A DNA stretch of 64,000 bases, from contig NZ_SLXG01000006.1 of assembly GCF_004345725.1 (NCBI RefSeq), forward strand, positions 1 through 64,000, read 5' to 3'. This DNA is from Crenobacter luteus (GTDB taxonomy: Bacteria; Pseudomonadota; Gammaproteobacteria; Burkholderiales; Chromobacteriaceae). The translations under genes and the position numbers were made by a program. Every line of letters starts with the position of its first letter. The stretch's first letter is position 1. Below the pieces are notes generated by a model. That model ran no database searches. It was not told the DNA's origin and worked only from the letters and a program-made list of their open reading frames with translations. Shown here piece by piece: positions 1 through 64,000 of this stretch.

Positions 1-30
1 GTCGCGTTGTTTCGTTTGCGCTGCAGCGAG

Positions 31-66
31 GAGGCGAACTATACCCACCCCCTCCCGCGACGTCAA
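31..66 (-). promoter_or_regulatory. Strong sigma-70 promoter firing leftward out of the window (rRNA-like)
   Basis: Read on the minus strand there is a -35 box TTGACG (66-61), exactly 17 bases, then a -10 box TATAGT (43-38). The discriminator that follows is GC-rich (TCGCCTC), and the DNA upstream of -35 (about 70-150) is strikingly AT-rich, as in an UP element. This combination is typical of stable-RNA promoters under growth-rate control. The transcribed gene lies beyond position 1; an rRNA operon or tRNA is my inference, not something visible. Confidence 0.7.
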
Positions 67-194
67 CACCTTTGGCGCGAAAAATATTGAAATAATCACC
101 ACGATCAAAAACAACGCCAACAAGTCGCTGATTCAACAAGACTTATCCATATCAACTATTTTGTCGCCCCGCCTGCGCCACCCTCCTCCCCCAG

Positions 195-223
195 GGTTGG
201 CCGAGCCTGCGGCTCGGCCAACC
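195..223. repeat. Inverted pair of the GGCTCGGCCAACC element upstream of corA
   Basis: Two perfect 13-base arms (195-207 and 211-223) separated by TGC form a stable hairpin. Each arm is one copy of the element dispersed through the window. No gene reads into this hairpin from the left, because the promoter at 31-66 fires away from it, so it is not an obvious terminator. Apart from the hairpin and the promoter, I see nothing else recognisable in 1-321. Confidence 0.8.
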
Positions 224-321
224 TTGACGCCAACTCTGCTTTTGCCGGAAAACCCGTTCTAACAGACAACGCGCCCGTGGGCATTCAAACGCCGCTGGGG
301 CGGGCAGAAGGAGGAAGCCGC

Positions 322-1293
322 ATGCTGATCAATTGCGCCGCCTACCAGGACGGCAGGAAACTGGCGGATATTCCGCAAACCGCGATCCGCGACTACGTGC
401 GACGGCCCGATTGTTTCGTCTGGGTGGCGCTGCGCGACCCGGAGGTCGTCGAGCTGGAGGCGATGCGCGAGGAATTCGGCCTGCACGAACTGGCGGTCGA
501 GGATGCGCATAACGGCCATCAGCGTCCGAAGATGGAGGAGTACGGCGACATGCTGTTCGTCGTCGTCCATCTGCTCGAGATCGGCGCCGCCGGCCAGGTC
601 CGGGTCGGCGAGGTCGACATTTTCGTCGGCGCCAACTACGTGCTGTCGGTACGCAACCGCTCGAACGTCGGCTTCCTGAACGTGCGCGACCGCTGCGAGC
701 GCGAACCGCATCTATTGAAGTTCGGCTCGGGCTTCGTGCTGTACGCGCTGATGGACGCGGCGGTCGACCGCTACTTCCCGGTGATCAACGCGCTCGAGCA
801 GGAGCTGGAGCAGATCGAGGACGGCATGTTCACCAAGGAGAACTCGGCGCGCGACAACATCGAGGCGCTGTACGCGCTCAAGCGCAAGCTGACCCTGGTG
901 CAACACAGCACGACGCCGCTGCTGGAGACGGTGCACAAGCTGTTCGGCGGCCGCGTGCCGCAGGTGTGCGTCGGCATGCACGAGTACTACCGCGACATCT
1001 ACGACCACCTGGAGCGGATCGTGAAGCAGGTTGAAGCGCTGCGCGACATGCTGAATACCGCGATCCAGGTGAATCTGTCGCTGATCTCGCTCGATGATTC
1101 GGCGATCACCAAGAAGTTCGCCGCCTACGGCGCGCTGTTCGCGATGCCGACCATGGTCGCCGGCATCTACGGGATGAACTTCGAGGCGATGCCGGAATTG
1201 CGCTGGACCTACGGCTACCCGCTGGCGCTGGCGGCGATGCTCGGGCTGGACGTGTTGCTGTGGCGACGCTTCAGGCGCGCCGGCTGGATCTAG
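322..1293 (+). CDS. corA: CorA-family magnesium/cobalt transporter
   Basis: The 323-residue protein is a CorA-type inner-membrane channel that takes up Mg2+ (and Co2+/Ni2+) as a pentamer. Most of the chain is the acidic and helical cytoplasmic funnel. The two membrane segments are at the extreme C-terminus, and the family signature YGMN sits at about residues 283-286, at the end of the first, followed by a short periplasmic loop and a second segment ending in a basic tail (WRRFRRAGW). I chose the ATG at 322 because AAGGAGGA lies just upstream (308-315); an in-frame start at 277 would add 15 residues with no ribosome site. It stands alone and converges on argJ. Confidence 0.93.
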   Translation: MLINCAAYQDGRKLADIPQTAIRDYVRRPDCFVWVALRDPEVVELEAMREEFGLHELAVEDAHNGHQRPKMEEYGDMLFVVVHLLEIGAAGQVRVGEVDIFVGANYVLSVRNRSNVGFLNVRDRCEREPHLLKFGSGFVLYALMDAAVDRYFPVINALEQELEQIEDGMFTKENSARDNIEALYALKRKLTLVQHSTTPLLETVHKLFGGRVPQVCVGMHEYYRDIYDHLERIVKQVEALRDMLNTAIQVNLSLISLDDSAITKKFAAYGALFAMPTMVAGIYGMNFEAMPELRWTYGYPLALAAMLGLDVLLWRRFRRAGWI

Positions 1294-1308
1294 CCCGGCC
1301 GCACAACG

Positions 1309-1338
1309 CAACAGGCCGGGCATGCGCCCGGCCTGTTG
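1309..1338. terminator. Bidirectional terminator between corA and argJ
   Basis: A 13-base perfect stem (CAACAGGCCGGGC at 1309-1321 with 1326-1338) with a 4-base loop lies between the converging corA and argJ. It is followed by TGGTTT on the plus side. A single copy of the dispersed element follows at 1355. Confidence 0.7.
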
Positions 1339-1390
1339 TGGTTTCGATCGACGGCTTGGCCGAGCCTCGGCCCAGCCTTTGCCGAACGGA

Positions 1391-2605
1391 TCAGCTGCGG
1401 TAGTCGGCGTTGATGCGCACGTAGTCGTAGGAGAAGTCGCAGGTCCATACGGTGGCGGCCGCTTCGCCGCGGCCGAGCACGACGCGCACGGTGATCTCGG
1501 CCTCGTTCATCACGCGCTGGCCGTCTTCCTCTTTATATTCCGGGTTGCGGCCGCCGTCGCGGGCGACCAGCACGTCGCCCAGGTAGAGCTCGAGGCGGTC
1601 GACGTCGAGGTCGGTGACGCCGGCGTAGCCGATCGCCGCCAGGATGCGGCCGAGGTTGGGGTCGGACGCAAAGAAGGCGGTCTTGACCAGCGGCGACTTG
1701 GCGATCGCGTAGGCGACGGCCTTGCACTCGTCGCGCGACCGGCCACCCTCGACGGTGACGGTGATGAACTTGGTCGCGCCCTCGCCGTCGCGCGCCATCG
1801 CCTGCGCCAGCTCGACGGCCACCTCCAGCAACGCCGCCTTGACCGCCTGGTAGGCGTCGTTCGCTTCGCTGATCAGCGGCAGCTCGCTCTTGCCGGTCGA
1901 GATCAGCATGAAGCTGTCGTTGGTCGAGGTGTCGCCGTCGACGGTGACGCAGTTGAACGACTGGTCGGCGACTTCCTTCACCAGCTGCTGCAGCAGCGGG
2001 CGGGTGATCGCCGCGTCGGTGGCCAGGTAGCCGAGCATGGTCGCCATGTTCGGGTGGATCATGCCCGAGCCCTTGGCGATGCCGGTGACGGTGACGGTGT
2101 GGCCGTCGATCTCGATCCGGCGGCTCGCCGCCTTCGGCAGCGTGTCGGTGGTCATGATCGCCTCGGCGGCGTCGGCCCAGCCCGCCGCGCGGCGGGTCGG
2201 CAGCGCGGCGACGATCTTGTCGGCCGGCAGCGGCTCGAGGATCACGCCGGTCGAGAACGGCAGCACCTGTTCGACCTCGCAGCCGATCTCGTCGGCCACC
2301 GCCTGGCACACCGCCAGCGCGCGCGCGCGGCCGTCTTCGCCGGTGCCGGCGTTGGCGTTGCCGGTGTTGACCACCAGCGCGCGGATCTGCACGCCGGCGT
2401 CGAGGTGGCGCTTGGCGATCTGCACCGGCGCGGCGCAGAAGCGGTTCTGGGTGAACACGCCGGCGACGGTGTTGCCCTTGTCGAGGCGGATCACCAGCAC
2501 GTCCTTGCGGTTCGGCTTCTTGACGCCGGCCTCGGCGACGGACAGCTCGACGCCGGCGACCGGGAACAGTTTGGCGGGGTCGAGGGCGGGAAGGTTGACG
2601 GCCAT
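1391..2605 (-). CDS. argJ: Bifunctional ornithine acetyltransferase / N-acetylglutamate synthase
   Basis: ArgJ (404 residues) moves the acetyl group from N-acetylornithine to glutamate and so recycles it in the arginine pathway. The bifunctional form can also acetylate glutamate from acetyl-CoA. The diagnostic self-cleavage motif is clear: [11 protein letters not shown] at residues 181-191. In the family the precursor cuts itself between Ala188 and Thr189, and Thr189 becomes the nucleophile of the beta chain. Length is normal (about 400). The start has AGGAG upstream. It lies 51 bases downstream of recQ on the same strand and may be read with it; no other arg gene is nearby. Confidence 0.95.
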
Positions 2606-2656
2606 GACGGGACTCCTGTCGTTGTTATCTTTAAGCAGCGTTCGATGGTAGCAGAA

Positions 2657-4465
2657 TCAGCCGGCCGCTTCGCGCGCCTCGGCCAACAGCGCCAGCAGGG
2701 CGTCGCCGTAGCGGGCGAGCTTGAGTTCGCCGAGGCCGTAGATGCGCGCCAGCGCCGGCAGAGAGTCCGGGCACTGTTCGACCAGCTCGCGCAAGGTGCG
2801 GTCGTTGAACACCGCGTAGGCCGGCACGTTGTGCGCGTCGGCGGTCTCCTTGCGCCACGCGCGCAGCGCCTGCCACAGCCGCTCCTCGCGCTCGGTGCGC
2901 AGCCAGCGCTCGGCCGCGTGCACGGTCTTGGCGCGCGCGTCGTCGACCGGCGGGCGCAGGAAGACCTTCTCCTCGCCCTTGAGCACCGGCCGGCAGGCGT
3001 CGGTCAGCAGCAGCCGCTGGCCGCGGCTCATGTCGACCTCCAAGAGCTTCTTGCCGACCAGCTGACGGATGAAGCCGCGCCAGGCGCGCTTGTTGTAGTC
3101 GCGGCCGACGCCGTAGGTCGGCAGCTTGTCGTGGCCGGTCTGGCGGATCAGCTCGGTGTCGGCGCCGGTCAGGATGTCGACCACGTGGCCGGCGGCGAAG
3201 CGCTGGCCGCTGCGGTAGACCGCCGACAACAGCTTCTGCACCGGCACGGTCGCGTCGAAGGTGATCGGCGGGCTGACGCAGTTGTCGCAATGGCCGCACG
3301 GTTCGCGGCTCTCGCCGAAGAAGGCGAGGATGTGCTGGCGGCGGCAGGCGGCGGTTTCGCAGAAGCCGAGCATCGCGTCGAGCTTGGCCAGCTCGACCTG
3401 CTTTTGCGCGGCGGACATTTCGCCGCCCTCGATCATCTGCGCCAGCTGCACCAGGTCGTTGAGGCCGTAGCACAGCCAGCTGGCCGCCGGCAGGCCGTCG
3501 CGGCCGGCGCGGCCCGACTCCTGGTAGAAGTTCTCCGGGCTTTTCGGCAGGTCGAGGTGGGCGACGAAGCGCACGTCCGGCTTGTCGATGCCCATGCCGA
3601 AGGCGACGGTGGCGACCATCACGATGCCGTCCTCGCGCAGAAAGCGGCGCTGGTGGGTGTCGCGAATCTCGTGCGACAGGCCGGCGTGGTAGGGCAAGGC
3701 GTTGATGCCCTGCTCGGCCAACCATTCGGCGGTGTCTTCGACCTTTTTGCGCGACAGGCAGTAGACGATGCCGGACGCGCCGGCGTATTCGCGACAGATG
3801 AAGTCGAGCAGCTGCTTCTTCGCGTTGTGCTTTTCCACCACCTGGTAGAACAGGTTCGGGCGGTCGAAACTGGACAGGAAGGTCTTGCCCGCGTCGAGCT
3901 TCAGGTAGTGCAGGATGTCGGCGCGCGTCTGCTGGTCGGCGGTCGCGGTCAGCGCGATGCGCGGCACCTCGGGAAAGCGCTCGGCCAACAGGCCGAGCTG
4001 CTGGTATTCGGGGCGGAAGTCGTGCCCCCAGTGGCTGACGCAGTGCGCCTCGTCGATCGCGAACAGCGCGATCCGCGGCAGGCCGTCGAGGAAGTCGAGC
4101 ATGCGCGGCGTGACGAGGCGCTCGGGCGCGACGTACAGCAGTTTCAGCACGCCGGCCTTGGCGTCGAAAGCGATGCGGCGCGCCTCGTCCGGCGGCGTGG
4201 CCGAATTGAGGCAGGCGGCGGCGACGCCGAGCTCCTGCAAGGTGGCGACCTGGTCCTGCATCAGCGCGATCAAGGGCGAGACGACGATGGCGACGCCGTC
4301 GCGCAGCAGCGCCGGAATCTGGAAGCACAGGCTCTTGCCGCCGCCGGTCGGCATCAGCACCAGCGCGTGGCCGCCGTCGGCGACCTGGGCGACGATGTCG
4401 GCCTGCTGGCCGCGGAAGGCCGGGTAGCCGAAGACCTGATTCAGTAGGGTAAGGGCGTCTTGCAT
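2657..4465 (-). CDS. recQ: ATP-dependent DNA helicase RecQ
   Basis: RecQ (602 residues) is a 3'-5' helicase acting in RecF-pathway recombination and fork repair. Motif I (PTGGGKS, about 39-45) and motif II (DEAH, 138-141, in [18 protein letters not shown]) are intact. Helicase lobe 2 carries the arginine-finger region GRAGRDG. A four-cysteine zinc cluster follows ([10 protein letters not shown] through CGHCDNC), then a winged-helix RQC region and a C-terminal HRDC domain (about 525-600). Length and order match E. coli RecQ. Three copies of the dispersed element lie inside it, each read as Leu-Leu/Trp-Leu-Ala-Glu with TTG. Confidence 0.96.
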
Positions 4466-4589
4466 GGGAAGGCTTTACGGGCGAGGCCACGATTGTACGC
4501 CAAGCGCGCGCGCGCCGCCCTCCCCGCGCCGCCGGGTTCATCTGCGGCGCCAATCGTGCGACACTGGCGCCAGTTCAAGGAGACCGTCC

Positions 4590-5045
4590 ATGCTGTACCG
4601 AATCCTGCTGTCGGCTGCCGCCGCCGCCCTCGTCGCCGGCTGCGCCAGCACCCCTGCGTCCAAGCCGGCCCCCGGCAAGCCGGAAGCCAACGCCAACTGG
4701 CACAACCTCGGCGTATCGCCGAACGGCAACATCCTCAACGAGCTCGACGAGCGCTCGATCCAGCGTCGCGGCGGCCTCGTCACCTTCCGCGACCGCAAGA
4801 CCATCTTCAACCCGAAGAAGGAAAACTTCCTGTCGACGCCGCCGCACAAGTATTCGATCAACAGCTGGCAGATCGACTGCAACGCGCGCACCTTCCGCCT
4901 GCTGTCGGTCGCGCTGTTCGACGAAAACGGCCGCCAGACCGCCAGCTACACATATAATGACGCACAGATAAAAGCGATGCCGGTGGTGCAAAACTCGGCC
5001 AGCTTCCAGCAGATGCAGTTCGTCTGCGGCAACCCGGCGCTGTGA
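4590..5045 (+). CDS. Small lipoprotein, surface-adhesin-E-like domain
   Basis: A predicted 151-residue outer-membrane or periplasmic lipoprotein. Residues 1-18 form a lipoprotein signal with lipobox LVAGC (Cys18). The mature part has a pattern (conserved Trp, an Asp-Glu-Arg-Ser turn, a later IDC, and a second Cys near the C-terminus) that resembles the Adhesin_E family of small secreted proteins. The function of that fold is unclear in most bacteria. The ATG at 4590 has AAGGAGA upstream; a longer frame from 4464 would bury the signal peptide. It is divergent from recQ and 32 bases upstream of parA, so the two probably share a transcript. Confidence 0.7.
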   Translation: MLYRILLSAAAAALVAGCASTPASKPAPGKPEANANWHNLGVSPNGNILNELDERSIQRRGGLVTFRDRKTIFNPKKENFLSTPPHKYSINSWQIDCNARTFRLLSVALFDENGRQTASYTYNDAQIKAMPVVQNSASFQQMQFVCGNPAL

Positions 5046-5077
5046 CCGGACCCGCCCTCCCTCAGACAGGACGTGCG

Positions 5078-5851
5078 ATGAAACGAGTGGTGTTCAATCA
5101 GAAAGGCGGGGTCGGCAAGTCGACCATCGCCGTCAACCTCGCGGCGGCGGCCGCCAAGACCGGCCGCCGCGTGCTGGTGGTCGACCTCGACCCGCAAGGC
5201 AACGCCAGCGGCTACCTGCTCGGCGCAAGCGACGGCGACGCGACCTCCGGCGTCGCCGGTTTCTTCGCCGACCAGCTGACCATCAGCCTGTACCAGAAGG
5301 CGCCGCGCGACTTCGTCGTCGCGACGCCGTTCGAGAACCTGTTCCTGATGCCGTCGCACGCCGAACTCGACGAGCTGATGGGCAAGCTCGAGGCGCGCTA
5401 CAAGATGTTCAAGCTCAAGGAAGCGCTCGACGCGCTCGCGGCCGAGTTCGACGAGATCTGGATCGACACCCCGCCGTCGCTGAACTTCTACACCCGCTCG
5501 GCGCTGATCGCCGCCGACCGCTGCCTGATCCCGTTCGACTGCGACAGCTTCTCGCGCCAGGCGCTGTACAAGCTGCTCGACAACGCCGGCGAGATCCGCG
5601 CCGACCACAACCCGCGCCTCGCGATCGAGGGCATCGTCGTCAACCAGTTCCAGCCGCGCGCCAGCCTGCCGGCGCAACTGGTCGCCGAGCTCGAGGACGA
5701 GGGCCTGCCGGTGCTGCCGGTCCGGCTGTCGAGCTCGGTAAAGATCCGCGAATCGCACCAGCTCGCGCGTCCGATGGTGTTCCTCGACGCCCGCCACAAA
5801 CTGGCCGAGGAGTACGCCGCGCTCTACCAGCACCTGCACGGCGCGGCCTGA
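5078..5851 (+). CDS. ParA/MinD-family ATPase (orphan, no ParB)
   Basis: A 257-residue deviant-Walker ATPase. Residues 9-16 are KGGVGKST with the signature lysine at the start of the motif, followed by VDLDPQGNAS (switch I) and WIDTPPSL (Walker B region). Such proteins position DNA, chemoreceptor arrays or other cargo by dimerising on DNA in an ATP-dependent way. No parB or parS-like site follows, so this is not a standard plasmid or chromosome partition pair. I chose the ATG at 5078, after AGACAGGA; the frame is also open to 5042. The small lipoprotein gene precedes it. The cargo is unknown. Confidence 0.85.
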   Translation: MKRVVFNQKGGVGKSTIAVNLAAAAAKTGRRVLVVDLDPQGNASGYLLGASDGDATSGVAGFFADQLTISLYQKAPRDFVVATPFENLFLMPSHAELDELMGKLEARYKMFKLKEALDALAAEFDEIWIDTPPSLNFYTRSALIAADRCLIPFDCDSFSRQALYKLLDNAGEIRADHNPRLAIEGIVVNQFQPRASLPAQLVAELEDEGLPVLPVRLSSSVKIRESHQLARPMVFLDARHKLAEEYAALYQHLHGAA

Positions 5852-5870
5852 GTCGGCGCGACGCGAAAAA

Positions 5871-5907
5871 ACGGCTCGGCCAACCTTCAGGGTTGGCCGA
5901 GCCGTTT
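5871..5907. terminator. Bidirectional terminator made of an inverted element pair
   Basis: ACGGCTCGGCCAACC, a short loop and GGTTGGCCGAGCCGT form a stem of about 15 bases, preceded by AAAAAA and followed by TTTT, so it can end transcripts in both directions. It sits between the converging parA and mlaA. Each arm is a full copy of the dispersed element. Confidence 0.9.
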
Positions 5908-5927
5908 TCGCTTGGGCAGGACGACGT

Positions 5928-6752
5928 CTAGCGCGATGCGGCGGCGCCCGCGTCGGACACCGACACGACGCCGGCGCGACCCGGCGTCTGCGCGCCGTCG
6001 CTCGCGCCGGCCGGCGGCGTCGATTCCTCCATCAGCTGGTCGAGGTCGAGGTCGTCGTCGCGGCTGGCCGGCGGCGCGACGCCGATCTCGCGCGCCCTGA
6101 GCTGCAGGTAGCCGTCGCGCACGAAGGAGTACGGGTCGAGCGCCGCCTCGTCGACCGTTTCCTCGAGTCCGAGGTAGCGTTCGCGGGTGCTGACGCCGTT
6201 GAGCACGCCGGCGACGGTGGCGCGCGTTTCGGTGCCGAAGGCGTGGCGGTAGGGATCGGCGGCGAAATAGGCGGCGGCGCCGAGGCCGTCGCGCACCGTC
6301 GACGGGCCGAGGATGGGCAGCACCAGATAGCTGCTGTGCTTCCAGCCCCAGCTGGCGAAGGTGTCGCCGAGCGTGTTCTTGTTGCTGACGAGCCCGGCCG
6401 GCGTCGCGACGTCGAGCAAACCCGCCAGGCCGAAGGTCGTGTTGAGGCTGACGCGCATGATGTCGTTCAGCGCCTTCTGGACGTCGACGCGCAGCAGGTT
6501 GCTGATCGCGCTGTAGGCGTCGAGCCAGTTGTTGAAGAAGTTGCCGACGCCGGTGCGCACCGGCTGCGGCGCGATCGCGCGGTAACCCTCGGCCACCGGC
6601 TTGACCACCGCCCGGTCGGCGGTGTCGTTGAAGCGGTAGACCGCGCGGTTGAACGGCTCGAACGGATCGTGCGGGTTGGCCGGCGCGCTCGCGCAGCCGC
6701 CCAGCAGCAGGACGGCGAGCCCGGCGACGGCCAGCAGTCGGCGCGCGCTCAC
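5928..6752 (-). CDS. mlaA: Outer-membrane lipoprotein MlaA (VacJ)
   Basis: MlaA is the outer-membrane component that removes misplaced phospholipid from the outer leaflet and hands it to MlaC. The 274-residue protein has a lipoprotein signal ending LLLGGC (Cys20) and the family core beginning DPFEPFNRAVYRFND, then helices with the typical NFFNN and GLLDVAT segments. Its start is a GTG (6752-6750) that overlaps the stop of mlaB as GTGA, implying coupled translation; an upstream in-frame ATG would lie inside mlaB. The C-terminal tail (DDDLDLDQLMEE) is acidic and probably disordered. It is the last gene of the mla operon. Confidence 0.93.
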   Translation of the reverse strand: MSARRLLAVAGLAVLLLGGCASAPANPHDPFEPFNRAVYRFNDTADRAVVKPVAEGYRAIAPQPVRTGVGNFFNNWLDAYSAISNLLRVDVQKALNDIMRVSLNTTFGLAGLLDVATPAGLVSNKNTLGDTFASWGWKHSSYLVLPILGPSTVRDGLGAAAYFAADPYRHAFGTETRATVAGVLNGVSTRERYLGLEETVDEAALDPYSFVRDGYLQLRAREIGVAPPASRDDDLDLDQLMEESTPPAGASDGAQTPGRAGVVSVSDAGAAASR

Positions 6753-7036
6753 CGGGCGCTCCTTTCGAGCAGCGCCTCGACGCCGTAAAGGCGGGCCAGC
6801 GTCAGCATGCCCGACGGCACGCCGCTGAACGCCAGGTCGTGCCCGGCCTCGCGCGCCGCGCGGCGCGCCTCGAGCAGCAGCGCGAGCGCGGCCGAGTCGG
6901 CAGCGGTCACGCCGGCCAGGTCGACCTCGCCGCCGCGGCGCGCGGCGGCCGCCAGCGGCGCGGACAGGGCGGCGCACTGCCGCATCGTCAATTCGCCCCG
7001 AAGGCGCCAGCGCCCCTCGCCTGCTGCTTCCAGCAT
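6749..7036 (-). CDS. mlaB: STAS-domain protein MlaB
   Basis: This small STAS-domain protein (95 residues) is the cytoplasmic regulator that binds MlaF in the MlaFEDB inner-membrane complex. The anti-sigma-antagonist fold pattern is visible (RLRGELTMRQC, EVDLAGVTAADSAALALLL, then LARLYGVEALL). The ATG at 7036 shares one base with the mlaC stop (TGATG); a GTG one codon earlier (7039) is also possible. STAS proteins are divergent, so the assignment leans on its position in the operon. Confidence 0.85.
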   Translation of the reverse strand: MLEAAGEGRWRLRGELTMRQCAALSAPLAAAARRGGEVDLAGVTAADSAALALLLEARRAAREAGHDLAFSGVPSGMLTLARLYGVEALLERSAR

Positions 7037-7665
7037 CACGCCCCCTTGGCCACCAGCGCGGCGTTCTTGTCCTGCAGCGACTTGATCAGCCCGTCGACGC
7101 CGCCCTTGCGGATCTCGTCGTTGAACTGGTTGCGGTAGGTGGTGATCAGGCTCAGGCCCTCGACCGACACGTTGTAGACCTTCCAGCCCTGCGGGCTCTT
7201 GTAGAAGGTGTAGTCGATCGCCACCGGCTTCTTGTCGCCGCTGTTGGGCAGGCTGACCTCGGACTTCACCGTGGTTTCGCGGCCGTCCGGGCTGACCACC
7301 GCGTTCGGCTTGACGTCAACCTGCGCGTTCTTGAAGCGGTTCATCGTGCTCGAATACGAGCGCACCAGCAGCGACTGGAACTGACGGGTCAGCTCGGCCT
7401 GCTGCTCGGCGTCGGCCTGGCGCCAGCCCTGGCCGATCGCGTAGGCGGTCATGCGCTTGAAGTCGAAGTTCGGCAGCACCAGCGCCTCGACCTGCGCGCG
7501 CACCTGGCGGGTATTCTTGCCGTCGTCCTTCTTGAGCAGGTCGAGCACCTGGCGCGAGGTTTCGCGCACCATCTCGACCGGGCTGTCGTTGGCGGCCAGC
7601 GCCGGGGCGGACAGGCCGGCCAGCAGGGCCAGCTTGAGGATCAGCGAATTCAGGGTCTTCAGCAT
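7036..7665 (-). CDS. mlaC: Periplasmic phospholipid shuttle MlaC
   Basis: MlaC is the soluble periplasmic carrier that ferries phospholipid between MlaA and MlaD. The 209-residue precursor begins with a Sec signal peptide ending at about residue 25 (LSAPALAAND). The mature chain shows the family pattern PNFDFKRMTAYAIGQGWR, then FQSLLVRSYSSTMNRF, and the C-terminal GWKVYNVSVEGLSLI stretch that lines the lipid pocket. A purine-rich AAGGTGA lies before the ATG. It lies between mlaD and mlaB. Confidence 0.95.
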   Translation of the reverse strand: MLKTLNSLILKLALLAGLSAPALAANDSPVEMVRETSRQVLDLLKKDDGKNTRQVRAQVEALVLPNFDFKRMTAYAIGQGWRQADAEQQAELTRQFQSLLVRSYSSTMNRFKNAQVDVKPNAVVSPDGRETTVKSEVSLPNSGDKKPVAIDYTFYKSPQGWKVYNVSVEGLSLITTYRNQFNDEIRKGGVDGLIKSLQDKNAALVAKGA

Positions 7666-7694
7666 ATTGTCACCTTGGCGGATACGAATCGGGT

Positions 7695-8177
7695 TTACTG
7701 GGCGGCGGCGGGTTTGCCGTCGCCCTTTTCGGCGAAGCTCGTCATGAACTTGCCGATCAATTGTTCGAGCACCACCGCCGACGAGGTCAGCGTGATGCGG
7801 CCACCGGCGGCGAGATTGTCCGGGTCGCCGCCCTGGGTCAGGCCGATGTACTGCTCGCCCAGCAGGCCGGAGGTCAGGATCTCGGCGCTGACGTCGCGAC
7901 TGAACTGGAATTGCTTGTCGATCTGCAGCGTGACCTTGGCGCGGTAGCTCTGCGCGTCCAGTTCGATCGCGGCGACGCGGCCGACGACGACGCCGGCCGA
8001 CTTCACCGGCGCCTTCGCCTTCAGGCCGCCGATGTTGTCGAATTCGGCGACCAGCGGGTAGGTCTGCTCGGCCGAAGCCGGCACCAGGTTGGCGACCTTG
8101 AGCGACAGGAAGACGACGGCGGCGATGCCCAGCGCGACGAAAACGCCGACCCACAAGTCGATGGTAGTTCTTTTCAT
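7695..8177 (-). CDS. mlaD: Outer-membrane-asymmetry MCE protein MlaD
   Basis: MlaD (160 residues) forms the hexameric periplasmic MCE ring on top of the MlaFE transporter. It has one N-terminal membrane anchor (about residues 8-28), followed by a single MCE domain (LVAEFDNIGGLKAKAPVKSA at its start, GLLGEQYIGL near the middle). It ends with a short membrane-proximal helix and an alanine-rich tail. Length and architecture fit the single-MCE MlaD class rather than the multi-MCE PqiB/YebT class. Confidence 0.96.
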   Translation of the reverse strand: MKRTTIDLWVGVFVALGIAAVVFLSLKVANLVPASAEQTYPLVAEFDNIGGLKAKAPVKSAGVVVGRVAAIELDAQSYRAKVTLQIDKQFQFSRDVSAEILTSGLLGEQYIGLTQGGDPDNLAAGGRITLTSSAVVLEQLIGKFMTSFAEKGDGKPAAAQ

Positions 8178-8187
8178 TCTCTCGTTC

Positions 8188-8973
8188 CTAGAACATGAAG
8201 GCGGTGAGCACGAAGTCGAGCGCGAGGATGACCAGCGCCGAGGTGACCACGGTGCGGGTGGTGGCGCCGGACACGCCGGCGGCGGTCGGCGTCGCGTCGT
8301 AGCCCTCGAACACGGCGATCAGCGTCACCGCGACGCCGAACACCAGGCTCTTGATCAGGCCGTTGACGACGTCGCTGTGCAGGTCGACCGCGTTCTGCAT
8401 CTGCGACCAGAAGGTGCCGTCGTCCAGCCCTATCATCACCACGCCGACCAGATAGCCGCCGAAAATGCCCATCACGTTGAAGATCGCCGCGAGCACCGGC
8501 ATCGAGATCACGCCGGCCCAGAAGCGCGGCGCGACGACGCGCGCGATCGGGTTGACCGCCATCACGTTCATCGCCTCGAGCTGTTCGGTCGCCTTCATCA
8601 GGCCTATCTCGGCGGTCATCGCGCTGCCGGCCCGACTGGCGAACAACAGCGCGGCCAGCACCGGGCCGAGCTCGCGCAGCAGCGACAGCGCGACCAGCGC
8701 GCCGAGCGCGTCGGCCGAGCCGAAGCGCGACAGCGTGTTGTAGCCCTGCAGACCGAGCACCATGCCGACGAACAGGCCGGACACGACGATGATGATCAGC
8801 GACAGCACGCCGGCGAAGTAGACCTCGCGTATCGTCAGCTGGAAGCGCGCGAGGCTCTGGCCGGAAAAGCGCAGGATGGCGAGCAGGAAGCGCGAGGCGA
8901 AGCCGAGGCGCCACACCGCGTTGACCGACAGGTGGCCGAGGTGGCGCAGCGGCGCGAGCAGGGTATCAAGCAT
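8188..8973 (-). CDS. mlaE: ABC-type phospholipid transporter permease MlaE
   Basis: The 261-residue permease of the Mla system has five or six hydrophobic segments. It shows the MlaE-family pattern, including GLFVGMVLGLQGYNTL near the first segments, the conserved FASRAGSAMTAEIGLMKATEQ coupling region (here split across residues about 110-135) and NPIARVVAPRFWAG. It overlaps the end of mlaF by 8 bases, which suggests tight co-translation of the two halves of the transporter. Confidence 0.96.
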   Translation of the reverse strand: MLDTLLAPLRHLGHLSVNAVWRLGFASRFLLAILRFSGQSLARFQLTIREVYFAGVLSLIIIVVSGLFVGMVLGLQGYNTLSRFGSADALGALVALSLLRELGPVLAALLFASRAGSAMTAEIGLMKATEQLEAMNVMAVNPIARVVAPRFWAGVISMPVLAAIFNVMGIFGGYLVGVVMIGLDDGTFWSQMQNAVDLHSDVVNGLIKSLVFGVAVTLIAVFEGYDATPTAAGVSGATTRTVVTSALVILALDFVLTAFMF

Positions 8974-9778
8974 GGCCCGCCTCCAGTCCGAGGTCGGCGG
9001 CCAGCGAGGTCGGCGCCGGGTAGGCGAAGTGGACCGGCCCCTCGGGCGCGCCGTCGACGAACTGCCGCAGCCACGGCGAATCGGACGCGCGCACCTCGGC
9101 GGGCGTGCCCTCGGCGATGATCTTGCCCTGCGCGACGAAGAACACGTAGTCGACGATGTCGAGCGACTTGTGCACGTCGTGCGTCACCATCACCGCGGTG
9201 GTACCGAGCGCGTCGTTCAGTTTCTTGATCAGGTGCGCGATCACGCCGAGCGAGATCGGGTCGAGGCCGGTGAACGGCTCGTCGTACAGCATCAGCGCCG
9301 GGTCGAGCGCGATCGCGCGCGCCAGCGCGACGCGGCGCGCCATGCCGCCGGACAGCTCGGACGGCATCAGCTTCTCGGTTCCCCGGAGGCCGACCGCGTT
9401 GAGCTTCAGCGTGACGAGGTCGTCGATCAGGCGCGGCGGCAGGTCGGTGTGCTCCTTGAGCGGAAAGGCGACGTTCTCGCCGACGGTCAGGTCGGTGAAC
9501 AGCGCGCCGAACTGGAACAAAAAGCCCATGCGGCGGCGATGTTCGTACAATTCGGCGTGGCTCATGCGGGCGAGATCGCGCCCGTCGACCAGCACCTGCC
9601 CCTGCTGCGGGCGGACCTGGCCGGAGATCAGCCGCAGGAGCGTCGTCTTGCCGCTGCCGCTGCCGCCCATGATGGCGACCAGCTGGCCGCGCTCGACCCG
9701 GAAGGAGAGGTCCTTCAGGATGGGACGATCGTTGTAGGCGAAGCTGACGCCGCGGAATTCGATGAAGGGTTCGGTCAC
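8966..9778 (-). CDS. mlaF: ABC-type phospholipid transporter ATPase MlaF
   Basis: MlaF (270 residues) powers the MlaFEDB phospholipid transporter. The Walker A motif is GGSGSGKTT (38-46), the signature is LSGGMARRVALARA, and Walker B is LMLYDEPFTGLDP, followed by the H-loop VMVTHD. The extended C-terminus past residue 245 is where MlaF normally meets its partner and MlaB. It is the first gene of the operon; the AT-rich region just upstream holds a plausible promoter. Confidence 0.95.
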   Translation of the reverse strand: MTEPFIEFRGVSFAYNDRPILKDLSFRVERGQLVAIMGGSGSGKTTLLRLISGQVRPQQGQVLVDGRDLARMSHAELYEHRRRMGFLFQFGALFTDLTVGENVAFPLKEHTDLPPRLIDDLVTLKLNAVGLRGTEKLMPSELSGGMARRVALARAIALDPALMLYDEPFTGLDPISLGVIAHLIKKLNDALGTTAVMVTHDVHKSLDIVDYVFFVAQGKIIAEGTPAEVRASDSPWLRQFVDGAPEGPVHFAYPAPTSLAADLGLEAGHA

Positions 9779-9822
9779 GTTCTATCGTGTTGGAATCGGC
9801 GCAAGGGCCGGAAAATACGAAG

Positions 9823-9852
9823 ATTTTACCGTTTTTGCGCTCGCCGCGCCAA
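9823..9852 (-). promoter_or_regulatory. Candidate promoter of the mla operon
   Basis: On the minus strand TTGGCG (9852-9847), 18 bases and TAAAAT (9828-9823) lie 45 bases upstream of mlaF. The local AT content is unusually high for this genome. The boxes are imperfect, so this is only a candidate. Confidence 0.4.
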
Positions 9853-9877
9853 TCCGGCCGCCCGGAAAAATGACAAA

Positions 9878-9915
9878 CGGCTCGACCGGCCCCGCGTGCG
9901 GGGTCGGCCGAGCCG
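9878..9915 (-). terminator. Terminator of dapD, built from a degenerate element pair
   Basis: An 18-base stem (9878-9895 with 9898-9915) has one mismatch and one wobble; on the minus strand it is followed by TTTGTCATTTTT. The outer arms keep CGGCTCG but the core has drifted from CGGCCAA, so it looks like a decayed copy of the paired repeat seen at 5871 and 13257. Confidence 0.75.
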
Positions 9916-9939
9916 CGACAGGCTGCCCGGAAGGCCGGC

Positions 9940-10761
<822 letters not shown>

Positions 10762-10824
10762 TTTGTTGAGTCCTTTGGCGAGGTGATGTTCGGGAATGGT
10801 CATGATTATAGTTTTGCCTGGCGA

Positions 10825-12009
10825 TTAACGGGCCGCGTAGCGGGCGATACGGTGGGCTGCCTCGACGCAGTCGGCCAAAGGCGCGACCAGCGCGATGCGG
10901 ATATAGCCGGCGCCCGGGTTGACGCCGTGCGCGTCGCGCGCGAGAAAGCGCCCCGGCAGCACGGTCACGTGCTCGGCTTCGAACAGGCCGCGCGCGAAGG
11001 CGGCGTCGTCGCCGCCCGGGACGCGCGCCCACAGGTAGAAGCCGGCGTCGGGCGCGGCGAAGTCTAGCACGGGCGCGAGAATCGGCATGACCGCCGCGAA
11101 CTTGGCCGCGTACAGCGCGCGGTTCTCGGCGACGTGCGCCTCGTCGTTCCACGCGGCGACGCTGGCGGCCTGGAACAGCGGGCTCATCGCGCAGCCGTGG
11201 TAGGTGCGGTAGCGCAGGAAGGCGGCGAGGATGTTCGCGTCGCCGGCGACGAAGCCCGAGCGCATGCCCGGCACGTTCGAGCGCTTCGAGAGGCTGGTGA
11301 ACATCACCAGGCGCGTAAAATCGCGGCCGAGCTTCGCGGCGGCCTCGAGGCCGCCCAAGGGCGCCGCGTCGAAGTAGATCTCCGAGTAGCACTCGTCGGA
11401 CGCGATGGTGAAGCCGTAGCGGTCCGACAGCGCGAACAGCGCCTGCCAGTCCTCGAGCGACATCACCGCGCCGGTCGGGTTGCCCGGGCTGCAGACGAAC
11501 ACCAGCTGGGTGCGGCGCCACACCGCCTCGGGCACCGACGCCCAGTCGGGCTGAAAGCGCCCCTCGGCCAGCGTGTTGACGTAGTAGGGTTCGGCGCCGG
11601 AGAGCAGCGCCGCGCCTTCGTAGATCTGGTAGAACGGGTTCGGCGAGATCACCACCGGCTTTTCAATGCCCGACGCGTCGATCAGCGCCTGCGCGAACGC
11701 GAACAGCGCCTCGCGACTGCCGTTGACCGGCAGCACCTCGCGCGCGGCGTCGACCGCGACGCCGTAGCGGCGCTGCAGCCACGCGGCGCACGCGGCGCGC
11801 AGCGCGTCGCCGCCCTGGGTGGCCGGGTAGCCGGACAGGCCGGACAGGTTGGCCGATACCGCGTCCTTCACGCAGGCGGGCGCCGGGTGCTTGGGCTCGC
11901 CGATCGACAGGTTGACGGGGGAGCGCTCCGCGTTCGGCACCGCGCCGGCGAACAGTTCGCGCAGGCGCTGGAAGGGATAGGGTTGCAATGCGTCCAGATG
12001 GGGGTTCAC
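10825..12009 (-). CDS. dapC: Succinyldiaminopimelate transaminase (DapC type)
   Basis: A fold-type I, PLP-dependent aminotransferase that makes N-succinyl-diaminopimelate in the lysine/peptidoglycan pathway, the step before desuccinylation. The catalytic lysine is in TSLSKRSNVPGMRSGF (about residue 242), with the family SPGNPTG and ASDECYSEIYFD motifs. I chose the GTG at 12009 (reads VNPHLDALQPYPFQRL), because CGGAG lies just upstream and the sequence matches the usual N-terminus of beta-proteobacterial DapC. An ATG 11 codons earlier (12042) has no ribosome site. The neighbouring dapD supports the pathway call. Confidence 0.92.
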   Translation of the reverse strand: MNPHLDALQPYPFQRLRELFAGAVPNAERSPVNLSIGEPKHPAPACVKDAVSANLSGLSGYPATQGGDALRAACAAWLQRRYGVAVDAAREVLPVNGSREALFAFAQALIDASGIEKPVVISPNPFYQIYEGAALLSGAEPYYVNTLAEGRFQPDWASVPEAVWRRTQLVFVCSPGNPTGAVMSLEDWQALFALSDRYGFTIASDECYSEIYFDAAPLGGLEAAAKLGRDFTRLVMFTSLSKRSNVPGMRSGFVAGDANILAAFLRYRTYHGCAMSPLFQAASVAAWNDEAHVAENRALYAAKFAAVMPILAPVLDFAAPDAGFYLWARVPGGDDAAFARGLFEAEHVTVLPGRFLARDAHGVNPGAGYIRIALVAPLADCVEAAHRIARYAAR

Positions 12010-12167
12010 GGGCGGCTCCGGCGGTTGAGGCAAAACGGCCATCTTAAGAAATTGCGACGCGTCCTGACAAACTTGAACGTTTGTCCCAGCCGCGCGCGGC
12101 GCGCCGTCGGCCGGGCGACGCGCTTCCGCTACAATGGGCGACTCGTCCGACCTTTACCCCTTCTTGA

Positions 12168-13226
12168 ATGTCTTTGCCAGCCACTTTGTCGCAGACCCGC
12201 TTCGCCGCGCTGGGCGTGCTGTCGGTCGCCCTCGTCTGGGGGCTGATGTGGGCGCCGTTCCGCTTCCTCGCCGAGGCCGGCGTCTCGCCGCAGCTGTCGT
12301 CCTTCCTCGTCTACAGCATGGTGTCGCTGCTCGGCGCGGCGCTGTTCTGGCGCGTGTTCCGCGCGCACTGGCGGCTAACGCCGCATCTGGCGATCCTCTT
12401 GCTGGCCTTCGGCTGGACCAACTTCGGCTACACCAAGGCGATGACCGACGGCGAGGTGATGCGCGCGCTGTTGCTGTTCTACGCTTCGCCCTTGTGGGGC
12501 GCGCTGTTCTCGTGGTGGCTGCTGAAGGAGACGCTGACGCGGATCGGCTGGGCGGTGATCGCGGTGTCGCTGGCCGGCGTCGTCGCCATCCTGTGGCAGC
12601 CCGGAGCCGGCGGCGGCGCCTGGCTGTCCGAGCCGTACGAATGGATGGCGCTGACCTCGGGCATGGCCTTCGCGTTCGGCCAGGTGGTCAGCCGCCACGC
12701 GCGCGCGCTGCCGCCGCCGGTCAAGTCGTCGACGATCTGGCTCGGCACCGCGGCGCTGGGCCTGGCGCTATCGGGGGCCAACGGCGAGCTCGCGCGCGTC
12801 GCGACCATCGACGCCTGGCACTGGGCGGTGCTCGTCCTGCTGGCGGTGTCGCTGTTCTGCACCAGCGTGGTGTCGCAAGCCAGCCTCGCGATCCTGCCGG
12901 CCAACCAGGTGATCACGCTGATGCTGACCGAGCTGGTGTTCGCCGCCTTGTCGGCCTACGCGATGGCCGGCGAGACGATGAGCGCCAACGAATGGCTCGG
13001 CGGCGCGCTGATCGTCGGCGCCAGCCTGTTCTCGGGCCGGATGAGCAGCAAGCCGGCGCCGCTCGAAGTCGCGCCGCCGGCCGAGCTGGCGCGCTGCGGC
13101 GAGGCGGACCCCGCCGACGCGCCCGAGCCCGAGCCGGTCGCGCCGGCCACCGAGCCGCCGCCGGTGATCCGCCGCCGCAACATCGAAGGCGAGTCGACCC
13201 GACCGCGCGGCCTGCGCCGGCGCTGA
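12168..13226 (+). CDS. EamA/DMT-family transporter with a cytoplasmic tail
   Basis: A 352-residue inner-membrane carrier of the drug/metabolite transporter superfamily with two EamA repeats and about ten membrane segments (first at residues 12-32, last near 270-290). The substrate cannot be read from the sequence; relatives export amino acids, nucleotides or drugs. After the last membrane segment comes an unusual tail of about 60 residues that is rich in Pro, Glu and Ala and ends in a basic stretch (RRRNIEGE then RPRGLRRR). It stands alone and divergent from dapC, with a TACAAT-like -10 at about 12130. Confidence 0.88.
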   Translation: MSLPATLSQTRFAALGVLSVALVWGLMWAPFRFLAEAGVSPQLSSFLVYSMVSLLGAALFWRVFRAHWRLTPHLAILLLAFGWTNFGYTKAMTDGEVMRALLLFYASPLWGALFSWWLLKETLTRIGWAVIAVSLAGVVAILWQPGAGGGAWLSEPYEWMALTSGMAFAFGQVVSRHARALPPPVKSSTIWLGTAALGLALSGANGELARVATIDAWHWAVLVLLAVSLFCTSVVSQASLAILPANQVITLMLTELVFAALSAYAMAGETMSANEWLGGALIVGASLFSGRMSSKPAPLEVAPPAELARCGEADPADAPEPEPVAPATEPPPVIRRRNIEGESTRPRGLRRR

Positions 13227-13256
13227 CGCGCCGCCCGCCCCCGGCTCCGGACGATA

Positions 13257-13294
13257 AAAGGCTCGGCCAACCTCGCCAGGTTGGCCGAGCCTTG
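13257..13294. terminator. Bidirectional terminator made of an inverted element pair
   Basis: AAAAGGCTCGGCCAACCT, a short loop and AGGTTGGCCGAGCCTT form a long stem with flanking A and T runs. It separates the converging EamA gene and slyX. Both arms are full copies of the dispersed element. Confidence 0.9.
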
Positions 13295-13308
13295 TTGCGA
13301 CGCCGCGC

Positions 13309-13512
13309 TCAGTAGTGCGGCGGGATCTCGTGCTGCGGCGCATTGCCTGCCGCGTCCGGGCTCTGGTTCTGCAGCATCCGGTAGAGGATGCGCATCTGGT
13401 CCTGCAGCAGCGACAACTCCTGCTGCTGGCGCGCGACCGTCTGGTTGAGCGCGTCCAAGAGCTCGTCCTGGAAGGCGAGCCTGACCTCGAGCTCGTCGAT
13501 GCGCGATTCCAT
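13309..13512 (-). CDS. slyX: SlyX family protein
   Basis: A 67-residue coiled-coil protein with the SlyX pattern: an N-terminal ESRIDELEVRLAFQDELLDA followed by LNQTVARQQQE and a short Pro/His tail (IPPHY) typical of the family. The molecular role of SlyX is not known. It is the small single-gene unit between the EamA exporter and the antiporter gene. Confidence 0.9.
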   Translation of the reverse strand: MESRIDELEVRLAFQDELLDALNQTVARQQQELSLLQDQMRILYRMLQNQSPDAAGNAPQHEIPPHY

Positions 13513-13563
13513 GTTCCGACTCCCCAGTCTGTGCGATGCGCGGATTCTACGCGCGCGCGCCGC

Positions 13564-14877
13564 TCAGAGCACCATCGCCGCGACCCAACCGGCCGCCATC
13601 AAGGGCAGGTTGTAGTGCAGGAAGGTCGGCACCACCGTGTCCCACATATGGTCGTGCTGGCCGTCGACGTTCAGGCCCGAGCTCGGGCCGAGCGTCGAGT
13701 CGGACGCCGGCGAGCCGGCGTCGCCCAGCGCGCCGGCGGTGCCGACGATCGCCACCGTCGCCAGCGGCGAAAAGCCCATCGCGACGCACAAGGGCACGTA
13801 GATCGCCGCGATGATCGGCACGGTCGAGAACGACGAGCCGATGCCCATCGTGATCAGCAGCCCGACCGCCAGCATCGCGAACGCCGCCAGCGCGCGGCTG
13901 CCGGCGAACCACGCGGCCGACGTCTTCACCAGCGACGCGACCTCGCCGGTCGCCTTGAGCACCTCGGCGAAGCCGGCGGCGGCGATCATGATGAAGCCTA
14001 TCGTCGCCATCATCTTCACGCCCTCGGAGAACAGCCCGTCGGCGTCCTGCCACTTGACCGCGCCGGTCGCGATGAAGAGCAAAAAGCCCACCAGCGCGCC
14101 CAGCGCCATCGAGCCGCTGTAAAGCTGCACCGCGAAGGCGGCGGCGATCGCCGCCAGCGCGGTCGCCAGCGACTTGCGGCTCGCCTTCGCCTTCTGCCGC
14201 TCGGCCGCCTCGATGCGGCCGAGGTCGTAATGGCGCGGCCTGCGGTAGCTGAACAGCAGCGCGATCAGCAGCCCGGCGACCATGCCGGCGGCCGGGATCG
14301 CCATCGCGTGCATCACGTTCACGCCGGCGACCGGCATGCCGGCCTTCTCGACGTTGGCGAGCAAAATCTGGCGGAGAAAGATCTCGCCGAAGCCGACCGG
14401 GAAAAACATGTACGGCGTGACGAGGCCGAAGGTCATCACGCAGGCGACGAGCCGGCGGTCGAGCCTCAGGCGCGCCATCACGTACAAGAGCGGCGGCACG
14501 ATCAGCGGGATGAAGGCGATGTGGATCGGGATCAGGTTCTGCGAGGCGACGCTGAGCAAGAGCAGCACGACGACCAGCCCCCACTTCAGGCGCGTCTTGC
14601 CCGAATCGGACGACAGGCGCGCGACGGCGAGGTCGGCCAGCGCGTGCGGCAGGCCGGACTTGGCGATCGCGACGGCGAAGGCGCCCAGCAGCGCGTAGGA
14701 CAGCGCGACGCTCGCGCCGCCGGTGATGCCGCTATTGAAGGCGGCCAGCGTCTTGGCGAGGTCGAGCCCGCCGGCGAGGCCGCCGACCAGCGAGGCGACG
14801 ATCAGGCTGATCACGACGTGGGTGCGCGCGAGCGACAGCATCAGCATCACCAACACGGCCAGCAATACGGCGTTCAA
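13564..14877 (-). CDS. Na+/H+ antiporter family protein (YuiF-like)
   Basis: A polytopic inner-membrane carrier of 437 residues with roughly 11-12 hydrophobic segments, resembling the Na+/H+ antiporter (NhaC/YuiF-like) family. Clear family features are the conserved ALLGAFAVAIAKSGLP region near the N-terminus and the C-terminal segment GTAGALGDAGSPASDSTLGP. Members are proposed to exchange Na+ for H+ or to move amino acids such as histidine; the substrate is not established here. The start appears to be TTG at 14877-14875, with GAAAGGCTCC just upstream; no suitable ATG exists near. It may share a leftward transcript with slyX. Confidence 0.85.
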   Translation of the reverse strand: MNAVLLAVLVMLMLSLARTHVVISLIVASLVGGLAGGLDLAKTLAAFNSGITGGASVALSYALLGAFAVAIAKSGLPHALADLAVARLSSDSGKTRLKWGLVVVLLLLSVASQNLIPIHIAFIPLIVPPLLYVMARLRLDRRLVACVMTFGLVTPYMFFPVGFGEIFLRQILLANVEKAGMPVAGVNVMHAMAIPAAGMVAGLLIALLFSYRRPRHYDLGRIEAAERQKAKASRKSLATALAAIAAAFAVQLYSGSMALGALVGFLLFIATGAVKWQDADGLFSEGVKMMATIGFIMIAAAGFAEVLKATGEVASLVKTSAAWFAGSRALAAFAMLAVGLLITMGIGSSFSTVPIIAAIYVPLCVAMGFSPLATVAIVGTAGALGDAGSPASDSTLGPSSGLNVDGQHDHMWDTVVPTFLHYNLPLMAAGWVAAMVL

Positions 14878-14984
14878 AACGGAGCCTTTCGGAAAAAAAG
14901 GCCGCAGGGTAGCGCGCGCGGGGCGGGGAAAGGACCTGGGGTTTTCCCGCACGACCCGTCGTAAACGGCTGTTTTTACAGACCG

Positions 14985-15764
14985 TTACCCGCCCGGCCCC
15001 GCAAGGGGCACCGGGCGCGGCGCGTACAGGTCGAAGCGCGTGCTCTTGCCCGGCAGCTCGCCGCTGCGCGCGACGCCCGCCAGCGGCGCGCCCAACCGCG
15101 GGCGCTTGACCACCACGCGCTTCTTCGCCGCCGCGACCGCGGCGACCAGCAGCCTGTCGGCGTCGAGGTCGTCGCCGATCACGCTCTGAAAAGCCTGCAT
15201 ATCCTTCTTGGCCGCCGCGCTCTTGCCGGTGTCGGGGAACATCGGGTCCAGATACACCACGTCGGGGCGTGCGTCCTCGGCCAAGGTGGACAGCCACTCG
15301 GCGGCGTCCGCGTGCACCAGCGTCATCCGCGCGGCGATCGGCGCGGTCGTGTCGTCGCGCGACGCGCGCTCGAGCGCGTCGTCGAGCAAGGCGGCGGCGA
15401 CCGGCGAGCGCTCGATCAGCGTCACCGCGCAGCCGAGGCTGGCCAGCACGAAGGCGTCGCGGCCGAGGCCGGCGGTCGCGTCGACCACGCTCGGCGTCGC
15501 CGCGCCCTTGAGGCCGACCGCGCGCGCGACCGGCTGGCCGCGCCCGCCGCCGAACTCGCGCCGGTGGCGCGCCGCGCCGTCGACGAAGTCGGCGAACACC
15601 GCGCCGTGGCCCGCGGCGGCGGCGAGTTCCAGCCGCGCGGCGGTCAGCTCCAGCCAGTAGCCGGTCGCCGGCGGCGCCGCGACGACGTGCAGGCCGTAGC
15701 GGCGCGCCAGCTCCTCGGCGCGCTCGCGCCGCTCGGGATCGGACAGGAAAAGGGGAAAGGCCAT
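14985..15764 (-). CDS. rsmJ: 16S rRNA (guanine(1516)-N(2))-methyltransferase RsmJ
   Basis: RsmJ methylates G1516 of 16S rRNA with S-adenosylmethionine. The SAM-binding motif I is VVDATAGLGRDAFVLASLG, and the catalytic motif is VVYLDPMFPDTGKSA, both characteristic of this family. The chain has about 259 residues from the ATG at 15764, which has GGAG upstream; in-frame ATGs at 15776 and 15818 are possible but lack a site. It is divergent from comEC. One copy of the dispersed element at 15276 is read here as Thr-Leu-Ala-Glu. Confidence 0.92.
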   Translation of the reverse strand: MAFPLFLSDPERRERAEELARRYGLHVVAAPPATGYWLELTAARLELAAAAGHGAVFADFVDGAARHRREFGGGRGQPVARAVGLKGAATPSVVDATAGLGRDAFVLASLGCAVTLIERSPVAAALLDDALERASRDDTTAPIAARMTLVHADAAEWLSTLAEDARPDVVYLDPMFPDTGKSAAAKKDMQAFQSVIGDDLDADRLLVAAVAAAKKRVVVKRPRLGAPLAGVARSGELPGKSTRFDLYAPRPVPLAGPGG

Positions 15765-15863
15765 CGCGCGCTCCATCGTTCGAGCCGGCACGATAAGCGA
15801 TGCGCGCCGGCGCGGCAACGCCGTGCCGCTGGCGGCGCGTCATTCCATATTCATAATACGGAC

Positions 15864-18131
15864 ATGCGCCTCACGCCCCTGCCGCTGGCCGCGCTGATCG
15901 CCGGCCTGCTGATCGTCGCCTTCCTGCCGGCGCTGCCCGACTGGCGGCTCGCCGTCGGCGCCGCCGTGGCGGCGGCCGCGGCGGCGAAGCGCTGGCAAAC
16001 GACCGCCACGGCGCTGGCGCTGTTCGCGCTCGGCGTCGGCTGGGCGGCGTGGCGCGCCGAGACGAGGTTGGCCGAGGCGCTGCCCGCCGCGCTCGAGGGC
16101 GTGCCGCTGGGCGTCGCCGGGACGGTGCGTGGCTTCGCGCAAGCGCGGGACTGGGGCAGCCGCCTGGTGTTCGACGTCGAGACGGCCGAGGCGCCGTTGC
16201 CGTCGCGGCTTTTGCTGTCCGACTACCACGGCGGCGACTGGCCGCCGGGCAGCCGCTGGCGGCTCACCGTCAAGCTCCGGCGCGCGCACGGCACGCTGAA
16301 CGACGCCGGCTTCGACGCCGAGGCGTGGCTGTGGTCGGAGGGGCTGCTGGCGACCGGCACCGTCGGCCGGGGCCGGCAGCGGCTGGCCGACGCCCGCGAC
16401 CCGCTCGCGCGCGTCGACCGCGTGCGCGACGCGCTGTGGCAACGCATCCGCGCGACGCTCGGCGACACGCCGGCCGCCGCGCTCGTCGGCGCGCTGACGG
16501 TCGGCCAGCAGCAGGCGATCGCGCCCGCGCAGTGGCGGCAGTTCGCCGCGACCGGCCTCACCCATCTGGTGTCGATCTCGGGCCTGCACGTGACGCTGCT
16601 GGCGGCGCTGGTCGGCGCGCTCGCCTACCGGTTCGGCTGCCTGCGTCCGTCGCCGCGTGCGCCGCCGCGCGTGCTCGCGACGCTGGCGGGCCTCGCGGCG
16701 GCCTGCGGCTACGCGCTCCTGGCCGGCTGGTCGGTGCCGACGCAGCGCAGCCTCTACATGCTCGCCGCCTTCGGCCTCGCCCTGGTCGCCGCGCGCGGCC
16801 TGTCGGCGTGGTCGGCGTGGAGCCTCGCGCTCGCGGCGGTGCTCGCGATCGACCCCTTCGCCGCGCTCGCACCCGGCCTGTGGCTGTCGTTCGGCCTCGT
16901 CGGCGCGCTGCTCGCGCGCAACGTCGGACGGCGCGCGCCGCGCGGCAAGGCAAGGGGCTTCGCCGACGCGCAGTGGGCCGCCTCGCTGGCGTCGGTCGCG
17001 CCGCTGGCGGCCTTTTTCGGCAGCCTGCCGTGGGTCTCGCCGCTGGCCAACGCGGTCGCGATCCCGCTGGTCTCCGGCCTGTTGACGCCGCTGGCGCTCG
17101 CGGCGCTCGCGCTGCCCTTCGACGCGCCGCTCGTGGCGGCCGGTATGTTGGCCGAGGGCTTTCTCGCCGCCGTCGACGCGGCCTCCCGGCTGCCGGCCGT
17201 CACGCTCGCCGCCGCGCCGTGGCCGCTCGTCGCGCTCGCGCTGGCCGGCACCGCCTGGGCGCTCGCGCCGCCCGCGGTGCCGGGCCGCGTCTTCGGCCTC
17301 GCCTGCGTCGTGCCGCTGCTCGCCTACCGTCCGGCGGCGCCGGACGATGGCCACTTCCGCGCGCGCCTCGTCGACGTCGGCCAGGGGCTGGCGCTGCTGG
17401 TCGAGACGCGCCGCCACGCGCTGCTGTACGACACCGGTGCGGGCGAGGCCGCTCGGACGCTCGCGCCGGCGCTCGCCGGCTGGGGCGTGGACGCGCTCGA
17501 CGCGCTGGTGCTGTCGCACCACGACGCCGACCACGACGGCGCGGCGGCGAGCCTCGTCGCACAACTGCCGGTCGCGCGGCTCTACGCCGGCCAGCCGGAG
17601 ACGACGCGGGCGCTGCCGCTCGCGGCCGCACACTGCGCCGACGGGCTCGCATGGGACTGGGACGGCGTGCGCTTCGCCTTCCTGACCCCCGGCGCGCCGC
17701 CTGACGCCGGCGACAACGCGAAAAGCTGCGTGCTGCGCGTCGCCGCGCGCGACGGCGCCGCGCTGCTCGTCGCCGGCGACCTGCCGGCCGAGCGCGAGGC
17801 GGCGCTGGTCGAGAAGCACGGCGGCGCGCTCGACAGCACGGTGCTGGTCGTGCCGCACCACGGCAGCCGCACCTCGGGCAGCGCGGCGCTGCTGACGGCC
17901 GTCGCGCCGCGCTGGGCGTGGATAGGCGTCGGCTACCGCAACCGCTACCGCCATCCGCATCCGGGCGTGCTCGCGCGGCTGGACGGGCTCGGCGTCCGCG
18001 TCGCGCGCAGCGACCGCGACGGCTCCCTCGAATGGCACAGCGACGCGCCGGACGCGCTCGGGCGCGCCGCCGAGCGGCACGCGCGCTACTGGCGGCTGAC
18101 GCGCCGCGACGACGCCACGGCGGCGCGCTGA
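15864..18131 (+). CDS. comEC: DNA-uptake channel protein ComEC/Rec2
   Basis: ComEC forms the inner-membrane channel through which one strand of captured DNA enters the cell in natural transformation. The 755-residue protein has N-terminal membrane segments, an OB-like soluble domain (about 60-170), the multi-spanning Competence domain (about 195-460, with LTHLVSISGLHVTLLAALVG), and a C-terminal metallo-beta-lactamase-like domain. That domain starts near residue 493 with LVDVGQGLALLVE and carries the metal motif SHHDADHDG near 550. Length and order match full ComEC/Rec2. No clear ribosome site precedes the ATG, and CATAAT ends only 6 bases before it. Two copies of the dispersed element are inside and an inverted pair follows the stop. 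Confidence 0.95.
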   Translation: MRLTPLPLAALIAGLLIVAFLPALPDWRLAVGAAVAAAAAAKRWQTTATALALFALGVGWAAWRAETRLAEALPAALEGVPLGVAGTVRGFAQARDWGSRLVFDVETAEAPLPSRLLLSDYHGGDWPPGSRWRLTVKLRRAHGTLNDAGFDAEAWLWSEGLLATGTVGRGRQRLADARDPLARVDRVRDALWQRIRATLGDTPAAALVGALTVGQQQAIAPAQWRQFAATGLTHLVSISGLHVTLLAALVGALAYRFGCLRPSPRAPPRVLATLAGLAAACGYALLAGWSVPTQRSLYMLAAFGLALVAARGLSAWSAWSLALAAVLAIDPFAALAPGLWLSFGLVGALLARNVGRRAPRGKARGFADAQWAASLASVAPLAAFFGSLPWVSPLANAVAIPLVSGLLTPLALAALALPFDAPLVAAGMLAEGFLAAVDAASRLPAVTLAAAPWPLVALALAGTAWALAPPAVPGRVFGLACVVPLLAYRPAAPDDGHFRARLVDVGQGLALLVETRRHALLYDTGAGEAARTLAPALAGWGVDALDALVLSHHDADHDGAAASLVAQLPVARLYAGQPETTRALPLAAAHCADGLAWDWDGVRFAFLTPGAPPDAGDNAKSCVLRVAARDGAALLVAGDLPAEREAALVEKHGGALDSTVLVVPHHGSRTSGSAALLTAVAPRWAWIGVGYRNRYRHPHPGVLARLDGLGVRVARSDRDGSLEWHSDAPDALGRAAERHARYWRLTRRDDATAAR

Positions 18132-18133
18132 TC

Positions 18134-18153
18134 CTCGGCCAACGTTGGCCGAG
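18134..18153. repeat. Perfect palindrome of two fused uptake-element copies
   Basis: CTCGGCCAACGTTGGCCGAG is a 20-base perfect palindrome formed by two element copies head to head without spacer, two bases after the comEC stop codon. Confidence 0.85.
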
Positions 18154-18168
18154 CCGGAACGCAAAAAG

Positions 18169-18194
18169 GGCCGCCCCTCGCGGGACGGCCCTCT
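18169..18194. terminator. Terminator between comEC and the efflux operon
   Basis: AGGGCCGCCCC, a short loop and GGGACGGCCCT form a stem preceded by AAAAA, so on the minus strand it is followed by TTTTT and suits the end of the leftward efflux operon. It also lies downstream of comEC. Confidence 0.8.
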
Positions 18195-18212
18195 GTCGTT
18201 GACGCCGCCGGC

Positions 18213-19640
18213 TCAGCCCGGCGTCGCGTCGCCGTTCTGCCAGCCGCCGCCCATCGCCTTGTACAGCGCCAGCACCGCGCGCAGCCGCGTCAGCCGCGCG
18301 TCGATCAGCGCCTGCTCGGCGCGGTAGACGCCGCGCTCGGCGTCGAGCACTTCGAGGTAGTTCGAATAGCCGTTGTCGTAGCGCAGCCGCGCCAGACGCA
18401 GCGTGTCGCGCAGCGCGCGCGCCTGCGTCGCCAGCGCCGCCTCGGCGTCGGCGCTGGTGCCCTGCGCCTGCAGCGCGTCGAAGGTCTCGCGGAAGGCGTC
18501 CTGCACCGCTTTCTCGTAGCCGGCCAGCGCCTGGCGCTGGCGCGCGTTCGCGGCGTCGACGCGGGCCGCCGTCGCGCCGAAGTCGAAGACCGGCATCGCG
18601 AGGTTGGCGACGAAGGCCCAGGTGCGCGCCGGCCCGCTGAACAGGCTGGCGAGCGCGAGGCTCTCCGAGCCGGTCTGCGCGGTCAGCTTGATCGACGGGA
18701 AGTAGGCGGCGCGCGCCTCGCCGATGCGCGCGTTGGCGGCGACCAGGCGCGCCTCGGCGGCGGCTAGGTCAGGCCTGCGCGCCAGCAGCTCGGACGGCAG
18801 GCCGGCCGGCACCGCCGGCGGGATCGCCAGCGCCGCCAGCGTCTTGCCGCGCGCCGGCGGCGTCGCCAGCGTGCGCGGGCTCTTGCCGACCAGCACCGAC
18901 AGCGCGCGCTCGGTCTGGCCGACCGACTGCTCGAGCGTCGGTACCGCGGCGCGCGCCGCCGCGGCCTCGGCCTCGGCCTGCCGCAGGTCGAGCGCCGAGG
19001 TCACGCCGCCCTTGAAGCGGCGCTCCTGCAGCTTCAGCGTCTGCTCGCGCGTGTTGAGCGTGTCGCGCGCGATTTGCAACTGAGCGTCGAAGGCGCGCAG
19101 CTGGAAGTAGCTGTCGGCGACCTGGGCGGCGATCGCCAGCCGCGACGCCTCGCGGCTGTAGCGGCTGGCGGCGAACTCGGCGCGCGCCGCCTCGTTGCCG
19201 CGGCGCAGGCCGCCCCACAGGTCGGCCTCCCACGACAGCACCGCATTGGCGCTGCGCACGTCGGACACCAGCGGCGAGCCCGGCGTGCTGGTCTCGGCCG
19301 AGCGACGGCCGCGGCTGTAGCCGGCGTTGGCGTCCAGCCGCGGCAACAGCGCCGCGCGCGCCTGGCTCGACAGCGCGGCCGCCTCGTCGACGCGCGCGGC
19401 GGCGGCGACGAGGTCGCGGTTGTGCGCCAGCGCCTCGTCGATCAGCCGCGACAGCTCGGCGTCGCCGAAGCGCTCCCACCAGCGCGCGTCGAGCGCGGCG
19501 GCCTCGGCGGCGCCGGGTCCGGCGGCGGGCGCGCTCGTCCAGCTATCGGGCAGCTCGACGCCGGGGCGCTGGTAATCGGGGCCGACCGCGCACGCGCTCA
19601 GCGCGACCGCCGCCGCGAGCGGCAGCAAGCGTTTCATCAT
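18213..19640 (-). CDS. RND efflux outer-membrane lipoprotein (OprM/MtrE type)
   Basis: The trimeric outer-membrane exit duct of a tripartite drug pump. The 475-residue precursor has a lipoprotein signal with lipobox ALSAC (Cys near residue 16-17), the NodT-family opening [16 protein letters not shown], and two outer-membrane efflux protein repeats of long helices (for example [20 protein letters not shown]). Its ATG overlaps the stop of the pump gene (ATGA), so the two are translated together. Closest characterised relatives are likely OprM and MtrE. Confidence 0.93.
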
Positions 19641-22600
19641 GGGGCACTCCCTTCTTCGGCGCTCGCCTCGTGCGTCTTGCGCTCGGCGCCGCCGGTCCAT
19701 TTCATGATCAGCAAGAAGAACAGCGGGATCAGGAAGGTGGCGATGAAGGTCGCCGCCAGCATGCCGCCGATCACGCCGGTGCCGATCGAGTGCCGGCTGG
19801 CCGCGCCGGCGCCGGTCGAGATCGCCAGCGGCACGCAGCCGAGCACGAAGGCCAGCGAGGTCATCACGATAGGGCGGAAACGCAGCCGCGCCGCGGCGAT
19901 CGCCGCCTCGGCCAACTCCAGCCCCTCTTCCATCTTCAGCACGGCGAATTCGACGATCAGGATCGCGTTCTTCGCCGCCAGCCCGATCAGCGTCACCAGC
20001 GCGACCTGGAAGTACACGTCGTTGGCGAGCCCGCGCAGCCAGTTGGCGGCGAGCGCGCCGAACACCGCGAACGGCACCGCCATCAGCACCGCGACCGGCA
20101 GCGTCCAGCGCTCGTACTGCGCGGCGAGGATCAGGAACACCATGATCATGCCGAACACGAACACCACCGCCGACGAGCCCGAGGTCGACTTCTCCTGGAA
20201 GGCCGAACCGCTCCACGCGAGGCTGTAGTCGTCGGACAGCACCTCGCGCGCGACCGCTTCCATCGCGGCGAGCGCCTCGCCCGAGCTGTAGCCGGGCGCC
20301 GGGCCGCCGACCAGCTTGGCCGCCGGGAACACGTTGAAGCGCTCCAGCGTCTCCGGGCCGGTGCTCTGCTCGATGTTGACCAGCGCCGACAGCGGGATCA
20401 TGTCGCCGCTCTTCGAGCGCACGTAGATGAAGCGGATGTCGTCGGCCTTGGCGCGGAAGTCGGCGTCGGCCTGCAGTTGCACGCGGAAGATGCGCCCGAA
20501 CTTGTTGAAGTCGTTCACGTACAGCGCGCCGAAGGTGCTCTGCAGCGTGTCGAACACCTCGTTGACCGGCACGCCGAGCGCCTTGGCCTTCTCGCGGTCG
20601 AGCGACACGTAAAGCTGCGGCACGTTCGGGCTGAAGGTGGTCTGCACGCCGGCCAGTTCGGGGCGCTTGGCGGCGGCTGCCACCAGCTTCTGCGTCATCT
20701 CGCCGAGCGCGTGCACGTCGCCGCCGGCGCGGCTTTGCAGATAGCCCTCGAAGCCGCCGGTGTTCGACATGCCCGAGATCGGCGGCGGGTTGAACGCCAG
20801 CACGAAGGCGTCCTTGATCTGCGCGCCCATGGCGAACACCTGGCCGACCAGCGACTGCGCGCTCTGCTCCGGCGCGGTGCGCTCGTCCCACGGCTTGAGC
20901 GTGATGAAGGTCGCGCCGGCGTTGGTCTTGTTCGCGCCCGACAGGATGTCGAAGCCGGCGAAACTCATCACGTCCTTGACCGCCGGGTTCTTCAGCACCA
21001 TCGCGTCCATCTGGTCCATCGCCGCCTCGGTGCGCTTGATCGACGAGGCGTCGGGCAGGATAGTCGCGCTGATGATGTAGCCCTGGTCCTCGTCCGGCGC
21101 GAGGCTGGTCGGGATCAGCCTGAACAGGCCGACGCAGACGACGATCAGACCGGCGAACAGCAGCATGCCCAGCGCCGAGCGCCTGATGAAGAAGCGCACG
21201 CCGGCGGTGTAGCGGGCGGTCTGGCGGTCGAACCAGTCGTTGAACTTGTCGAAGAAGGCGTGCGAGGCCTGGTGGCCGGGCTTGAGGATCAGCGCGCACA
21301 AGGCCGGCGTCAGCGTCAGCGCGACCAGGCCCGAAATGCTGACCGACACCGCGATGGTGATCGCGAACTGCTTGTACATCTGGCCGGCGATGCCGCCGAG
21401 GAAGGCGACCGGGATGAACACCGAGCACAGCACCAGCACGATGGCGACCACCGGCCCGCTGACCTCGCGCATCGCCTGGAAGGTCGCGTCGACCGGCGAC
21501 TTGCCCTCCTGGCTCATGATGCGCTCGACGTTCTCGAGCACGACGATCGCGTCGTCGACCACGATGCCGATCGACAGCACCATGCCGAACAGCGTCAGCG
21601 TGTTGATCGAGAAGCCCAACAGGTACATGCCGGCGAAGGTGCCGACGATGGACACCGGCACCGCGAGCGACGGGATCAGCGTCGCACGCCAGTTCTGCAG
21701 GAACAGGTAGACGACGAGGAACACCAGCACCATGGCCTCGGCCAAGGTCTTGATCACCTCGTGGATCGACACCTCGACGAAGCGCGTCGTGTTGTACGGG
21801 ATGTCGTACGACAGGCCCTGCGGGAAGCTCTTCGACAGCCGCGCCATCGTCTCCTCGACCGCCTTCGCGGTGTCGAGCTGGTTGGCGCCCGGCGCGAGGT
21901 AGATGCCGATCGGGATGGTCGGCCGGCCGTTGTGCTTGCCGTAGAAGGTATAGTTCAGCGCCCCGAGTTCGACGCGCGCGACGTCCTTGACGCGCACGGT
22001 CGAGCCGTCAGGGTTCGAGCGCACGATGATGTTCTCGAACTCCTTGGCGTCAGTCAGGCGGCCCTGGGTGGTCACCGTGTAGGTGAACTCCTGCGTCTTG
22101 GCGAGCGGCTCGGCGCCGACCTTGCCGGCGGCGAACTGCGAGTTCTGCTCGCGGATCGCCGCGGCGACGTCGCCCGGCGTCAGCTTCAGCTGCGCGAGCT
22201 TGTCCGGCCGCAGCCACACGCGCATCGAGTAGTCCTGGCCGGCGAAGTTGACCACCTCGCCGACGCCCGGCGTGCGCGCCAGCTCGTCGATCACGTTCAA
22301 GGCCGCGTAGTTGCTGATGAACAGCGTGTCGTAGGCCTTGTCGGGCGAGTAGATCGAGATCACCTGCAGGAAGGACGTCGAACGCTTCTTGACCGTCACG
22401 CCCTGACGGCGCACTTCCTCGGGCAGCTTGGCGAGCGCCGACTGCACGCGGTTGTTGACGTTGATGGTCGCCTGGTCGGCGTCGGTGCCGACCTTGAACG
22501 TCACCGACAGGTTCAGCGTGCCGTTGCTCGAACTCGACGACTGGATGTACAGCATGTCGTCGACGCCGTTGATCGCCTGCTCGAGCGGCGCGGCGACGGT

Positions 22601-22780
22601 GTCGGCGATCACCTCGGCCGACGCGCCGGGGTAGTTGGCCGCGACCGACACGGTCGGCGGGACGATCTGCGGGTACTGCTCGATCGGCAACGCGCGGATG
22701 GCCGCCAGGCCCGCCAGCATGATGACGATCGACAGCACCGACGCGAAGATCGGCCGCCGGATGAAAAATGCGGAAAACAT
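19637..22780 (-). CDS. RND multidrug efflux permease (AcrB/MexB/MtrD type)
   Basis: The 1047-residue inner-membrane proton-driven pump has the classic HAE1 layout: a first membrane helix ([19 protein letters not shown]), a long periplasmic porter domain, six helices, a second porter and docking domain, and six more helices. The proton-relay pair Asp-Asp is present in [18 protein letters not shown]. The YPQIVPP segment after helix 1 is typical of AcrB-like pumps, which export dyes, detergents, bile salts and antibiotics. It is the middle gene of an MFP-RND-OMF operon regulated by the divergent TetR gene. Confidence 0.96.
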
Positions 22781-22801
22781 GGGCTCTCCTTGGCGACGCG
22801 A

Positions 22802-23983
22802 TCAGGACTGCGCCGCGGGCTGGGCGGCGGGCTTGGCCGGCGACGCCGCGACCTTGGCGCCCGGCCGCAGCTTGATGATGTTGTCGACCACCACCTTGTC
22901 GCCGGGCTTGAGGCCGGCCTCGACCAGCACCTGGTCGCCAATCTCGGTGCCGAGCGTGACCGGTCGCGGCGCGACGGTGCTGTCGGCGCCGACCACCCAT
23001 ACCAGCTTGCCCTGCTGCGCGGTCAGCACCGCGCGCTGCGGGATCAGGATCGCGTTGACGCGACGCGCGCCGTTGAGGAAGACGCGCACGAACTGGCCCG
23101 GCAGCAGCTCGCCGCCGGGGTTGGCGAACTCGGCGCGCGCGCGCACGCTGCCGGTCGAAGAATCGACCAGGTTGTCGGTGAAGTTCAGCCGGCCGCTCTT
23201 GGCGTAGCTCGAACCGTCGGCCAGCTTGAGGCTGACTTCGAAGTTCTTGCCCTCGGGCAGCTTCAACTTGCCCGACTGCTCGTCACGGCGGAAGGCCAGC
23301 AGGTCGTTGTCCGAAAACGAGAAGTTCACGTACATCGGGTCGATCTGCGAGATCGTGGTCAGCAGGCTGTCGCCGCCGGTGCTGACCAGGCTGCCCTCGG
23401 AGCGCACCTCCTTGCTGGTCATGCCCGAGATCGGCGCGGTGACGCGGGTGTAACCGAGGTTGATCTGCGCCTCCTTCAGCCGCGCGCGCGCGGCGGCGAC
23501 CGAGGCCTGCGCCGACTGGTAGGCCGCTTGCGCGTCGTCGCGGTCCTTCTGGCTGACGGCGTTCTCCTTGAACAGCGGCAGGATGCGGTCGTAGTCCTGG
23601 CGCGTGCGCGCCAGCTGCGCCTCCTCGACCTTGAGCGCGCCCTGCGCCTGGTCGAGCGCGGCCTGGAACGGCGCCGGGTCGATCTGGAACAACAGGTCGC
23701 CGGCCCTGACCGGCTTGCCCTCGGTATAGGCGCGCTTGACGAGAATGCCGCCGACGCGCGCGCGCACCTCGACCTCGCGCGAGCCGGCCGTCTGGCCGAC
23801 GAACTCGAAGGCGACCGGCACATCGCGCGCCGCGGCGGTGATCACCGCGACCGGCACCGGCGGCGGATTGCCCTGGGCGGCGGGGCTGCCCTCCTTGCCG
23901 CAGGCGGCCAGGCCCACCGCCAGCGCCACCAGCGCGGCGAGGCGCCCCCCTGATTTCACGACTTTGAACGCTTCGCTTCGCAC
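22802..23983 (-). CDS. RND efflux periplasmic adaptor (AcrA/MexA/MtrC type)
   Basis: The membrane-fusion protein that joins the RND pump to its outer-membrane duct. The 393-residue precursor has a lipoprotein signal with lipobox VGLAAC, then the family pattern of a beta-barrel strand (EVRARVGGILVKRAYTEGK), a lipoyl/hairpin region with a long alpha-helical hairpin (DRILPLFKENAVSQKDRDD), and a C-terminal beta domain. I chose the GTG at 23983 because AAAGGAGAG lies 7-8 bases upstream; in-frame ATGs further up (24049, 24022) fall beyond that ribosome site. It is the first gene of the operon. Confidence 0.93.
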   Translation of the reverse strand: MRSEAFKVVKSGGRLAALVALAVGLAACGKEGSPAAQGNPPPVPVAVITAAARDVPVAFEFVGQTAGSREVEVRARVGGILVKRAYTEGKPVRAGDLLFQIDPAPFQAALDQAQGALKVEEAQLARTRQDYDRILPLFKENAVSQKDRDDAQAAYQSAQASVAAARARLKEAQINLGYTRVTAPISGMTSKEVRSEGSLVSTGGDSLLTTISQIDPMYVNFSFSDNDLLAFRRDEQSGKLKLPEGKNFEVSLKLADGSSYAKSGRLNFTDNLVDSSTGSVRARAEFANPGGELLPGQFVRVFLNGARRVNAILIPQRAVLTAQQGKLVWVVGADSTVAPRPVTLGTEIGDQVLVEAGLKPGDKVVVDNIIKLRPGAKVAASPAKPAAQPAAQS

Positions 23984-24078
23984 GACCCGCTCTCCTTTAT
24001 CTATTTGATCCGAATATGTCATTTCACTACAACAGGCCGCGCGGGCCAATACGATTGCTTACCCTGGACGGGGTGATT

Positions 24079-24104
24079 TTACATACATTCTCGTATGTAT
24101 GTAA
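24079..24104. promoter_or_regulatory. AcrR/TtgR-type operator between pump operon and its regulator
   Basis: A perfect inverted repeat, TTACATACAT and ATGTATGTAA separated by six bases, lies between the divergent adaptor gene and the TetR gene. It is nearly identical to the published AcrR box of E. coli (TACATACAT ... ATGTATGTA). I infer that the neighbouring TetR protein binds here and controls both directions. Confidence 0.9.
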
Positions 24105-24194
24105 GATTGCATCGAAGATACGGCGCGCCGGGCGACACAAGCGCCCCCCGGCTCGCTACACTTCGCCCCCGTTGCAACACAGATCGAGACCGCC

Positions 24195-24857
24195 ATGGTT
24201 CGCCGCACCCGTGAAGAAGCCGAACAGACCCGCAGCCTTTTGCTCGATACCGCCGAGACGCTGTTCTGGGAAAAGGGCGTCAGCCGCACCTCGCTCGCCG
24301 ACATCGCGCAGGCAGCCGGCCTCACGCGCGGCGCGATCTACTGGCACTTCCAGAACAAGGTCGACCTGTTCACCGCGATGTGCCAGCGCATCGAGCCGTC
24401 GTTCTTCGCGCTGTTCGATGCGCTCGAGGCCGAGGCGGCCGTCAACCCGGCGCGCGCGCTGTGGCGCCACGTGAACCGCGTGCTGGCGACGATCACCGGC
24501 GACGCGCGGATCACCCGCGTGATCGGCATCATCAACCTGCGCTGCGAGCTGGTCGGCGAGATGGACGCGATCCAGGTCGAAAACGAGCGCGGGCAGGAAC
24601 GCTGCCACGGCCACCTGACGCGCGCCTTCGAGGCAGCGCAAAGGCTCGGCCAACTCTCCGCCGGCACCACGCCCTGCCACGCCGCGGCCGGTCTGCAGGC
24701 CCTGGTCAAGGGCATCGTCCACATCTGGCTGCTGACGCCGCGGAACCTGCCGCTGCCCGACTGCGGCACCGCCTGTCTAAGCCCTTATTTTCAAGGGGTT
24801 TTCGTGGGCGACTGCTGGCTCGACGCGGATGACGGCGCACCGCACGACGCGCTATAA
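24195..24857 (+). CDS. TetR/AcrR-family repressor of the RND pump
   Basis: A 220-residue TetR-family regulator. The N-terminal helix-turn-helix is clear (TSLADIAQAAGLTRGAIYWHFQNKVDLF, in two parts at about 34-62), and the C-terminal TetR_C domain matches the AcrR/TtgR/MtrR subgroup that senses drugs directly. It is divergent from the pump operon and shares with it the 24079-24104 palindrome, so it most likely represses the pump and itself until a ligand binds. The element copy at 24645 is read as Leu-Gly-Gln. Confidence 0.92.
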   Translation: MVRRTREEAEQTRSLLLDTAETLFWEKGVSRTSLADIAQAAGLTRGAIYWHFQNKVDLFTAMCQRIEPSFFALFDALEAEAAVNPARALWRHVNRVLATITGDARITRVIGIINLRCELVGEMDAIQVENERGQERCHGHLTRAFEAAQRLGQLSAGTTPCHAAAGLQALVKGIVHIWLLTPRNLPLPDCGTACLSPYFQGVFVGDCWLDADDGAPHDAL

Positions 24858-24893
24858 TCCGCCTCTTTTTCCGCCACCCCGGCCTATTCCCGC

Positions 24894-25799
24894 ATGAGCA
24901 CTGCGATCGACATCGTCGGCGTCTCCAAGCGCTACGGCACGCTGACCGCGCTGGACGACGTGAGCTTTTCCGTCCGGCAGGGCGAGTTCTTCGCCCTCCT
25001 CGGCCCGAACGGCGCCGGCAAGACCACGCTGATCTCGGCGCTGGCCGGCCTGGCGCGCCAGGACGAGGGCACCATCCGCGTCATGGGCCACGATACGGTG
25101 CACGACTTCCGTGACGCGCGCATGGCGCTCGGCGTCGTGCCGCAGGAGCTGGTGTTCGACCCCTTCTTCACCGTGCGCGAAACGCTGGTGTTCCAGTCCG
25201 GCTACTTCGGCATCAAGCGCAACGACGCGTGGATCGACGAGCTCTTGTTCAAGCTCGGCCTGACCGAGAAGGCCAACGCCAATATGCGCGCGCTGTCGGG
25301 CGGCATGAAACGCCGCGTGATGGTCGCGCAGGCGCTGGTGCACCGGCCGCCGGTCATCGTGCTCGACGAGCCGACCGCCGGCGTCGACGTCGAACTGCGC
25401 CAGAGCCTGTGGGACTTCGTGCAGGAACTGAACGACGCCGGCCACACCATCGTGCTGACCACGCACTACCTCGAGGAGGCCGAGACGCTGTGCGGCCGCA
25501 TCGCGATGCTCAAGCGCGGCCGCCTGATCGCGCTCGAGCCGAAGGAAAAGCTGTTGGCGCAGAGCGCCGGCCGCGAGGTCGCGCTCAAGCTGTCCGGCCC
25601 GCTGCCCGCCGCGCTTGAGGCCTTGAAAACGCGCGAGGAGGACGGTCGTCAGGTGCTCGCCTTGGCCGAGCCGGCCGCGCTCGAGACCGTGCTCGCCGCG
25701 GTGCGCGAGGCGGGACTCGAGGTGCGCGACCTGACGCTGGTCGAGACCGACCTCGAGACGGTGTTCGTCAACATGATGCGGGGGAGCCGGACGGCATGA
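24894..25799 (+). CDS. yadG: ABC transporter ATP-binding protein (YadG type)
   Basis: The 301-residue nucleotide-binding subunit of an ABC-2 type exporter. Walker A is GPNGAGKTT (about 39-47), the signature is LSGGMKRRVMVAQA, and Walker B is VIVLDEPTAGVDVELRQ. The distinctive C-terminal part (residues 230-300) is typical of YadG. The exported substrate is unknown. It overlaps yadH by four bases (ATGA) and heads the yadG-yadH-ibaG-murA group. Confidence 0.92.
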   Translation: MSTAIDIVGVSKRYGTLTALDDVSFSVRQGEFFALLGPNGAGKTTLISALAGLARQDEGTIRVMGHDTVHDFRDARMALGVVPQELVFDPFFTVRETLVFQSGYFGIKRNDAWIDELLFKLGLTEKANANMRALSGGMKRRVMVAQALVHRPPVIVLDEPTAGVDVELRQSLWDFVQELNDAGHTIVLTTHYLEEAETLCGRIAMLKRGRLIALEPKEKLLAQSAGREVALKLSGPLPAALEALKTREEDGRQVLALAEPAALETVLAAVREAGLEVRDLTLVETDLETVFVNMMRGSRTA

Positions 25800-26560
25800 T
25801 CAACTTCACCGGTTTTTACACGCTGTTCCGGAAGGAGCTGCTGCGTTTCTGGAAGGTCGCCTTCCAGACCGTCGCCGCGCCGGTGCTGACCGCGCTGCTC
25901 TACCAGCTGATCTTCGCGCATGTGCTGGAAAACCACGTCGAGGCCTACCCGGGCGTCAGCTATACCGCCTTCCTGATCCCGGGCCTGGCGATGATGTCGA
26001 TGGCGCAGAACGCGTTCGCCAACGGCTCGTCGAGCCTGATCCAGTCCAAGGTCACCGGCAACATCGTCTTCATCCTCTTGCCGCCCTTGACCGCGCTCGA
26101 ATTCACCGCCGCCTACCTGCTGGCGGCGGTCTGCCGCGGGCTGCTGGTCGGCGCCGGCGTGCTCGCCGTCACCGCCGCCTTCGGCCTGCCGTGGCCGACG
26201 CACCCGCTGTGGGCGCTGGTGTTCGCCGCGCTCGGCTGCGGCGTGCTCGGTTCGCTCGGCATCATCGCCGGCATCTGGGCGGAGAAGTTCGACCAGCTGG
26301 CGGCGTTCCAGAACTTCATCATCATGCCGCTGACCTTCCTGTCCGGCGTGTTCTACTCGATCGCCAGCCTGCCGCCGCTGTGGCGCGCGGTGTCGCACGC
26401 GAACCCGGTGTTCTACATGATCGACGGCTTCCGCTACGGCTTCTTCGGCCAGGCCGACGTGTCGCCGTGGCTGTCGCTCGCGGTCGTCGGCGCCAGCTTC
26501 GTCGCGCTGGCCTCGCTCGCCTTGCGCATGATCGGCTCCGGCTACAAACTCCGACACTAA
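25796..26560 (+). CDS. yadH: ABC-2 type transporter permease (YadH type)
   Basis: The 254-residue permease partner of YadG with about six membrane segments and the ABC-2 pattern (FLIPGLAMMSMAQNAF, then FIIMPLTFLSGVFYSI). Its ATG overlaps the yadG stop. Its cargo is not known; in Proteobacteria the pair is commonly near mla or murA genes, which hints at an envelope role. Confidence 0.92.
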   Translation: MINFTGFYTLFRKELLRFWKVAFQTVAAPVLTALLYQLIFAHVLENHVEAYPGVSYTAFLIPGLAMMSMAQNAFANGSSSLIQSKVTGNIVFILLPPLTALEFTAAYLLAAVCRGLLVGAGVLAVTAAFGLPWPTHPLWALVFAALGCGVLGSLGIIAGIWAEKFDQLAAFQNFIIMPLTFLSGVFYSIASLPPLWRAVSHANPVFYMIDGFRYGFFGQADVSPWLSLAVVGASFVALASLALRMIGSGYKLRH

Positions 26561-26598
26561 AAAAAACCGTTATCCACCATTCCCCTAGGACCTTTGCC

Positions 26599-28099
<1,501 letters not shown>

Positions 28100-28127
28100 G
28101 CCGACGCGCACGCGCCATCGCACAAAA

Positions 28128-28150
28128 AACGGCCCCGCGCGGGCCGTTTC
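28128..28150. terminator. Terminator after murA
   Basis: AACGGCCC, a CGCGC loop and GGGCCGTT form an 8-base stem flanked by AAAAA and TTTC. It lies between the converging murA and the diguanylate cyclase gene. Confidence 0.8.
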
Positions 28151-28182
28151 GCTTTGCCGGGAAGGGCTCGCCCACCGCGCCG

Positions 28183-29688
28183 TCAGCGCGCGGCCGCCGC
28201 CCTGCCCTTGCTGCCGTACATCTTGCGGTCGGCGGCGGCGAGCAGCTCGTCGATCAGCAGGCCGTCCTCCGGGTAGTAGGCCACGCCGACGCTGACGCCG
28301 AGCACCACGCTGCGGCCGTCGACCTCGATGGGCTGGCCGACCACGTTTTTCAGCCGCACGACCAGCGTATCGACGTCGTCGTTGCCGCCGACGCGCTCGA
28401 GCAGCACGACGAACTCGTCGCCGCCCAGCCGCGCGACGGTGTCCTCGGCGCGCAGCGCGCCGGTCAGCCGCTGCGCCAGCACCTTGAGCACCGCGTCGCC
28501 GGCCGCGTGGCCGTAGGTGTCGTTGACCGGCTTGAAACGGTTCAGGTCGAGAAAGAGCACCGCCAGCCGCCGGCCGCTGCGCGGCTGGCCGCTGATCGCA
28601 TGCTGCAGGCGGTCGTAGAACAGCAGACGGTTCGGCAGACCGGTCAGCGTGTCGTAGTTGGCGAGGCGGAACAGGTGGTCCTCGCGCGCACGCCGCCGCT
28701 CGTGACGGCGCAGCGCGCCGGACAGGCCCAAGCCCGTCGCCGCCAGAAGGCCCGCCGACAGCAGCGCCATCAGCCCCCACTCGAAGGCCCCCAGCTGCGA
28801 CCAGCCCAGCTGCCAGCTCGCGTCGAGCATGAAGGGCTGGCTGTCGCTGCCGACGCGGCGCGTCGCCGTCAGGCGCGGGAACAACAGCGTCTCGAGCGGG
28901 CTGCGCGCGGCGCTGGCAGCCTTGTCGAAGAAGCGGCCGTGGCGGTCGTCCGGGCCGTAACGCGAATGCCACAGTCTGACGCGCATGCCGTCGGGCAGTT
29001 CGGCCCGTTGCGGCGCGAACAACTCGCTGTTGACCACCATGCCGACGAAGCGGCGCGGCGCGCCGGCCGTATCGGCCGGCCGCATCAGCAGGTAGCCGGT
29101 CTGGCCCTCGATCAGCGGATAGGGCCGCGAGGCGACCGCGTGGCCGGCGTCGACCGACGCCAGCAGCGTCTCGCGCTGGAAGTCGGCGTAGCCGACGTCG
29201 AGCCCGATCACACGCGCGCCGCCGACCGTCATCGGCTCGACGAACAGCACCGGGAAATATTCGTCGCGCGGCGGCAGCGGCTCGACGACGCGGCGGGTCT
29301 GGTGGTCGAAGCCGAACAGCGTCACGGCCGGGCCGTAGCGCTCGGCCAGATAGCGCTCGACGCGGCCGCGCTCGGCGCCGGGCACGCGCTCGACGCGCTC
29401 CATCGCGACGATCTGCGGGTAGCGGCGCATCATCTGGCGGGTGTACAGCCGCTCCTCCTCGCCCGGCGACGGGCCGTCGACCAGCGTGTAGGCGGCGTAG
29501 GCGTCGAGCACCGCCTCGTTGGCGAGCACACGCTGGCCGACGCCGTCGGCGATCTGCTGCACGTGGCGCTCGAACATCTGCTCGGCGTGCCGCACGGCAC
29601 GACTGACGAAGGCGGCGGCGATCAGCGCCGTCATCGCCAGCCACAGCACGCCGCCCAGCAGCAGCAGAGGTCGCAAACGCATTATCAT
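28183..29688 (-). CDS. Membrane diguanylate cyclase (CHASE-like sensor, GGDEF)
   Basis: A 501-residue sensor enzyme that makes cyclic di-GMP from GTP. An N-terminal membrane helix (about 5-28), a periplasmic sensory region that fits a CHASE domain (including ERVERVPGAERGRVERY), and a second membrane helix (about 300-325) precede the catalytic GGDEF domain. The active motif is GGDEF at residues 422-426, intact, and RAED lies five residues before it as the inhibitory I-site, so the enzyme should be active and feedback-regulated. It is divergent from the TatD gene. The downstream signal could feed the PilZ protein YcgR at 41.5 kb, which is my inference. Confidence 0.9.
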   Translation of the reverse strand: MIMRLRPLLLLGGVLWLAMTALIAAAFVSRAVRHAEQMFERHVQQIADGVGQRVLANEAVLDAYAAYTLVDGPSPGEEERLYTRQMMRRYPQIVAMERVERVPGAERGRVERYLAERYGPAVTLFGFDHQTRRVVEPLPPRDEYFPVLFVEPMTVGGARVIGLDVGYADFQRETLLASVDAGHAVASRPYPLIEGQTGYLLMRPADTAGAPRRFVGMVVNSELFAPQRAELPDGMRVRLWHSRYGPDDRHGRFFDKAASAARSPLETLLFPRLTATRRVGSDSQPFMLDASWQLGWSQLGAFEWGLMALLSAGLLAATGLGLSGALRRHERRRAREDHLFRLANYDTLTGLPNRLLFYDRLQHAISGQPRSGRRLAVLFLDLNRFKPVNDTYGHAAGDAVLKVLAQRLTGALRAEDTVARLGGDEFVVLLERVGGNDDVDTLVVRLKNVVGQPIEVDGRSVVLGVSVGVAYYPEDGLLIDELLAAADRKMYGSKGRAAAAR

Positions 29689-29756
29689 CGGGGTTCGGGA
29701 AAGGGTTCGGCTTGTACGGATTCCCCATTTTCCCCTTTTTTTGACTTGACAATGAC

Positions 29757-30545
29757 ATGTTTTTGCCTGCCAGCCCCGATTGCGGCCTGATCGACAGCCA
29801 CTGCCACCTCGACGCGCCCGAACTGGACGCGATCCGCGACGCGGCGGTGGACGAGGCGCGCGCCGCCGGCGTCGGTCAGATCGTCGTGCCGGCGGTCGCG
29901 GTCGCCAACTTCGCGAGCACGCTGGCGATGCGCGCGCGCTACGGCTGTCTGGTCGCCCTCGGCCTGCACCCGATCTACGTCGACCGCCACCTCGACGACC
30001 ACCTCGGCCAACTCGAGGCGGCGATCGTCGCGCACCGGCCGGTCGCCGTCGGCGAGATCGGGCTCGACTTCTACCTGCCCGGCCTCGACGCGGCGCGGCA
30101 GGAGGCGCTGTTCGTCGAACAGCTCAGACTGGCGCGCCGCCACGGCCTGCCGGTGATCGTGCACCTGCGGCGCAGCCAGGACCGCGTGCTCAAATACCTG
30201 CGCCAGGAACGGGTCGAGTCGGGCATCGCGCACGCCTTCAACGGCAGCGCGCAGCAGGCCGACGCCTTCCTGCGCCAGGGGCTCAGGCTCGGCTTCGGCG
30301 GCGCGATGAGCTACGCCGGCTCCCGGCGCATCCGCGCGCTGGCGGCGACGCTGCCGGCCTCGGCCATCGTGCTCGAGACCGACTCGCCCGACATCCGCCC
30401 GCAATGGGCGCAGGCCTGGCCGAACCGGCCGGCCAACGTCGCCGCCTTCGCCGCGCTGCTGGCGACGCTGCGCGGCGTGCCGGTCGAGACCGTCGCGCGC
30501 GACACCACCGCCAACACACTTTCGGCGCTCGGCTTGTCACATTGA
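29757..30545 (+). CDS. TatD-family metal-dependent DNase/hydrolase
   Basis: A 262-residue TIM-barrel hydrolase of the TatD family. Metal-binding motifs are present: DSHCHLD near the N-terminus, GEIGLDF in the middle, a conserved His (VIVHLRRSQD), HAFNG, and ETDSPDI near the end. TatD proteins are 3'-5' exonucleases that trim damaged DNA or RNA. The N-terminal 10 residues precede the motif without a signal peptide. The start has no strong ribosome site. It shares no obvious operon with its neighbours. Confidence 0.9.
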   Translation: MFLPASPDCGLIDSHCHLDAPELDAIRDAAVDEARAAGVGQIVVPAVAVANFASTLAMRARYGCLVALGLHPIYVDRHLDDHLGQLEAAIVAHRPVAVGEIGLDFYLPGLDAARQEALFVEQLRLARRHGLPVIVHLRRSQDRVLKYLRQERVESGIAHAFNGSAQQADAFLRQGLRLGFGGAMSYAGSRRIRALAATLPASAIVLETDSPDIRPQWAQAWPNRPANVAAFAALLATLRGVPVETVARDTTANTLSALGLSH

Positions 30546-30664
30546 CGTCATGAAGTTGTGCTAGCTTCTCGCGCGGGCCGGGACCGCGCGCCGCGCGGCA
30601 CCCTACGGGCGTCAGACCCGCACAGCACAAGGCCCTCCCGACCACCCATACCGGACTCCCTCAC

Positions 30665-32296
30665 ATGCGCAATCTCTCGATTGCCTCGCGCATCGTCGCG
30701 GGCTTCGCCCTGCTGCTGGCCATCCTGGCGGCCTCGGGCCTCGTCAACCATCTGCAACTGGGCCGCATCGAAAGCACCGTCGACGCGGTCGTCGGGCGCG
30801 ACCTCGCCTTCTACCGCGCGGTCCAGGACACCCGCCAGCGCGTCGGCGACCTGCGCCGCTTCGAGAAGGACGCGCTGATCAACCTGGCCGACGAGCGCCG
30901 GCGCGCCGACTACTACCGCCGCTGGCAGGAGACGGTCGGCCAGACCCGCGCCAGCCTCGCCGCCGCCGCCGCGCATCCGATCGGCGGCGACAGCGCCCGG
31001 CGCATCGCCGAGCTGGGCGAGCGGGTCGACGCCTACGAGCAGGGCTTCGCCGCGATCTACCGCCGCATCGAGGGCGGCGAGCTCGCCGACACCGCCTCGG
31101 CCAACGTCGCGTTCGAAGCGCACAAGGGCGCGGTGCGCAGCATGGAGGGCACGCTGTCGGCGCTGGCCGACGACGCCGGCGCCGCCGTCGGCCGCCTGCG
31201 CGACGAGATCGACGCCGCGACCGCCTCGGCGCGGCGCACCCAGCAGCTCTTGGTCGGCCTGGCGGTGCTGTTCGGCGGCGCCTTCGCCTGGGCGGTGGTC
31301 GCGTCGATCCGCCGTCCGCTGTCGGCGATCGCCGCCGCCAGCGCGACGCTGGCCCAGACGCGCGACCTGAACACCGCGCTGCCCGACTGCGGTCGCAACG
31401 AGATCGGCCGCCTGTCCGGCTCGCTCGCGTCGCTGATCGCGACCATGCGCGAGCTGATCCGCGAATCGCACCGCCACGCCGACCACCTGGTCGACGGCGC
31501 GCGCCAGCTGTCCGACATCAGCCGCCGGGTCGCCGACGGCTCGGCACGCCAGACCGAGGCGACGCAGGCGAGCGCCGCCGCGATCGAGGAAATGACCGTC
31601 AGCCTGCAGGTGATGGCGCAGGGCGCCGCCGGCGTCGAGGCGCAGGCGCGCCAGGCCAGCGACGAGGCGCACGAGGGCGGCCGGCTGGCCGGGCGCACCG
31701 CCGAGGACATCCGCCGCATCGCCGCCGAGATCGGCGAAGCGAACGCGCTGATCGAGCGGCTGAACCTGCGCTCGAACGAAATCGGCGACATCGTGCAAGT
31801 GATCCGCGACATCGCCGAGCAGACCAACCTGCTGGCGCTGAACGCCGCGATCGAGGCGGCGCGCGCCGGCGAGTCGGGCCGCGGCTTCGCCGTGGTCGCC
31901 GACGAGGTACGCAAGTTGGCCGAGCGCACCAGCCAGGCGACCGGCGAGATCTCGTCGCGCATCGCCGCGGTGCAGGACGACACCCGCGCGGCGGTCGACA
32001 GCATGCACGCGGCCGGCGAGCGCATCGACTCGGGCGTCGCCGGCGCCGGCGCGGTCTCCGCCTCGCTGACGCGCATCCACGCGCTGTGCGCGCAGTCGCT
32101 CGACAAGGCGGCCGAGATGGCGCGCGCGGTCGGCGAGCAGGGGCAGGCCAGTCAGGACATCGCGCAGAACGTCGAGCGCATCGCACACATGAACGACAGC
32201 ACGCACCAGGCGGTCGAGGCGGCGCGCGCGCTGGCCGCCGAGCTGACCGCGCTGTCGGACGAACTGAACGCCGGCCTGAACCGCTTCGCGGTCTGA
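30665..32296 (+). CDS. Methyl-accepting chemotaxis protein
   Basis: A 543-residue chemoreceptor. An N-terminal membrane helix (about 8-30), a periplasmic four-helix-bundle ligand domain (31-190), a second membrane helix (about 195-217) and a HAMP linker precede the cytoplasmic coiled coil. The invariant hairpin that contacts CheA/CheW is intact ([19 protein letters not shown] near residue 385). Which ligand it senses is not visible. It sits alone, and a strong terminator follows. Its motility role agrees with ycgR elsewhere in the window. Confidence 0.93.
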
Positions 32297-32311
32297 GCGC
32301 GGCGGCGACGA

Positions 32312-32341
32312 AAAAACCCCGGTCGCAGGACCGGGGTTTTT
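32312..32341. terminator. Bidirectional terminator after the chemoreceptor
   Basis: A perfect 13-base stem (AAAAACCCCGGTC and GACCGGGGTTTTT around a short loop) ends the chemoreceptor transcript and, on the other strand, the leftward his-tat cluster. Confidence 0.9.
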
Positions 32342-32363
32342 CACGCCTAGGCCTCGGCCGACC

Positions 32364-32732
32364 CTAGCGGCGCGCGGCGGCGCGGGTGTTCTCGATCCGC
32401 ACGCTGCGCACGAACAGCACCACGCAGGCGAAGAAGGCCACCGTCAGCGCGACCTCGAGCCAGGCCAGCCGCTGCGACAGGCCGGAATCGCCCCAGCCGC
32501 GCATCACGCCCTCGGTGAAAAAGGCGAGGATGAACATGCTCGACCACTGGTAGGTGTAGACACGGCCCTTGAGGATGCCCATCAGCGGCAGCAGCAGGAC
32601 CACCGCCTTGAGCGCGAGGAAGGAGCCGCCGGGGCGCAGCGGCGCGAGCACCAACTCCCAGGCCAGCGACAGGAGGATCAGCGCGATCAGGCTGGCGATC
32701 GCGCCGTAATGGAACAGCGAACGGGAAGTCAT
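32364..32732 (-). CDS. DUF2069 integral membrane protein
   Basis: A 122-residue protein with four hydrophobic segments and the DUF2069 pattern (LKAVVLLLPLMGILKGRVYTYQWSSM, in two halves around residue 42-67). The function is unknown. Its ATG overlaps the tatC stop as ATGA, so it ends the tatABC transcript. Confidence 0.85.
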   Translation of the reverse strand: MTSRSLFHYGAIASLIALILLSLAWELVLAPLRPGGSFLALKAVVLLLPLMGILKGRVYTYQWSSMFILAFFTEGVMRGWGDSGLSQRLAWLEVALTVAFFACVVLFVRSVRIENTRAAARR

Positions 32733-33457
32733 GCGGTCTTTTCTGCGGAAGGACGGTTGATGACGGCCGACATCACAATGCCGAACTCGTACAGCAGCCA
32801 CAGCGGCACGGCGAGCATGATCTGCGACAGCACGTCGGGCGGCGTGACGATGGCGGCGATCACGAAGGCGCCGACGATCACGTAGGAGCGCGCGCGACGC
32901 AGCTGCTCGAGGCTGACCACGCCCATGCGGTTGAGCACGATCACCACCACCGGCACCTCGAAGGTCACGCCGAAGGCGACGAACATGCCGAGCACGAAGG
33001 ACAGGTATTTGTCGATGTCGGTCGCCATGGCGACGCCCTCGGGCGTCACCGCCGACAGGAAGCCGAACACCACCGGGAAGACCAGGAAGTAGGCGAAGGC
33101 CATACCGGCGAGGAACAGCACCACGCTGGAAAACAGCAGCGGCAGGATCAGCCGCTTCTCGTGCGCGTACAGGCCGGGCGCGACGAAGGCCCAGACCTGG
33201 TACAGCGTATTCGGCAACGAGACCAGGAAGGCGACCAAGAGCGTGACCTTGATCGGCACGAAGAAGGGCGCGGTGACGTCGGTCGCGATCATGCTCGCGC
33301 CGGCGGGCAGCACGTCGAGCAGCGGCCTGGCCAGCAGGTGGTAGATGTCGCCCGACCAGTGGAACAGCGCCGCGAACACGAGGAGCACGCCGGCGACGAC
33401 GCGCACCAGCCGCGTCCTGAGTTCGATCAGGTGGACCAGCAAGGGTTGTTCGTTCAT
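32729..33457 (-). CDS. tatC: Twin-arginine translocase subunit TatC
   Basis: TatC (242 residues) is the membrane receptor that recognises twin-arginine signal peptides of folded proteins. It has six membrane helices, and the N-terminal segment [14 protein letters not shown] and the conserved cytoplasmic Glu/Phe positions match the family. It overlaps tatB by four bases. In this organism the cox and nitrogen enzymes with cofactors could be clients, though none with an RR signal is in the window. Confidence 0.96.
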
Positions 33458-33927
33458 GCGCGGGACGACTTGGCGGGCGGATCGGAATCGCCGAAGAGGT
33501 CGAGCTGGTTCTCGTCGACCTCGGCGGCGGGGTGGGGGGCCGGCGCGTCGGGCGCGGCGGCGAACAGCGCGGCCTGCCGGGCCTCTTCGGCGGCCTCGAC
33601 GACGGCGAGGTCGGCCGCGTCCGGCGCGCCGCGCGCGGCGGCGATCTCGCGCTCGACCTGCGCGCTCGCTTCGCGCACCTCGCGCATCTCGGCCTCGAGG
33701 CGCTGCTGGAAGACCTGCGCGGCGTCCTGAAGCTCGCCCTTGAGCCCGATCAGACCGGCGGCCTCGGTTTCGCGGTGGATGTCCGACTTCACGCTGGCGA
33801 CGAAGCGCTGCAGGCGGCCGAGCAGCGCGCCGGCGGTGCGGGCGACCGCGGGCAGCCGCTCGGGGCCGAGCACGACCAGCGCGACGACGCCGATCAGCAG
33901 CAGTTCACCGAAACTGATCTCGAACAC
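33454..33927 (-). CDS. tatB: Sec-independent translocase subunit TatB
   Basis: TatB (157 residues) pairs with TatC to bind Tat signal peptides. The N-terminal membrane helix ([18 protein letters not shown]), the adjacent amphipathic helix, and a long acidic and alanine-rich C-terminal tail fit TatB rather than TatA. It lies between tatA and tatC. Confidence 0.95.
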
Positions 33928-33939
33928 GTCGCGGCGGTC

Positions 33940-34131
33940 TTACTTCTTGTCCGACTCGGCGTCGATCACGCGCGGGTCGGCGGGCTTCTCGTCGTCGCCC
34001 TTCATGCCTTCCTTGAAGCCCTTGACCGCGCCGCCCAGGTCCTGACCGATGTTGCGCAGCTTCTTGGTGCCGAAGATCAGCACCACCACCAGCAAGACGA
34101 TCAGCCAGTGCGTCAGGCTGAAACTACCCAT
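33940..34131 (-). CDS. tatA: Sec-independent translocase subunit TatA
   Basis: TatA (63 residues) forms the pore of the Tat system. It has one membrane helix ([17 protein letters not shown]) followed by the amphipathic helix [16 protein letters not shown] and a short acidic tail, the standard TatA layout. It is the first gene of the tatABC-DUF2069 group, about 100 bases after hinT. Confidence 0.96.
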
Positions 34132-34229
34132 GATTCATTCCTCATCTCGTCGGGCGGGCGCGTCGCGCCCGTCCCGGTTTGCAGTCTTTTGACCAGGCCC
34201 GACGCGCGAAAGTGCGCCGGGGCGGCGCG

Positions 34230-34553
34230 TCACGGACGGTTGCCGAGCACGTGCAGGTGCAGGTGGAACACTTCCTGGCCGCCGGCGACGCCGGTGTGGA
34301 TGCGGGTCTGGAAGCCGGCGCCGATGCCCTGCTCGCGCGCGAGTCTGGGCGCCAGCGCCAGCAGCCGGCCGAGCATCGCCTCGTGCTCGGGGCCGCAGTC
34401 GGCCAGCGAGGCGACGTGCGCCTTCGGGATGATCAGGAAGTGCACCTCGGCCTTGGGGCGGATGTCGTGGAAGGCGAGGAAGTCGTCGTCCTCGTACACC
34501 TTGTTCGCCGGGATCTCGCCCGCCGCGATCTTGCAGAACAGACAGTCGCTCAT
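34230..34553 (-). CDS. hinT: HIT-family purine nucleoside phosphoramidase HinT
   Basis: HinT hydrolyses AMP phosphoramidates. The 107-residue protein shows the family start MSDCLFCKIAAGEIP and the active HIT motif HLHLHVL (97-103), where the middle histidine is the nucleophile. It sits between hisE and tatA, a common betaproteobacterial arrangement. Confidence 0.95.
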   Translation of the reverse strand: MSDCLFCKIAAGEIPANKVYEDDDFLAFHDIRPKAEVHFLIIPKAHVASLADCGPEHEAMLGRLLALAPRLAREQGIGAGFQTRIHTGVAGGQEVFHLHLHVLGNRP

Positions 34554-34568
34554 CGTCGTCTCCTTGCG

Positions 34569-34895
34569 TCAGCCCTGCGGCCGCGCGTTCTTCTCGTCGA
34601 TGCCGGAGATGCCCTCGCGGCGCTTGAGCTCGGCCAGCACGTCCTCGGCGCGCAGGCCGTGCCAGGTCAGCAGCACCATGCTGTGGAACCACAGGTCGGC
34701 CACCTCGCGCACCAGGGGCAGCTTGTCGCCGTCCTTGGACGCCATCAGCACCTCGCCGGCCTCCTCGATCACCTTCTTGAGGATGGCGTCCTCGCCCTTG
34801 TTGAGCAGCGAGGCGACGTAGGAACTCTCCGGCGCCGCCTGGCGGCGGGCCTCGAGCGTGTCGCCCAGCGTCTTGATCAGAAGATCCGCGTCCAT
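34569..34895 (-). CDS. hisE: Phosphoribosyl-ATP pyrophosphatase
   Basis: HisE (108 residues) removes pyrophosphate from phosphoribosyl-ATP, step two of histidine synthesis. The MazG-like metal motif is visible in KKVIEEAGEVLMASK with the later EVADLWFH. Here hisE is a separate gene, not fused to hisI as in enteric bacteria. The longer reading frame upstream to 35132 has no ribosome site. Confidence 0.95.
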   Translation of the reverse strand: MDADLLIKTLGDTLEARRQAAPESSYVASLLNKGEDAILKKVIEEAGEVLMASKDGDKLPLVREVADLWFHSMVLLTWHGLRAEDVLAELKRREGISGIDEKNARPQG

Positions 34896-34933
34896 TTCGC
34901 TCCCTTTCGGCGGCGCCGGCCCCGCTTGTCGGG

Positions 34934-34943
34934 CTCGGCCAAC
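34934..34943 (+). repeat. Single uptake-element copy between hisI and hisE
   Basis: GGCTCGGCCAAC (34932-34943) lies in the 109-base gap between hisI and hisE; no second arm is near. Confidence 0.75.
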
Positions 34944-35004
34944 GCCGTATTGTATGTCAGCAAATTTACCGCTTCGTAACGGCGTGCGACCGGCCGCGGC
35001 GCGC

Positions 35005-35409
35005 TCAGTGCCGGTGGCCGTGCGCGTAGATCGCGTCCGGGTCCTTGAGCACCGCGTCGGTGACCACCCAGCCGCCGTTCTCGAAGCGGCGGTAGAAGCA
35101 GCTCTCGCGGCCGGTGTGGCAGGCGATGCCACCGGCCTGCTCGATCTGCATCACGATCACGTCGCCGTCGCAGTCGAGGCGCAACTCCTTGACCGTCTGC
35201 AGGTGGCCGGACTCCTCGCCCTTCTTCCACAGCCTGTTGCGCGAGCGGCTCCAGTAATGGGCGACGCCGGTGTCGGCGGTCAGTCGCAGGCTCTCGCGGT
35301 TCATCCACGCGACCATCAGCACGCGCTGCGTGGCGGCGTCCTGCGCGATCGCGGTGACGAGGCCCTTGTCGTCCCACTTCACCTCGTCAAGCCAGTCGTT
35401 GTCGCTCAT
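35005..35409 (-). CDS. hisI: Phosphoribosyl-AMP cyclohydrolase
   Basis: HisI (134 residues) opens the adenine ring in step three of histidine synthesis. The zinc and magnesium sites are visible in ELRLDCDGD and in the paired [14 protein letters not shown] near the C-terminus. The start codon is preceded by AAAGG, with a copy of the dispersed element (35410-35419) filling the space between that box and ATG. Confidence 0.96.
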
Positions 35410-35419
35410 CTCGGCCAAC
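35410..35419 (-). repeat. Uptake-element copy between the hisI ribosome site and start codon
   Basis: On the minus strand AAAGGTTGGCCGAG is followed directly by the ATG of hisI, so the element occupies the spacer region of the translation start. Confidence 0.8.
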
Positions 35420-35426
35420 CTTTCCG

Positions 35427-36194
35427 TCACAGTCTCACCTCGATGCCGGCGGCGCGCATCGCCTCCTTGGCCTCGCGCACGGTGTGCTCGCCGAAGTGGA
35501 AGATGCTGGCGGCCAGCACCGCGTCGGCGTGGCCCTCCTTGACGCCGTCGACCAGGTGCTGCAGCTTGCCGACGCCGCCCGAGGCGATCACCGGGATGTC
35601 GACCGCGTCGGACACCGCGCGCGTCAAGGGCAGGTTGAAGCCGATCTTGGTGCCGTCGCGGTCCATGCTGGTCAGCAGAATCTCGCCGGCGCCCAGCTCC
35701 TGCATCTTCTTGGCCCACTCGACCGCGTCGAGCCCGGTCGGCTTGCGGCCGCCGTGGGTGAAGATCTCCCAGCGGTCGTTCTCGGGCGTCACCGCCTTGG
35801 CGTCGATCGCGACGACGATGCACTGGCTGCCGAAGCGGTCGGCCGCGTCCTTGACCAGCTGCGGGTTGCTCACCGCGGCGGTGTTGATCGACACCTTGTC
35901 GGCGCCGGCGTTGAGCAAGCGGCGGATGTCGTCCACCTTGCGCACGCCGCCGCCGACGGTCAGCGGGATGAACACTTGCGAGGCGACCGATTCGATCACG
36001 GAGAGGATCAGGTCGCGGTCGTCGGAGCTGGCGGTGATGTCGAGGAAGGTCAGCTCGTCGGCGCCTTCGTCGTTGTAGCGGCGCGCGATGTCGACCGGGT
36101 CGCCGGCGTCGCGCAGCCCTTCGAAATTGACGCCCTTGACGACGCGACCGGCGGTCACGTCGAGACAGGGGATGATGCGTTTGGCCAGTGCCAT
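35427..36194 (-). CDS. hisF: Imidazole glycerol phosphate synthase, cyclase subunit
   Basis: HisF (255 residues) is the TIM-barrel half of imidazole glycerol phosphate synthase, using ammonia from HisH. The catalytic aspartates are in the conserved [15 protein letters not shown] (near residue 11) and VVAIDAK (about 130), and phosphate-binding glycines lie in SGGVG. The gap between it and hisA contains the paired repeat at 36221-36252. Confidence 0.97.
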
Positions 36195-36220
36195 AGACTT
36201 CTCTTCCTCAATAAGGCGCG

Positions 36221-36252
36221 GCTTGGCCGAGCCGCCACGGGCTCGGCCAAGC
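36221..36252. repeat. Inverted uptake-element pair in the hisA-hisF gap
   Basis: GCTTGGCCGAGCC (36221-36233) and GGCTCGGCCAAGC (36240-36252) are separated by a 6-base loop. hisA and hisF are on the same strand, so this hairpin lies inside the his transcript and could reduce expression of the downstream genes. Confidence 0.8.
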
Positions 36253-36266
36253 TCGCCCTCGCCGGC

Positions 36267-37010
36267 TCAGTCGGCCGACAGTTCGTCGGCCAGCGACTGC
36301 GCCTCGGCGAACTGGATGCTGCCTTCGTAGATCGCGCGGCCGGTGATCGCGCCCTCGATGCCCTCGTCCTCGACCGCGCACAGCGCGCGCACGTCGTCGA
36401 GGTTGCTCAGGCCGCCCGACGCGATCACCGGGATGGTCAGCGCCTGCGCCAGCTTGACGGTGGCGTCGATGTTGACGCCGTTCATCATGCCGTCGCGACC
36501 GATGTCGGTGTAGATCACCGACACGACGCCGTAGTCCTGGAAACGGCGGGCCATCTCGATCACGTTGTGGTTGGTGACCTTGGCCCAGCCGTCGATCGCG
36601 ACCATGCCGTCCTTGGCGTCGAGGCCGACGATGACCTGGCCCGGAAACGCGTCGCACGCGTCGTGCAGGAAGCCGGGGTTCTTCACCGCGGCGGTGCCGA
36701 TGATCACGTGCTTGAGACCCATGTCGAGGTATTTCTCGATCGTGTCCAGGTCGCGGATGCCGCCGCCGAGCTGCACCGGCATGTCGTCGCCGACCTCGGC
36801 GAGGATGTCGCGGATCACGGGCAGGTTCTTCGGCTTGCCGGCGAACGCGCCGTTCAGGTCGACCAGATGCAGGCGGCGCGCGCCCTGCTCGCGCCAGTGC
36901 AGCGCGACCTTGACCGGGTCGTCGGAGAATACGGTGGCGTCGTCCATCACGCCTTGCTTGAGGCGGACACATTGACCGTCTTTGAGGTCGATAGCGGGGA
37001 TCAGCAGCAT
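36267..37010 (-). CDS. hisA: ProFAR isomerase
   Basis: HisA (247 residues) isomerises the sugar of ProFAR, the step that feeds HisH/HisF. It is a half-barrel-duplicated TIM protein like HisF. The conserved start [20 protein letters not shown] (catalytic Asp near residue 8), the middle [11 protein letters not shown] and the phosphate-binding VIASGGLSN are visible. Confidence 0.97.
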
Positions 37011-37031
37011 GGTGCGTTGCGTCGTAGAAGG

Positions 37032-37673
37032 TTAAACAGCGCCGTCCCAGGCGAGGAAGTTCTTCATCATCTGAAGACCCGCCAGGTGGCTCTTTTCGGT
37101 GTGGAACTGCGTGGCGAACACATTGTCGCGCCCGACGATGCAGGCGAAACGGTCCGGGTATTCGCTCTCGGCCAACGTCAGACTGGGGTCGGCCGGCGCG
37201 AAGCGGTAGCTGTGCACGAAGTAGAAGCGCTCGCCGTCTTCGATGCCGGCGAACAGCGGGTGCGGCCGGGTCTGGAACACGCGGTTCCAGCCCATGTGCG
37301 GCACCTTCAGGCGCTCGCCGTGCGCGTCGACGAGGCCACTCTGGAAACGGACGACGTTGCCGGCGAACAGGCCGAGGCCGGGCGTGTCGCCCTCCTCGCT
37401 GTGCTCGAACAAAAGCTGCGCGCCGACGCAGATGCCAAAGAAAGGCTTGGTCCGGGTCGCCTCGCGCACCGCGTCGCCGAGGCCGTAGCCGTTCAGCTCG
37501 CGCATGCAGTCGGGCATCGCGCCCTGACCGGGAAACACCACCTTGTCGGCCTTGACGATGGCGTCCGGGTCGCGCGACAGGAAAATGTCCGCGCCGACCT
37601 CGTTCACCGCCTCGATGGACTTGAGCACCGAGTGCAGGTTGCCCATGCCGTAGTCGATCACCGCGACTTTCAT
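37032..37673 (-). CDS. hisH: Imidazole glycerol phosphate synthase, glutamine amidotransferase subunit
   Basis: HisH (213 residues) is the class-I glutaminase that supplies ammonia to HisF. The nucleophile cysteine is in [11 protein letters not shown] and the catalytic His-Glu pair is near the C-terminus (QFHTEKSH). Its start overlaps the hisB stop by four bases. The element copy at 37167 is read as Leu-Ala-Glu. Confidence 0.97.
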
Positions 37674-38263
37674 GCTGTCAGCGTCCCCTTGGTGGACGGC
37701 GTGACGCCGGCCATCCGTTCGTCGAACTCGACCGCCATCCTGAGCGCGCGGCCGAAGGCCTTGAACACCGTCTCGGCCTGGTGGTGGCTGTTCACGCCGC
37801 GCAGGTTGTCGATGTGCAGCGTCACCATGCTGTGGTTGACGAAGCCGTGGAAAAATTCGGAGAACAGGTCGACGTCGAAGCCGCCGATCGCCGCGCGGGT
37901 GAAGTCGATGTGGTACTGCAGCCCGGGGCGACCGGACAGGTCGATCACCACGCGCGACAGCGCCTCGTCGAGCGGCACGTAGGCGTGGCCGTAGCGGCGG
38001 ATGCCCTTCTTGTCGCCGATCGCCTTGGCGAAGGCCTGGCCGAGCGTGATGCCGATATCCTCGACGGTGTGGTGCGCGTCGATGTGCAGGTCGCCACGGG
38101 CGACGATGTCGATGTCGATCAGGCCGTGGCGGGCGATCTGGTCGATCATGTGGTCGAGGAAGGGCACGCCGGTGTCGAAGTGGCTCTTGCCGGTGCCGTC
38201 GAGGTCGATCGACACGGTGATCTGGGTTTCCAGCGTGTTGCGGGTAACGGTAGCGGTGCGCAT
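37670..38263 (-). CDS. hisB: Imidazoleglycerol-phosphate dehydratase
   Basis: HisB (197 residues) is the stand-alone dehydratase. Metal-binding histidines are in [14 protein letters not shown] and a second similar repeat ([12 protein letters not shown]). It lacks the histidinol-phosphatase half fused in enteric bacteria, so that phosphatase must be elsewhere in the genome. Confidence 0.97.
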
Positions 38264-38267
38264 GGCT

Positions 38268-39335
38268 TCAGCTCAGTTGGGCGAGCGCGGCGAGGACCGC
38301 GTCGTTCTCTGCGGGGCTGCCGACGGTGAAGCGCAGGCAGTGCGAGAGCAGCGGGTGCGCGCCGTGCAGGTTCTTGATCAGGATGCCGGCGGCCTTGAGG
38401 CCGGCGAACAGCGCCGGCGCATCGGGTACGCGCACGGTGACGAAGTTCGCTTCCGACGGGAAGACGGTGAAGCCGGGGCGCGCGGCGAGCGCCTCGGCCA
38501 ACCTGGCGCGCTCGGCGCGCAGGATGGTGGCCTGTTCGTCGAACACCGCGCGGTGTTCGAGCGCGAAGCGCGCCACCGCCTGGGTCAGCACGTTGACGTT
38601 GTACGGCGGGCGCACCTTGTCGAGCTCGCGCGCCCACGCCGGGGTCGTCGCCGCGTAGCCGAGGCGGATGCCGGCCAGGCCGATCTTCGACAGCGTGCGC
38701 ATCACCAAGAGGTTGTCGCGGCGGCCGGCGTCGCTCATGAAGCTGTCGTCGGCGAAGGCCTGGTAGGCCTCGTCGATCACCACGAGGCCGGGCGCGGCGT
38801 CGATCAGCGCCTCGACCGTCTCGCGCGGGTAGCGGTTGCCGGTCGGGTTGTTCGGGTAGGCGATGAACAGCACCGCCGGCCGGTGCGCGTTGATCGCGGC
38901 GAGCGTCGCCGGCAGGTCGATGCCGAAATCGGCGGTCAGCGGCACGCCGACGTATTCGAGCCCGGACAGCAGCGCGTTCATCCGGTACATGACGAACGAC
39001 GGCTCGAGCGCCATCAGCTTGGCGCCGGGGCGCGCCAGCGCCTGCGTGATCAGCGTGATCAGCTCGTCCGAGCCGTTGCCGAGCAAGACCTCGGCGGCGT
39101 CGGGAATCGCGTACGCGGCGCGGAGCGCCTCCTTGACGCCGCCGCCGAACGGGTCCGGGTAGCGGTTGATCGCCACCTCGGCCAAGGTGGCGGCCAGTTC
39201 GGCGTTCAGTTCGGCCGGCAGGCGGTAGGGATTCTCCATCGCGTCCAGCTTGATCAAGCCGGTCGCGTCGGCGACGTGATAGGCGCCGATCGCCAGGATT
39301 TCCGGGCGAACCAGCTGTTCTACGGACTGTTTCAT
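38268..39335 (-). CDS. hisC: Histidinol-phosphate aminotransferase
   Basis: HisC (355 residues) is a PLP-dependent aminotransferase. The catalytic lysine lies in [17 protein letters not shown], with [12 protein letters not shown] and [10 protein letters not shown] before it. I chose the ATG at 39335 ([13 protein letters not shown]) as the normal HisC start; the frame is open another 28 codons upstream with no ribosome site. Two element copies (38493, 39177) are read as Leu-Ala-Glu. Confidence 0.95.
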
Positions 39336-39469
39336 CGCATCATCGTTGTCGGCCGAATCGGGCGTCGGGCCATCGCCGGGCGCGCGCGACACGCCGCGCC
39401 CCTGTCTATTGTCGAACAAACATCGTACCGCGTCCGCGTCCGCCCGGGCTAGTCGAGCGGCGCTCGGCG

Positions 39470-40762
39470 TCAGTCCTTCAGCCGCAGCTCGGCGCTACGG
39501 GCGTGGGCGGTCAGGCCCTCGCCGTGCGCCAGGAGGCTGGCGACGCGGCCGAGCGTCTGCGCGCCGGCCTCGGACACGCGGATCAGGCTGGTGCGCTTCT
39601 GGAAGTCGTACACGCCCAAGGGGCTCGCAAAGCGCGCGGTACGGCTGGTCGGCAGCACGTGGTTCGGGCCGGCGCAGTAGTCGCCGAGGCTCTCCGACGT
39701 GAAGCGGCCCATGAAGATCGCGCCGGCGTGGCGCAGTTTCGGCAGCCACGCCTCCGGCTCGGCGACCGACAGTTCGAGGTGTTCGGGTGCGATGTAGTTG
39801 GCGATTTCGCACGCTTCGTCGAGGTCCTTCACCGCGATCAGCGCGCCGCGGTTGGTCAGCGATGCCTCGATGATGTCGCGGCGCGGCATGGTCGGCAGCA
39901 GCTTGGCTATGCTCGCCGCGACCGCGTCGAGGTAGGCCTCGGACGGCGCCAGCAGGATCGCCTGCGCGATCTCGTCGTGCTCGGCCTGGCTGAACAGGTC
40001 CATCGCGATCCAGTCCGGATCGGTCTGGCCGTCGCAGACGACCAGGATCTCGGACGGGCCGGCGACCATGTCGATGCCGACCACGCCGAACACGCGGCGC
40101 TTGGCGGCGGCGACGTAGGCGTTGCCCGGACCGGTGATCTTGTCGACCTGCGGCACGGTCTCGGTGCCGTAGGCGAGCGCGGCCACCGCCTGCGCGCCGC
40201 CAGCGGTGAAAACCTTGTCGACGCCGGCGATATACGCCGCGGCGAGCACCAGGTCGTTCTTCTCGCCGTCCGGCGTCGGCACCACCATGATGATCTCGGC
40301 CACGCCGGCGACCTTGGCCGGCATCGCGTTCATCAGCACCGAGCTCGGGTAGGCGGCCTTGCCGCCGGGCACGTAGATGCCGACGCGGTCGAGCGCGGTC
40401 ACCTGTTGGCCGAGCAGCGTGCCGTCCTCTTCCTGGTAGCTCCACGAGGAGGCCAGCTGGCGCTCGTGGTAGCGGCGCACGCGGGCGGCGGCGACCTCGA
40501 GCGCGTCGCGCACGGCCGCATCGAGCCGCGCGTGGGCGGCGGCCAGCTCGTCGCGCGACAGCGTCAGCGCGGCCATGTCCGGCGCGTTCATGCGGTCGAA
40601 GCGGTTGGTGTACTCGACGACGGCCGCGTCGCCGCGGGCCTTGACGTCGTCGCAGATCGCCGCGACGGCGGCGTCGACCGCCGGGTCCTGCGCGGTCTCG
40701 AAGGCCAGGAGCGCCTTCAGGCGCGCGTCGAAGTCGGCTTGCGAAGTGGAGAGGCGTTGCAT
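39470..40762 (-). CDS. hisD: Histidinol dehydrogenase
   Basis: HisD (430 residues) oxidises histidinol to histidine in two NAD-linked steps using zinc. The family blocks [33 protein letters not shown] and [15 protein letters not shown] (zinc-site region) are intact. It follows hisG and precedes hisC in a compact leftward cluster. Confidence 0.97.
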
Positions 40763-40792
40763 GGGCGCGTTCCGCTTAATGATGAAATCTTG

Positions 40793-41434
40793 TCAGGCCG
40801 GCACGGCGCCGGCGAAGGCGTCCAGCACCGGCTGGATCGCCTGGTATTTGAGCTTGAGCGCAGCCTGGTTGACGACGAGGCGCGAGCTGATGTCGAGGAT
40901 GTGCTCGACCGCGACCAGCTTGTTCGCCTTCAGCGTGCCGCCGGTCGACACCAGGTCGACGATCGCATCGGCGAGGCCGACCAGCGGCGCCAGCTCCATC
41001 GAGCCGTACAGCTTGATGATGTCGACGTGCACGCCCTTGCCGGCGAAGTGCTCGCGCGCGATCTGCGGGTACTTGGTGGCGACCTTCAGCCGCGCGCCGT
41101 GGCGCACCGCGTCGTCGTAGTCGAAGCCCTCGGGTACCGCGACCATCATCCTGCACTTGGCGATGTTGAGGTCGAGCGGCTGGTAGAGGCCGACGCCGCC
41201 GTGCTCGATCAGCACGTCGCGGCCGGCGATGCCGAGGTCGGCGGCGCCGTACTGCACGTAGGTCGGCACGTCGGAGGCGCGCACGATAACGAGGCGCACG
41301 TCGGGACGGTTGGTGCCGATGATCAGCTTGCGCGACGATTCCGGCGCCTCGGCCGGCACGATGCCGGCGGCGGCGAGCAGCGGAACGGTTTCTTCGAAGA
41401 TACGCCCCTTGGAGAGCGCGATGGTGATGGTCAT
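40793..41434 (-). CDS. hisG: ATP phosphoribosyltransferase, short catalytic subunit
   Basis: HisG (213 residues) performs step one of histidine synthesis. The short form lacks the C-terminal regulatory domain, so the enzyme normally needs the paralogous HisZ, which is not in this window. Motifs such as [28 protein letters not shown] and [14 protein letters not shown] are intact. I chose the ATG at 41434 ([11 protein letters not shown]); the in-frame extension upstream lies inside ycgR. Confidence 0.95.
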
Positions 41435-41459
41435 GGCGTCTTTAATCGTTTTCTTGCGG

Positions 41460-42212
41460 TCAACGCGACAGCGCGCGGCGCTCGCGTTCGAGCTGCGCCA
41501 CGTAGCGTTGCACCAGGGTTTCCATCGCCGGCCGCGGGTCAAGGAAGTAGCAGCCGACGCGCTTGGCCTCGTTGCCGTTGCGCTGTTGCACCGTCAGGTG
41601 GTGCCGCACCTCGAGCGCCACGTCGAGCACGCCGACCCCCGGCAGCGCGATCTGGCAACGCGCGTAACGTTGGCCGAGCTCGAAGCCGGGCGCGTCGGCG
41701 GTGGGCAGCCACAGGGCGACGCCGCCGAGGCTGATGTCGTACAGCGCCAGCTCGACCGCGCCACCGGGAAAGTCGTCGATCCGGCACACGAGCGGATGGG
41801 CGACCGGCGTCTGGATACGGAAGTATTCGCGCCGCTGCAACTTGACCACCTGCTCGGGCAGGTCGACCGCGAAGGCTTGCCGCTCCTCGTGACGGACTTC
41901 GCGCGCGGCGCCGGTGACGAACTGGGTCTTGACCCCTTCCGGCGAGCAGACGAACACGTTGCGCTCGCTCTCGAGCAACTGGCGGTTGGTCTCGGGATTG
42001 CTGCCCCAGTCGAAAACCAGCACGCCGGCCTTGGCATCGACCTCGAGCAGACGCGTCAGGATGAAGGTCCGCCCCCGGTTGGAAAACACGGTCACCATCG
42101 GCCCGGCCTGGGCGATGGTTTTCAGATGATGGGCGATTTCTACCGGCGCGTTCAGGGTGTACCTCGACAGGTCGAGGCTGCCCGGCGCGGCGGGGCGGCT
42201 CGCTTCATTCAC
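41460..42212 (-). CDS. ycgR: PilZ-domain flagellar brake protein YcgR
   Basis: A 250-residue protein with an N-terminal YcgR domain and a C-terminal PilZ domain. The cyclic-di-GMP-binding residues are present: [12 protein letters not shown] (arginine motif, about 126-137) and DISLGGVAL. In enteric bacteria YcgR binds cyclic di-GMP and slows the flagellar motor. It lies upstream of hisG, probably by chance, and may respond to the GGDEF protein at 28-29.7 kb. Confidence 0.9.
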
Positions 42213-42274
42213 GATGCTGGCTTTCAGGGGGATGGGTGGCTCAACCCCGCTAGTGTAGCGTAAGCGCTCTCCGT

Positions 42275-42859
42275 TTAGCGCAAGAGCTGCCTAAGATCGT
42301 GGGCGATCGCGTCGGCCGGCGTGCCGTAGGGCACGTAAACGCGCAAGCGTCCGTCGCGGTCGAACAGGTAGGAGCCGGCGCTGTGGTCGACGGTGTAGTC
42401 GGCCCCAGCCCCCTGTTTTTGCGCGACGACCTTGAAGCGCTCGGTCACCGCGCGCACCTCGGCCGGCGTCCCGGTCAGGCCCAGAAAGCCCGGGTCGAAG
42501 TGCGGCACGTAGCGCGCCAGCACCGCCGGCGTGTCGCGCTCGGGGTCGACGGTCACGAACAGCACCTGCACCGCCGCGCCATCCCCGCCCAGCGCCTTCT
42601 GCGCCGCGGCGTACTCGGCCATCGTCGTCGGACACACGTCGGGGCAGTGCGTATAGCCGAAGAACAGCGCGACCGCCTTGCCCTTGAAGTCGGACAACGC
42701 GCGCCTCTTGCCCTGCTGGTCGGTCAGCGCGAAGTCGCCGCCGAGCTCGGCGCCGGTGATGTCGGTGCCCTTCAGCTCGAGCGGCGGCGCGGACGGCGAG
42801 CAGGCCCCCAGCGCGAGGGCGAAAAAGGCGGCACAAAGGACAGCGGTCAGGACACGCAT
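42275..42859 (-). CDS. SCO1/SenC-family copper chaperone
   Basis: A 194-residue lipoprotein of the thioredoxin fold that delivers copper to the CuA site of cytochrome oxidase. The lipobox is LALGAC (Cys20), the copper-binding motif is HCPDVCP (Cys72 and Cys76), and a conserved later His is in YTVDHSAGS. Its start shares a base with the stop of cyoE (TGATG). It is the last gene of the cox cluster. Confidence 0.93.
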   Translation of the reverse strand: MRVLTAVLCAAFFALALGACSPSAPPLELKGTDITGAELGGDFALTDQQGKRRALSDFKGKAVALFFGYTHCPDVCPTTMAEYAAAQKALGGDGAAVQVLFVTVDPERDTPAVLARYVPHFDPGFLGLTGTPAEVRAVTERFKVVAQKQGAGADYTVDHSAGSYLFDRDGRLRVYVPYGTPADAIAHDLRQLLR

Positions 42860-43764
42860 CAGGCAAGCGGCAAGGGCAGATAATGGTCGACGAGCAGGGC
42901 GGCGAACAACCAGGTCAGGTACCAGATCGACCAAACGAAGGTGCGCCGCGCGAGCGGATCAGCATACTGGCGATGCAGACGGGCGGCAAGCCAGAGGAAG
43001 CGGGCGTTCAGCAGCAGCGCGGCGGCCAGGTAGACGGCGCCGGCGTGCGCCAGCGCCACCGGCAACAGGCTGACGCCGGCCAAAAGCCAGCTGTAGAGCA
43101 GCACCGACAGCGTGGTGAAACGCTCGCCGTGCGTGACCGGCAACATAGGCAGGCCGGCGCGCGCGTAATCGGCGCGGCGGTAGAGCGCCAGCGCCCAGAA
43201 GTGCGGCGGCGTCCAGGTGTAGATGATCAGGAACAGCACCAGCGCCGGCGCGCCGACCTCGCCGCTCACCGCCGCCCAGCCGAGGATGGGCGGCATCGCG
43301 CCGCTCGCGCCGCCGATCACGATGTTCTGCGGCGTGTTCGGCTTGAGCAGCAACGTGTAGACCAGCGCGTAGCCGACGAAGGTCGCCAACGTCAGCCAGG
43401 CGGTCAGCGCGTTCACGAAAACGAAGAGCAGCGCCATGCCCGCGCTGCCGGCCACGAGCGCCACCGACAGCGTCAGCGCGGCGCCGACCTCGCCACGCGC
43501 GGTTGCCCGGTGGGCGGTACGGCGCATCAGCGCGTCGGCGGTACGCTCGACCAGACAGTTGACCATCGCCGCCGCGCCGGCGACGAGCGCGATGCCGGCC
43601 GTCGCCGGCAGCAACAGCGACAGCGGCGGCAGGCTGGGGCTCGCCAGGCACATCCCGATCACCGCACAGAACACGATCAGCAGCACCACCTTGGGCTTGG
43701 CCAGCGGCCACAAGGCACGCCAGGCCGGCGCCCGCCCCGTTGCGTCGACGGTCACCACACTCAT
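42859..43764 (-). CDS. cyoE: Haem O synthase (protohaem IX farnesyltransferase)
   Basis: CyoE/CtaB (301 residues) farnesylates haem B to haem O, the precursor of haem A for the aa3 oxidase. It has about nine membrane helices. The UbiA motif is [18 protein letters not shown] (the first acidic residue is Glu rather than Asp), and a second motif is in [16 protein letters not shown] chose the ATG at 43764 (MSVVTVD), with GGGAGG upstream; six codons longer is possible. It overlaps ctaA by four bases. Confidence 0.94.
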
Positions 43765-44762
43765 ATCGCCTCCCTCTTCCACTTCCAGCCGAACCGGACG
43801 GACGCCGGCACGCTCCGCGTCGCGGCGAGCAGATGCACCGACAAAAGCAGCAGCAGCATCGCTCCCGCGTTGTGCGCCACCGCCAGCGGCAGCGGCAGTT
43901 GCAAGAGCACGTTGGCGACGCCGAGCCCGACCTGCACCGCCCAGACCAGCGTCAGCGCGGCCAGCCTCGCGCGCAACGCCGGCCAGCGCCAGCCCAGCAC
44001 GACGACAATGGATAGCGCGAGCGACACCAGCACGGCGCCCAACCTATGCGCCCAGTGGATCGCGACCAGTTGCCCGATCTCCAGCGGCACGCCGCCGGCC
44101 GGCTCGCCGAAGCCGCGCAAGCCATGGAAGGCGCCGTCGAAACGCATCGAGGCAGGAACCAGTTCGCCGTTGCAGCTCGGGAAACCCTGACAGGCCAACG
44201 CGGCGTAGTGCGTCGACACCCAGCCACCCAGCGCGATCTGTGCGCCCACCGCGGCGAGCGCCAGCACCAAGAGTCGCCGGTACCACGGCGCGACGGCGAC
44301 GCCGTCATCACCGCGCGATACGCACCAGGCGAGCGCGGCGACCAGCGCCATGCCGCCGACGAGGTGGGCGGTGACGATCGCCGGCTTCAGCAGCAGCGTG
44401 ACGGTCCACATGCCGAGCAGGCCCTGGAACACGACCAAGGCCAGCAGGACCGACGCCGGCAGCCGGTCGCGACGCGTCGCGAAGGCGAGCAGCGTCGCGC
44501 ACAGGATGACGAAACCGAGGCCCGCCGCCAGATAGCGGTGGATCATTTCCTTCCAGGCCTTGGCGTGGCTGACCGGCCCGTCGGGGTCGAGCGCCATCGC
44601 GCGCGCGATCTCCGCGGCGGCGGCGAGCGGTGTCGGCTTGCCATAGCAGCCGGGCCAGTCCGGACAGCCGAGCCCGGCGTCGGACAGCCGCACGTAGGCG
44701 CCAAGCGGCACCACGATCAAGGCCAGCGCCAGCGCCAGCCACAAGACGCGTCTTGCCTGCAT
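43761..44762 (-). CDS. ctaA: Haem A synthase
   Basis: CtaA/Cox15 (333 residues) oxidises haem O to haem A. It has about eight membrane helices and axial histidines in the two half repeats (for example [12 protein letters not shown] and later [11 protein letters not shown]), along with [10 protein letters not shown] near the start, where an extra-membrane disulfide is known in relatives. It overlaps cyoE. Confidence 0.94.
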
Positions 44763-44778
44763 CGCTCCCCCTTACCGG

Positions 44779-44788
44779 CTCGGCCAAG
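44779..44788 (+). repeat. Single uptake-element copy upstream of ctaA
   Basis: GGCTCGGCCAAG lies in the short gap before ctaA; a partial second arm (CAACCGAGCC) follows closely. Confidence 0.7.
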
Positions 44789-44789
44789 C

Positions 44790-45290
44790 TCAACCGAGCC
44801 CGTTGTTGGTCTTCAACAAGCGCGCGACTTCGCGGATCGCCGCCGTCGGCGCGACGCCGTCGCGGTAGAACATCACCTGGTTGCCGAGCGGGTCGACCAG
44901 GTAGACGCCCCCTTCCAGCGCCGCCGCCGCAGCGCCGCCGGCGACCCTCCTCACGCCCTCCAGCGCCGGGCCGCCCGGCTCGCCGACCAGGACGCGCTGC
45001 ATCCGCGCCGCGGCCTCGCCCTGTGCCCGGTGCCACTGGCGGGCGGCGAACAGCCTCTCCTCGCAGCGGGCATCGCACGACACGCCGGCGACGACGGCCA
45101 GCACCCACTGCCCCTTCGGCCACGCCGGCGCGCCGGCGACAGCGAAGGGTTGCGTCGGCAGCAGCAGGCCGACCGTTTTGCCCGGCGCCGGCAGGCGAGC
45201 CTGATAGGCGACCCAGGAGCCGAGCACCGGACTTGCGCAGAACAGCGCCAGCAGCAGCAGCTTCAGACGTGCGAGATTACGCAGACTCAT
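44790..45290 (-). CDS. Membrane-anchored protein of the cytochrome oxidase operon, thioredoxin-like
   Basis: A 166-residue protein with one N-terminal membrane anchor (about 8-30) and a periplasmic domain with a single Cys pair-like segment (SCDARC). The tail (GGVYLVDPLGNQVMFY) resembles the SCO/thioredoxin-fold proteins. I do not recognise a named family. Position between SURF1 and ctaA suggests a role in oxidase assembly. The ATG at 45290 overlaps the end of the SURF1 gene by 14 bases. Confidence 0.65.
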   Translation of the reverse strand: MSLRNLARLKLLLLALFCASPVLGSWVAYQARLPAPGKTVGLLLPTQPFAVAGAPAWPKGQWVLAVVAGVSCDARCEERLFAARQWHRAQGEAAARMQRVLVGEPGGPALEGVRRVAGGAAAAALEGGVYLVDPLGNQVMFYRDGVAPTAAIREVARLLKTNNGLG

Positions 45291-46011
45291 GACGGCGCCT
45301 CCCCAAAACGGCACACCCTACTACCAGACATAGTCCAATCAGCAGCCACTGCAACGCATACGCATAATGGCGGTCCGGCGAGAACGGCGGTCTTGTCGGG
45401 CGCGGCCGGAGCGGTCCGGGCGGGTTTTCGAGCGTCACCATGCCCGCGCGCAACGGCTGGCCCAGGCGCTCGGCCAAGCCCACCGGGTCGATCGCGTCGG
45501 TCAACCCCTCGTACGCAAGTCGCGCCCCGGGCAAGGTCAAACGCGCCGGCAGAGGCAGCCAGCGCCCGGTCGCTCCGTCGGGCAAGCCGAGTGCGCGACG
45601 CGACGCATGCTGGGGCTGCCAGCCCAGCTCAACCAGCAACGTCGAGCCATCGGCCAGCCGGAAGGCCTGGAACTGCCGCAAACCCGGTTCGCGCCCGAGC
45701 CAGGCGTTCGTCAACCAGAGTGCAGGCCCGACAGCCTGCCCTGCGACGGCAACGCGCCGGTAGTCGGGCTCGGCCGCCGGATCGGCGGGCAGCGCGCCGG
45801 CGGGCGCGTGCGAGGCGGCCTCGTAACGCGCCAACACCTCGGCGCGCGACTCGGCGCGCTGCCACTGCCAGAACGCGAGCAGGAAGGGCAGTACGGCGAG
45901 CAGCCACAACCAGGCGAGCGGGCGGCGCGGCGCGGCGCGAGGCGAGGCGGCGCGAGCCGGCTGCGCCGGCCTCGCCGGGCGGGAGACGCCCCGGCGTCGG
46001 GGCCGGGCCAT
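45277..46011 (-). CDS. SURF1-family cytochrome oxidase assembly protein
   Basis: A 244-residue protein with the SURF1 layout: a membrane helix near residues 30-50 (LAWLWLLAVLPFLLAFWQW), a periplasmic domain (WLGREPGLRQFQAFRLADGS), and a second helix near the C-terminus (HYAYALQWLLIGLCLVVG). The first 28 residues are basic and Pro-rich and may be partly a wrong start; no ribosome site is evident at the ATG. SURF1 helps insert haem into subunit I. Confidence 0.85.
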   Translation of the reverse strand: MARPRRRGVSRPARPAQPARAASPRAAPRRPLAWLWLLAVLPFLLAFWQWQRAESRAEVLARYEAASHAPAGALPADPAAEPDYRRVAVAGQAVGPALWLTNAWLGREPGLRQFQAFRLADGSTLLVELGWQPQHASRRALGLPDGATGRWLPLPARLTLPGARLAYEGLTDAIDPVGLAERLGQPLRAGMVTLENPPGPLRPRPTRPPFSPDRHYAYALQWLLIGLCLVVGCAVLGRRRHESA

Positions 46012-46081
46012 GCGCAAGGGCTGCACCGCACGGGCGGGCGCCCTACACTGAAGCGACACCAAGGACGCGAAAGGTTGAACG

Positions 46082-46279
46082 ATGCAGGCTTTGACCGGGT
46101 TGTTGCTGTTAGCCATCGTCATTACCCTGTTCTGGGGGCTGGCCGGCGTGATACGCGGCCGGCCCGGTTCGACGCGCGCCGTCAGGACGCTGACGCTGCG
46201 CGTCGGCCTGTCGCTCGGCCTGTTCGTCCTGCTGCTGGTCGGCATGCTGTCCGGCTGGTGGGCGCCGCACGCGCTATAG
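46082..46279 (+). CDS. DUF2909 twin-transmembrane protein
   Basis: A 65-residue protein with two membrane segments (LLLLAIVITLFWGLAGVI and a second with LFVLLLVGMLSGWW) and a DUF2909 pattern. Its function is unknown. It lies on the opposite strand inside the leftward cox cluster, and its stop overlaps the coxC stop by six bases. Confidence 0.75.
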   Translation: MQALTGLLLLAIVITLFWGLAGVIRGRPGSTRAVRTLTLRVGLSLGLFVLLLVGMLSGWWAPHAL

Positions 46280-47128
46280 CCAGTAAACGAATACGAACAG
46301 CAGCAACCACACCACGTCGACGAAGTGCCAGTACCACGCCGCCGCCTCGAAGGCGAAGTGGTGCTCGGCGTCGAAATGCCCCTTGAGCACGCGCATCCAC
46401 ACCACGAACAGGATGACCGTACCGAGCAGCACATGCAGGCCGTGGAAGCCGGTCAGCATGTAGAAGGTCATGCCGTAAGCGCCCGAGGCGAAGGTCAGGT
46501 TCAGCTCGTGCAGTGCGTGCGCGTACTCCCAGCCCTGCATGACGAGAAACAAGGTGCCGAGCAGCACCGTCCCGCCCAGCCCCCAGGCCAGTTGGCCCCG
46601 TTTCCCCTTCACCAGCCCCCAGTGCGCGACCGTCACCGTCACGCCCGACGACAACAGGATCAGCGTATTGATCGCCGGCAGCCCCCAGGCCGACATCGCC
46701 TCGTAAGGCGCGGTGATCCCCGGCCCGGTCGACAACGGCCAGGCGGCCTCGAAGTCCGGGTAAAGCAGCTTGTGGCTGAAGTTGCCCAGTTCGGGCACGG
46801 AAATCACTCGGACGTAGAACAGCACGCCGAAGAAGGCGGCGAAGAACATCACCTCGGAAAAGATGAACCAGCCCATCGCCCAGCGGAAGGAGTGGTCTTC
46901 CTTGCCGTGGTAGCGGCCGGCGAGGCTCTCGCGGATCACGTCGCCGAACCAGCCGAACAGCATGTAGACGAGAATGCTCGCGCCGGTGACCAGCAGGCCG
47001 CCGCCGAGCGCGACGCCGTTGATCGCCAGCGCCGCGCCGAGCCCCAGGCAGAACAGCGCGATCGCGCCGACCAGCGGCCAGTACGACGGATCGGGTACGA
47101 AGTAGTGGGTTTGCCGCGTGCCTTCCAT
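46274..47128 (-). CDS. coxC: Cytochrome c oxidase subunit III
   Basis: CoxC (284 residues) has seven membrane helices and the standard motifs EVMFFAAFFGVLFYVR, GFHGLHVLLGTV and the terminal EAAAWYWHFVDVVWLLLF. It stabilises the aa3 oxidase; subunit I needs it for long-term activity. It lies downstream of the DUF2970 and cox11 genes. Confidence 0.96.
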   Translation of the reverse strand: MEGTRQTHYFVPDPSYWPLVGAIALFCLGLGAALAINGVALGGGLLVTGASILVYMLFGWFGDVIRESLAGRYHGKEDHSFRWAMGWFIFSEVMFFAAFFGVLFYVRVISVPELGNFSHKLLYPDFEAAWPLSTGPGITAPYEAMSAWGLPAINTLILLSSGVTVTVAHWGLVKGKRGQLAWGLGGTVLLGTLFLVMQGWEYAHALHELNLTFASGAYGMTFYMLTGFHGLHVLLGTVILFVVWMRVLKGHFDAEHHFAFEAAAWYWHFVDVVWLLLFVFVYWL

Positions 47129-47179
47129 ACGTCCCTCCTTGGCGCGTCGCGTGCCCGGCGTCGGACCGGGCGGCGCGGC

Positions 47180-47362
47180 TCAACTGATCCAGTTCACCAA
47201 CAGCAGCAGGATGCCGACGAAGATCGCGACGGCGAACAAGGCGGCCGCGACGATCGCCAGCGGGCTCAGCTTCGCGTCCTCGCGCACCGCGGCGCCGCGC
47301 CGCACGCCGAACGCCGCCGATAACACCGCCTTGAGCGCCGGCCAGAAACCGATCCCGCCCAT
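47180..47362 (-). CDS. DUF2970 small membrane protein
   Basis: A 60-residue protein with one C-terminal membrane helix (IVAAALFAVAIFVGILLLLV). The DUF2970 pattern fits, and the gene almost always lies in cox operons of betaproteobacteria, but its role is unknown. Confidence 0.8.
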   Translation of the reverse strand: MGGIGFWPALKAVLSAAFGVRRGAAVREDAKLSPLAIVAAALFAVAIFVGILLLLVNWIS

Positions 47363-47363
47363 C

Positions 47364-47903
47364 TCAGGCTCCCTTGCCCGGCACGTCGAACACCGTGTAC
47401 GACAGGGTGATTTCCCGTACCGCCTCGGGCAGGGCCGGATCGACGAAGAACACCACCGGGAAGCGGCGCCGCTCGCCCGGGGCGAAGGCCTGCTGCTTGA
47501 AGCAGAAGCAGTCGAGCTTCTTCACGTACTCGCCGGCCGCCGCCGGCAGGTAGCGCGGAATCGCCTGGCCGACCACCTCGCGCGCGCCGGCGTTGACGAT
47601 CTCATACTCGACCTTGACGAACTCGCCCGGCCGGGCGCGCAGCTGGCCGGTCAGCGGCCGCACCTGCCACGGCAGGCCGGCCTGCACCGTAGCGTCGAAG
47701 GTCAGCAGCACTTCGGCCGCCGCCGCACCCCGCGCCGCCTTTCCGACCGCGTCGGCGCGCTGCAACTGGTTGATCCCGGTCACCTCGCAGATCACGCGGT
47801 AGATCGGGATCAACCCCCAGGCGAAACCGAACATCAACAGCGCGATCAGCGCGAGCTTCTTCAGCAGCGCCAGGTTGGCCGAGCGTCTCGTATCGGCGCG
47901 CAT
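47364..47903 (-). CDS. ctaG: Cytochrome c oxidase assembly protein CtaG (Cox11)
   Basis: CtaG/Cox11 (179 residues) is a periplasmic copper chaperone that inserts CuB into subunit I. One membrane anchor is near the N-terminus, then a periplasmic immunoglobulin-like fold with the copper-binding pair in LDCFCFKQQ. It starts 10 bases after the coxA stop. The element copy at 47874 is read as Ser-Ala-Asn. Confidence 0.94.
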   Translation of the reverse strand: MRADTRRSANLALLKKLALIALLMFGFAWGLIPIYRVICEVTGINQLQRADAVGKAARGAAAAEVLLTFDATVQAGLPWQVRPLTGQLRARPGEFVKVEYEIVNAGAREVVGQAIPRYLPAAAGEYVKKLDCFCFKQQAFAPGERRRFPVVFFVDPALPEAVREITLSYTVFDVPGKGA

Positions 47904-47913
47904 ATTTCCTCTC

Positions 47914-49536
47914 CTAGTGGTGCACCCCGCCCTTCATGCCGCGGATCGCGCCGTTTTCGCCAACTTCCAGCTCGGGTGCCTCGACGAAACTGTGATAAGG
48001 CGCCGGCGACGGCAGCTGCCACTCGAGCGTGTCGGCACCCTCCCACGGCTTGGCCGGCGCCGGGTCGCCGCGCCGGAGGCTCCACAGGATGTTGTAGAGA
48101 AAGATCAGTTGGCCGAGGCCGAAGCAGAAGGCGCCGACGCTGGCGATCTCGTTGAACGAGGTGAACTGCAGCGCGTAGTCGGGAATGCGGCGCGGCATGC
48201 CGGCAAGACCGAGGAAATGCATCGGGAAGAAGGTGACGTTGAACCACACCAGCGACCACCAGAAGTGCAGCTTGCCGAGCCGCTCGCTGTACATGCGCCC
48301 GCTCATCTTCGGAAACCAGTAGTAAACGGCGGCGAACAGGCTGAACAGCGCGCCGGCGACCAGCACGTAGTGGAAATGGGCGACGACGTAGTAGCTGTCC
48401 TGCAGCTGGATGTCGACCGCCGCGACGCTCAGCGTCACGCCGGACAGGCCGCCGACGGTGAACAGGCAGACGAAGCCGATCGCGAACAGCATCGGCGTCT
48501 CGAAACTGATGCTGCCCTGCCACAGCGTCGCGATCCAGTTGAATACCTTCACGCCGGTCGGCACCGCGATCAGCATCGTCGCGTACATGAAGAACAACTG
48601 CGCGGTCGCCGGCATGCCGGTGGTGAACATGTGGTGGGCCCAGACCATGAACGACAAGAGCGCGATCGAGCTGGTCGCGTACACCATCGACGCGTAGCCG
48701 AACAGCGGCTTGCGCGCGAAGGTCGGCAGGATGTGGCTGACGATGCCGAAGGCCGGCAAGGCCATGATGTAGACCTCGGGATGGCCGAAGAACCAGAACA
48801 CGTGCTGGTAGAGCACCGGATCGCCGCCGCCGGCGGCGTTGAAGAAGTGGGTGCCGAAGTGGCGGTCGGTCAGCACCATGGTCACCACGCCGGCGAGCAC
48901 CGGCATCACCGCGATGATCAGGTAGGCGGTGATCAGGCTGGCCCACGCGAACATCGGCATCTTCATCAGCGTCATGCCCGGCGCGCGCAGGTTCAGGATG
49001 GTGACGATGATGTTGATCGAGCCCATGATCGAGCTGATGCCCATGATGTGGATCGCGAAGATGGTCAGGTCCATGCCCATGCCCATCTGGGTGGACAGGG
49101 GCGCGTACAGCGTCCAGCCCGCCGACGCCGCGCCGCCCGGCACCGCGAAGGAGACGATCAGCAGCAGCGCCGCCGGCGGCAGCAGCCAGAAGCTCCAGTT
49201 GTTCATCCGCGCGAACGCCATGTCCGGCGCGCCTATCATCAGCGGCAACAGCCAGTTCGCCATCCCGGTGAAGGCCGGCATGATCGCGCCGAACACCATG
49301 ATCAGCCCGTGCAGCGTGGTCAGCTGGTTGAACAGGTCAGGCTGCCAGAACTGCAGGCCGGGCTGGAACAGCTCGGCGCGGATGCCCAGCGCCATTACGC
49401 CGCCGGTCAGGAACATGGTGAACGAGAACCACAGGTAGAGCGTGCCGATGTCCTTGTGGTTGGTCGCGGCCAGCCAGCGGGACCAGCCGCGCGGACGCGC
49501 GTGGTGGCCTTGTTCGGTATCGGTAACGACTGCCAT
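47914..49536 (-). CDS. coxA: Cytochrome c oxidase subunit I
   Basis: CoxA (540 residues) carries haem a, haem a3 and CuB and pumps protons. It has twelve membrane helices. The CuB/haem region is intact: [17 protein letters not shown], then [11 protein letters not shown] and [21 protein letters not shown] chose the ATG at 49536 (MAVVTDTEQ); an upstream in-frame frame overlaps coxB. It follows coxB by 43 bases. Confidence 0.97.
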
Positions 49537-49579
49537 AGACACTCCTCGAAACCGGGTTGCGTTTGGGTCGGGGCGCCGC

Positions 49580-50698
49580 CTAGCCCTTGCCGCCGCGCGC
49601 GGCGCGGATGTCCTTGGGCTGCACCAGCTGGCCGGTGTTGTTGCCCCAGGCGTTGCGCTCGTAGGTAATGATGGCGGCCAGGTCGGTGTCGGACAGTTGC
49701 GGCCCCCAGGCAGCCATCGCCGGATTCTTCTTGCTGCCATGCAGCACGATATCGATGTGCGCGGCGAGGTCGCCGGTCACCATAGGCGTGCCGACCAGAC
49801 TCGGGAAGGCGCCGGGAATGCCCTTGCCGTTCGCCTGGTGACAGGCGACGCAATTCTGCAGGTAGGCCTTCTCGCCGCGCGCCATCAGGTCGGCCAAGCT
49901 CCAGACCTTGTCCGGATCGCCGGCGCCGGCCGCGGCGGCGGCCTTCTTCGCGGCCAGCCACTGCTCGTAGTCGGCCGGCGCGCGCGCGTCGACGACGATG
50001 GGCATGAAGCCGTGGTCCTTGCCGCACAGTTCGGCGCACTGGCCACGGTAGATGCCGGGCTGGTCGACCTTGAACCAGGTGTCGCGCACGAAGCCGGGGA
50101 TCGCGTCCTGCTTGATGCCGAGCGCCGGCACCCACCAGGCGTGGATCACGTCGTTGGCGGTCAGCAGCAGCCTCACCTTCTTGCCGGTCGGCACGACGAG
50201 CGGCTCGTCTACTTCGAGCAGATAGTGGTCGCCCTTGGCCGAGCCGTTCTCGATCGCGGTTCTGGGCGTCGCCAGGTGGCTCATGAAGCCGACCTTCTCG
50301 TCGAGATAGTCGTAGCGCCACTTCCACTGGTAGCCGGTAACCTTGATGGTCATGTCCTCGCCGCGCGTGCTTTTCTGGTCGAGAATCACGCGGGTCGCCG
50401 GCCAGGCCATGCCGACCAGGATCAGGAAGGGAATCACCGTCCAGATCACTTCGACGGTGGTGTTCTCGTGAAACAGCCGCGCCTTGTGGCCCGCGGCCTT
50501 GCGGTGCCGGAACAGCGAATAGAACATGACCGCGAACACGACGACGAAGATCGCGGCGGTGATGACGAGGAGCAAGGTGTGCAGGTCGTAGACGTCGCGC
50601 GCGATCTCGGTGACCGGCGCAGGCAGGTTCAGCTGCACCGCGTGAGCGCCGGTCGACGCGACGGTCAGCCCCACCATGAATGCGCGTAGCAAAGACAT
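49580..50698 (-). CDS. coxB: Cytochrome c oxidase subunit II with fused cytochrome c
   Basis: CoxB (372 residues) has a signal or first helix, a second membrane helix, the cupredoxin CuA domain and a fused C-terminal cytochrome c. The CuA ligands are in the [14 protein letters not shown] motif with the earlier His, and the haem-binding motif is CVACH near residue 280. It receives electrons from soluble cytochrome c. It is the first gene of the cox cluster, and the start has GGGGAA upstream. An in-frame start at 50737 is possible. Confidence 0.95.
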
Positions 50699-50791
50699 GG
50701 ACGTTCCCCGCTTTGTGACGGGCCCAGACGGGCCCAACCGGATCGACGGACTACCCGTTCATGACATCGTTAATGACGACGGGCTGTTCTG

Positions 50792-50819
50792 ATACTAGGC
50801 TTTAAGCTCGATAAAACAA
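50792..50819 (-). promoter_or_regulatory. Candidate promoter of the cox operon
   Basis: Minus strand TTGTTT (50819-50814), 16 bases, then TAGTAT (50797-50792), about 95 bases upstream of coxB. Only partial matches to consensus, in a relatively AT-rich patch. Confidence 0.35.
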
Positions 50820-50873
50820 GCGCAGAACGATTTGCACCGCAGCATCGCCGACCGCCCCGCCATGGAGACCGCC

Positions 50874-51194
50874 ATGCCACGCATCCCTTCCCTCGCCCTG
50901 TGCGGCAGCCTCGTCCTGCTGGGCGGCTGCGCCACGATGATGTCGTCGACCGTCGCCAAGAACGCCGGCGCCTACGGCGCGCAATGGTTCGAACAGGCAG
51001 GCTACCCGCTCGCCGGGCCGCTGCAGTGCCAGGTGCTCGAAGCGACGGCCGGGACCGTCAACTGCAGCGGCACCACGCGCAGCGGCGAAGCCGCGGTGAT
51101 GAGCGGCGACGTCAACGCGCCGGCTGGCACCGGCAACCCGCTGCTCGGCTCGGTGGGCGGCCGCGAGGTCTTCCGGGTCCGCGCGCCGCAATAG
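50874..51194 (+). CDS. Small hypothetical lipoprotein
   Basis: A 106-residue predicted lipoprotein with lipobox VLLGGC (Cys near 19-20), two further cysteines (LQCQV, VNCSG) that could form a disulfide, and no recognised domain. The ATG at 50874 has GGAG upstream; a longer frame starting at 50832 would bury the signal. It is divergent from coxB and converges on xpt. Confidence 0.7.
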   Translation: MPRIPSLALCGSLVLLGGCATMMSSTVAKNAGAYGAQWFEQAGYPLAGPLQCQVLEATAGTVNCSGTTRSGEAAVMSGDVNAPAGTGNPLLGSVGGREVFRVRAPQ

Positions 51195-51207
51195 CACGGA
51201 CCGACGG

Positions 51208-51217
51208 CTCGGCCAAC
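51208..51217 (+). repeat. Single uptake-element copy between the lipoprotein gene and xpt
   Basis: CGGCTCGGCCAACCCCGAG lies in the gap after the lipoprotein gene, with no second arm. Confidence 0.75.
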
Positions 51218-51253
51218 CCCGAGTTCAGCTTCATGCAACAGCGCGGAAACGAA

Positions 51254-51278
51254 AAACGGCACCCGTCGGGGTGCCGTT
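51254..51278 (-). terminator. Terminator of xpt
   Basis: On the minus strand AACGGCACC, a loop and GGGTGCCGTT are followed by TTTTTC. This ends the leftward xpt transcript. Confidence 0.85.
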
Positions 51279-51298
51279 GCTGTGCGGGCGGGGCGCGC

Positions 51299-51871
51299 TC
51301 AGGCGAAGTTGACCTTGCCGCCGTCGAAGGACTCGAGAATGGCCAGCGACTCGATGCGCACGCCACATTCCTCGACCACCTTGCGACCGTCCTGGAAACC
51401 CTTCTCGATCACGATGCCCAGACCGACCGGCTCGGCGCCCGCCTGCCTGACGATGTCGATCAGGCCGCGCGCCGCGTGGCCGTTGGCGAGGAAGTCGTCG
51501 ATGATCAGCACGCGCTCGCCGGCCGACAGGTAGCGGCGTGACACGCGCACCTTGTAGGTGGTTTGCTTGGTGTACGAGAACACGTCGACCTCGTAGGCGT
51601 CCGGGTCCATGTTCAGGCTCTGGGTCTTCTTGGCGAACACCACCGGCGGATAACCGAAGTGGCGCGCCGCCATACAGGCGACCGCGATGCCGGAAGCCTC
51701 GATGGTGAGGATCTTGTCCACCTTCACGCCGGCGAAGCGCTCGGCGAAAGCCGCGCCGACGCGCTCGAGCAGACCGACGTCCAGCTGATGGTTCAGGAAG
51801 TTGTCGACCTTGAGGATGTAACCGTCGAGCAGGCGGCCGTCGGTGAGAATTTTCTGCTTGAGTTCGTTCAT
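51299..51871 (-). CDS. xpt: Xanthine phosphoribosyltransferase
   Basis: Xpt (190 residues) salvages xanthine to XMP with PRPP. The PRPP-binding motif is [14 protein letters not shown] (121-134), preceded by [17 protein letters not shown], which is diagnostic for the Xpt subgroup. It may act downstream of the guanine deaminase at 61-62.5 kb, since guanine is deaminated to xanthine. A candidate operator overlaps its promoter (51890-51907). Confidence 0.95.
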
Positions 51872-51889
51872 GGCGGGGCGGGATAGCGC

Positions 51890-51911
51890 ATTCGGTCAAA
51901 ACCGAATTGTA
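51890..51911 (-). promoter_or_regulatory. Candidate xpt promoter and operator
   Basis: The minus strand shows a -10-like TACAAT (51911-51906) about 35 bases before xpt. Overlapping its end is a perfect 7+4+7 inverted repeat, ATTCGGT and ACCGAAT (51890-51907). A palindrome at the transcription start suggests a repressor site, probably responsive to purines; the regulator is unknown. The remaining gap to bioD (up to 52226) holds an AT-rich patch (52140-52215) and no gene. Confidence 0.5.
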
Positions 51912-52139
51912 ACAAAGGCTTGGCCGACTGTCGGTCGCGCCCGCCTCCGCATTTCTTCATATCAAGCAATGCAAAGTTTTACCCGTACATTGCCGACGTC
52001 ATGCCCTTCCGGCGCGCCATCACGCCTTTTTCATCATCTTGACAGGGCAGCGGGGTGATCGTTCGTCGTCAACAGCCACAAACGACGTCGGGTGCGCCGC
52101 GACAGCGGCGCCGAGCCGCCGCTGCGCAGCGCTAAAGTG

Positions 52140-52215
52140 CGGCATACCATTTGTCTTTTCAAAAAGACATTTATTCAAATAACCATTATAAATTTTTGAA
52201 AATACTATCCGGCGC
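52140..52215. other. AT-rich patch without a gene, between bioD and xpt
   Basis: About 75 bases are far more AT-rich than the rest of the window and contain GTCTTTT/AAAAGAC complementarity and a run of short A/T tracts. It follows the end of bioD on the minus strand. It could contain a weak terminator or an upstream promoter element for xpt; I see no open frame of substance. Confidence 0.4.
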
Positions 52216-52226
52216 CATGCCATACG

Positions 52227-52853
52227 CTAGCCGCCGTACGGGATCTCGAGTAGCAACGGCGCGGCGATATGACGCTTGAGCGTCGACAGGTTGTCGGCGT
52301 AGGCGGCCTGCTCGGGCACCACGCGGTTGGCGACCCAGCCGGCCAGCGTGAGGCCCGAGGTCTCGATCGCGCGCGCGGTCAACAGCGCGTGGTTGATGCA
52401 GCCCAGCCGCATGCCGACCACCAGGATCACCGGCAGGTCGAGCCGCGCGGCGAGGTCGGCCATGAACAGCGTGTCGGACAGCGGCGCGAGCCAGCCGCCG
52501 GCCCCCTCTACCAGCACCACGTCGGCGTGCTCGGCCAAGCTTTGATAATGCTCGGCGATCAGCTCGAGCGAGATCTTCACGCCGGCCTCGTGCGCGGCGA
52601 TATGCGGCGACACCGGCGGCAGGAAGCGGTAGGGGTTCATCGCGTCGCGGTCGGTCTGGCCGGTGGCGGCGACCAGCCGCTCGACGTCGTCGTTGACCCA
52701 GCGCCCGTCGGGCAACACCTCGCAGCCGGAGGCGACCGGCTTCATCGCCGCGACGCGCCGTCCGTCGCGCCGCCACAGTTCGATCAGCTTGACCGCGCTG
52801 TGCGTCTTGCCGATCTCGGTATCGGTGCCGGTGATGAAATAGCCTTGGCTCAT
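52227..52853 (-). CDS. bioD: Dethiobiotin synthase
   Basis: BioD (208 residues) forms the ureido ring of dethiobiotin with CO2 and ATP. The P-loop is FITGTDTEIGKTH at residues 5-17, with the later VLVEGAGGWLAPLSD typical of BioD. I chose the ATG at 52853 because GGGGA lies about 10 bases upstream. Other bio genes are not in the window. Element copy 52530 is read as Leu-Ala-Glu. Confidence 0.96.
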   Translation of the reverse strand: MSQGYFITGTDTEIGKTHSAVKLIELWRRDGRRVAAMKPVASGCEVLPDGRWVNDDVERLVAATGQTDRDAMNPYRFLPPVSPHIAAHEAGVKISLELIAEHYQSLAEHADVVLVEGAGGWLAPLSDTLFMADLAARLDLPVILVVGMRLGCINHALLTARAIETSGLTLAGWVANRVVPEQAAYADNLSTLKRHIAAPLLLEIPYGG

Positions 52854-53080
52854 GAAACGCATCCCCTTCTTCGTTCTTGCCGTCCGGTCATCGCCCGGAC
52901 GGTACAGACCATCTTTACGGACGGCAACGCCCGCATCCGCTGCATTTTACCCGCGCGGGAAGCCGGGCACGGCCGCGGCACGTCGCGCACGCGCGCCAGA
53001 GACGAACCGCCCGGCGCATACCGCATCTGCCCGAAACGGCCGGGCCAGTCCTGGCCAACACGCGTGCCCCCCCGGAAACG
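52854..53080. other. Gap between bioD and leuA
   Basis: This GC-rich stretch of about 380 bases to 53230 has no convincing gene. I see only the hairpin at 53081-53112 and presumably the bioD promoter, which I could not place with confidence. Confidence 0.5.
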
Positions 53081-53112
53081 ACAAGGCCCGCCGCCTGTGC
53101 GGTGGGCCTTGT
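53081..53112. terminator. Hairpin downstream of leuA
   Basis: ACAAGGCCCGCCGC and GCGGTGGGCCTTGT pair over 14 bases with one G-T wobble and a 4-base loop. No clear T run follows, so termination is likely but not certain. It lies about 120 bases beyond the leuA stop. Confidence 0.6.
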
Positions 53113-53230
53113 CCTGAGGCGAAAGCGCCGGACGCACCGAAGGGCAGCGCCTTGTGGGTGCTGCCCTGGCCGGCCCGGCGGATCGCGCGCGGGGCGGCGG
53201 CTTTGTCAGATCGACCGCGCGGGTAAGCGC

Positions 53231-54769
53231 TTAAACCTGGGTTTGCGGATTGACCCGCGCCTCGCCCGCCAGTTTGTTGAGGGCGGAGAGGTAGGCCTTG
53301 GCCGACGCGACGATGATGTCGGTGTCGGCGCCCTGGCCGTTCACGATGCGGCCGTTCTTGGCCAGACGCACCGTGACTTCACCTTGCGATTCGGTGCCTT
53401 TGGTGATCGCGTTCACCGAATACAGTTCGAGTTCGGCGCCGCTGCCGACCACCGATTCGATCGCCTTGAACGCGGCGTCGACCGGGCCGGAACCCTCGGA
53501 TTCGGCGCGCTTCTCGCTGCCGCTGTCGACGAACACGATCTGGGCGCGCGGCGGCTCGCCGGTTTCGGTCGCGACCTTCATCGACACGAACTTGTAGTGT
53601 TCCTGCTCGATGGTGATCATCTCGTCGGACACCAGCGCGTGCAGGTCCTCGTCGAAGATCTCGCGCTTCTTGTCGGCCAGTTCCTTGAAGCGCGCGAAGG
53701 CGGCGTTCAGCGCCTCTTCGCTGTCGAGGTGGATGCCGAGCTCGGCCAACTTGGAGCGGAAGGCGTTGCGACCCGAGAGCTTGCCGAGCGTCAGGCGGTT
53801 GGTCGACCAGCCGACCGATTCGGCGCTCATGATCTCGTAGGTCTCGCGGTGCTTGAGCACGCCGTCCTGGTGGATGCCCGATTCGTGCGCGAAGGCGTTC
53901 GCGCCGACGATGGCCTTGTTCGGCTGCACCGGGTAGCCGGTGATGGTCGACACCAGCTTCGAACTCGGCACGATCTGCGTCGTGTCGATGCGGGTGTCGA
54001 CGTTGAAGATGTCGCGGCGCGTCTTGACCGCCATCACGATTTCTTCCATCGCCGCATTGCCGGCGCGCTCGCCGAGGCCGTTGACGGTACACTCGACCTG
54101 GCGCGCGCCGCCGAGCACGGCGGCGAGGCTGTTGGACACCGCCATGCCAAGGTCGTTATGGCAGTGCGCCGACCAGATCACCTTGTCGCCGCCCGGCGTC
54201 TTGGCGATCAGCTCGCGGAAGAAGGCCTCGGTCACCTTGGGCACCGCGTAGCCGACGGTGTCCGGCACGTTCAGCGTGGTCGCGCCGGCCTCGATCACTG
54301 CGCCGAACACGCGGGCGAGGAAGTCGATATCGGAGCGCAGCGCGTCCTCGGCCGAGAATTCGACGTCGTCGGTGTATTCGCGGGCGATCTTCACCGCCTT
54401 GACCGCCGCGTCGACCACCTGGTCCGGGCTCATGCGCAGCTTGTGCTCCATGTGGATCGGGCTGGTCGCGATGAAGGTGTGGATGCGCTTCTTGGGCGCC
54501 GGCGCGATCGCCTCGCCGGCGGCGCGGATATCGCGCTCGTTGGCACGCGCCAGGCTACAGACGGTCGATTCCTTGATCACCTCGGCGATCGCGCGGATCG
54601 CGTCGAAGTCGCCCGGGCTCGCCGCGGCGAAGCCGGCCTCGATGACGTCGACGCCGAGCTTTTCCAGCTGACGCGCGATGCGCACCTTCTCTTCCTTGGT
54701 CATCGCGGCGCCCGGCGACTGCTCGCCGTCGCGCAAGGTGGTGTCGAAAATGTACAAACGGTCGCTCAT
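53231..54769 (-). CDS. leuA: 2-isopropylmalate synthase
   Basis: LeuA (512 residues from the ATG at 54769) condenses 2-oxoisovalerate with acetyl-CoA, the first step of leucine synthesis. The DRE-TIM core motif [17 protein letters not shown] is at the start, metal-binding HCHND is present, and the C-terminal LeuA dimerisation/allosteric domain for leucine feedback is full-length (residues about 390-512). The ribosome site of this ATG is weak (AGAGAG). The reading frame is open for 85 further codons upstream, encoding a helix-turn-helix domain with its own good ribosome site; see the next feature. Confidence 0.96.
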
Positions 54770-55024
54770 GGCGGGCTCTCTCTTTGTCGCGGTCGCCGTC
54801 GTCGCGGCCCCCGTCAGGTAGGTATTGAAGTCGAACGGTCGTCCCTGGCTGGCGGCCAGCTGCGCCAGCTTGTTCAGCTGGATCAGCGGGAGGCTGCCGC
54901 GCTCGCGCCACTTGTAGATCGCGGCGCGCGACACCGGCTCGTCGGGAAACGCCGCGTTCAGCGCGTCGGCCAGGGCGCCCGGCCCGCCAAAATCCGCGAC
55001 CAGCTTGTCGATGTCCAATTGCAC
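54770..55024 (-). CDS. In-frame N-terminal HTH module of leuA (possible fusion)
   Basis: Eighty-five codons, starting at a GTG (55024-55022) with AAGGAG at the ideal distance (55036-55031), run without a stop into leuA. The segment folds as a Cro/YdaS-like DNA-binding domain: [17 protein letters not shown] (helices 1-2), [12 protein letters not shown] (turn and recognition helix), then [13 protein letters not shown] Thr/Ala-rich linker joins it to LeuA. Either LeuA is made as a 597-residue fusion or the module is a separate protein whose stop was lost to mutation or sequence error. Codon use is like that of real genes here. Confidence 0.6.
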
Positions 55025-55051
55025 AGTTCGCTCCTTACTTGTATTGCAGCC

Positions 55052-55080
55052 AGCGTACGAAAAATCGGACAGCACGTCAA
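55052..55080 (-). promoter_or_regulatory. Candidate promoter upstream of the HTH-leuA frame
   Basis: Minus strand TTGACG (55080-55075), 17 bases, TACGCT (55057-55052). A TGTCCGAT copy (55071-55064) lies in the spacer, and near copies occur at 55131-55138 and 55149-55156, so the promoter could be under operator control. Confidence 0.5.
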
Positions 55081-55096
55081 ACCATTTTCGACAAAA

Positions 55097-55128
55097 AAAG
55101 CGACAGGGGCATAGACCCTTGTCGCTTT
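55097..55128 (-). terminator. Terminator of pssA
   Basis: On the minus strand AAAGCGACAAGGG, a loop and CCCTGTCGCTTT are followed by a run of T. It ends pssA about 30 bases after its stop and just before the leuA promoter. Confidence 0.9.
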
Positions 55129-55155
55129 CGCGTCCAATGTAGACATTTTGTCCGA

Positions 55156-55914
55156 TCAGACCGGTCTGCGCCTCCGCCCCAGCATCTCCCACAACGCCAT
55201 CACGTAACCCGACGCGCCATAGCAGACAAAGAAGCCGAACAGCACCAGAGCCGGCTTGGACGCCAGCACCAGGATGGCCAGCAGCACCAGCAGCAGCGCG
55301 ACGAACGGCACCTTGCGGCGCACGTGCAGCTCCTTGAAGCTCCAGAAGCGCACGTTGGTCACCATCGAGACGCCGGCGAAGGCGGTGAAGCCGAGCGCCA
55401 CCCACGGCAGGATCGCCAGGTCGTTGTAGCCGTACTCGTGACAGATCCACACCAGGCCCGCCACCAGCGCGGCAGCGGCCGGGCTCGGCATGCCGATGAA
55501 CCAGCGCTTGTCGGCGATACCGATCATGGTGTTGAAGCGCGCCAGCCGCAGCGCGGCGGCCGCGCAGTAGATGAAGGCGACCATCCAGCCGAGCTTGCCC
55601 ATGCCGGTCAGCATCCACTCGTAGGCCACCAGCGCCGGCGCGACACCGAAGCTGACCATGTCGGAAAGGCTGTCGAACTCGGCACCGAAAGCGCTCTGGC
55701 TGTGCGTCAGCCGCGCGACGCGGCCGTCCATGCCGTCGAGGATCATCGCGACGAAGATCGCGACCGCCGCGTATTCGAAGTTCTTGTTCATGCCCTGCAC
55801 CACCGCGTAGAAGCCGGCAAACAGCGCGGCGAGGGTGAACAGGTTGGGCAAGAGATAGATGCCCTGGCGCCGGAGCGTGGGCTTTTCCCTGCCGAGGGTA
55901 TCGGGAGTCTGCAT
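55156..55914 (-). CDS. pssA: CDP-diacylglycerol-serine O-phosphatidyltransferase
   Basis: PssA (252 residues) makes phosphatidylserine, which Psd then decarboxylates to phosphatidylethanolamine. The CDP-alcohol phosphotransferase motif is complete: [10 protein letters not shown] followed by [14 protein letters not shown]. It has about eight membrane helices, so it is the membrane-type enzyme rather than the E. coli soluble type. It is divergent from psd. Confidence 0.93.
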
Positions 55915-56048
55915 CTTCACTTTCCACAGGGGGCAACGGCGCGATGGCGCCGCTGCGGTTGGAATGACAAGCCGTCCATTGTAACGCGAGCGCGGCGGCG
56001 AGCGCGCAACCACGCCCGACCGGCCCGCCGGCACGAGCGGTGGTAGGC

Positions 56049-56054
56049 TATAAT
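56049..56054 (+). promoter_or_regulatory. -10 box of psd
   Basis: A consensus TATAAT lies 32 bases before the psd start; no convincing -35 is present. Confidence 0.45.
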
Positions 56055-56085
56055 TTGCCGTTTTGACCGAAATCCGGGAACCATC

Positions 56086-56925
56086 TTGTCCGAGCGCCTT
56101 TTCGTCCAGCTGCAGCATGCGCTGCCCAAGCTCCTGATCACCCGATTGTTCGGCTTTGTCGCCCGCCGACGCGCCGGCGCGCTGACGCAATGGATGATAC
56201 GCCGCTTCATCGCCCGTTACGACGTAGACATGAACGAGGCGGCCGAATCCTCCCCGCTCGCCTATCCGACCTTCAACGCCTTTTTCACGCGCGCGCTGAA
56301 GGCCGGCGCGCGACCGTTGGCCGAGGCCCGGCTGGTCTGCCCGGTGGACGGGGCGATCAGCCAGTTCGGCGCGATCGAACGCGACCAGATTTTCCAGGCC
56401 AAGGGCAAGACCTACAGCAGCCGCGCGCTCCTGGCCTGCAGCGAGGCCGAGGCGCGCCGCTTCGACGACGGCCTGTTCGCGACCCTCTACCTGAGTCCGC
56501 GCGACTACCACCGCATCCACATGCCGTGCGACGGCCGGCTGGTGGCGATGCGCTACGTGCCGGGCGAGCTCTATTCGGTCAACCCGGCCACCGCGCGCGG
56601 CGTCGACGGCCTGTTCGCGCGCAACGAGCGCGTCGTCTGCGAGTTCGACTCTCCGCACGGCCCGTTCGCGCTGGTGCTGGTCGGCGCGACCATCGTCGGC
56701 AGCATGGAAACGGTATGGCACGGCGTGGTCAACCCGCCGCGCGGCGCCGCGGTGCGTCACTGGGACTACCGCGACCGCGACATCGTTCTCAGACAAGGCG
56801 ACGAGATGGGCCGCTTTTTGCTCGGCTCGACGGTGGTGCTGCTGTTTCCGAAGGGCGAGCTGCGCTTCAACGACGCCTGGGCGCCGGCGCGCGCGGTACG
56901 CATGGGCGAGGCGATGGCCGACTGA
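56086..56925 (+). CDS. psd: Phosphatidylserine decarboxylase
   Basis: Psd (279 residues) converts phosphatidylserine to phosphatidylethanolamine. The self-cleavage motif LGST is at 246-249; the enzyme cuts itself between Gly and Ser to create the pyruvoyl group. The start appears to be TTG (56086) with GGGA upstream, because the sequence that follows (ERLFVQLQHALPKLLITRL) matches the family N-terminus and no suitable ATG is near. The neighbouring pssA makes its substrate. Confidence 0.93.
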   Translation: MSERLFVQLQHALPKLLITRLFGFVARRRAGALTQWMIRRFIARYDVDMNEAAESSPLAYPTFNAFFTRALKAGARPLAEARLVCPVDGAISQFGAIERDQIFQAKGKTYSSRALLACSEAEARRFDDGLFATLYLSPRDYHRIHMPCDGRLVAMRYVPGELYSVNPATARGVDGLFARNERVVCEFDSPHGPFALVLVGATIVGSMETVWHGVVNPPRGAAVRHWDYRDRDIVLRQGDEMGRFLLGSTVVLLFPKGELRFNDAWAPARAVRMGEAMAD

Positions 56926-56947
56926 ACGGAGCGAAGCAATCGGATGC

Positions 56948-56977
56948 AAAAAAGCCGGGAACTGCTCCCGGCTTTTT
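56948..56977. terminator. Bidirectional terminator between psd and ilvC
   Basis: A perfect stem of about 12 bases (AAAAAGCCGGGA and TCCCGGCTTTTT) with A and T tails lies between the converging genes. Confidence 0.92.
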
Positions 56978-56994
56978 GCATGCCCGCGTCGGGC

Positions 56995-58549
<1,555 letters not shown>

Positions 58550-58561
58550 GGATGTCCTCGA

Positions 58562-60325
58562 TCAGCTCAGGTTGCCGTAGTCGCGTTCGCCGGCGTTGCC
58601 GCCGTTGTCGCGCATATGTGCCGGCAGGTCCATCTCGTCGAGACCCTTGCCATTGCCCACCATCGGATAGACGTTTTCCGACTGGTCGGTCAGGAAGTCG
58701 AGGAACACCAGGCGCTCCTTCAGCTTGGCGCTGAACGCCTCGCGCAGCACGCCTTCGACGTCGGACGGCTTCTCGACCTTGAAGCCGACGTGGCCGTAGG
58801 CCTCGGCCAACTTCACGAAGTCGGGCAGCGCGTCCATGTACGATTCGGAATAGCGGTTGCCGTAGAAGATCTCCTGCCACTGCCGCACCATGCCGAGGTA
58901 GCGGTTGTTCAGGTTCACGATCTTCACCGGGATGTGGTACTGGCGGCAGGTCGACAGCTCCTGGATGTTCATCTGGATCGACGCTTCGCCGGTGATGCAC
59001 GCCACCTGCGCGTTCGGGTTGGCCAGCTGCGCGCCCATCGCGTACGGCAGGCCGACGCCCATGGTGCCGAGGCCGCCCGAGTTCAGCCACTGTTTGGGCT
59101 CGGCGAACTTGTAGTACTGCGCGGCCCACATCTGGTGCTGACCGACGTCGGAGGTGATGATGGCCTTGCCGCCGGTCACCTCGTACAGCGTCTCGACCAC
59201 GTACTGCGGCTTGATCAGCTCGTCGGAGAACGTGTACTTGAGCGAGTTCGGCGCGCGCCAGTCGTCGATCTGCTTCCACCACGACGCCAGCGCGTCGGCG
59301 TCGATGCGCTGCGGCGTCTGCTTGAGCAGGTCGAGCATCTCGCGCAGCACCAGCTTGACGTCGCCGACGATGGGCACGTCGACCTTGACGCGCTTGGCGA
59401 TCGACGAGGGGTCGACGTCGATGTGCACGATCTTCTTCGGCACCGCGGTGAACTTGGACGGCACGCTGATCACGCGGTCGTCGAAGCGCGCGCCGATCGC
59501 GATCAGCACGTCGCAGTTCTGCATCGCCATATTGGCTTCGTAGGTGCCGTGCATGCCGAGCATGCCGAGGTTCAGGCGGTCGTCGCCCGGGAAGGCGCCC
59601 AGGCCCATCAGCGTGTTGGTACAGGGCAGGCCGAGCGAGCGCACCAGTTCGCGGACCTCGTCGGACGCACCGCCGAGCACCGCGCCGCCGCCGACGTAGA
59701 CGTAGGGGCGCTTCGCCTCGAGCAGCAGGTTGACGGCTTTCTTGATCTGGCCCGGATGGCCGCGGGTCACCGGCACGTAGGAGCGGACGCTGACGCTGTC
59801 GGGGTAGTGGAACTCGGCCAGCGCCTGCTGCACGTCCTTGGGTACGTCGACCAGTACCGGGCCGGGGCGGCCGGTCTTGGCGACGTAGAACGCCTTCTTG
59901 ATGGTCGAGGCGAGCTCGGCGATGTCCTTGACGAGGAAGTTGTGCTTCACGCAGGGACGGGAAATGCCGACGGTGTCGACTTCCTGGAACGCGTCCAGGC
60001 CGATCGCCGGGGTCGGCACCTGACCGGTGATGATGACCATCGGGATCGAGTCGAGGTAGGCGGTGGCGATGCCGGTGATCGCATTGGTCGCACCCGGACC
60101 GGAAGTCACCAGCGCGACGCCCACCTTGTCGCTGGAACGCGAGTACGCGTCGGCGGCGTGCACGGCGGCCTGCTCGTGGCGTACCAGGACATGCTTGAAT
60201 GCGCTCTGTTTAAAGATGGCATCATATATTTCGAGAACCGCGCCACCAGGATAACCGAAGACGAATTCGACGCCTTCTTCCTGCAGGCTGCGGACGACGA
60301 TCTCCGCGCCCGATATCTGCATCAT
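58562..60325 (-). CDS. ilvI: Acetolactate synthase large (catalytic) subunit
   Basis: The 587-residue ThDP- and FAD-dependent catalytic subunit that makes acetolactate or acetohydroxybutyrate. Visible motifs are FGYPGGAVLEIYDA with the catalytic Glu region RHEQAAVHAADAYSR, the quinone-like FAD stretch, and the ThDP motif beginning ITGEASIQMN and ending VNLNNRYLG. The gene name ilvI or ilvB depends on convention. It starts the ilvIHC operon. Element copy 58802 is read as Leu-Ala-Glu. Confidence 0.96.
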   Translation of the reverse strand: MMQISGAEIVVRSLQEEGVEFVFGYPGGAVLEIYDAIFKQSAFKHVLVRHEQAAVHAADAYSRSSDKVGVALVTSGPGATNAITGIATAYLDSIPMVIITGQVPTPAIGLDAFQEVDTVGISRPCVKHNFLVKDIAELASTIKKAFYVAKTGRPGPVLVDVPKDVQQALAEFHYPDSVSVRSYVPVTRGHPGQIKKAVNLLLEAKRPYVYVGGGAVLGGASDEVRELVRSLGLPCTNTLMGLGAFPGDDRLNLGMLGMHGTYEANMAMQNCDVLIAIGARFDDRVISVPSKFTAVPKKIVHIDVDPSSIAKRVKVDVPIVGDVKLVLREMLDLLKQTPQRIDADALASWWKQIDDWRAPNSLKYTFSDELIKPQYVVETLYEVTGGKAIITSDVGQHQMWAAQYYKFAEPKQWLNSGGLGTMGVGLPYAMGAQLANPNAQVACITGEASIQMNIQELSTCRQYHIPVKIVNLNNRYLGMVRQWQEIFYGNRYSESYMDALPDFVKLAEAYGHVGFKVEKPSDVEGVLREAFSAKLKERLVFLDFLTDQSENVYPMVGNGKGLDEMDLPAHMRDNGGNAGERDYGNLS

Positions 60326-60365
60326 TGCCTCTTGATTTGATGTTTGTTAGGTTTTAGTGAATGAA

Positions 60366-60393
60366 ATTAGCCTAACAGGGAAAGCCCGGTCAA
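60366..60393 (-). promoter_or_regulatory. Candidate promoter of ilvIHC
   Basis: Minus strand TTGACC (60393-60388), 16 bases, GCTAAT (60371-60366), about 40 bases before the ilvI start. The region is AT-rich. The leader is then only about 35 bases, too short for a classical attenuator. Confidence 0.45.
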
Positions 60394-60579
60394 GCCTTTT
60401 TGTGCAAACGCAAAACGCATAAGAAGCAGGGGTTTTCCCCCTCGTCCGGGCCCCGTTTTGCGGGCTATCCGCTTGAATCGGGAAATTTAATTCTTATGGC
60501 ATTTTTCTTCGCCCACGGCCCGCTTATTGCCGCGGCGCGCCCACGCTAGAATCGCTGTTATTTTTTGCGAATCCTCACG

Positions 60580-61095
60580 ATGAATGCTCCGCTTCCCGAC
60601 GCAGGCCTCGCGCGCCGGCTCGCCAGTCTCGCCTACGAAAGCCTGCTGGTCGGCGCGCTGCTGCTGGTCGCCTCGGCGCTGATCACGCCGCTGCTGACCG
60701 CGCTCGGCCCCTCGCTGTTCGCCACCCTGCTGTCGCAGGGCTTTTTCGCTACGGTGCTGTTCGCCTACTTCGGCTGGTGCTGGGTCAGGGGCGGGCAAAC
60801 GGTGGCGATGAAGACCTGGCGCATCCGGCTGGTCGACGCCGACGGCCTGACGCTGCGCTGGCGCGGCGCGCTGCGCCGCTTCGCGATCGCGCTCGGCCTC
60901 TACGTCGGCCTGCCGGCGCTGTCCTACCTGGGCCTCGCCCGCCACGACGGTAGCCTCGGCCAACATCTGGCGATCGCGCTGCTGTGGTGGCTGCTGCTGC
61001 CGCTGTCGGCGTGGCTGGACCCCGAGCGACGCTTCCTGCACGACCGCCTGGCCGGCACGCGCCAAGTGCTGACACCGAAAAAACCCCGCGGCTGA
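60580..61095 (+). CDS. RDD-family membrane protein
   Basis: A 171-residue protein with three to four hydrophobic segments, a short N-terminal LARRLASLAYESLLV stretch that resembles the RDD motif (with Glu where Asp is usual), and the later TVAMKTWRIRLVDADG that is typical of the family. Function is unknown; some relatives are Na+/H+ antiporters. It is divergent from ilvI, with a TAGAAT-like -10 at 60547-60552. Confidence 0.8.
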   Translation: MNAPLPDAGLARRLASLAYESLLVGALLLVASALITPLLTALGPSLFATLLSQGFFATVLFAYFGWCWVRGGQTVAMKTWRIRLVDADGLTLRWRGALRRFAIALGLYVGLPALSYLGLARHDGSLGQHLAIALLWWLLLPLSAWLDPERRFLHDRLAGTRQVLTPKKPRG

Positions 61096-61130
61096 GCGCC
61101 CGTCCCGCGCCGTCCGCGTCCCGGCTCCCG

Positions 61131-61156
61131 CGGCTCGGCCAACGTCGGCCGAGCCG
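61131..61156. repeat. Near-palindrome of one intact and one mutated uptake element
   Basis: CGGCTCGGCCAACGTCGGCCGAGCCG has one full copy and one copy with a single change (GTCGGCCGAG), just after the RDD gene. Confidence 0.75.
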
Positions 61157-61165
61157 CTGAGCGTC

Positions 61166-61198
61166 AAAAAAAAGCGACCGCCCGTGGCGGGCGGTCGC
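61166..61198 (-). terminator. Terminator of guaD
   Basis: The minus strand has GCGACCGCCCG, a short loop and CGGGCGGTCGC, followed by TTTTTTTT. It ends guaD and is convergent with the RDD gene. Confidence 0.92.
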
Positions 61199-61231
61199 AA
61201 CGACGAGAGCGACGGTGCGGCGGCGCGCCGC

Positions 61232-62539
61232 TCAGGCTGCGCGCGCGTAGACCTTCTTGCCGGCGACGTAGGTCGCGGCGATCGCGCGGTCGTCGCCCAT
61301 GGTCATCTGGATGAACAGCGCCTCTTCGAAGTCCTTCGCGTACTTCATGCGGTAGGCGATGATCGGCGTCGAGTAGAGGTCGATCACCGCGAGGTCGGCT
61401 TCCTTGCCCGGCTCGATCGAGCCGACCTTGTCGTCGATGCCGATCGCCTCGGCCGAACCGCGCGAAGCGAGGTAGAAGGCGTGACCGGCCGACAGCGGGT
61501 AGCCGTTCAGCTGCGCCGCCTTGTATGCCTCGTTGAGCGTCTGCAGCATCGAGAAGCTGGTGCCGGCGCCCAGGTCGGTCGCCAGGCCGACGCGGATCGG
61601 GCGGCGGCTTTCCTTGGCCTTCTTGACGCTGAACGCGCCCGAGCCGAGGAAGAAGTTCGACGTCGGGCAGTGCGCGACCGCCGCGCCGGTGGCGTGGAAG
61701 ATCTCGAGCTCTTCCTCGGTCAGGTGGATGCCGTGGCCGTAGATCGCGCGCTCGCGCATCAGGCCGTACTTCTCGTATACGTTGGTGTAGCTGCTGCACT
61801 CCGGGTACAGCTCCTTGACCCACGCGACCTCGTTGACGTTCTCGGACACGTGCGACTGGATCAGCGCCGTCGGGAAGTCGCGCGCCAGCTGGCCGACCAT
61901 CTCGAGCTGCTCGGGCGTCGAGGTCGGCACGAAGCGCGGCGTGATCACGTATTCGGCGCGGCCGCGGCCGTGCCACTTCTTCGCCAGCGCGGCCGATTCG
62001 TCGTAGGCGCGCTGCGGGGTATCGAGCAGCGCCTCGGGTGCGAAGCGGTCCATGGTGATCTTGCCCGCCTGCACGCGCATATTGCGCGCCTCGGCCGCCT
62101 CGAAGAAGGCGTCGACCGACTGCGGGTAGACGGTACAGTAGACGGTTGCACTGGTGACGCCGTTCTTCAGGCACTCGTTCAGGAACACGTCGGCGACCTC
62201 GTCGGCGTGGTTCTTGTCGGCGAACTGCTGCTCGGCGATGAAGGTGTAGTTGTTCAGCCAGTCCAGCAGTTGTTCGCCGTAGGCGCCGATGATCTGCGTC
62301 TGCGGGTAGTGGACGTGGGTGTCGATGAAGCCGGGGACGATCACGCTGTCCTTGTAGCTGTCGATCTCGACGCCGGCCGGCACCTTCTTCAGCATGTCGG
62401 CGGCGGGGCCGACGTCCTTGATCTTGCCGTCCTCGATGAGGACGATGGCGTCGGACTCGTAGACCATGCAGTCTTTCATGTCCTTCGCGAAGGGGTCGTC
62501 CTTGAAGGTGAGCATCGCGCCGCGAATGGCTGTAAGCAT
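61232..62539 (-). CDS. guaD: Guanine deaminase
   Basis: GuaD (435 residues) deaminates guanine to xanthine. It belongs to the amidohydrolase superfamily with the zinc motif PGFIDTHVHYPQ (His75, His77), later histidines in LIQSHVSENVNEV and YGHGIHLTEEE, and the final aspartate in TDLGAGTSFSML. It is divergent from a PecS-like regulator that probably controls it. The product xanthine can be salvaged by xpt at 51.3 kb. Confidence 0.95.
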   Translation of the reverse strand: MLTAIRGAMLTFKDDPFAKDMKDCMVYESDAIVLIEDGKIKDVGPAADMLKKVPAGVEIDSYKDSVIVPGFIDTHVHYPQTQIIGAYGEQLLDWLNNYTFIAEQQFADKNHADEVADVFLNECLKNGVTSATVYCTVYPQSVDAFFEAAEARNMRVQAGKITMDRFAPEALLDTPQRAYDESAALAKKWHGRGRAEYVITPRFVPTSTPEQLEMVGQLARDFPTALIQSHVSENVNEVAWVKELYPECSSYTNVYEKYGLMRERAIYGHGIHLTEEELEIFHATGAAVAHCPTSNFFLGSGAFSVKKAKESRRPIRVGLATDLGAGTSFSMLQTLNEAYKAAQLNGYPLSAGHAFYLASRGSAEAIGIDDKVGSIEPGKEADLAVIDLYSTPIIAYRMKYAKDFEEALFIQMTMGDDRAIAATYVAGKKVYARAA

Positions 62540-62699
62540 CTCGATTTCTCCTGAATGGGCGGTTTCCGGTGTCGTCTGCGCCGCGGGTCCTGCCCGGCCC
62601 GCTCGCCGGCAGACGGAAAAAATCCACGCCGGCGCGCGGACTTAGGGCAATTCCCATGGCCGCGCAGCCGCGCGGCCGGTGCATAATAGGAACTGCCGG

Positions 62700-62760
62700 A
62701 CCGATAAGTAGCTTTATATCAAAATTCTTACGATAAAGAATCTTTAGATCAAGCTTTTTG
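62700..62760. promoter_or_regulatory. AT-rich control region between guaD and its MarR regulator
   Basis: The 350-base gap between the divergent genes has an AT-rich core that includes the inverted repeat ATTCTT (62724-62729) and AAGAAT (62736-62741), inside a longer region with CTTTATATC and GATAAAG. Such 6-6-6 palindromes are typical MarR/PecS operators. The rest of 62540-62889 shows no gene. Confidence 0.55.
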
Positions 62761-62889
62761 TCCCGCGGACAACAAGAACGACAGCGACCGCTGTCAGAAC
62801 CCGCGCGCCCGCGCCCGCCGGGCCGACACGCGGCGCCCCGCCGCGACGGGTTCCGGGACATCGTGGAACTCGTGAAGCAAACCCTGATA

Positions 62890-63465
62890 ATGGATAAGCC
62901 TGTGACCCTTTCTTCCCTGCCCCCGGCCAACGCCGTCCGCACCGATGTCCCCGACGCCGAAACCGCGCGCGACCAGATCGACCGCATCGTCGCGCTGTGG
63001 CAGGCCGAGCGCCCGGACCTCGACGCGTCGACGACCGAGGTGATCGGCCGCATCGTGCGCATGGAATATTTCATCACCCGCCGCGTGCTGGCGGACCTGG
63101 CGCGCTACGAACTGAACGTCGGCGAATTCGACGTGCTCGCCGCGCTGCGCCGCACCGGCAAGCCTTACCAGTTGCCGCCGCACCAGCTGCAGGGCATGGT
63201 GCTGATCTCGTCGGGCGGGCTGACCAACCGGCTGAACCGGCTCGAGGCCAACGGGCTGATCGCGCGCCTGCCGGACCCGAGCGACCGCCGTGGCGTGCTG
63301 GTGACGCTGACCAAGAAGGGCCTGTCCGTCGTCGACGAGGCGGCCGAGTTCCACCTGGCGGCCGAGGCCGAGATGCTCGCGCCGCTGGACGCCGACGAGC
63401 GCCGCCAGATGGCCACGCTGCTGAAAAAACTGTTGCTGGCGCACGACAGCCACGACGAGGAATGA
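62890..63465 (+). CDS. PecS-like MarR-family regulator (probably urate-responsive)
   Basis: A 191-residue winged-helix regulator. The pattern LWQAERPDLDAS followed by ITRRVLADLARYELN and EFDVLAALRRTGKPYQLPP closely resembles PecS of plant pathogens and HucR, which bind urate through a Trp in helix 1 plus conserved Asp and Arg. HTH and wing residues are in SGGLTNRLNRLEANGLI and RLPDPSDRRGVLVTLT. I chose the ATG at 62890 (MDKPVTLSS); upstream ATG/GTG are possible, none with a good site. It is divergent from guaD, which suggests that it senses purine breakdown. Confidence 0.85.
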   Translation: MDKPVTLSSLPPANAVRTDVPDAETARDQIDRIVALWQAERPDLDASTTEVIGRIVRMEYFITRRVLADLARYELNVGEFDVLAALRRTGKPYQLPPHQLQGMVLISSGGLTNRLNRLEANGLIARLPDPSDRRGVLVTLTKKGLSVVDEAAEFHLAAEAEMLAPLDADERRQMATLLKKLLLAHDSHDEE

Positions 63466-63482
63466 ACCCTATCGTCAGTAAA

Positions 63483-63516
63483 GCAAAAACGGCCGGGAAA
63501 TCCCGGCCGTTTTTGC
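63483..63516. terminator. Bidirectional terminator between the MarR and transglycosylase genes
   Basis: A perfect 16-base stem GCAAAAACGGCCGGGA with TCCCGGCCGTTTTTGC around an AA centre lies between the converging genes. Confidence 0.93.
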
Positions 63517-63529
63517 TGATCGCCAACGC

Positions 63530-64000
63530 TCAGCGCGCCAGCGTGGCGCGCTGCAGGTGCGGCGGCGGCGTCCATTGCCAGTGCGCGCGCATCGCACCGA
63601 GCACCAGGTTCGGATACTGCGCTTGGCCGAGGCTGCCGTTGTAGCGGCCGAGCGCGCGGAACAGGTTGCCTTTCTCGATGTCGAGGTAGTGGCGCAGGAT
63701 GGTGCAGCCGTAGCGCAGATTGGTCGTCAGGTCGAACAGGTTGTGCTGCGGCGTGCCGATCGCGCGCAGCCAGAACGGCATCACCTGCATCAGGCCGCGC
63801 GCGCCGACCGGGCTGATCGCGTACTTCCTGAAGCCCGACTCGACGTGGATCAGGCCGAGCACCAGCTGCGGGTCGAGCCCGGCGCGCGTCGCCTCGTAGT
63901 GGATCGCGGTCAGCAGCCGCTCGCGGAACCACGCGTCCGGCACGCGCTTTTCGAGCCGGCGCGACATCTCGGCCAACCACGCCTGCCCCTCGCGCGCGTC
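63530..64000 (-). CDS. Lytic transglycosylase (SLT family), 5' end cut off by the window
   Basis: The last 156 residues of a peptidoglycan lytic transglycosylase of the SLT/goose-lysozyme-like family are present; the frame is open past position 64000, so the N-terminus is missing. The catalytic glutamate lies in IHVESGFRKYAIS, followed by the family blocks GARGLMQVMP and GRYNGSLGQ. A TTG at 63976 lies inside an uptake-element copy and is unlikely to be the start. Confidence 0.88.
   Translation of the reverse strand, partial: DAREGQAWLAEMSRRLEKRVPDAWFRERLLTAIHYEATRAGLDPQLVLGLIHVESGFRKYAISPVGARGLMQVMPFWLRAIGTPQHNLFDLTTNLRYGCTILRHYLDIEKGNLFRALGRYNGSLGQAQYPNLVLGAMRAHWQWTPPPHLQRATLAR

Follow-up and report, generated by a model that had tools for sequence, protein, structure and literature searches.

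To our knowledge, DNA uptake words of the kind considered here have been described in detail for only two bacterial families, and the papers we draw on present the subject likewise. In the Neisseriaceae the uptake sequence (DUS) is a 10-mer of the GCCGTCTGAA type whose CTG core, at positions 6–8, is common to eight dialects (PMC3630211), and pairs of DUS copies form terminators (PMC3630211, PMC1852404, PMC2397512). Kingsford and others assigned about 55% of terminators in Neisseria and 17–29% of those in the Pasteurellaceae to element pairs (using a program other than ours), argued, as we do below, from position, tails, orientation and the scarcity of direct pairs, and proposed reuse of the word for both the DUS and the Pasteurellaceae USS (PMC1852404); the remark in an initial annotation of the present DNA that Neisseria DUS and Haemophilus USS are used alike agrees with this. 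Laribacter, Lutiella, Pseudogulbenkiania and two Chromobacterium genomes are reported in PMC3630211 to be without an obvious DUS. The family to which our DNA belongs is probably the one that holds these genera, and the sister family of the Neisseriaceae. Several of its genera do indeed lack the word described here, CTCGGCCAAC, which came to notice in a 64,000-nucleotide stretch of one genome (the window, meaning the whole stretch analysed). Sequence comparison leads us to regard it as probable that CTCGGCCAAC works like a DNA uptake sequence and that facing pairs of it after stop codons are reused as intrinsic, often bidirectional, terminators.

Abundance of the word

Counts were made in 464 kb of the genome to which the window belongs (G000; the 64-kb window plus 400 kb) and in G001, another genome of the same genus, from which 400 kb were used, 864 kb in total. 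CTCGGCCAAC is found 263 times in the first sample, against 3.7 copies expected from an order-2 Markov model, and 200 times in the second, against 2.7, enrichments of 72- and 73-fold, and in both genomes it has the highest observed/expected ratio of all 10-mers with at least 40 copies. Over the whole genomes there are 1,590 copies in G000 and 1,940 in G001 (23 and 21 for the reversed word, used as a control), which places the word, like uptake sequences, among those with hundreds to thousands of copies, well above expectation; the other 59 genomes of the family have only 13 to 165. The word is weakly extended to gGCTCGGCCAACCTt. That it might simply be common to high-GC relatives was considered and rejected, as its 12-mer form occurs 465 times in G000 and 0–9 times per genome in the other 398 genomes searched in this taxonomic order (G001 was not included). 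Five 10-kb intervals lie more than 6 GC points under the genome mean, all of them in G001, and these hold a mean of 0.8 copies compared with 5.6 in the other 81. Such scarcity is the pattern expected of newly acquired DNA, and base composition pushes the same way, a GC-rich word being expected to be rarer there. L022–L024 and L032–L033 of G001 are low in GC, contain few called genes and almost lack the word; they are likely to be acquired islands.

The two strands are used about equally genome-wide (802/788 and 984/956 in the two genomes), with only mild imbalance in 70-kb blocks. This balance bears on the idea that the word is a chromosome-maintenance motif (a Chi-, KOPS- or nucleoid-protein-like site) whose pairing is incidental. 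Dispersed, clade-specific short motifs of such kinds do exist, but Chi and KOPS are unlike a word balanced between strands, and a maintenance role would not account for inward pairs being so frequent at the ends of genes (see below), so that we think this explanation improbable.

Paired sites in the window

Pairs are called inward (+−) when arranged CTCGGCCAAC..GTTGGCCGAG, with the AAC ends inside, and outward (−+) when arranged GTTGGCCGAG..CTCGGCCAAC, with the AAC ends outside; spacing is measured from start to start. The six sites of the window that had been singled out as head-to-head pairs (Table 1) do each contain two facing copies, exact at 195, 5871, 13257 and 18134 and imperfect at 36221 and 61131, and all fold as hairpins (−13.9 to −32.5 kcal/mol). 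At 195, 5871 and 13257 the predicted RNA has a loop of 3–4 nt between exact 10-mers in both arms. The A/T tails noted in the initial annotation at 5871 and 13257, between converging genes, are present: T6 leftward and T4 rightward at the former, and TTTTAT leftward with a weaker tract rightward at the latter. Reading the pairs in general as terminators holds only in part. The spacing of the pairs, their T tails and how far they lie from the stop codon fit terminators, but a T tail is missing from four of the six sites, and those that face outward (195 and 36221) are not of the terminator kind in this genus; 5871 and 13257 are the only sites in the window of the inward 17–20 bp form described below. 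The pair at 18134 follows the stop codon of comEC by 2 bp and faces a gene for an outer membrane efflux protein (Pfam), and beyond it lies a separate, element-free hairpin with a T run as read from this minus-strand gene. The variant pair at 36221 (gap 36195–36266) apparently sits within an operon, its neighbours being genes that we take to be hisA and hisF.

Table 1. Facing copies of the word and associated genes in the window.
Feature	Position	Strand	Form	Genes around the site	Assignment
Outward pair GGTTGGCCGAGCC..GGCTCGGCCAACC	195..223		13-bp stem; no T tail	5' of CorA-like gene, 322–1293 (+)	
Inward pair	5871..5907		17 bp apart; A/T tracts on both sides	Convergent: ParA-type ATPase, 5078–5851 (+); MlaA, 5928–6752 (−) (Pfam)	Predicted bidirectional intrinsic terminator
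Inward pair	13257..13294		18 bp apart; A/T tracts	Convergent: EamA transporter, 12186–13226 (+); SlyX, 13309–13512 (−) (Pfam)	Predicted terminator
comEC-like gene	15864..18131	+			DNA-uptake channel (Pfam Competence, DUF4131, metallo-beta-lactamase)
Inward pair, loopless exact palindrome	18134..18153		Spacing of 10 bp; no T tail		
Outward pair of one-mismatch copies CTCGGCCAAG	36221..36252		One mismatch in both arms; no T tail	His_biosynth, 36267–37010 (−) and 35427–36194 (−) (Pfam)	
Inward palindromic pair	61131..61156		One mismatch in one arm; no T tail	Called genes end at 61095 (+) and 61232 (−); faces amidohydrolase (Pfam)	

Pairs in the two genomes of the genus

Pairs, defined as neighbouring copies within 30 bp with at most one mismatch in total, were counted over the 864 kb, a non-random choice covering 16% of the first genome and 12% of the second. 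Genes were called with a home-made codon scorer rather than taken from a standard annotation, and the called coding fraction in G001 is low (0.76 and 0.85), the shortfall lying largely in low-GC stretches. The count omits 36221 (two mismatches) and files 195 as coding, the window having no gene to its left. It gave 44 inward, 20 outward and five direct pairs. Intergenic inverted pairs number 56 against 2.7 expected (summed mean of 300 random placements per segment), and within the window four against 0.23; no direct pair has both copies intergenic, one of the five straddling a gene end and four being coding. The inward pairs comprise 26 in convergent gaps, 14 tandem, none divergent and four coding, and the outward pairs seven, eight, one and four (195 among these last), respectively. 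As convergent gaps make up 18% of intergenic bases, the excess of inward pairs there is very strong (binomial p = 1e-10). Per 10 kb of intergenic DNA, inward pairs amount to 11.4 where the gap is convergent, 1.8 where it is tandem and 0 where it is divergent, compared with 5.2, 3.2 and 0.4 for single copies (37 intergenic: 12 convergent, 24 tandem and one divergent), so the proposal that pairs are enriched at gene ends beyond the single-copy density survived in these samples (convergent vs the rest, Fisher p = 0.006). The corresponding comparison of divergent gaps with the rest gave no significant difference (p = 0.48). By a looser yardstick, perfect inverted repeats of at least 9 bp with loops of up to 12, the window has 32, and each of five order-1 resamples has 9–19. 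With this base composition inverted repeats are thus not in themselves unusual, and it is the shared sequence that is the non-chance part.

The form expected of an intrinsic terminator, a GC-rich hairpin followed by a T tract 3' of a stop codon, is found in inward pairs with a spacing of 17–20 bp and not in most inward 9–12 bp or outward pairs. The 27 pairs of the 17–20 bp class (19 convergent and eight tandem) have a median ΔG of −27.8 kcal/mol and lie at a median of 21 bp past a stop; 25 have a T tail (at least five T in 7 on at least one side), and in 16 there are at least four on both sides, including 15 of the 19 convergent pairs. In six of the eight tandem pairs the tail is on the side that the gene reads into. 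By comparison a tail is present in one of the 12 inward pairs spaced 9–12 bp (mostly loopless palindromes), in none of the five inward pairs at other spacings (at least five T of 7), in 4/20 outward pairs and, for the 37 single intergenic copies, on one side in two and on the other in one. The T tail thus belongs to the inward 17–20 bp form, which fits a predicted intrinsic, often bidirectional, terminator. In a plain hairpin-plus-T scan (made without shuffles) an element pair forms the candidate terminator in 28 of the 144 intergenic regions that have one, and in 22 of 65 when only convergent gaps are taken. A tailed hairpin of a variant, CCCGGCCAACC..GGTTGGCCGGG, was also seen in L075 at about 12.2 kb between convergent called genes, and may represent the element in a diverged or alternative version.

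Palindromic pairs could instead be operators, i.e. binding sites for a dimeric protein, and many of them are indeed loopless (12 inward and eight outward with a spacing of 9–12); the loopless class could be of this kind. As an account of the pairs in general we judge it unlikely, since none of the 40 intergenic inward pairs is in a divergent (promoter-only) gap and the 17–20 bp class lies about 21 bp past stops with its T tails on the side read into.

Turnover was followed through 98 reciprocal best protein matches between the G000 and G001 samples, allowing one mismatch per arm and up to 130 bp from the stop. An inward pair is found downstream in both genomes for four genes (three junctions, one of them seen from both sides), in G000 and not G001 for three (two of which are one junction, the third being a 32% match and perhaps no orthologue) and in G001 and not G000 for four (two at a doubtful 35–36% identity); at some of the remaining orthologous gene ends there is a switch to single or outward forms. 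The EamA/SlyX junction (13257) has an inward pair with a different loop in each genome. At the comEC junction of G001 no copy of the element was found within 130 bp, and an ordinary hairpin with a T run is present there in both genomes. With inward pairs partly shared and partly gained or lost, single terminators are not strongly conserved.

Copies inside genes

Most copies lie inside genes, 201/263 in G000, where about 91% of bases are coding, and 123/200 in G001, where 76–85% are. In G000, 120 of the 124 antisense genic copies are in one frame, reading Leu-Ala-Glu, and TTG is the leucine codon in 162 of 277 Leu-Ala-Glu compared with 1,126 of 16,074 leucines overall. The suggestion that coding copies merely reflect protein sequence was rejected, as TTG accounts for only 13/158 in Leu-Ala-Asp and 11/464 in Leu-Ala-Ala of the same genome (Leu-Ser-Glu is also somewhat raised, at 8/41). 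Samples from four element-free genomes have TTG in 6/58 Leu-Ala-Glu, and in genomes with a TGC form of the word (TGCGGCCAAC, see below) the TTG excess is at Leu-Ala-Ala (21/138 and 35/189) with none at Leu-Ala-Glu (1/51 and 0/71). Genic copies are therefore maintained at the DNA level, by synonymous codons. An orientation bias within genes has also been reported for known uptake sequences (PMC2346458).

These figures bear on a further explanation, that the word is a family of terminator hairpins or REP-like repeats with no role in uptake, the single copies being broken or half elements. The tailed hairpins of the window's genus are well formed, as such a family would have them, and genes hold fewer of the copies than the proportion of coding bases would predict; nevertheless 201 and 123 copies do sit within genes, in fixed frames and kept there by synonymous codons. 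This explanation also meets the existence, in related genera, of an abundant form of the word that goes without terminators (the TTC form described in the next section; 404 exact copies in 900 kb, with 18 inverted pairs of which two are tailed), and we consider it very unlikely. The initial annotation took the pairs to double the evidence for uptake. They do not add such independent support, since a repeat that folds into a hairpin might have spread purely through its use as a terminator.

Dialects in related genera

The comparison used 40-kb samples from nine other genera plus one additional genome. G003, G005 and G006 have TTCGGCCAAC as their top 10-mer, and G004 has TGCGGCCAAC; TTCGGCCAAC ranks sixth among the seven 10-mers listed for G002, and G010 has 13 copies of it, with a different repeat in first place. 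In the samples of G007, G008, G009 and G045 there are one to nine copies of CGGCCAAC, without clear preference in the preceding bases. CGGCCAAC is the core common to CTCGGCCAAC, TGCGGCCAAC and TTCGGCCAAC, the next bases being most often CT, and the three words are dialects of this one core. Other repeated words seen in these genomes are TGGTGTTGTT in G010 (L163–L164) and TCCAGTACAG/TGTACTGGAA in G004 (L151–L152). Over the 61 genomes of the family that were searched, the three dialects largely follow clades. TGCGGCCAAC has 1,871 to 2,895 copies in every one of the 13 genomes of a single genus, g4, the remaining 48 genomes having 8 to 58, and TTCGGCCAAC (the TTC dialect), scattered over five genera, has 183 to 2,168 copies in eight genomes (G003, G010, G006, G005, G002, G011, G012 and G018) against a background of 78 and 77 in the window's genus and 8 to 62 in the other 51. 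Only one of the ten genomes of genus g6 has the TTC dialect (G006, 1,368 copies), the rest being at background, which could possibly reflect loss, gain or misfiling of this genome. Taken with the low TTCGGCCAAC counts of G018 (183; genome 84% complete) and G012 (579), this pattern indicates that some lineages have lost or acquired the word or exchanged it for another.

Pairing was compared between dialects. Three g4 genomes (540 kb, 348 exact copies of their word) have 50 inverted pairs, 41 of them intergenic compared with 3.6 expected. Tails are found there in 4/21 inward and 11/29 outward pairs (inward and outward, respectively: 1 and 5 in G004, 2 and 4 in G068, 1 and 2 in G071), whereas in the window's genus they are found in 26/44 inward and 4/20 outward pairs, so that the orientation of tailed pairs is reversed (Fisher p = 0.0001 on the tailed counts). 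Among the 18 inverted pairs of the five TTC-dialect genomes, 14 are intergenic compared with 1.6 expected. Since pairs exceed chance in this dialect too, where tails are rare, the pairing suggests another cause besides termination, or tails that are easily lost. The dependence of tailed pairs on dialect fits a secondary role as terminators, and from the abundance of the TTC dialect without terminators, together with the opposite orientation in two genera, we infer that the dispersed word came first and that terminator use looks secondary to it. The view in the initial annotation that the element is co-opted agrees with this contrast between dialects, which points to the pairs being a reuse of an abundant word.

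Uptake machinery

The window itself carries a ComEC-like gene that presumably belongs to the uptake machinery (Table 1). Each of the 11 genomes searched has ComEC, but so do 10 of the 14 control genomes. The closest named ComEC among 32 loci is that of Paludibacterium purpuratum (48%); none of these 32 loci from named genomes is rich in CTCGGCCAAC (0 or 1 copy each), and a search for the pair pattern in named genomes returned 0 stretches, near relatives possibly being absent from the set. The Paludibacterium match, taken with the presence of the DUS-rich family in the same order, points to Chromobacteriaceae, as defined in GTDB, as the family of the window. G000 and G001 both encode a ComP-type minor pilin (Pfam ComP_DUS, PF16732, above the cut-off), whose best PDB matches are ComP-type chains. 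A profile built from three Neisserial ComP segments, one of which matches solved ComP at 8.5e-34, finds it at 1.3e-15 in G000 and 2.3e-14 in G001. The receptor known for the neisserial DUS thus has a homologue by PF16732, PDB and profile matches alike, and binding of the word by it is predicted. At E ≤ 1e-3 the profile finds a match in 23/23 element-bearing and 28/38 element-free genomes (Fisher p = 0.009), with median scores of 36.7 and 31.9 bits (p = 0.0002), both tests ignoring shared ancestry; some element-free genomes score high (G007, 47.8 bits), and PF16732 matches were found in ten of ten genera. With the ComP homologue, PF16732 and ComEC found in element-free or control genomes as well, presence alone says little and none of them is specific.

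A tree of ComP_DUS proteins was also built but is weak. It has 39 rows, five of 43 loci being absent (L094, L112, L171, L175 and L176) and one G001 protein added by hand. Its long branches are rows L101, L103 and L113, each of them translated in a wrong frame or taken from a neighbouring gene. Although a 15-row PilE-like group is supported (95/92), 11 of the 36 inner branches are open and the ComP-like rows stay without resolution in the 39-row tree, so the putative orthology to Neisserial ComP rests on profile and PDB scores rather than on the tree.

Discussion

On the reading that we prefer, the approximately 1,600 copies, which are mostly single, would mark the species' own DNA, and a ComP-type minor pilin would probably recognize the word before import via ComEC. 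Where two copies face each other after a stop codon with their AAC ends inward, the RNA would fold into a short-looped hairpin whose GC-rich stem measures at least about 11 bp, and the outer A/T tracts would provide a U tract for one or both directions of transcription, making an intrinsic terminator at which transcription would be expected to stop. The role in uptake would have come first and that in termination second. Support for uptake comes less from the pairing than from the clade dialects, the ComP homologue (which is non-specific), the strong synonymous-codon bias within genes and the few copies in the five low-GC intervals. On balance we also favour a wider proposal, namely that a family of uptake-sequence dialects with a CGGCCAAC core, differing in the two bases before it and recognized by orthologues of ComP, is present in the neighbouring family of the Neisseriaceae, from which the DUS was reported missing, and that at least two genera came to use the pairs as terminators independently, with the orientation of one opposite to that of the other.

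If this is correct the known dialects gain a third set, whose core is unrelated but whose pilin is homologous, and from which one might learn which ComP residues set the word that is recognized, and it opens the question of how a word comes to be replaced across a whole genome. With genera that do and do not use the pairs as terminators, and with opposite orientations, the order of events (uptake, then terminator) becomes testable. Paired-word terminators were already known for the DUS and USS, and what is new is the set of CGGCCAAC-core dialects of this family. We found no earlier report of an uptake sequence for Chromobacteriaceae, Crenobacter or Vogesella in open-licence PMC main texts, although the table of 10-mers from Laribacter and Chromobacterium in PMC3630211 might hold an earlier sighting; among the matches listed for the 10-mers themselves in open-licence PMC papers, none is on uptake, judging by titles and the starts of abstracts.

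The closest described system is the DUS of the Neisseriaceae. Like it, the word described here is a 10-mer with about one to several thousand copies, has dialects that vary by a few bases round a fixed core, is accompanied by a ComP-type minor pilin, rarely forms direct pairs, and has inverted pairs that are enriched between convergent genes, bear A/T tails and favour the inward orientation. It differs in that tailed pairs are mostly outward in g4 and rare in the TTC dialect, and in its core, which is CGGCCAAC and lacks CTG. That CTCGGCCAAC is itself a DUS dialect was rejected, as CTG is found on neither strand of CTCGGCCAAC, TGCGGCCAAC or TTCGGCCAAC; GCCGTCTGAA itself has 8 copies in G000, compared with 1,863–4,285 in four DUS-rich genomes (among 250 searched in the same taxonomic order). 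The resemblance to the USS of the Pasteurellaceae is that of an abundant dispersed word doubling as inverted-pair terminators, with preferred spacings and an inward bias (PMC1852404), whereas the sequence is unrelated and the predicted receptor is a different pilin, PpdA/ComN (PMC12616744).
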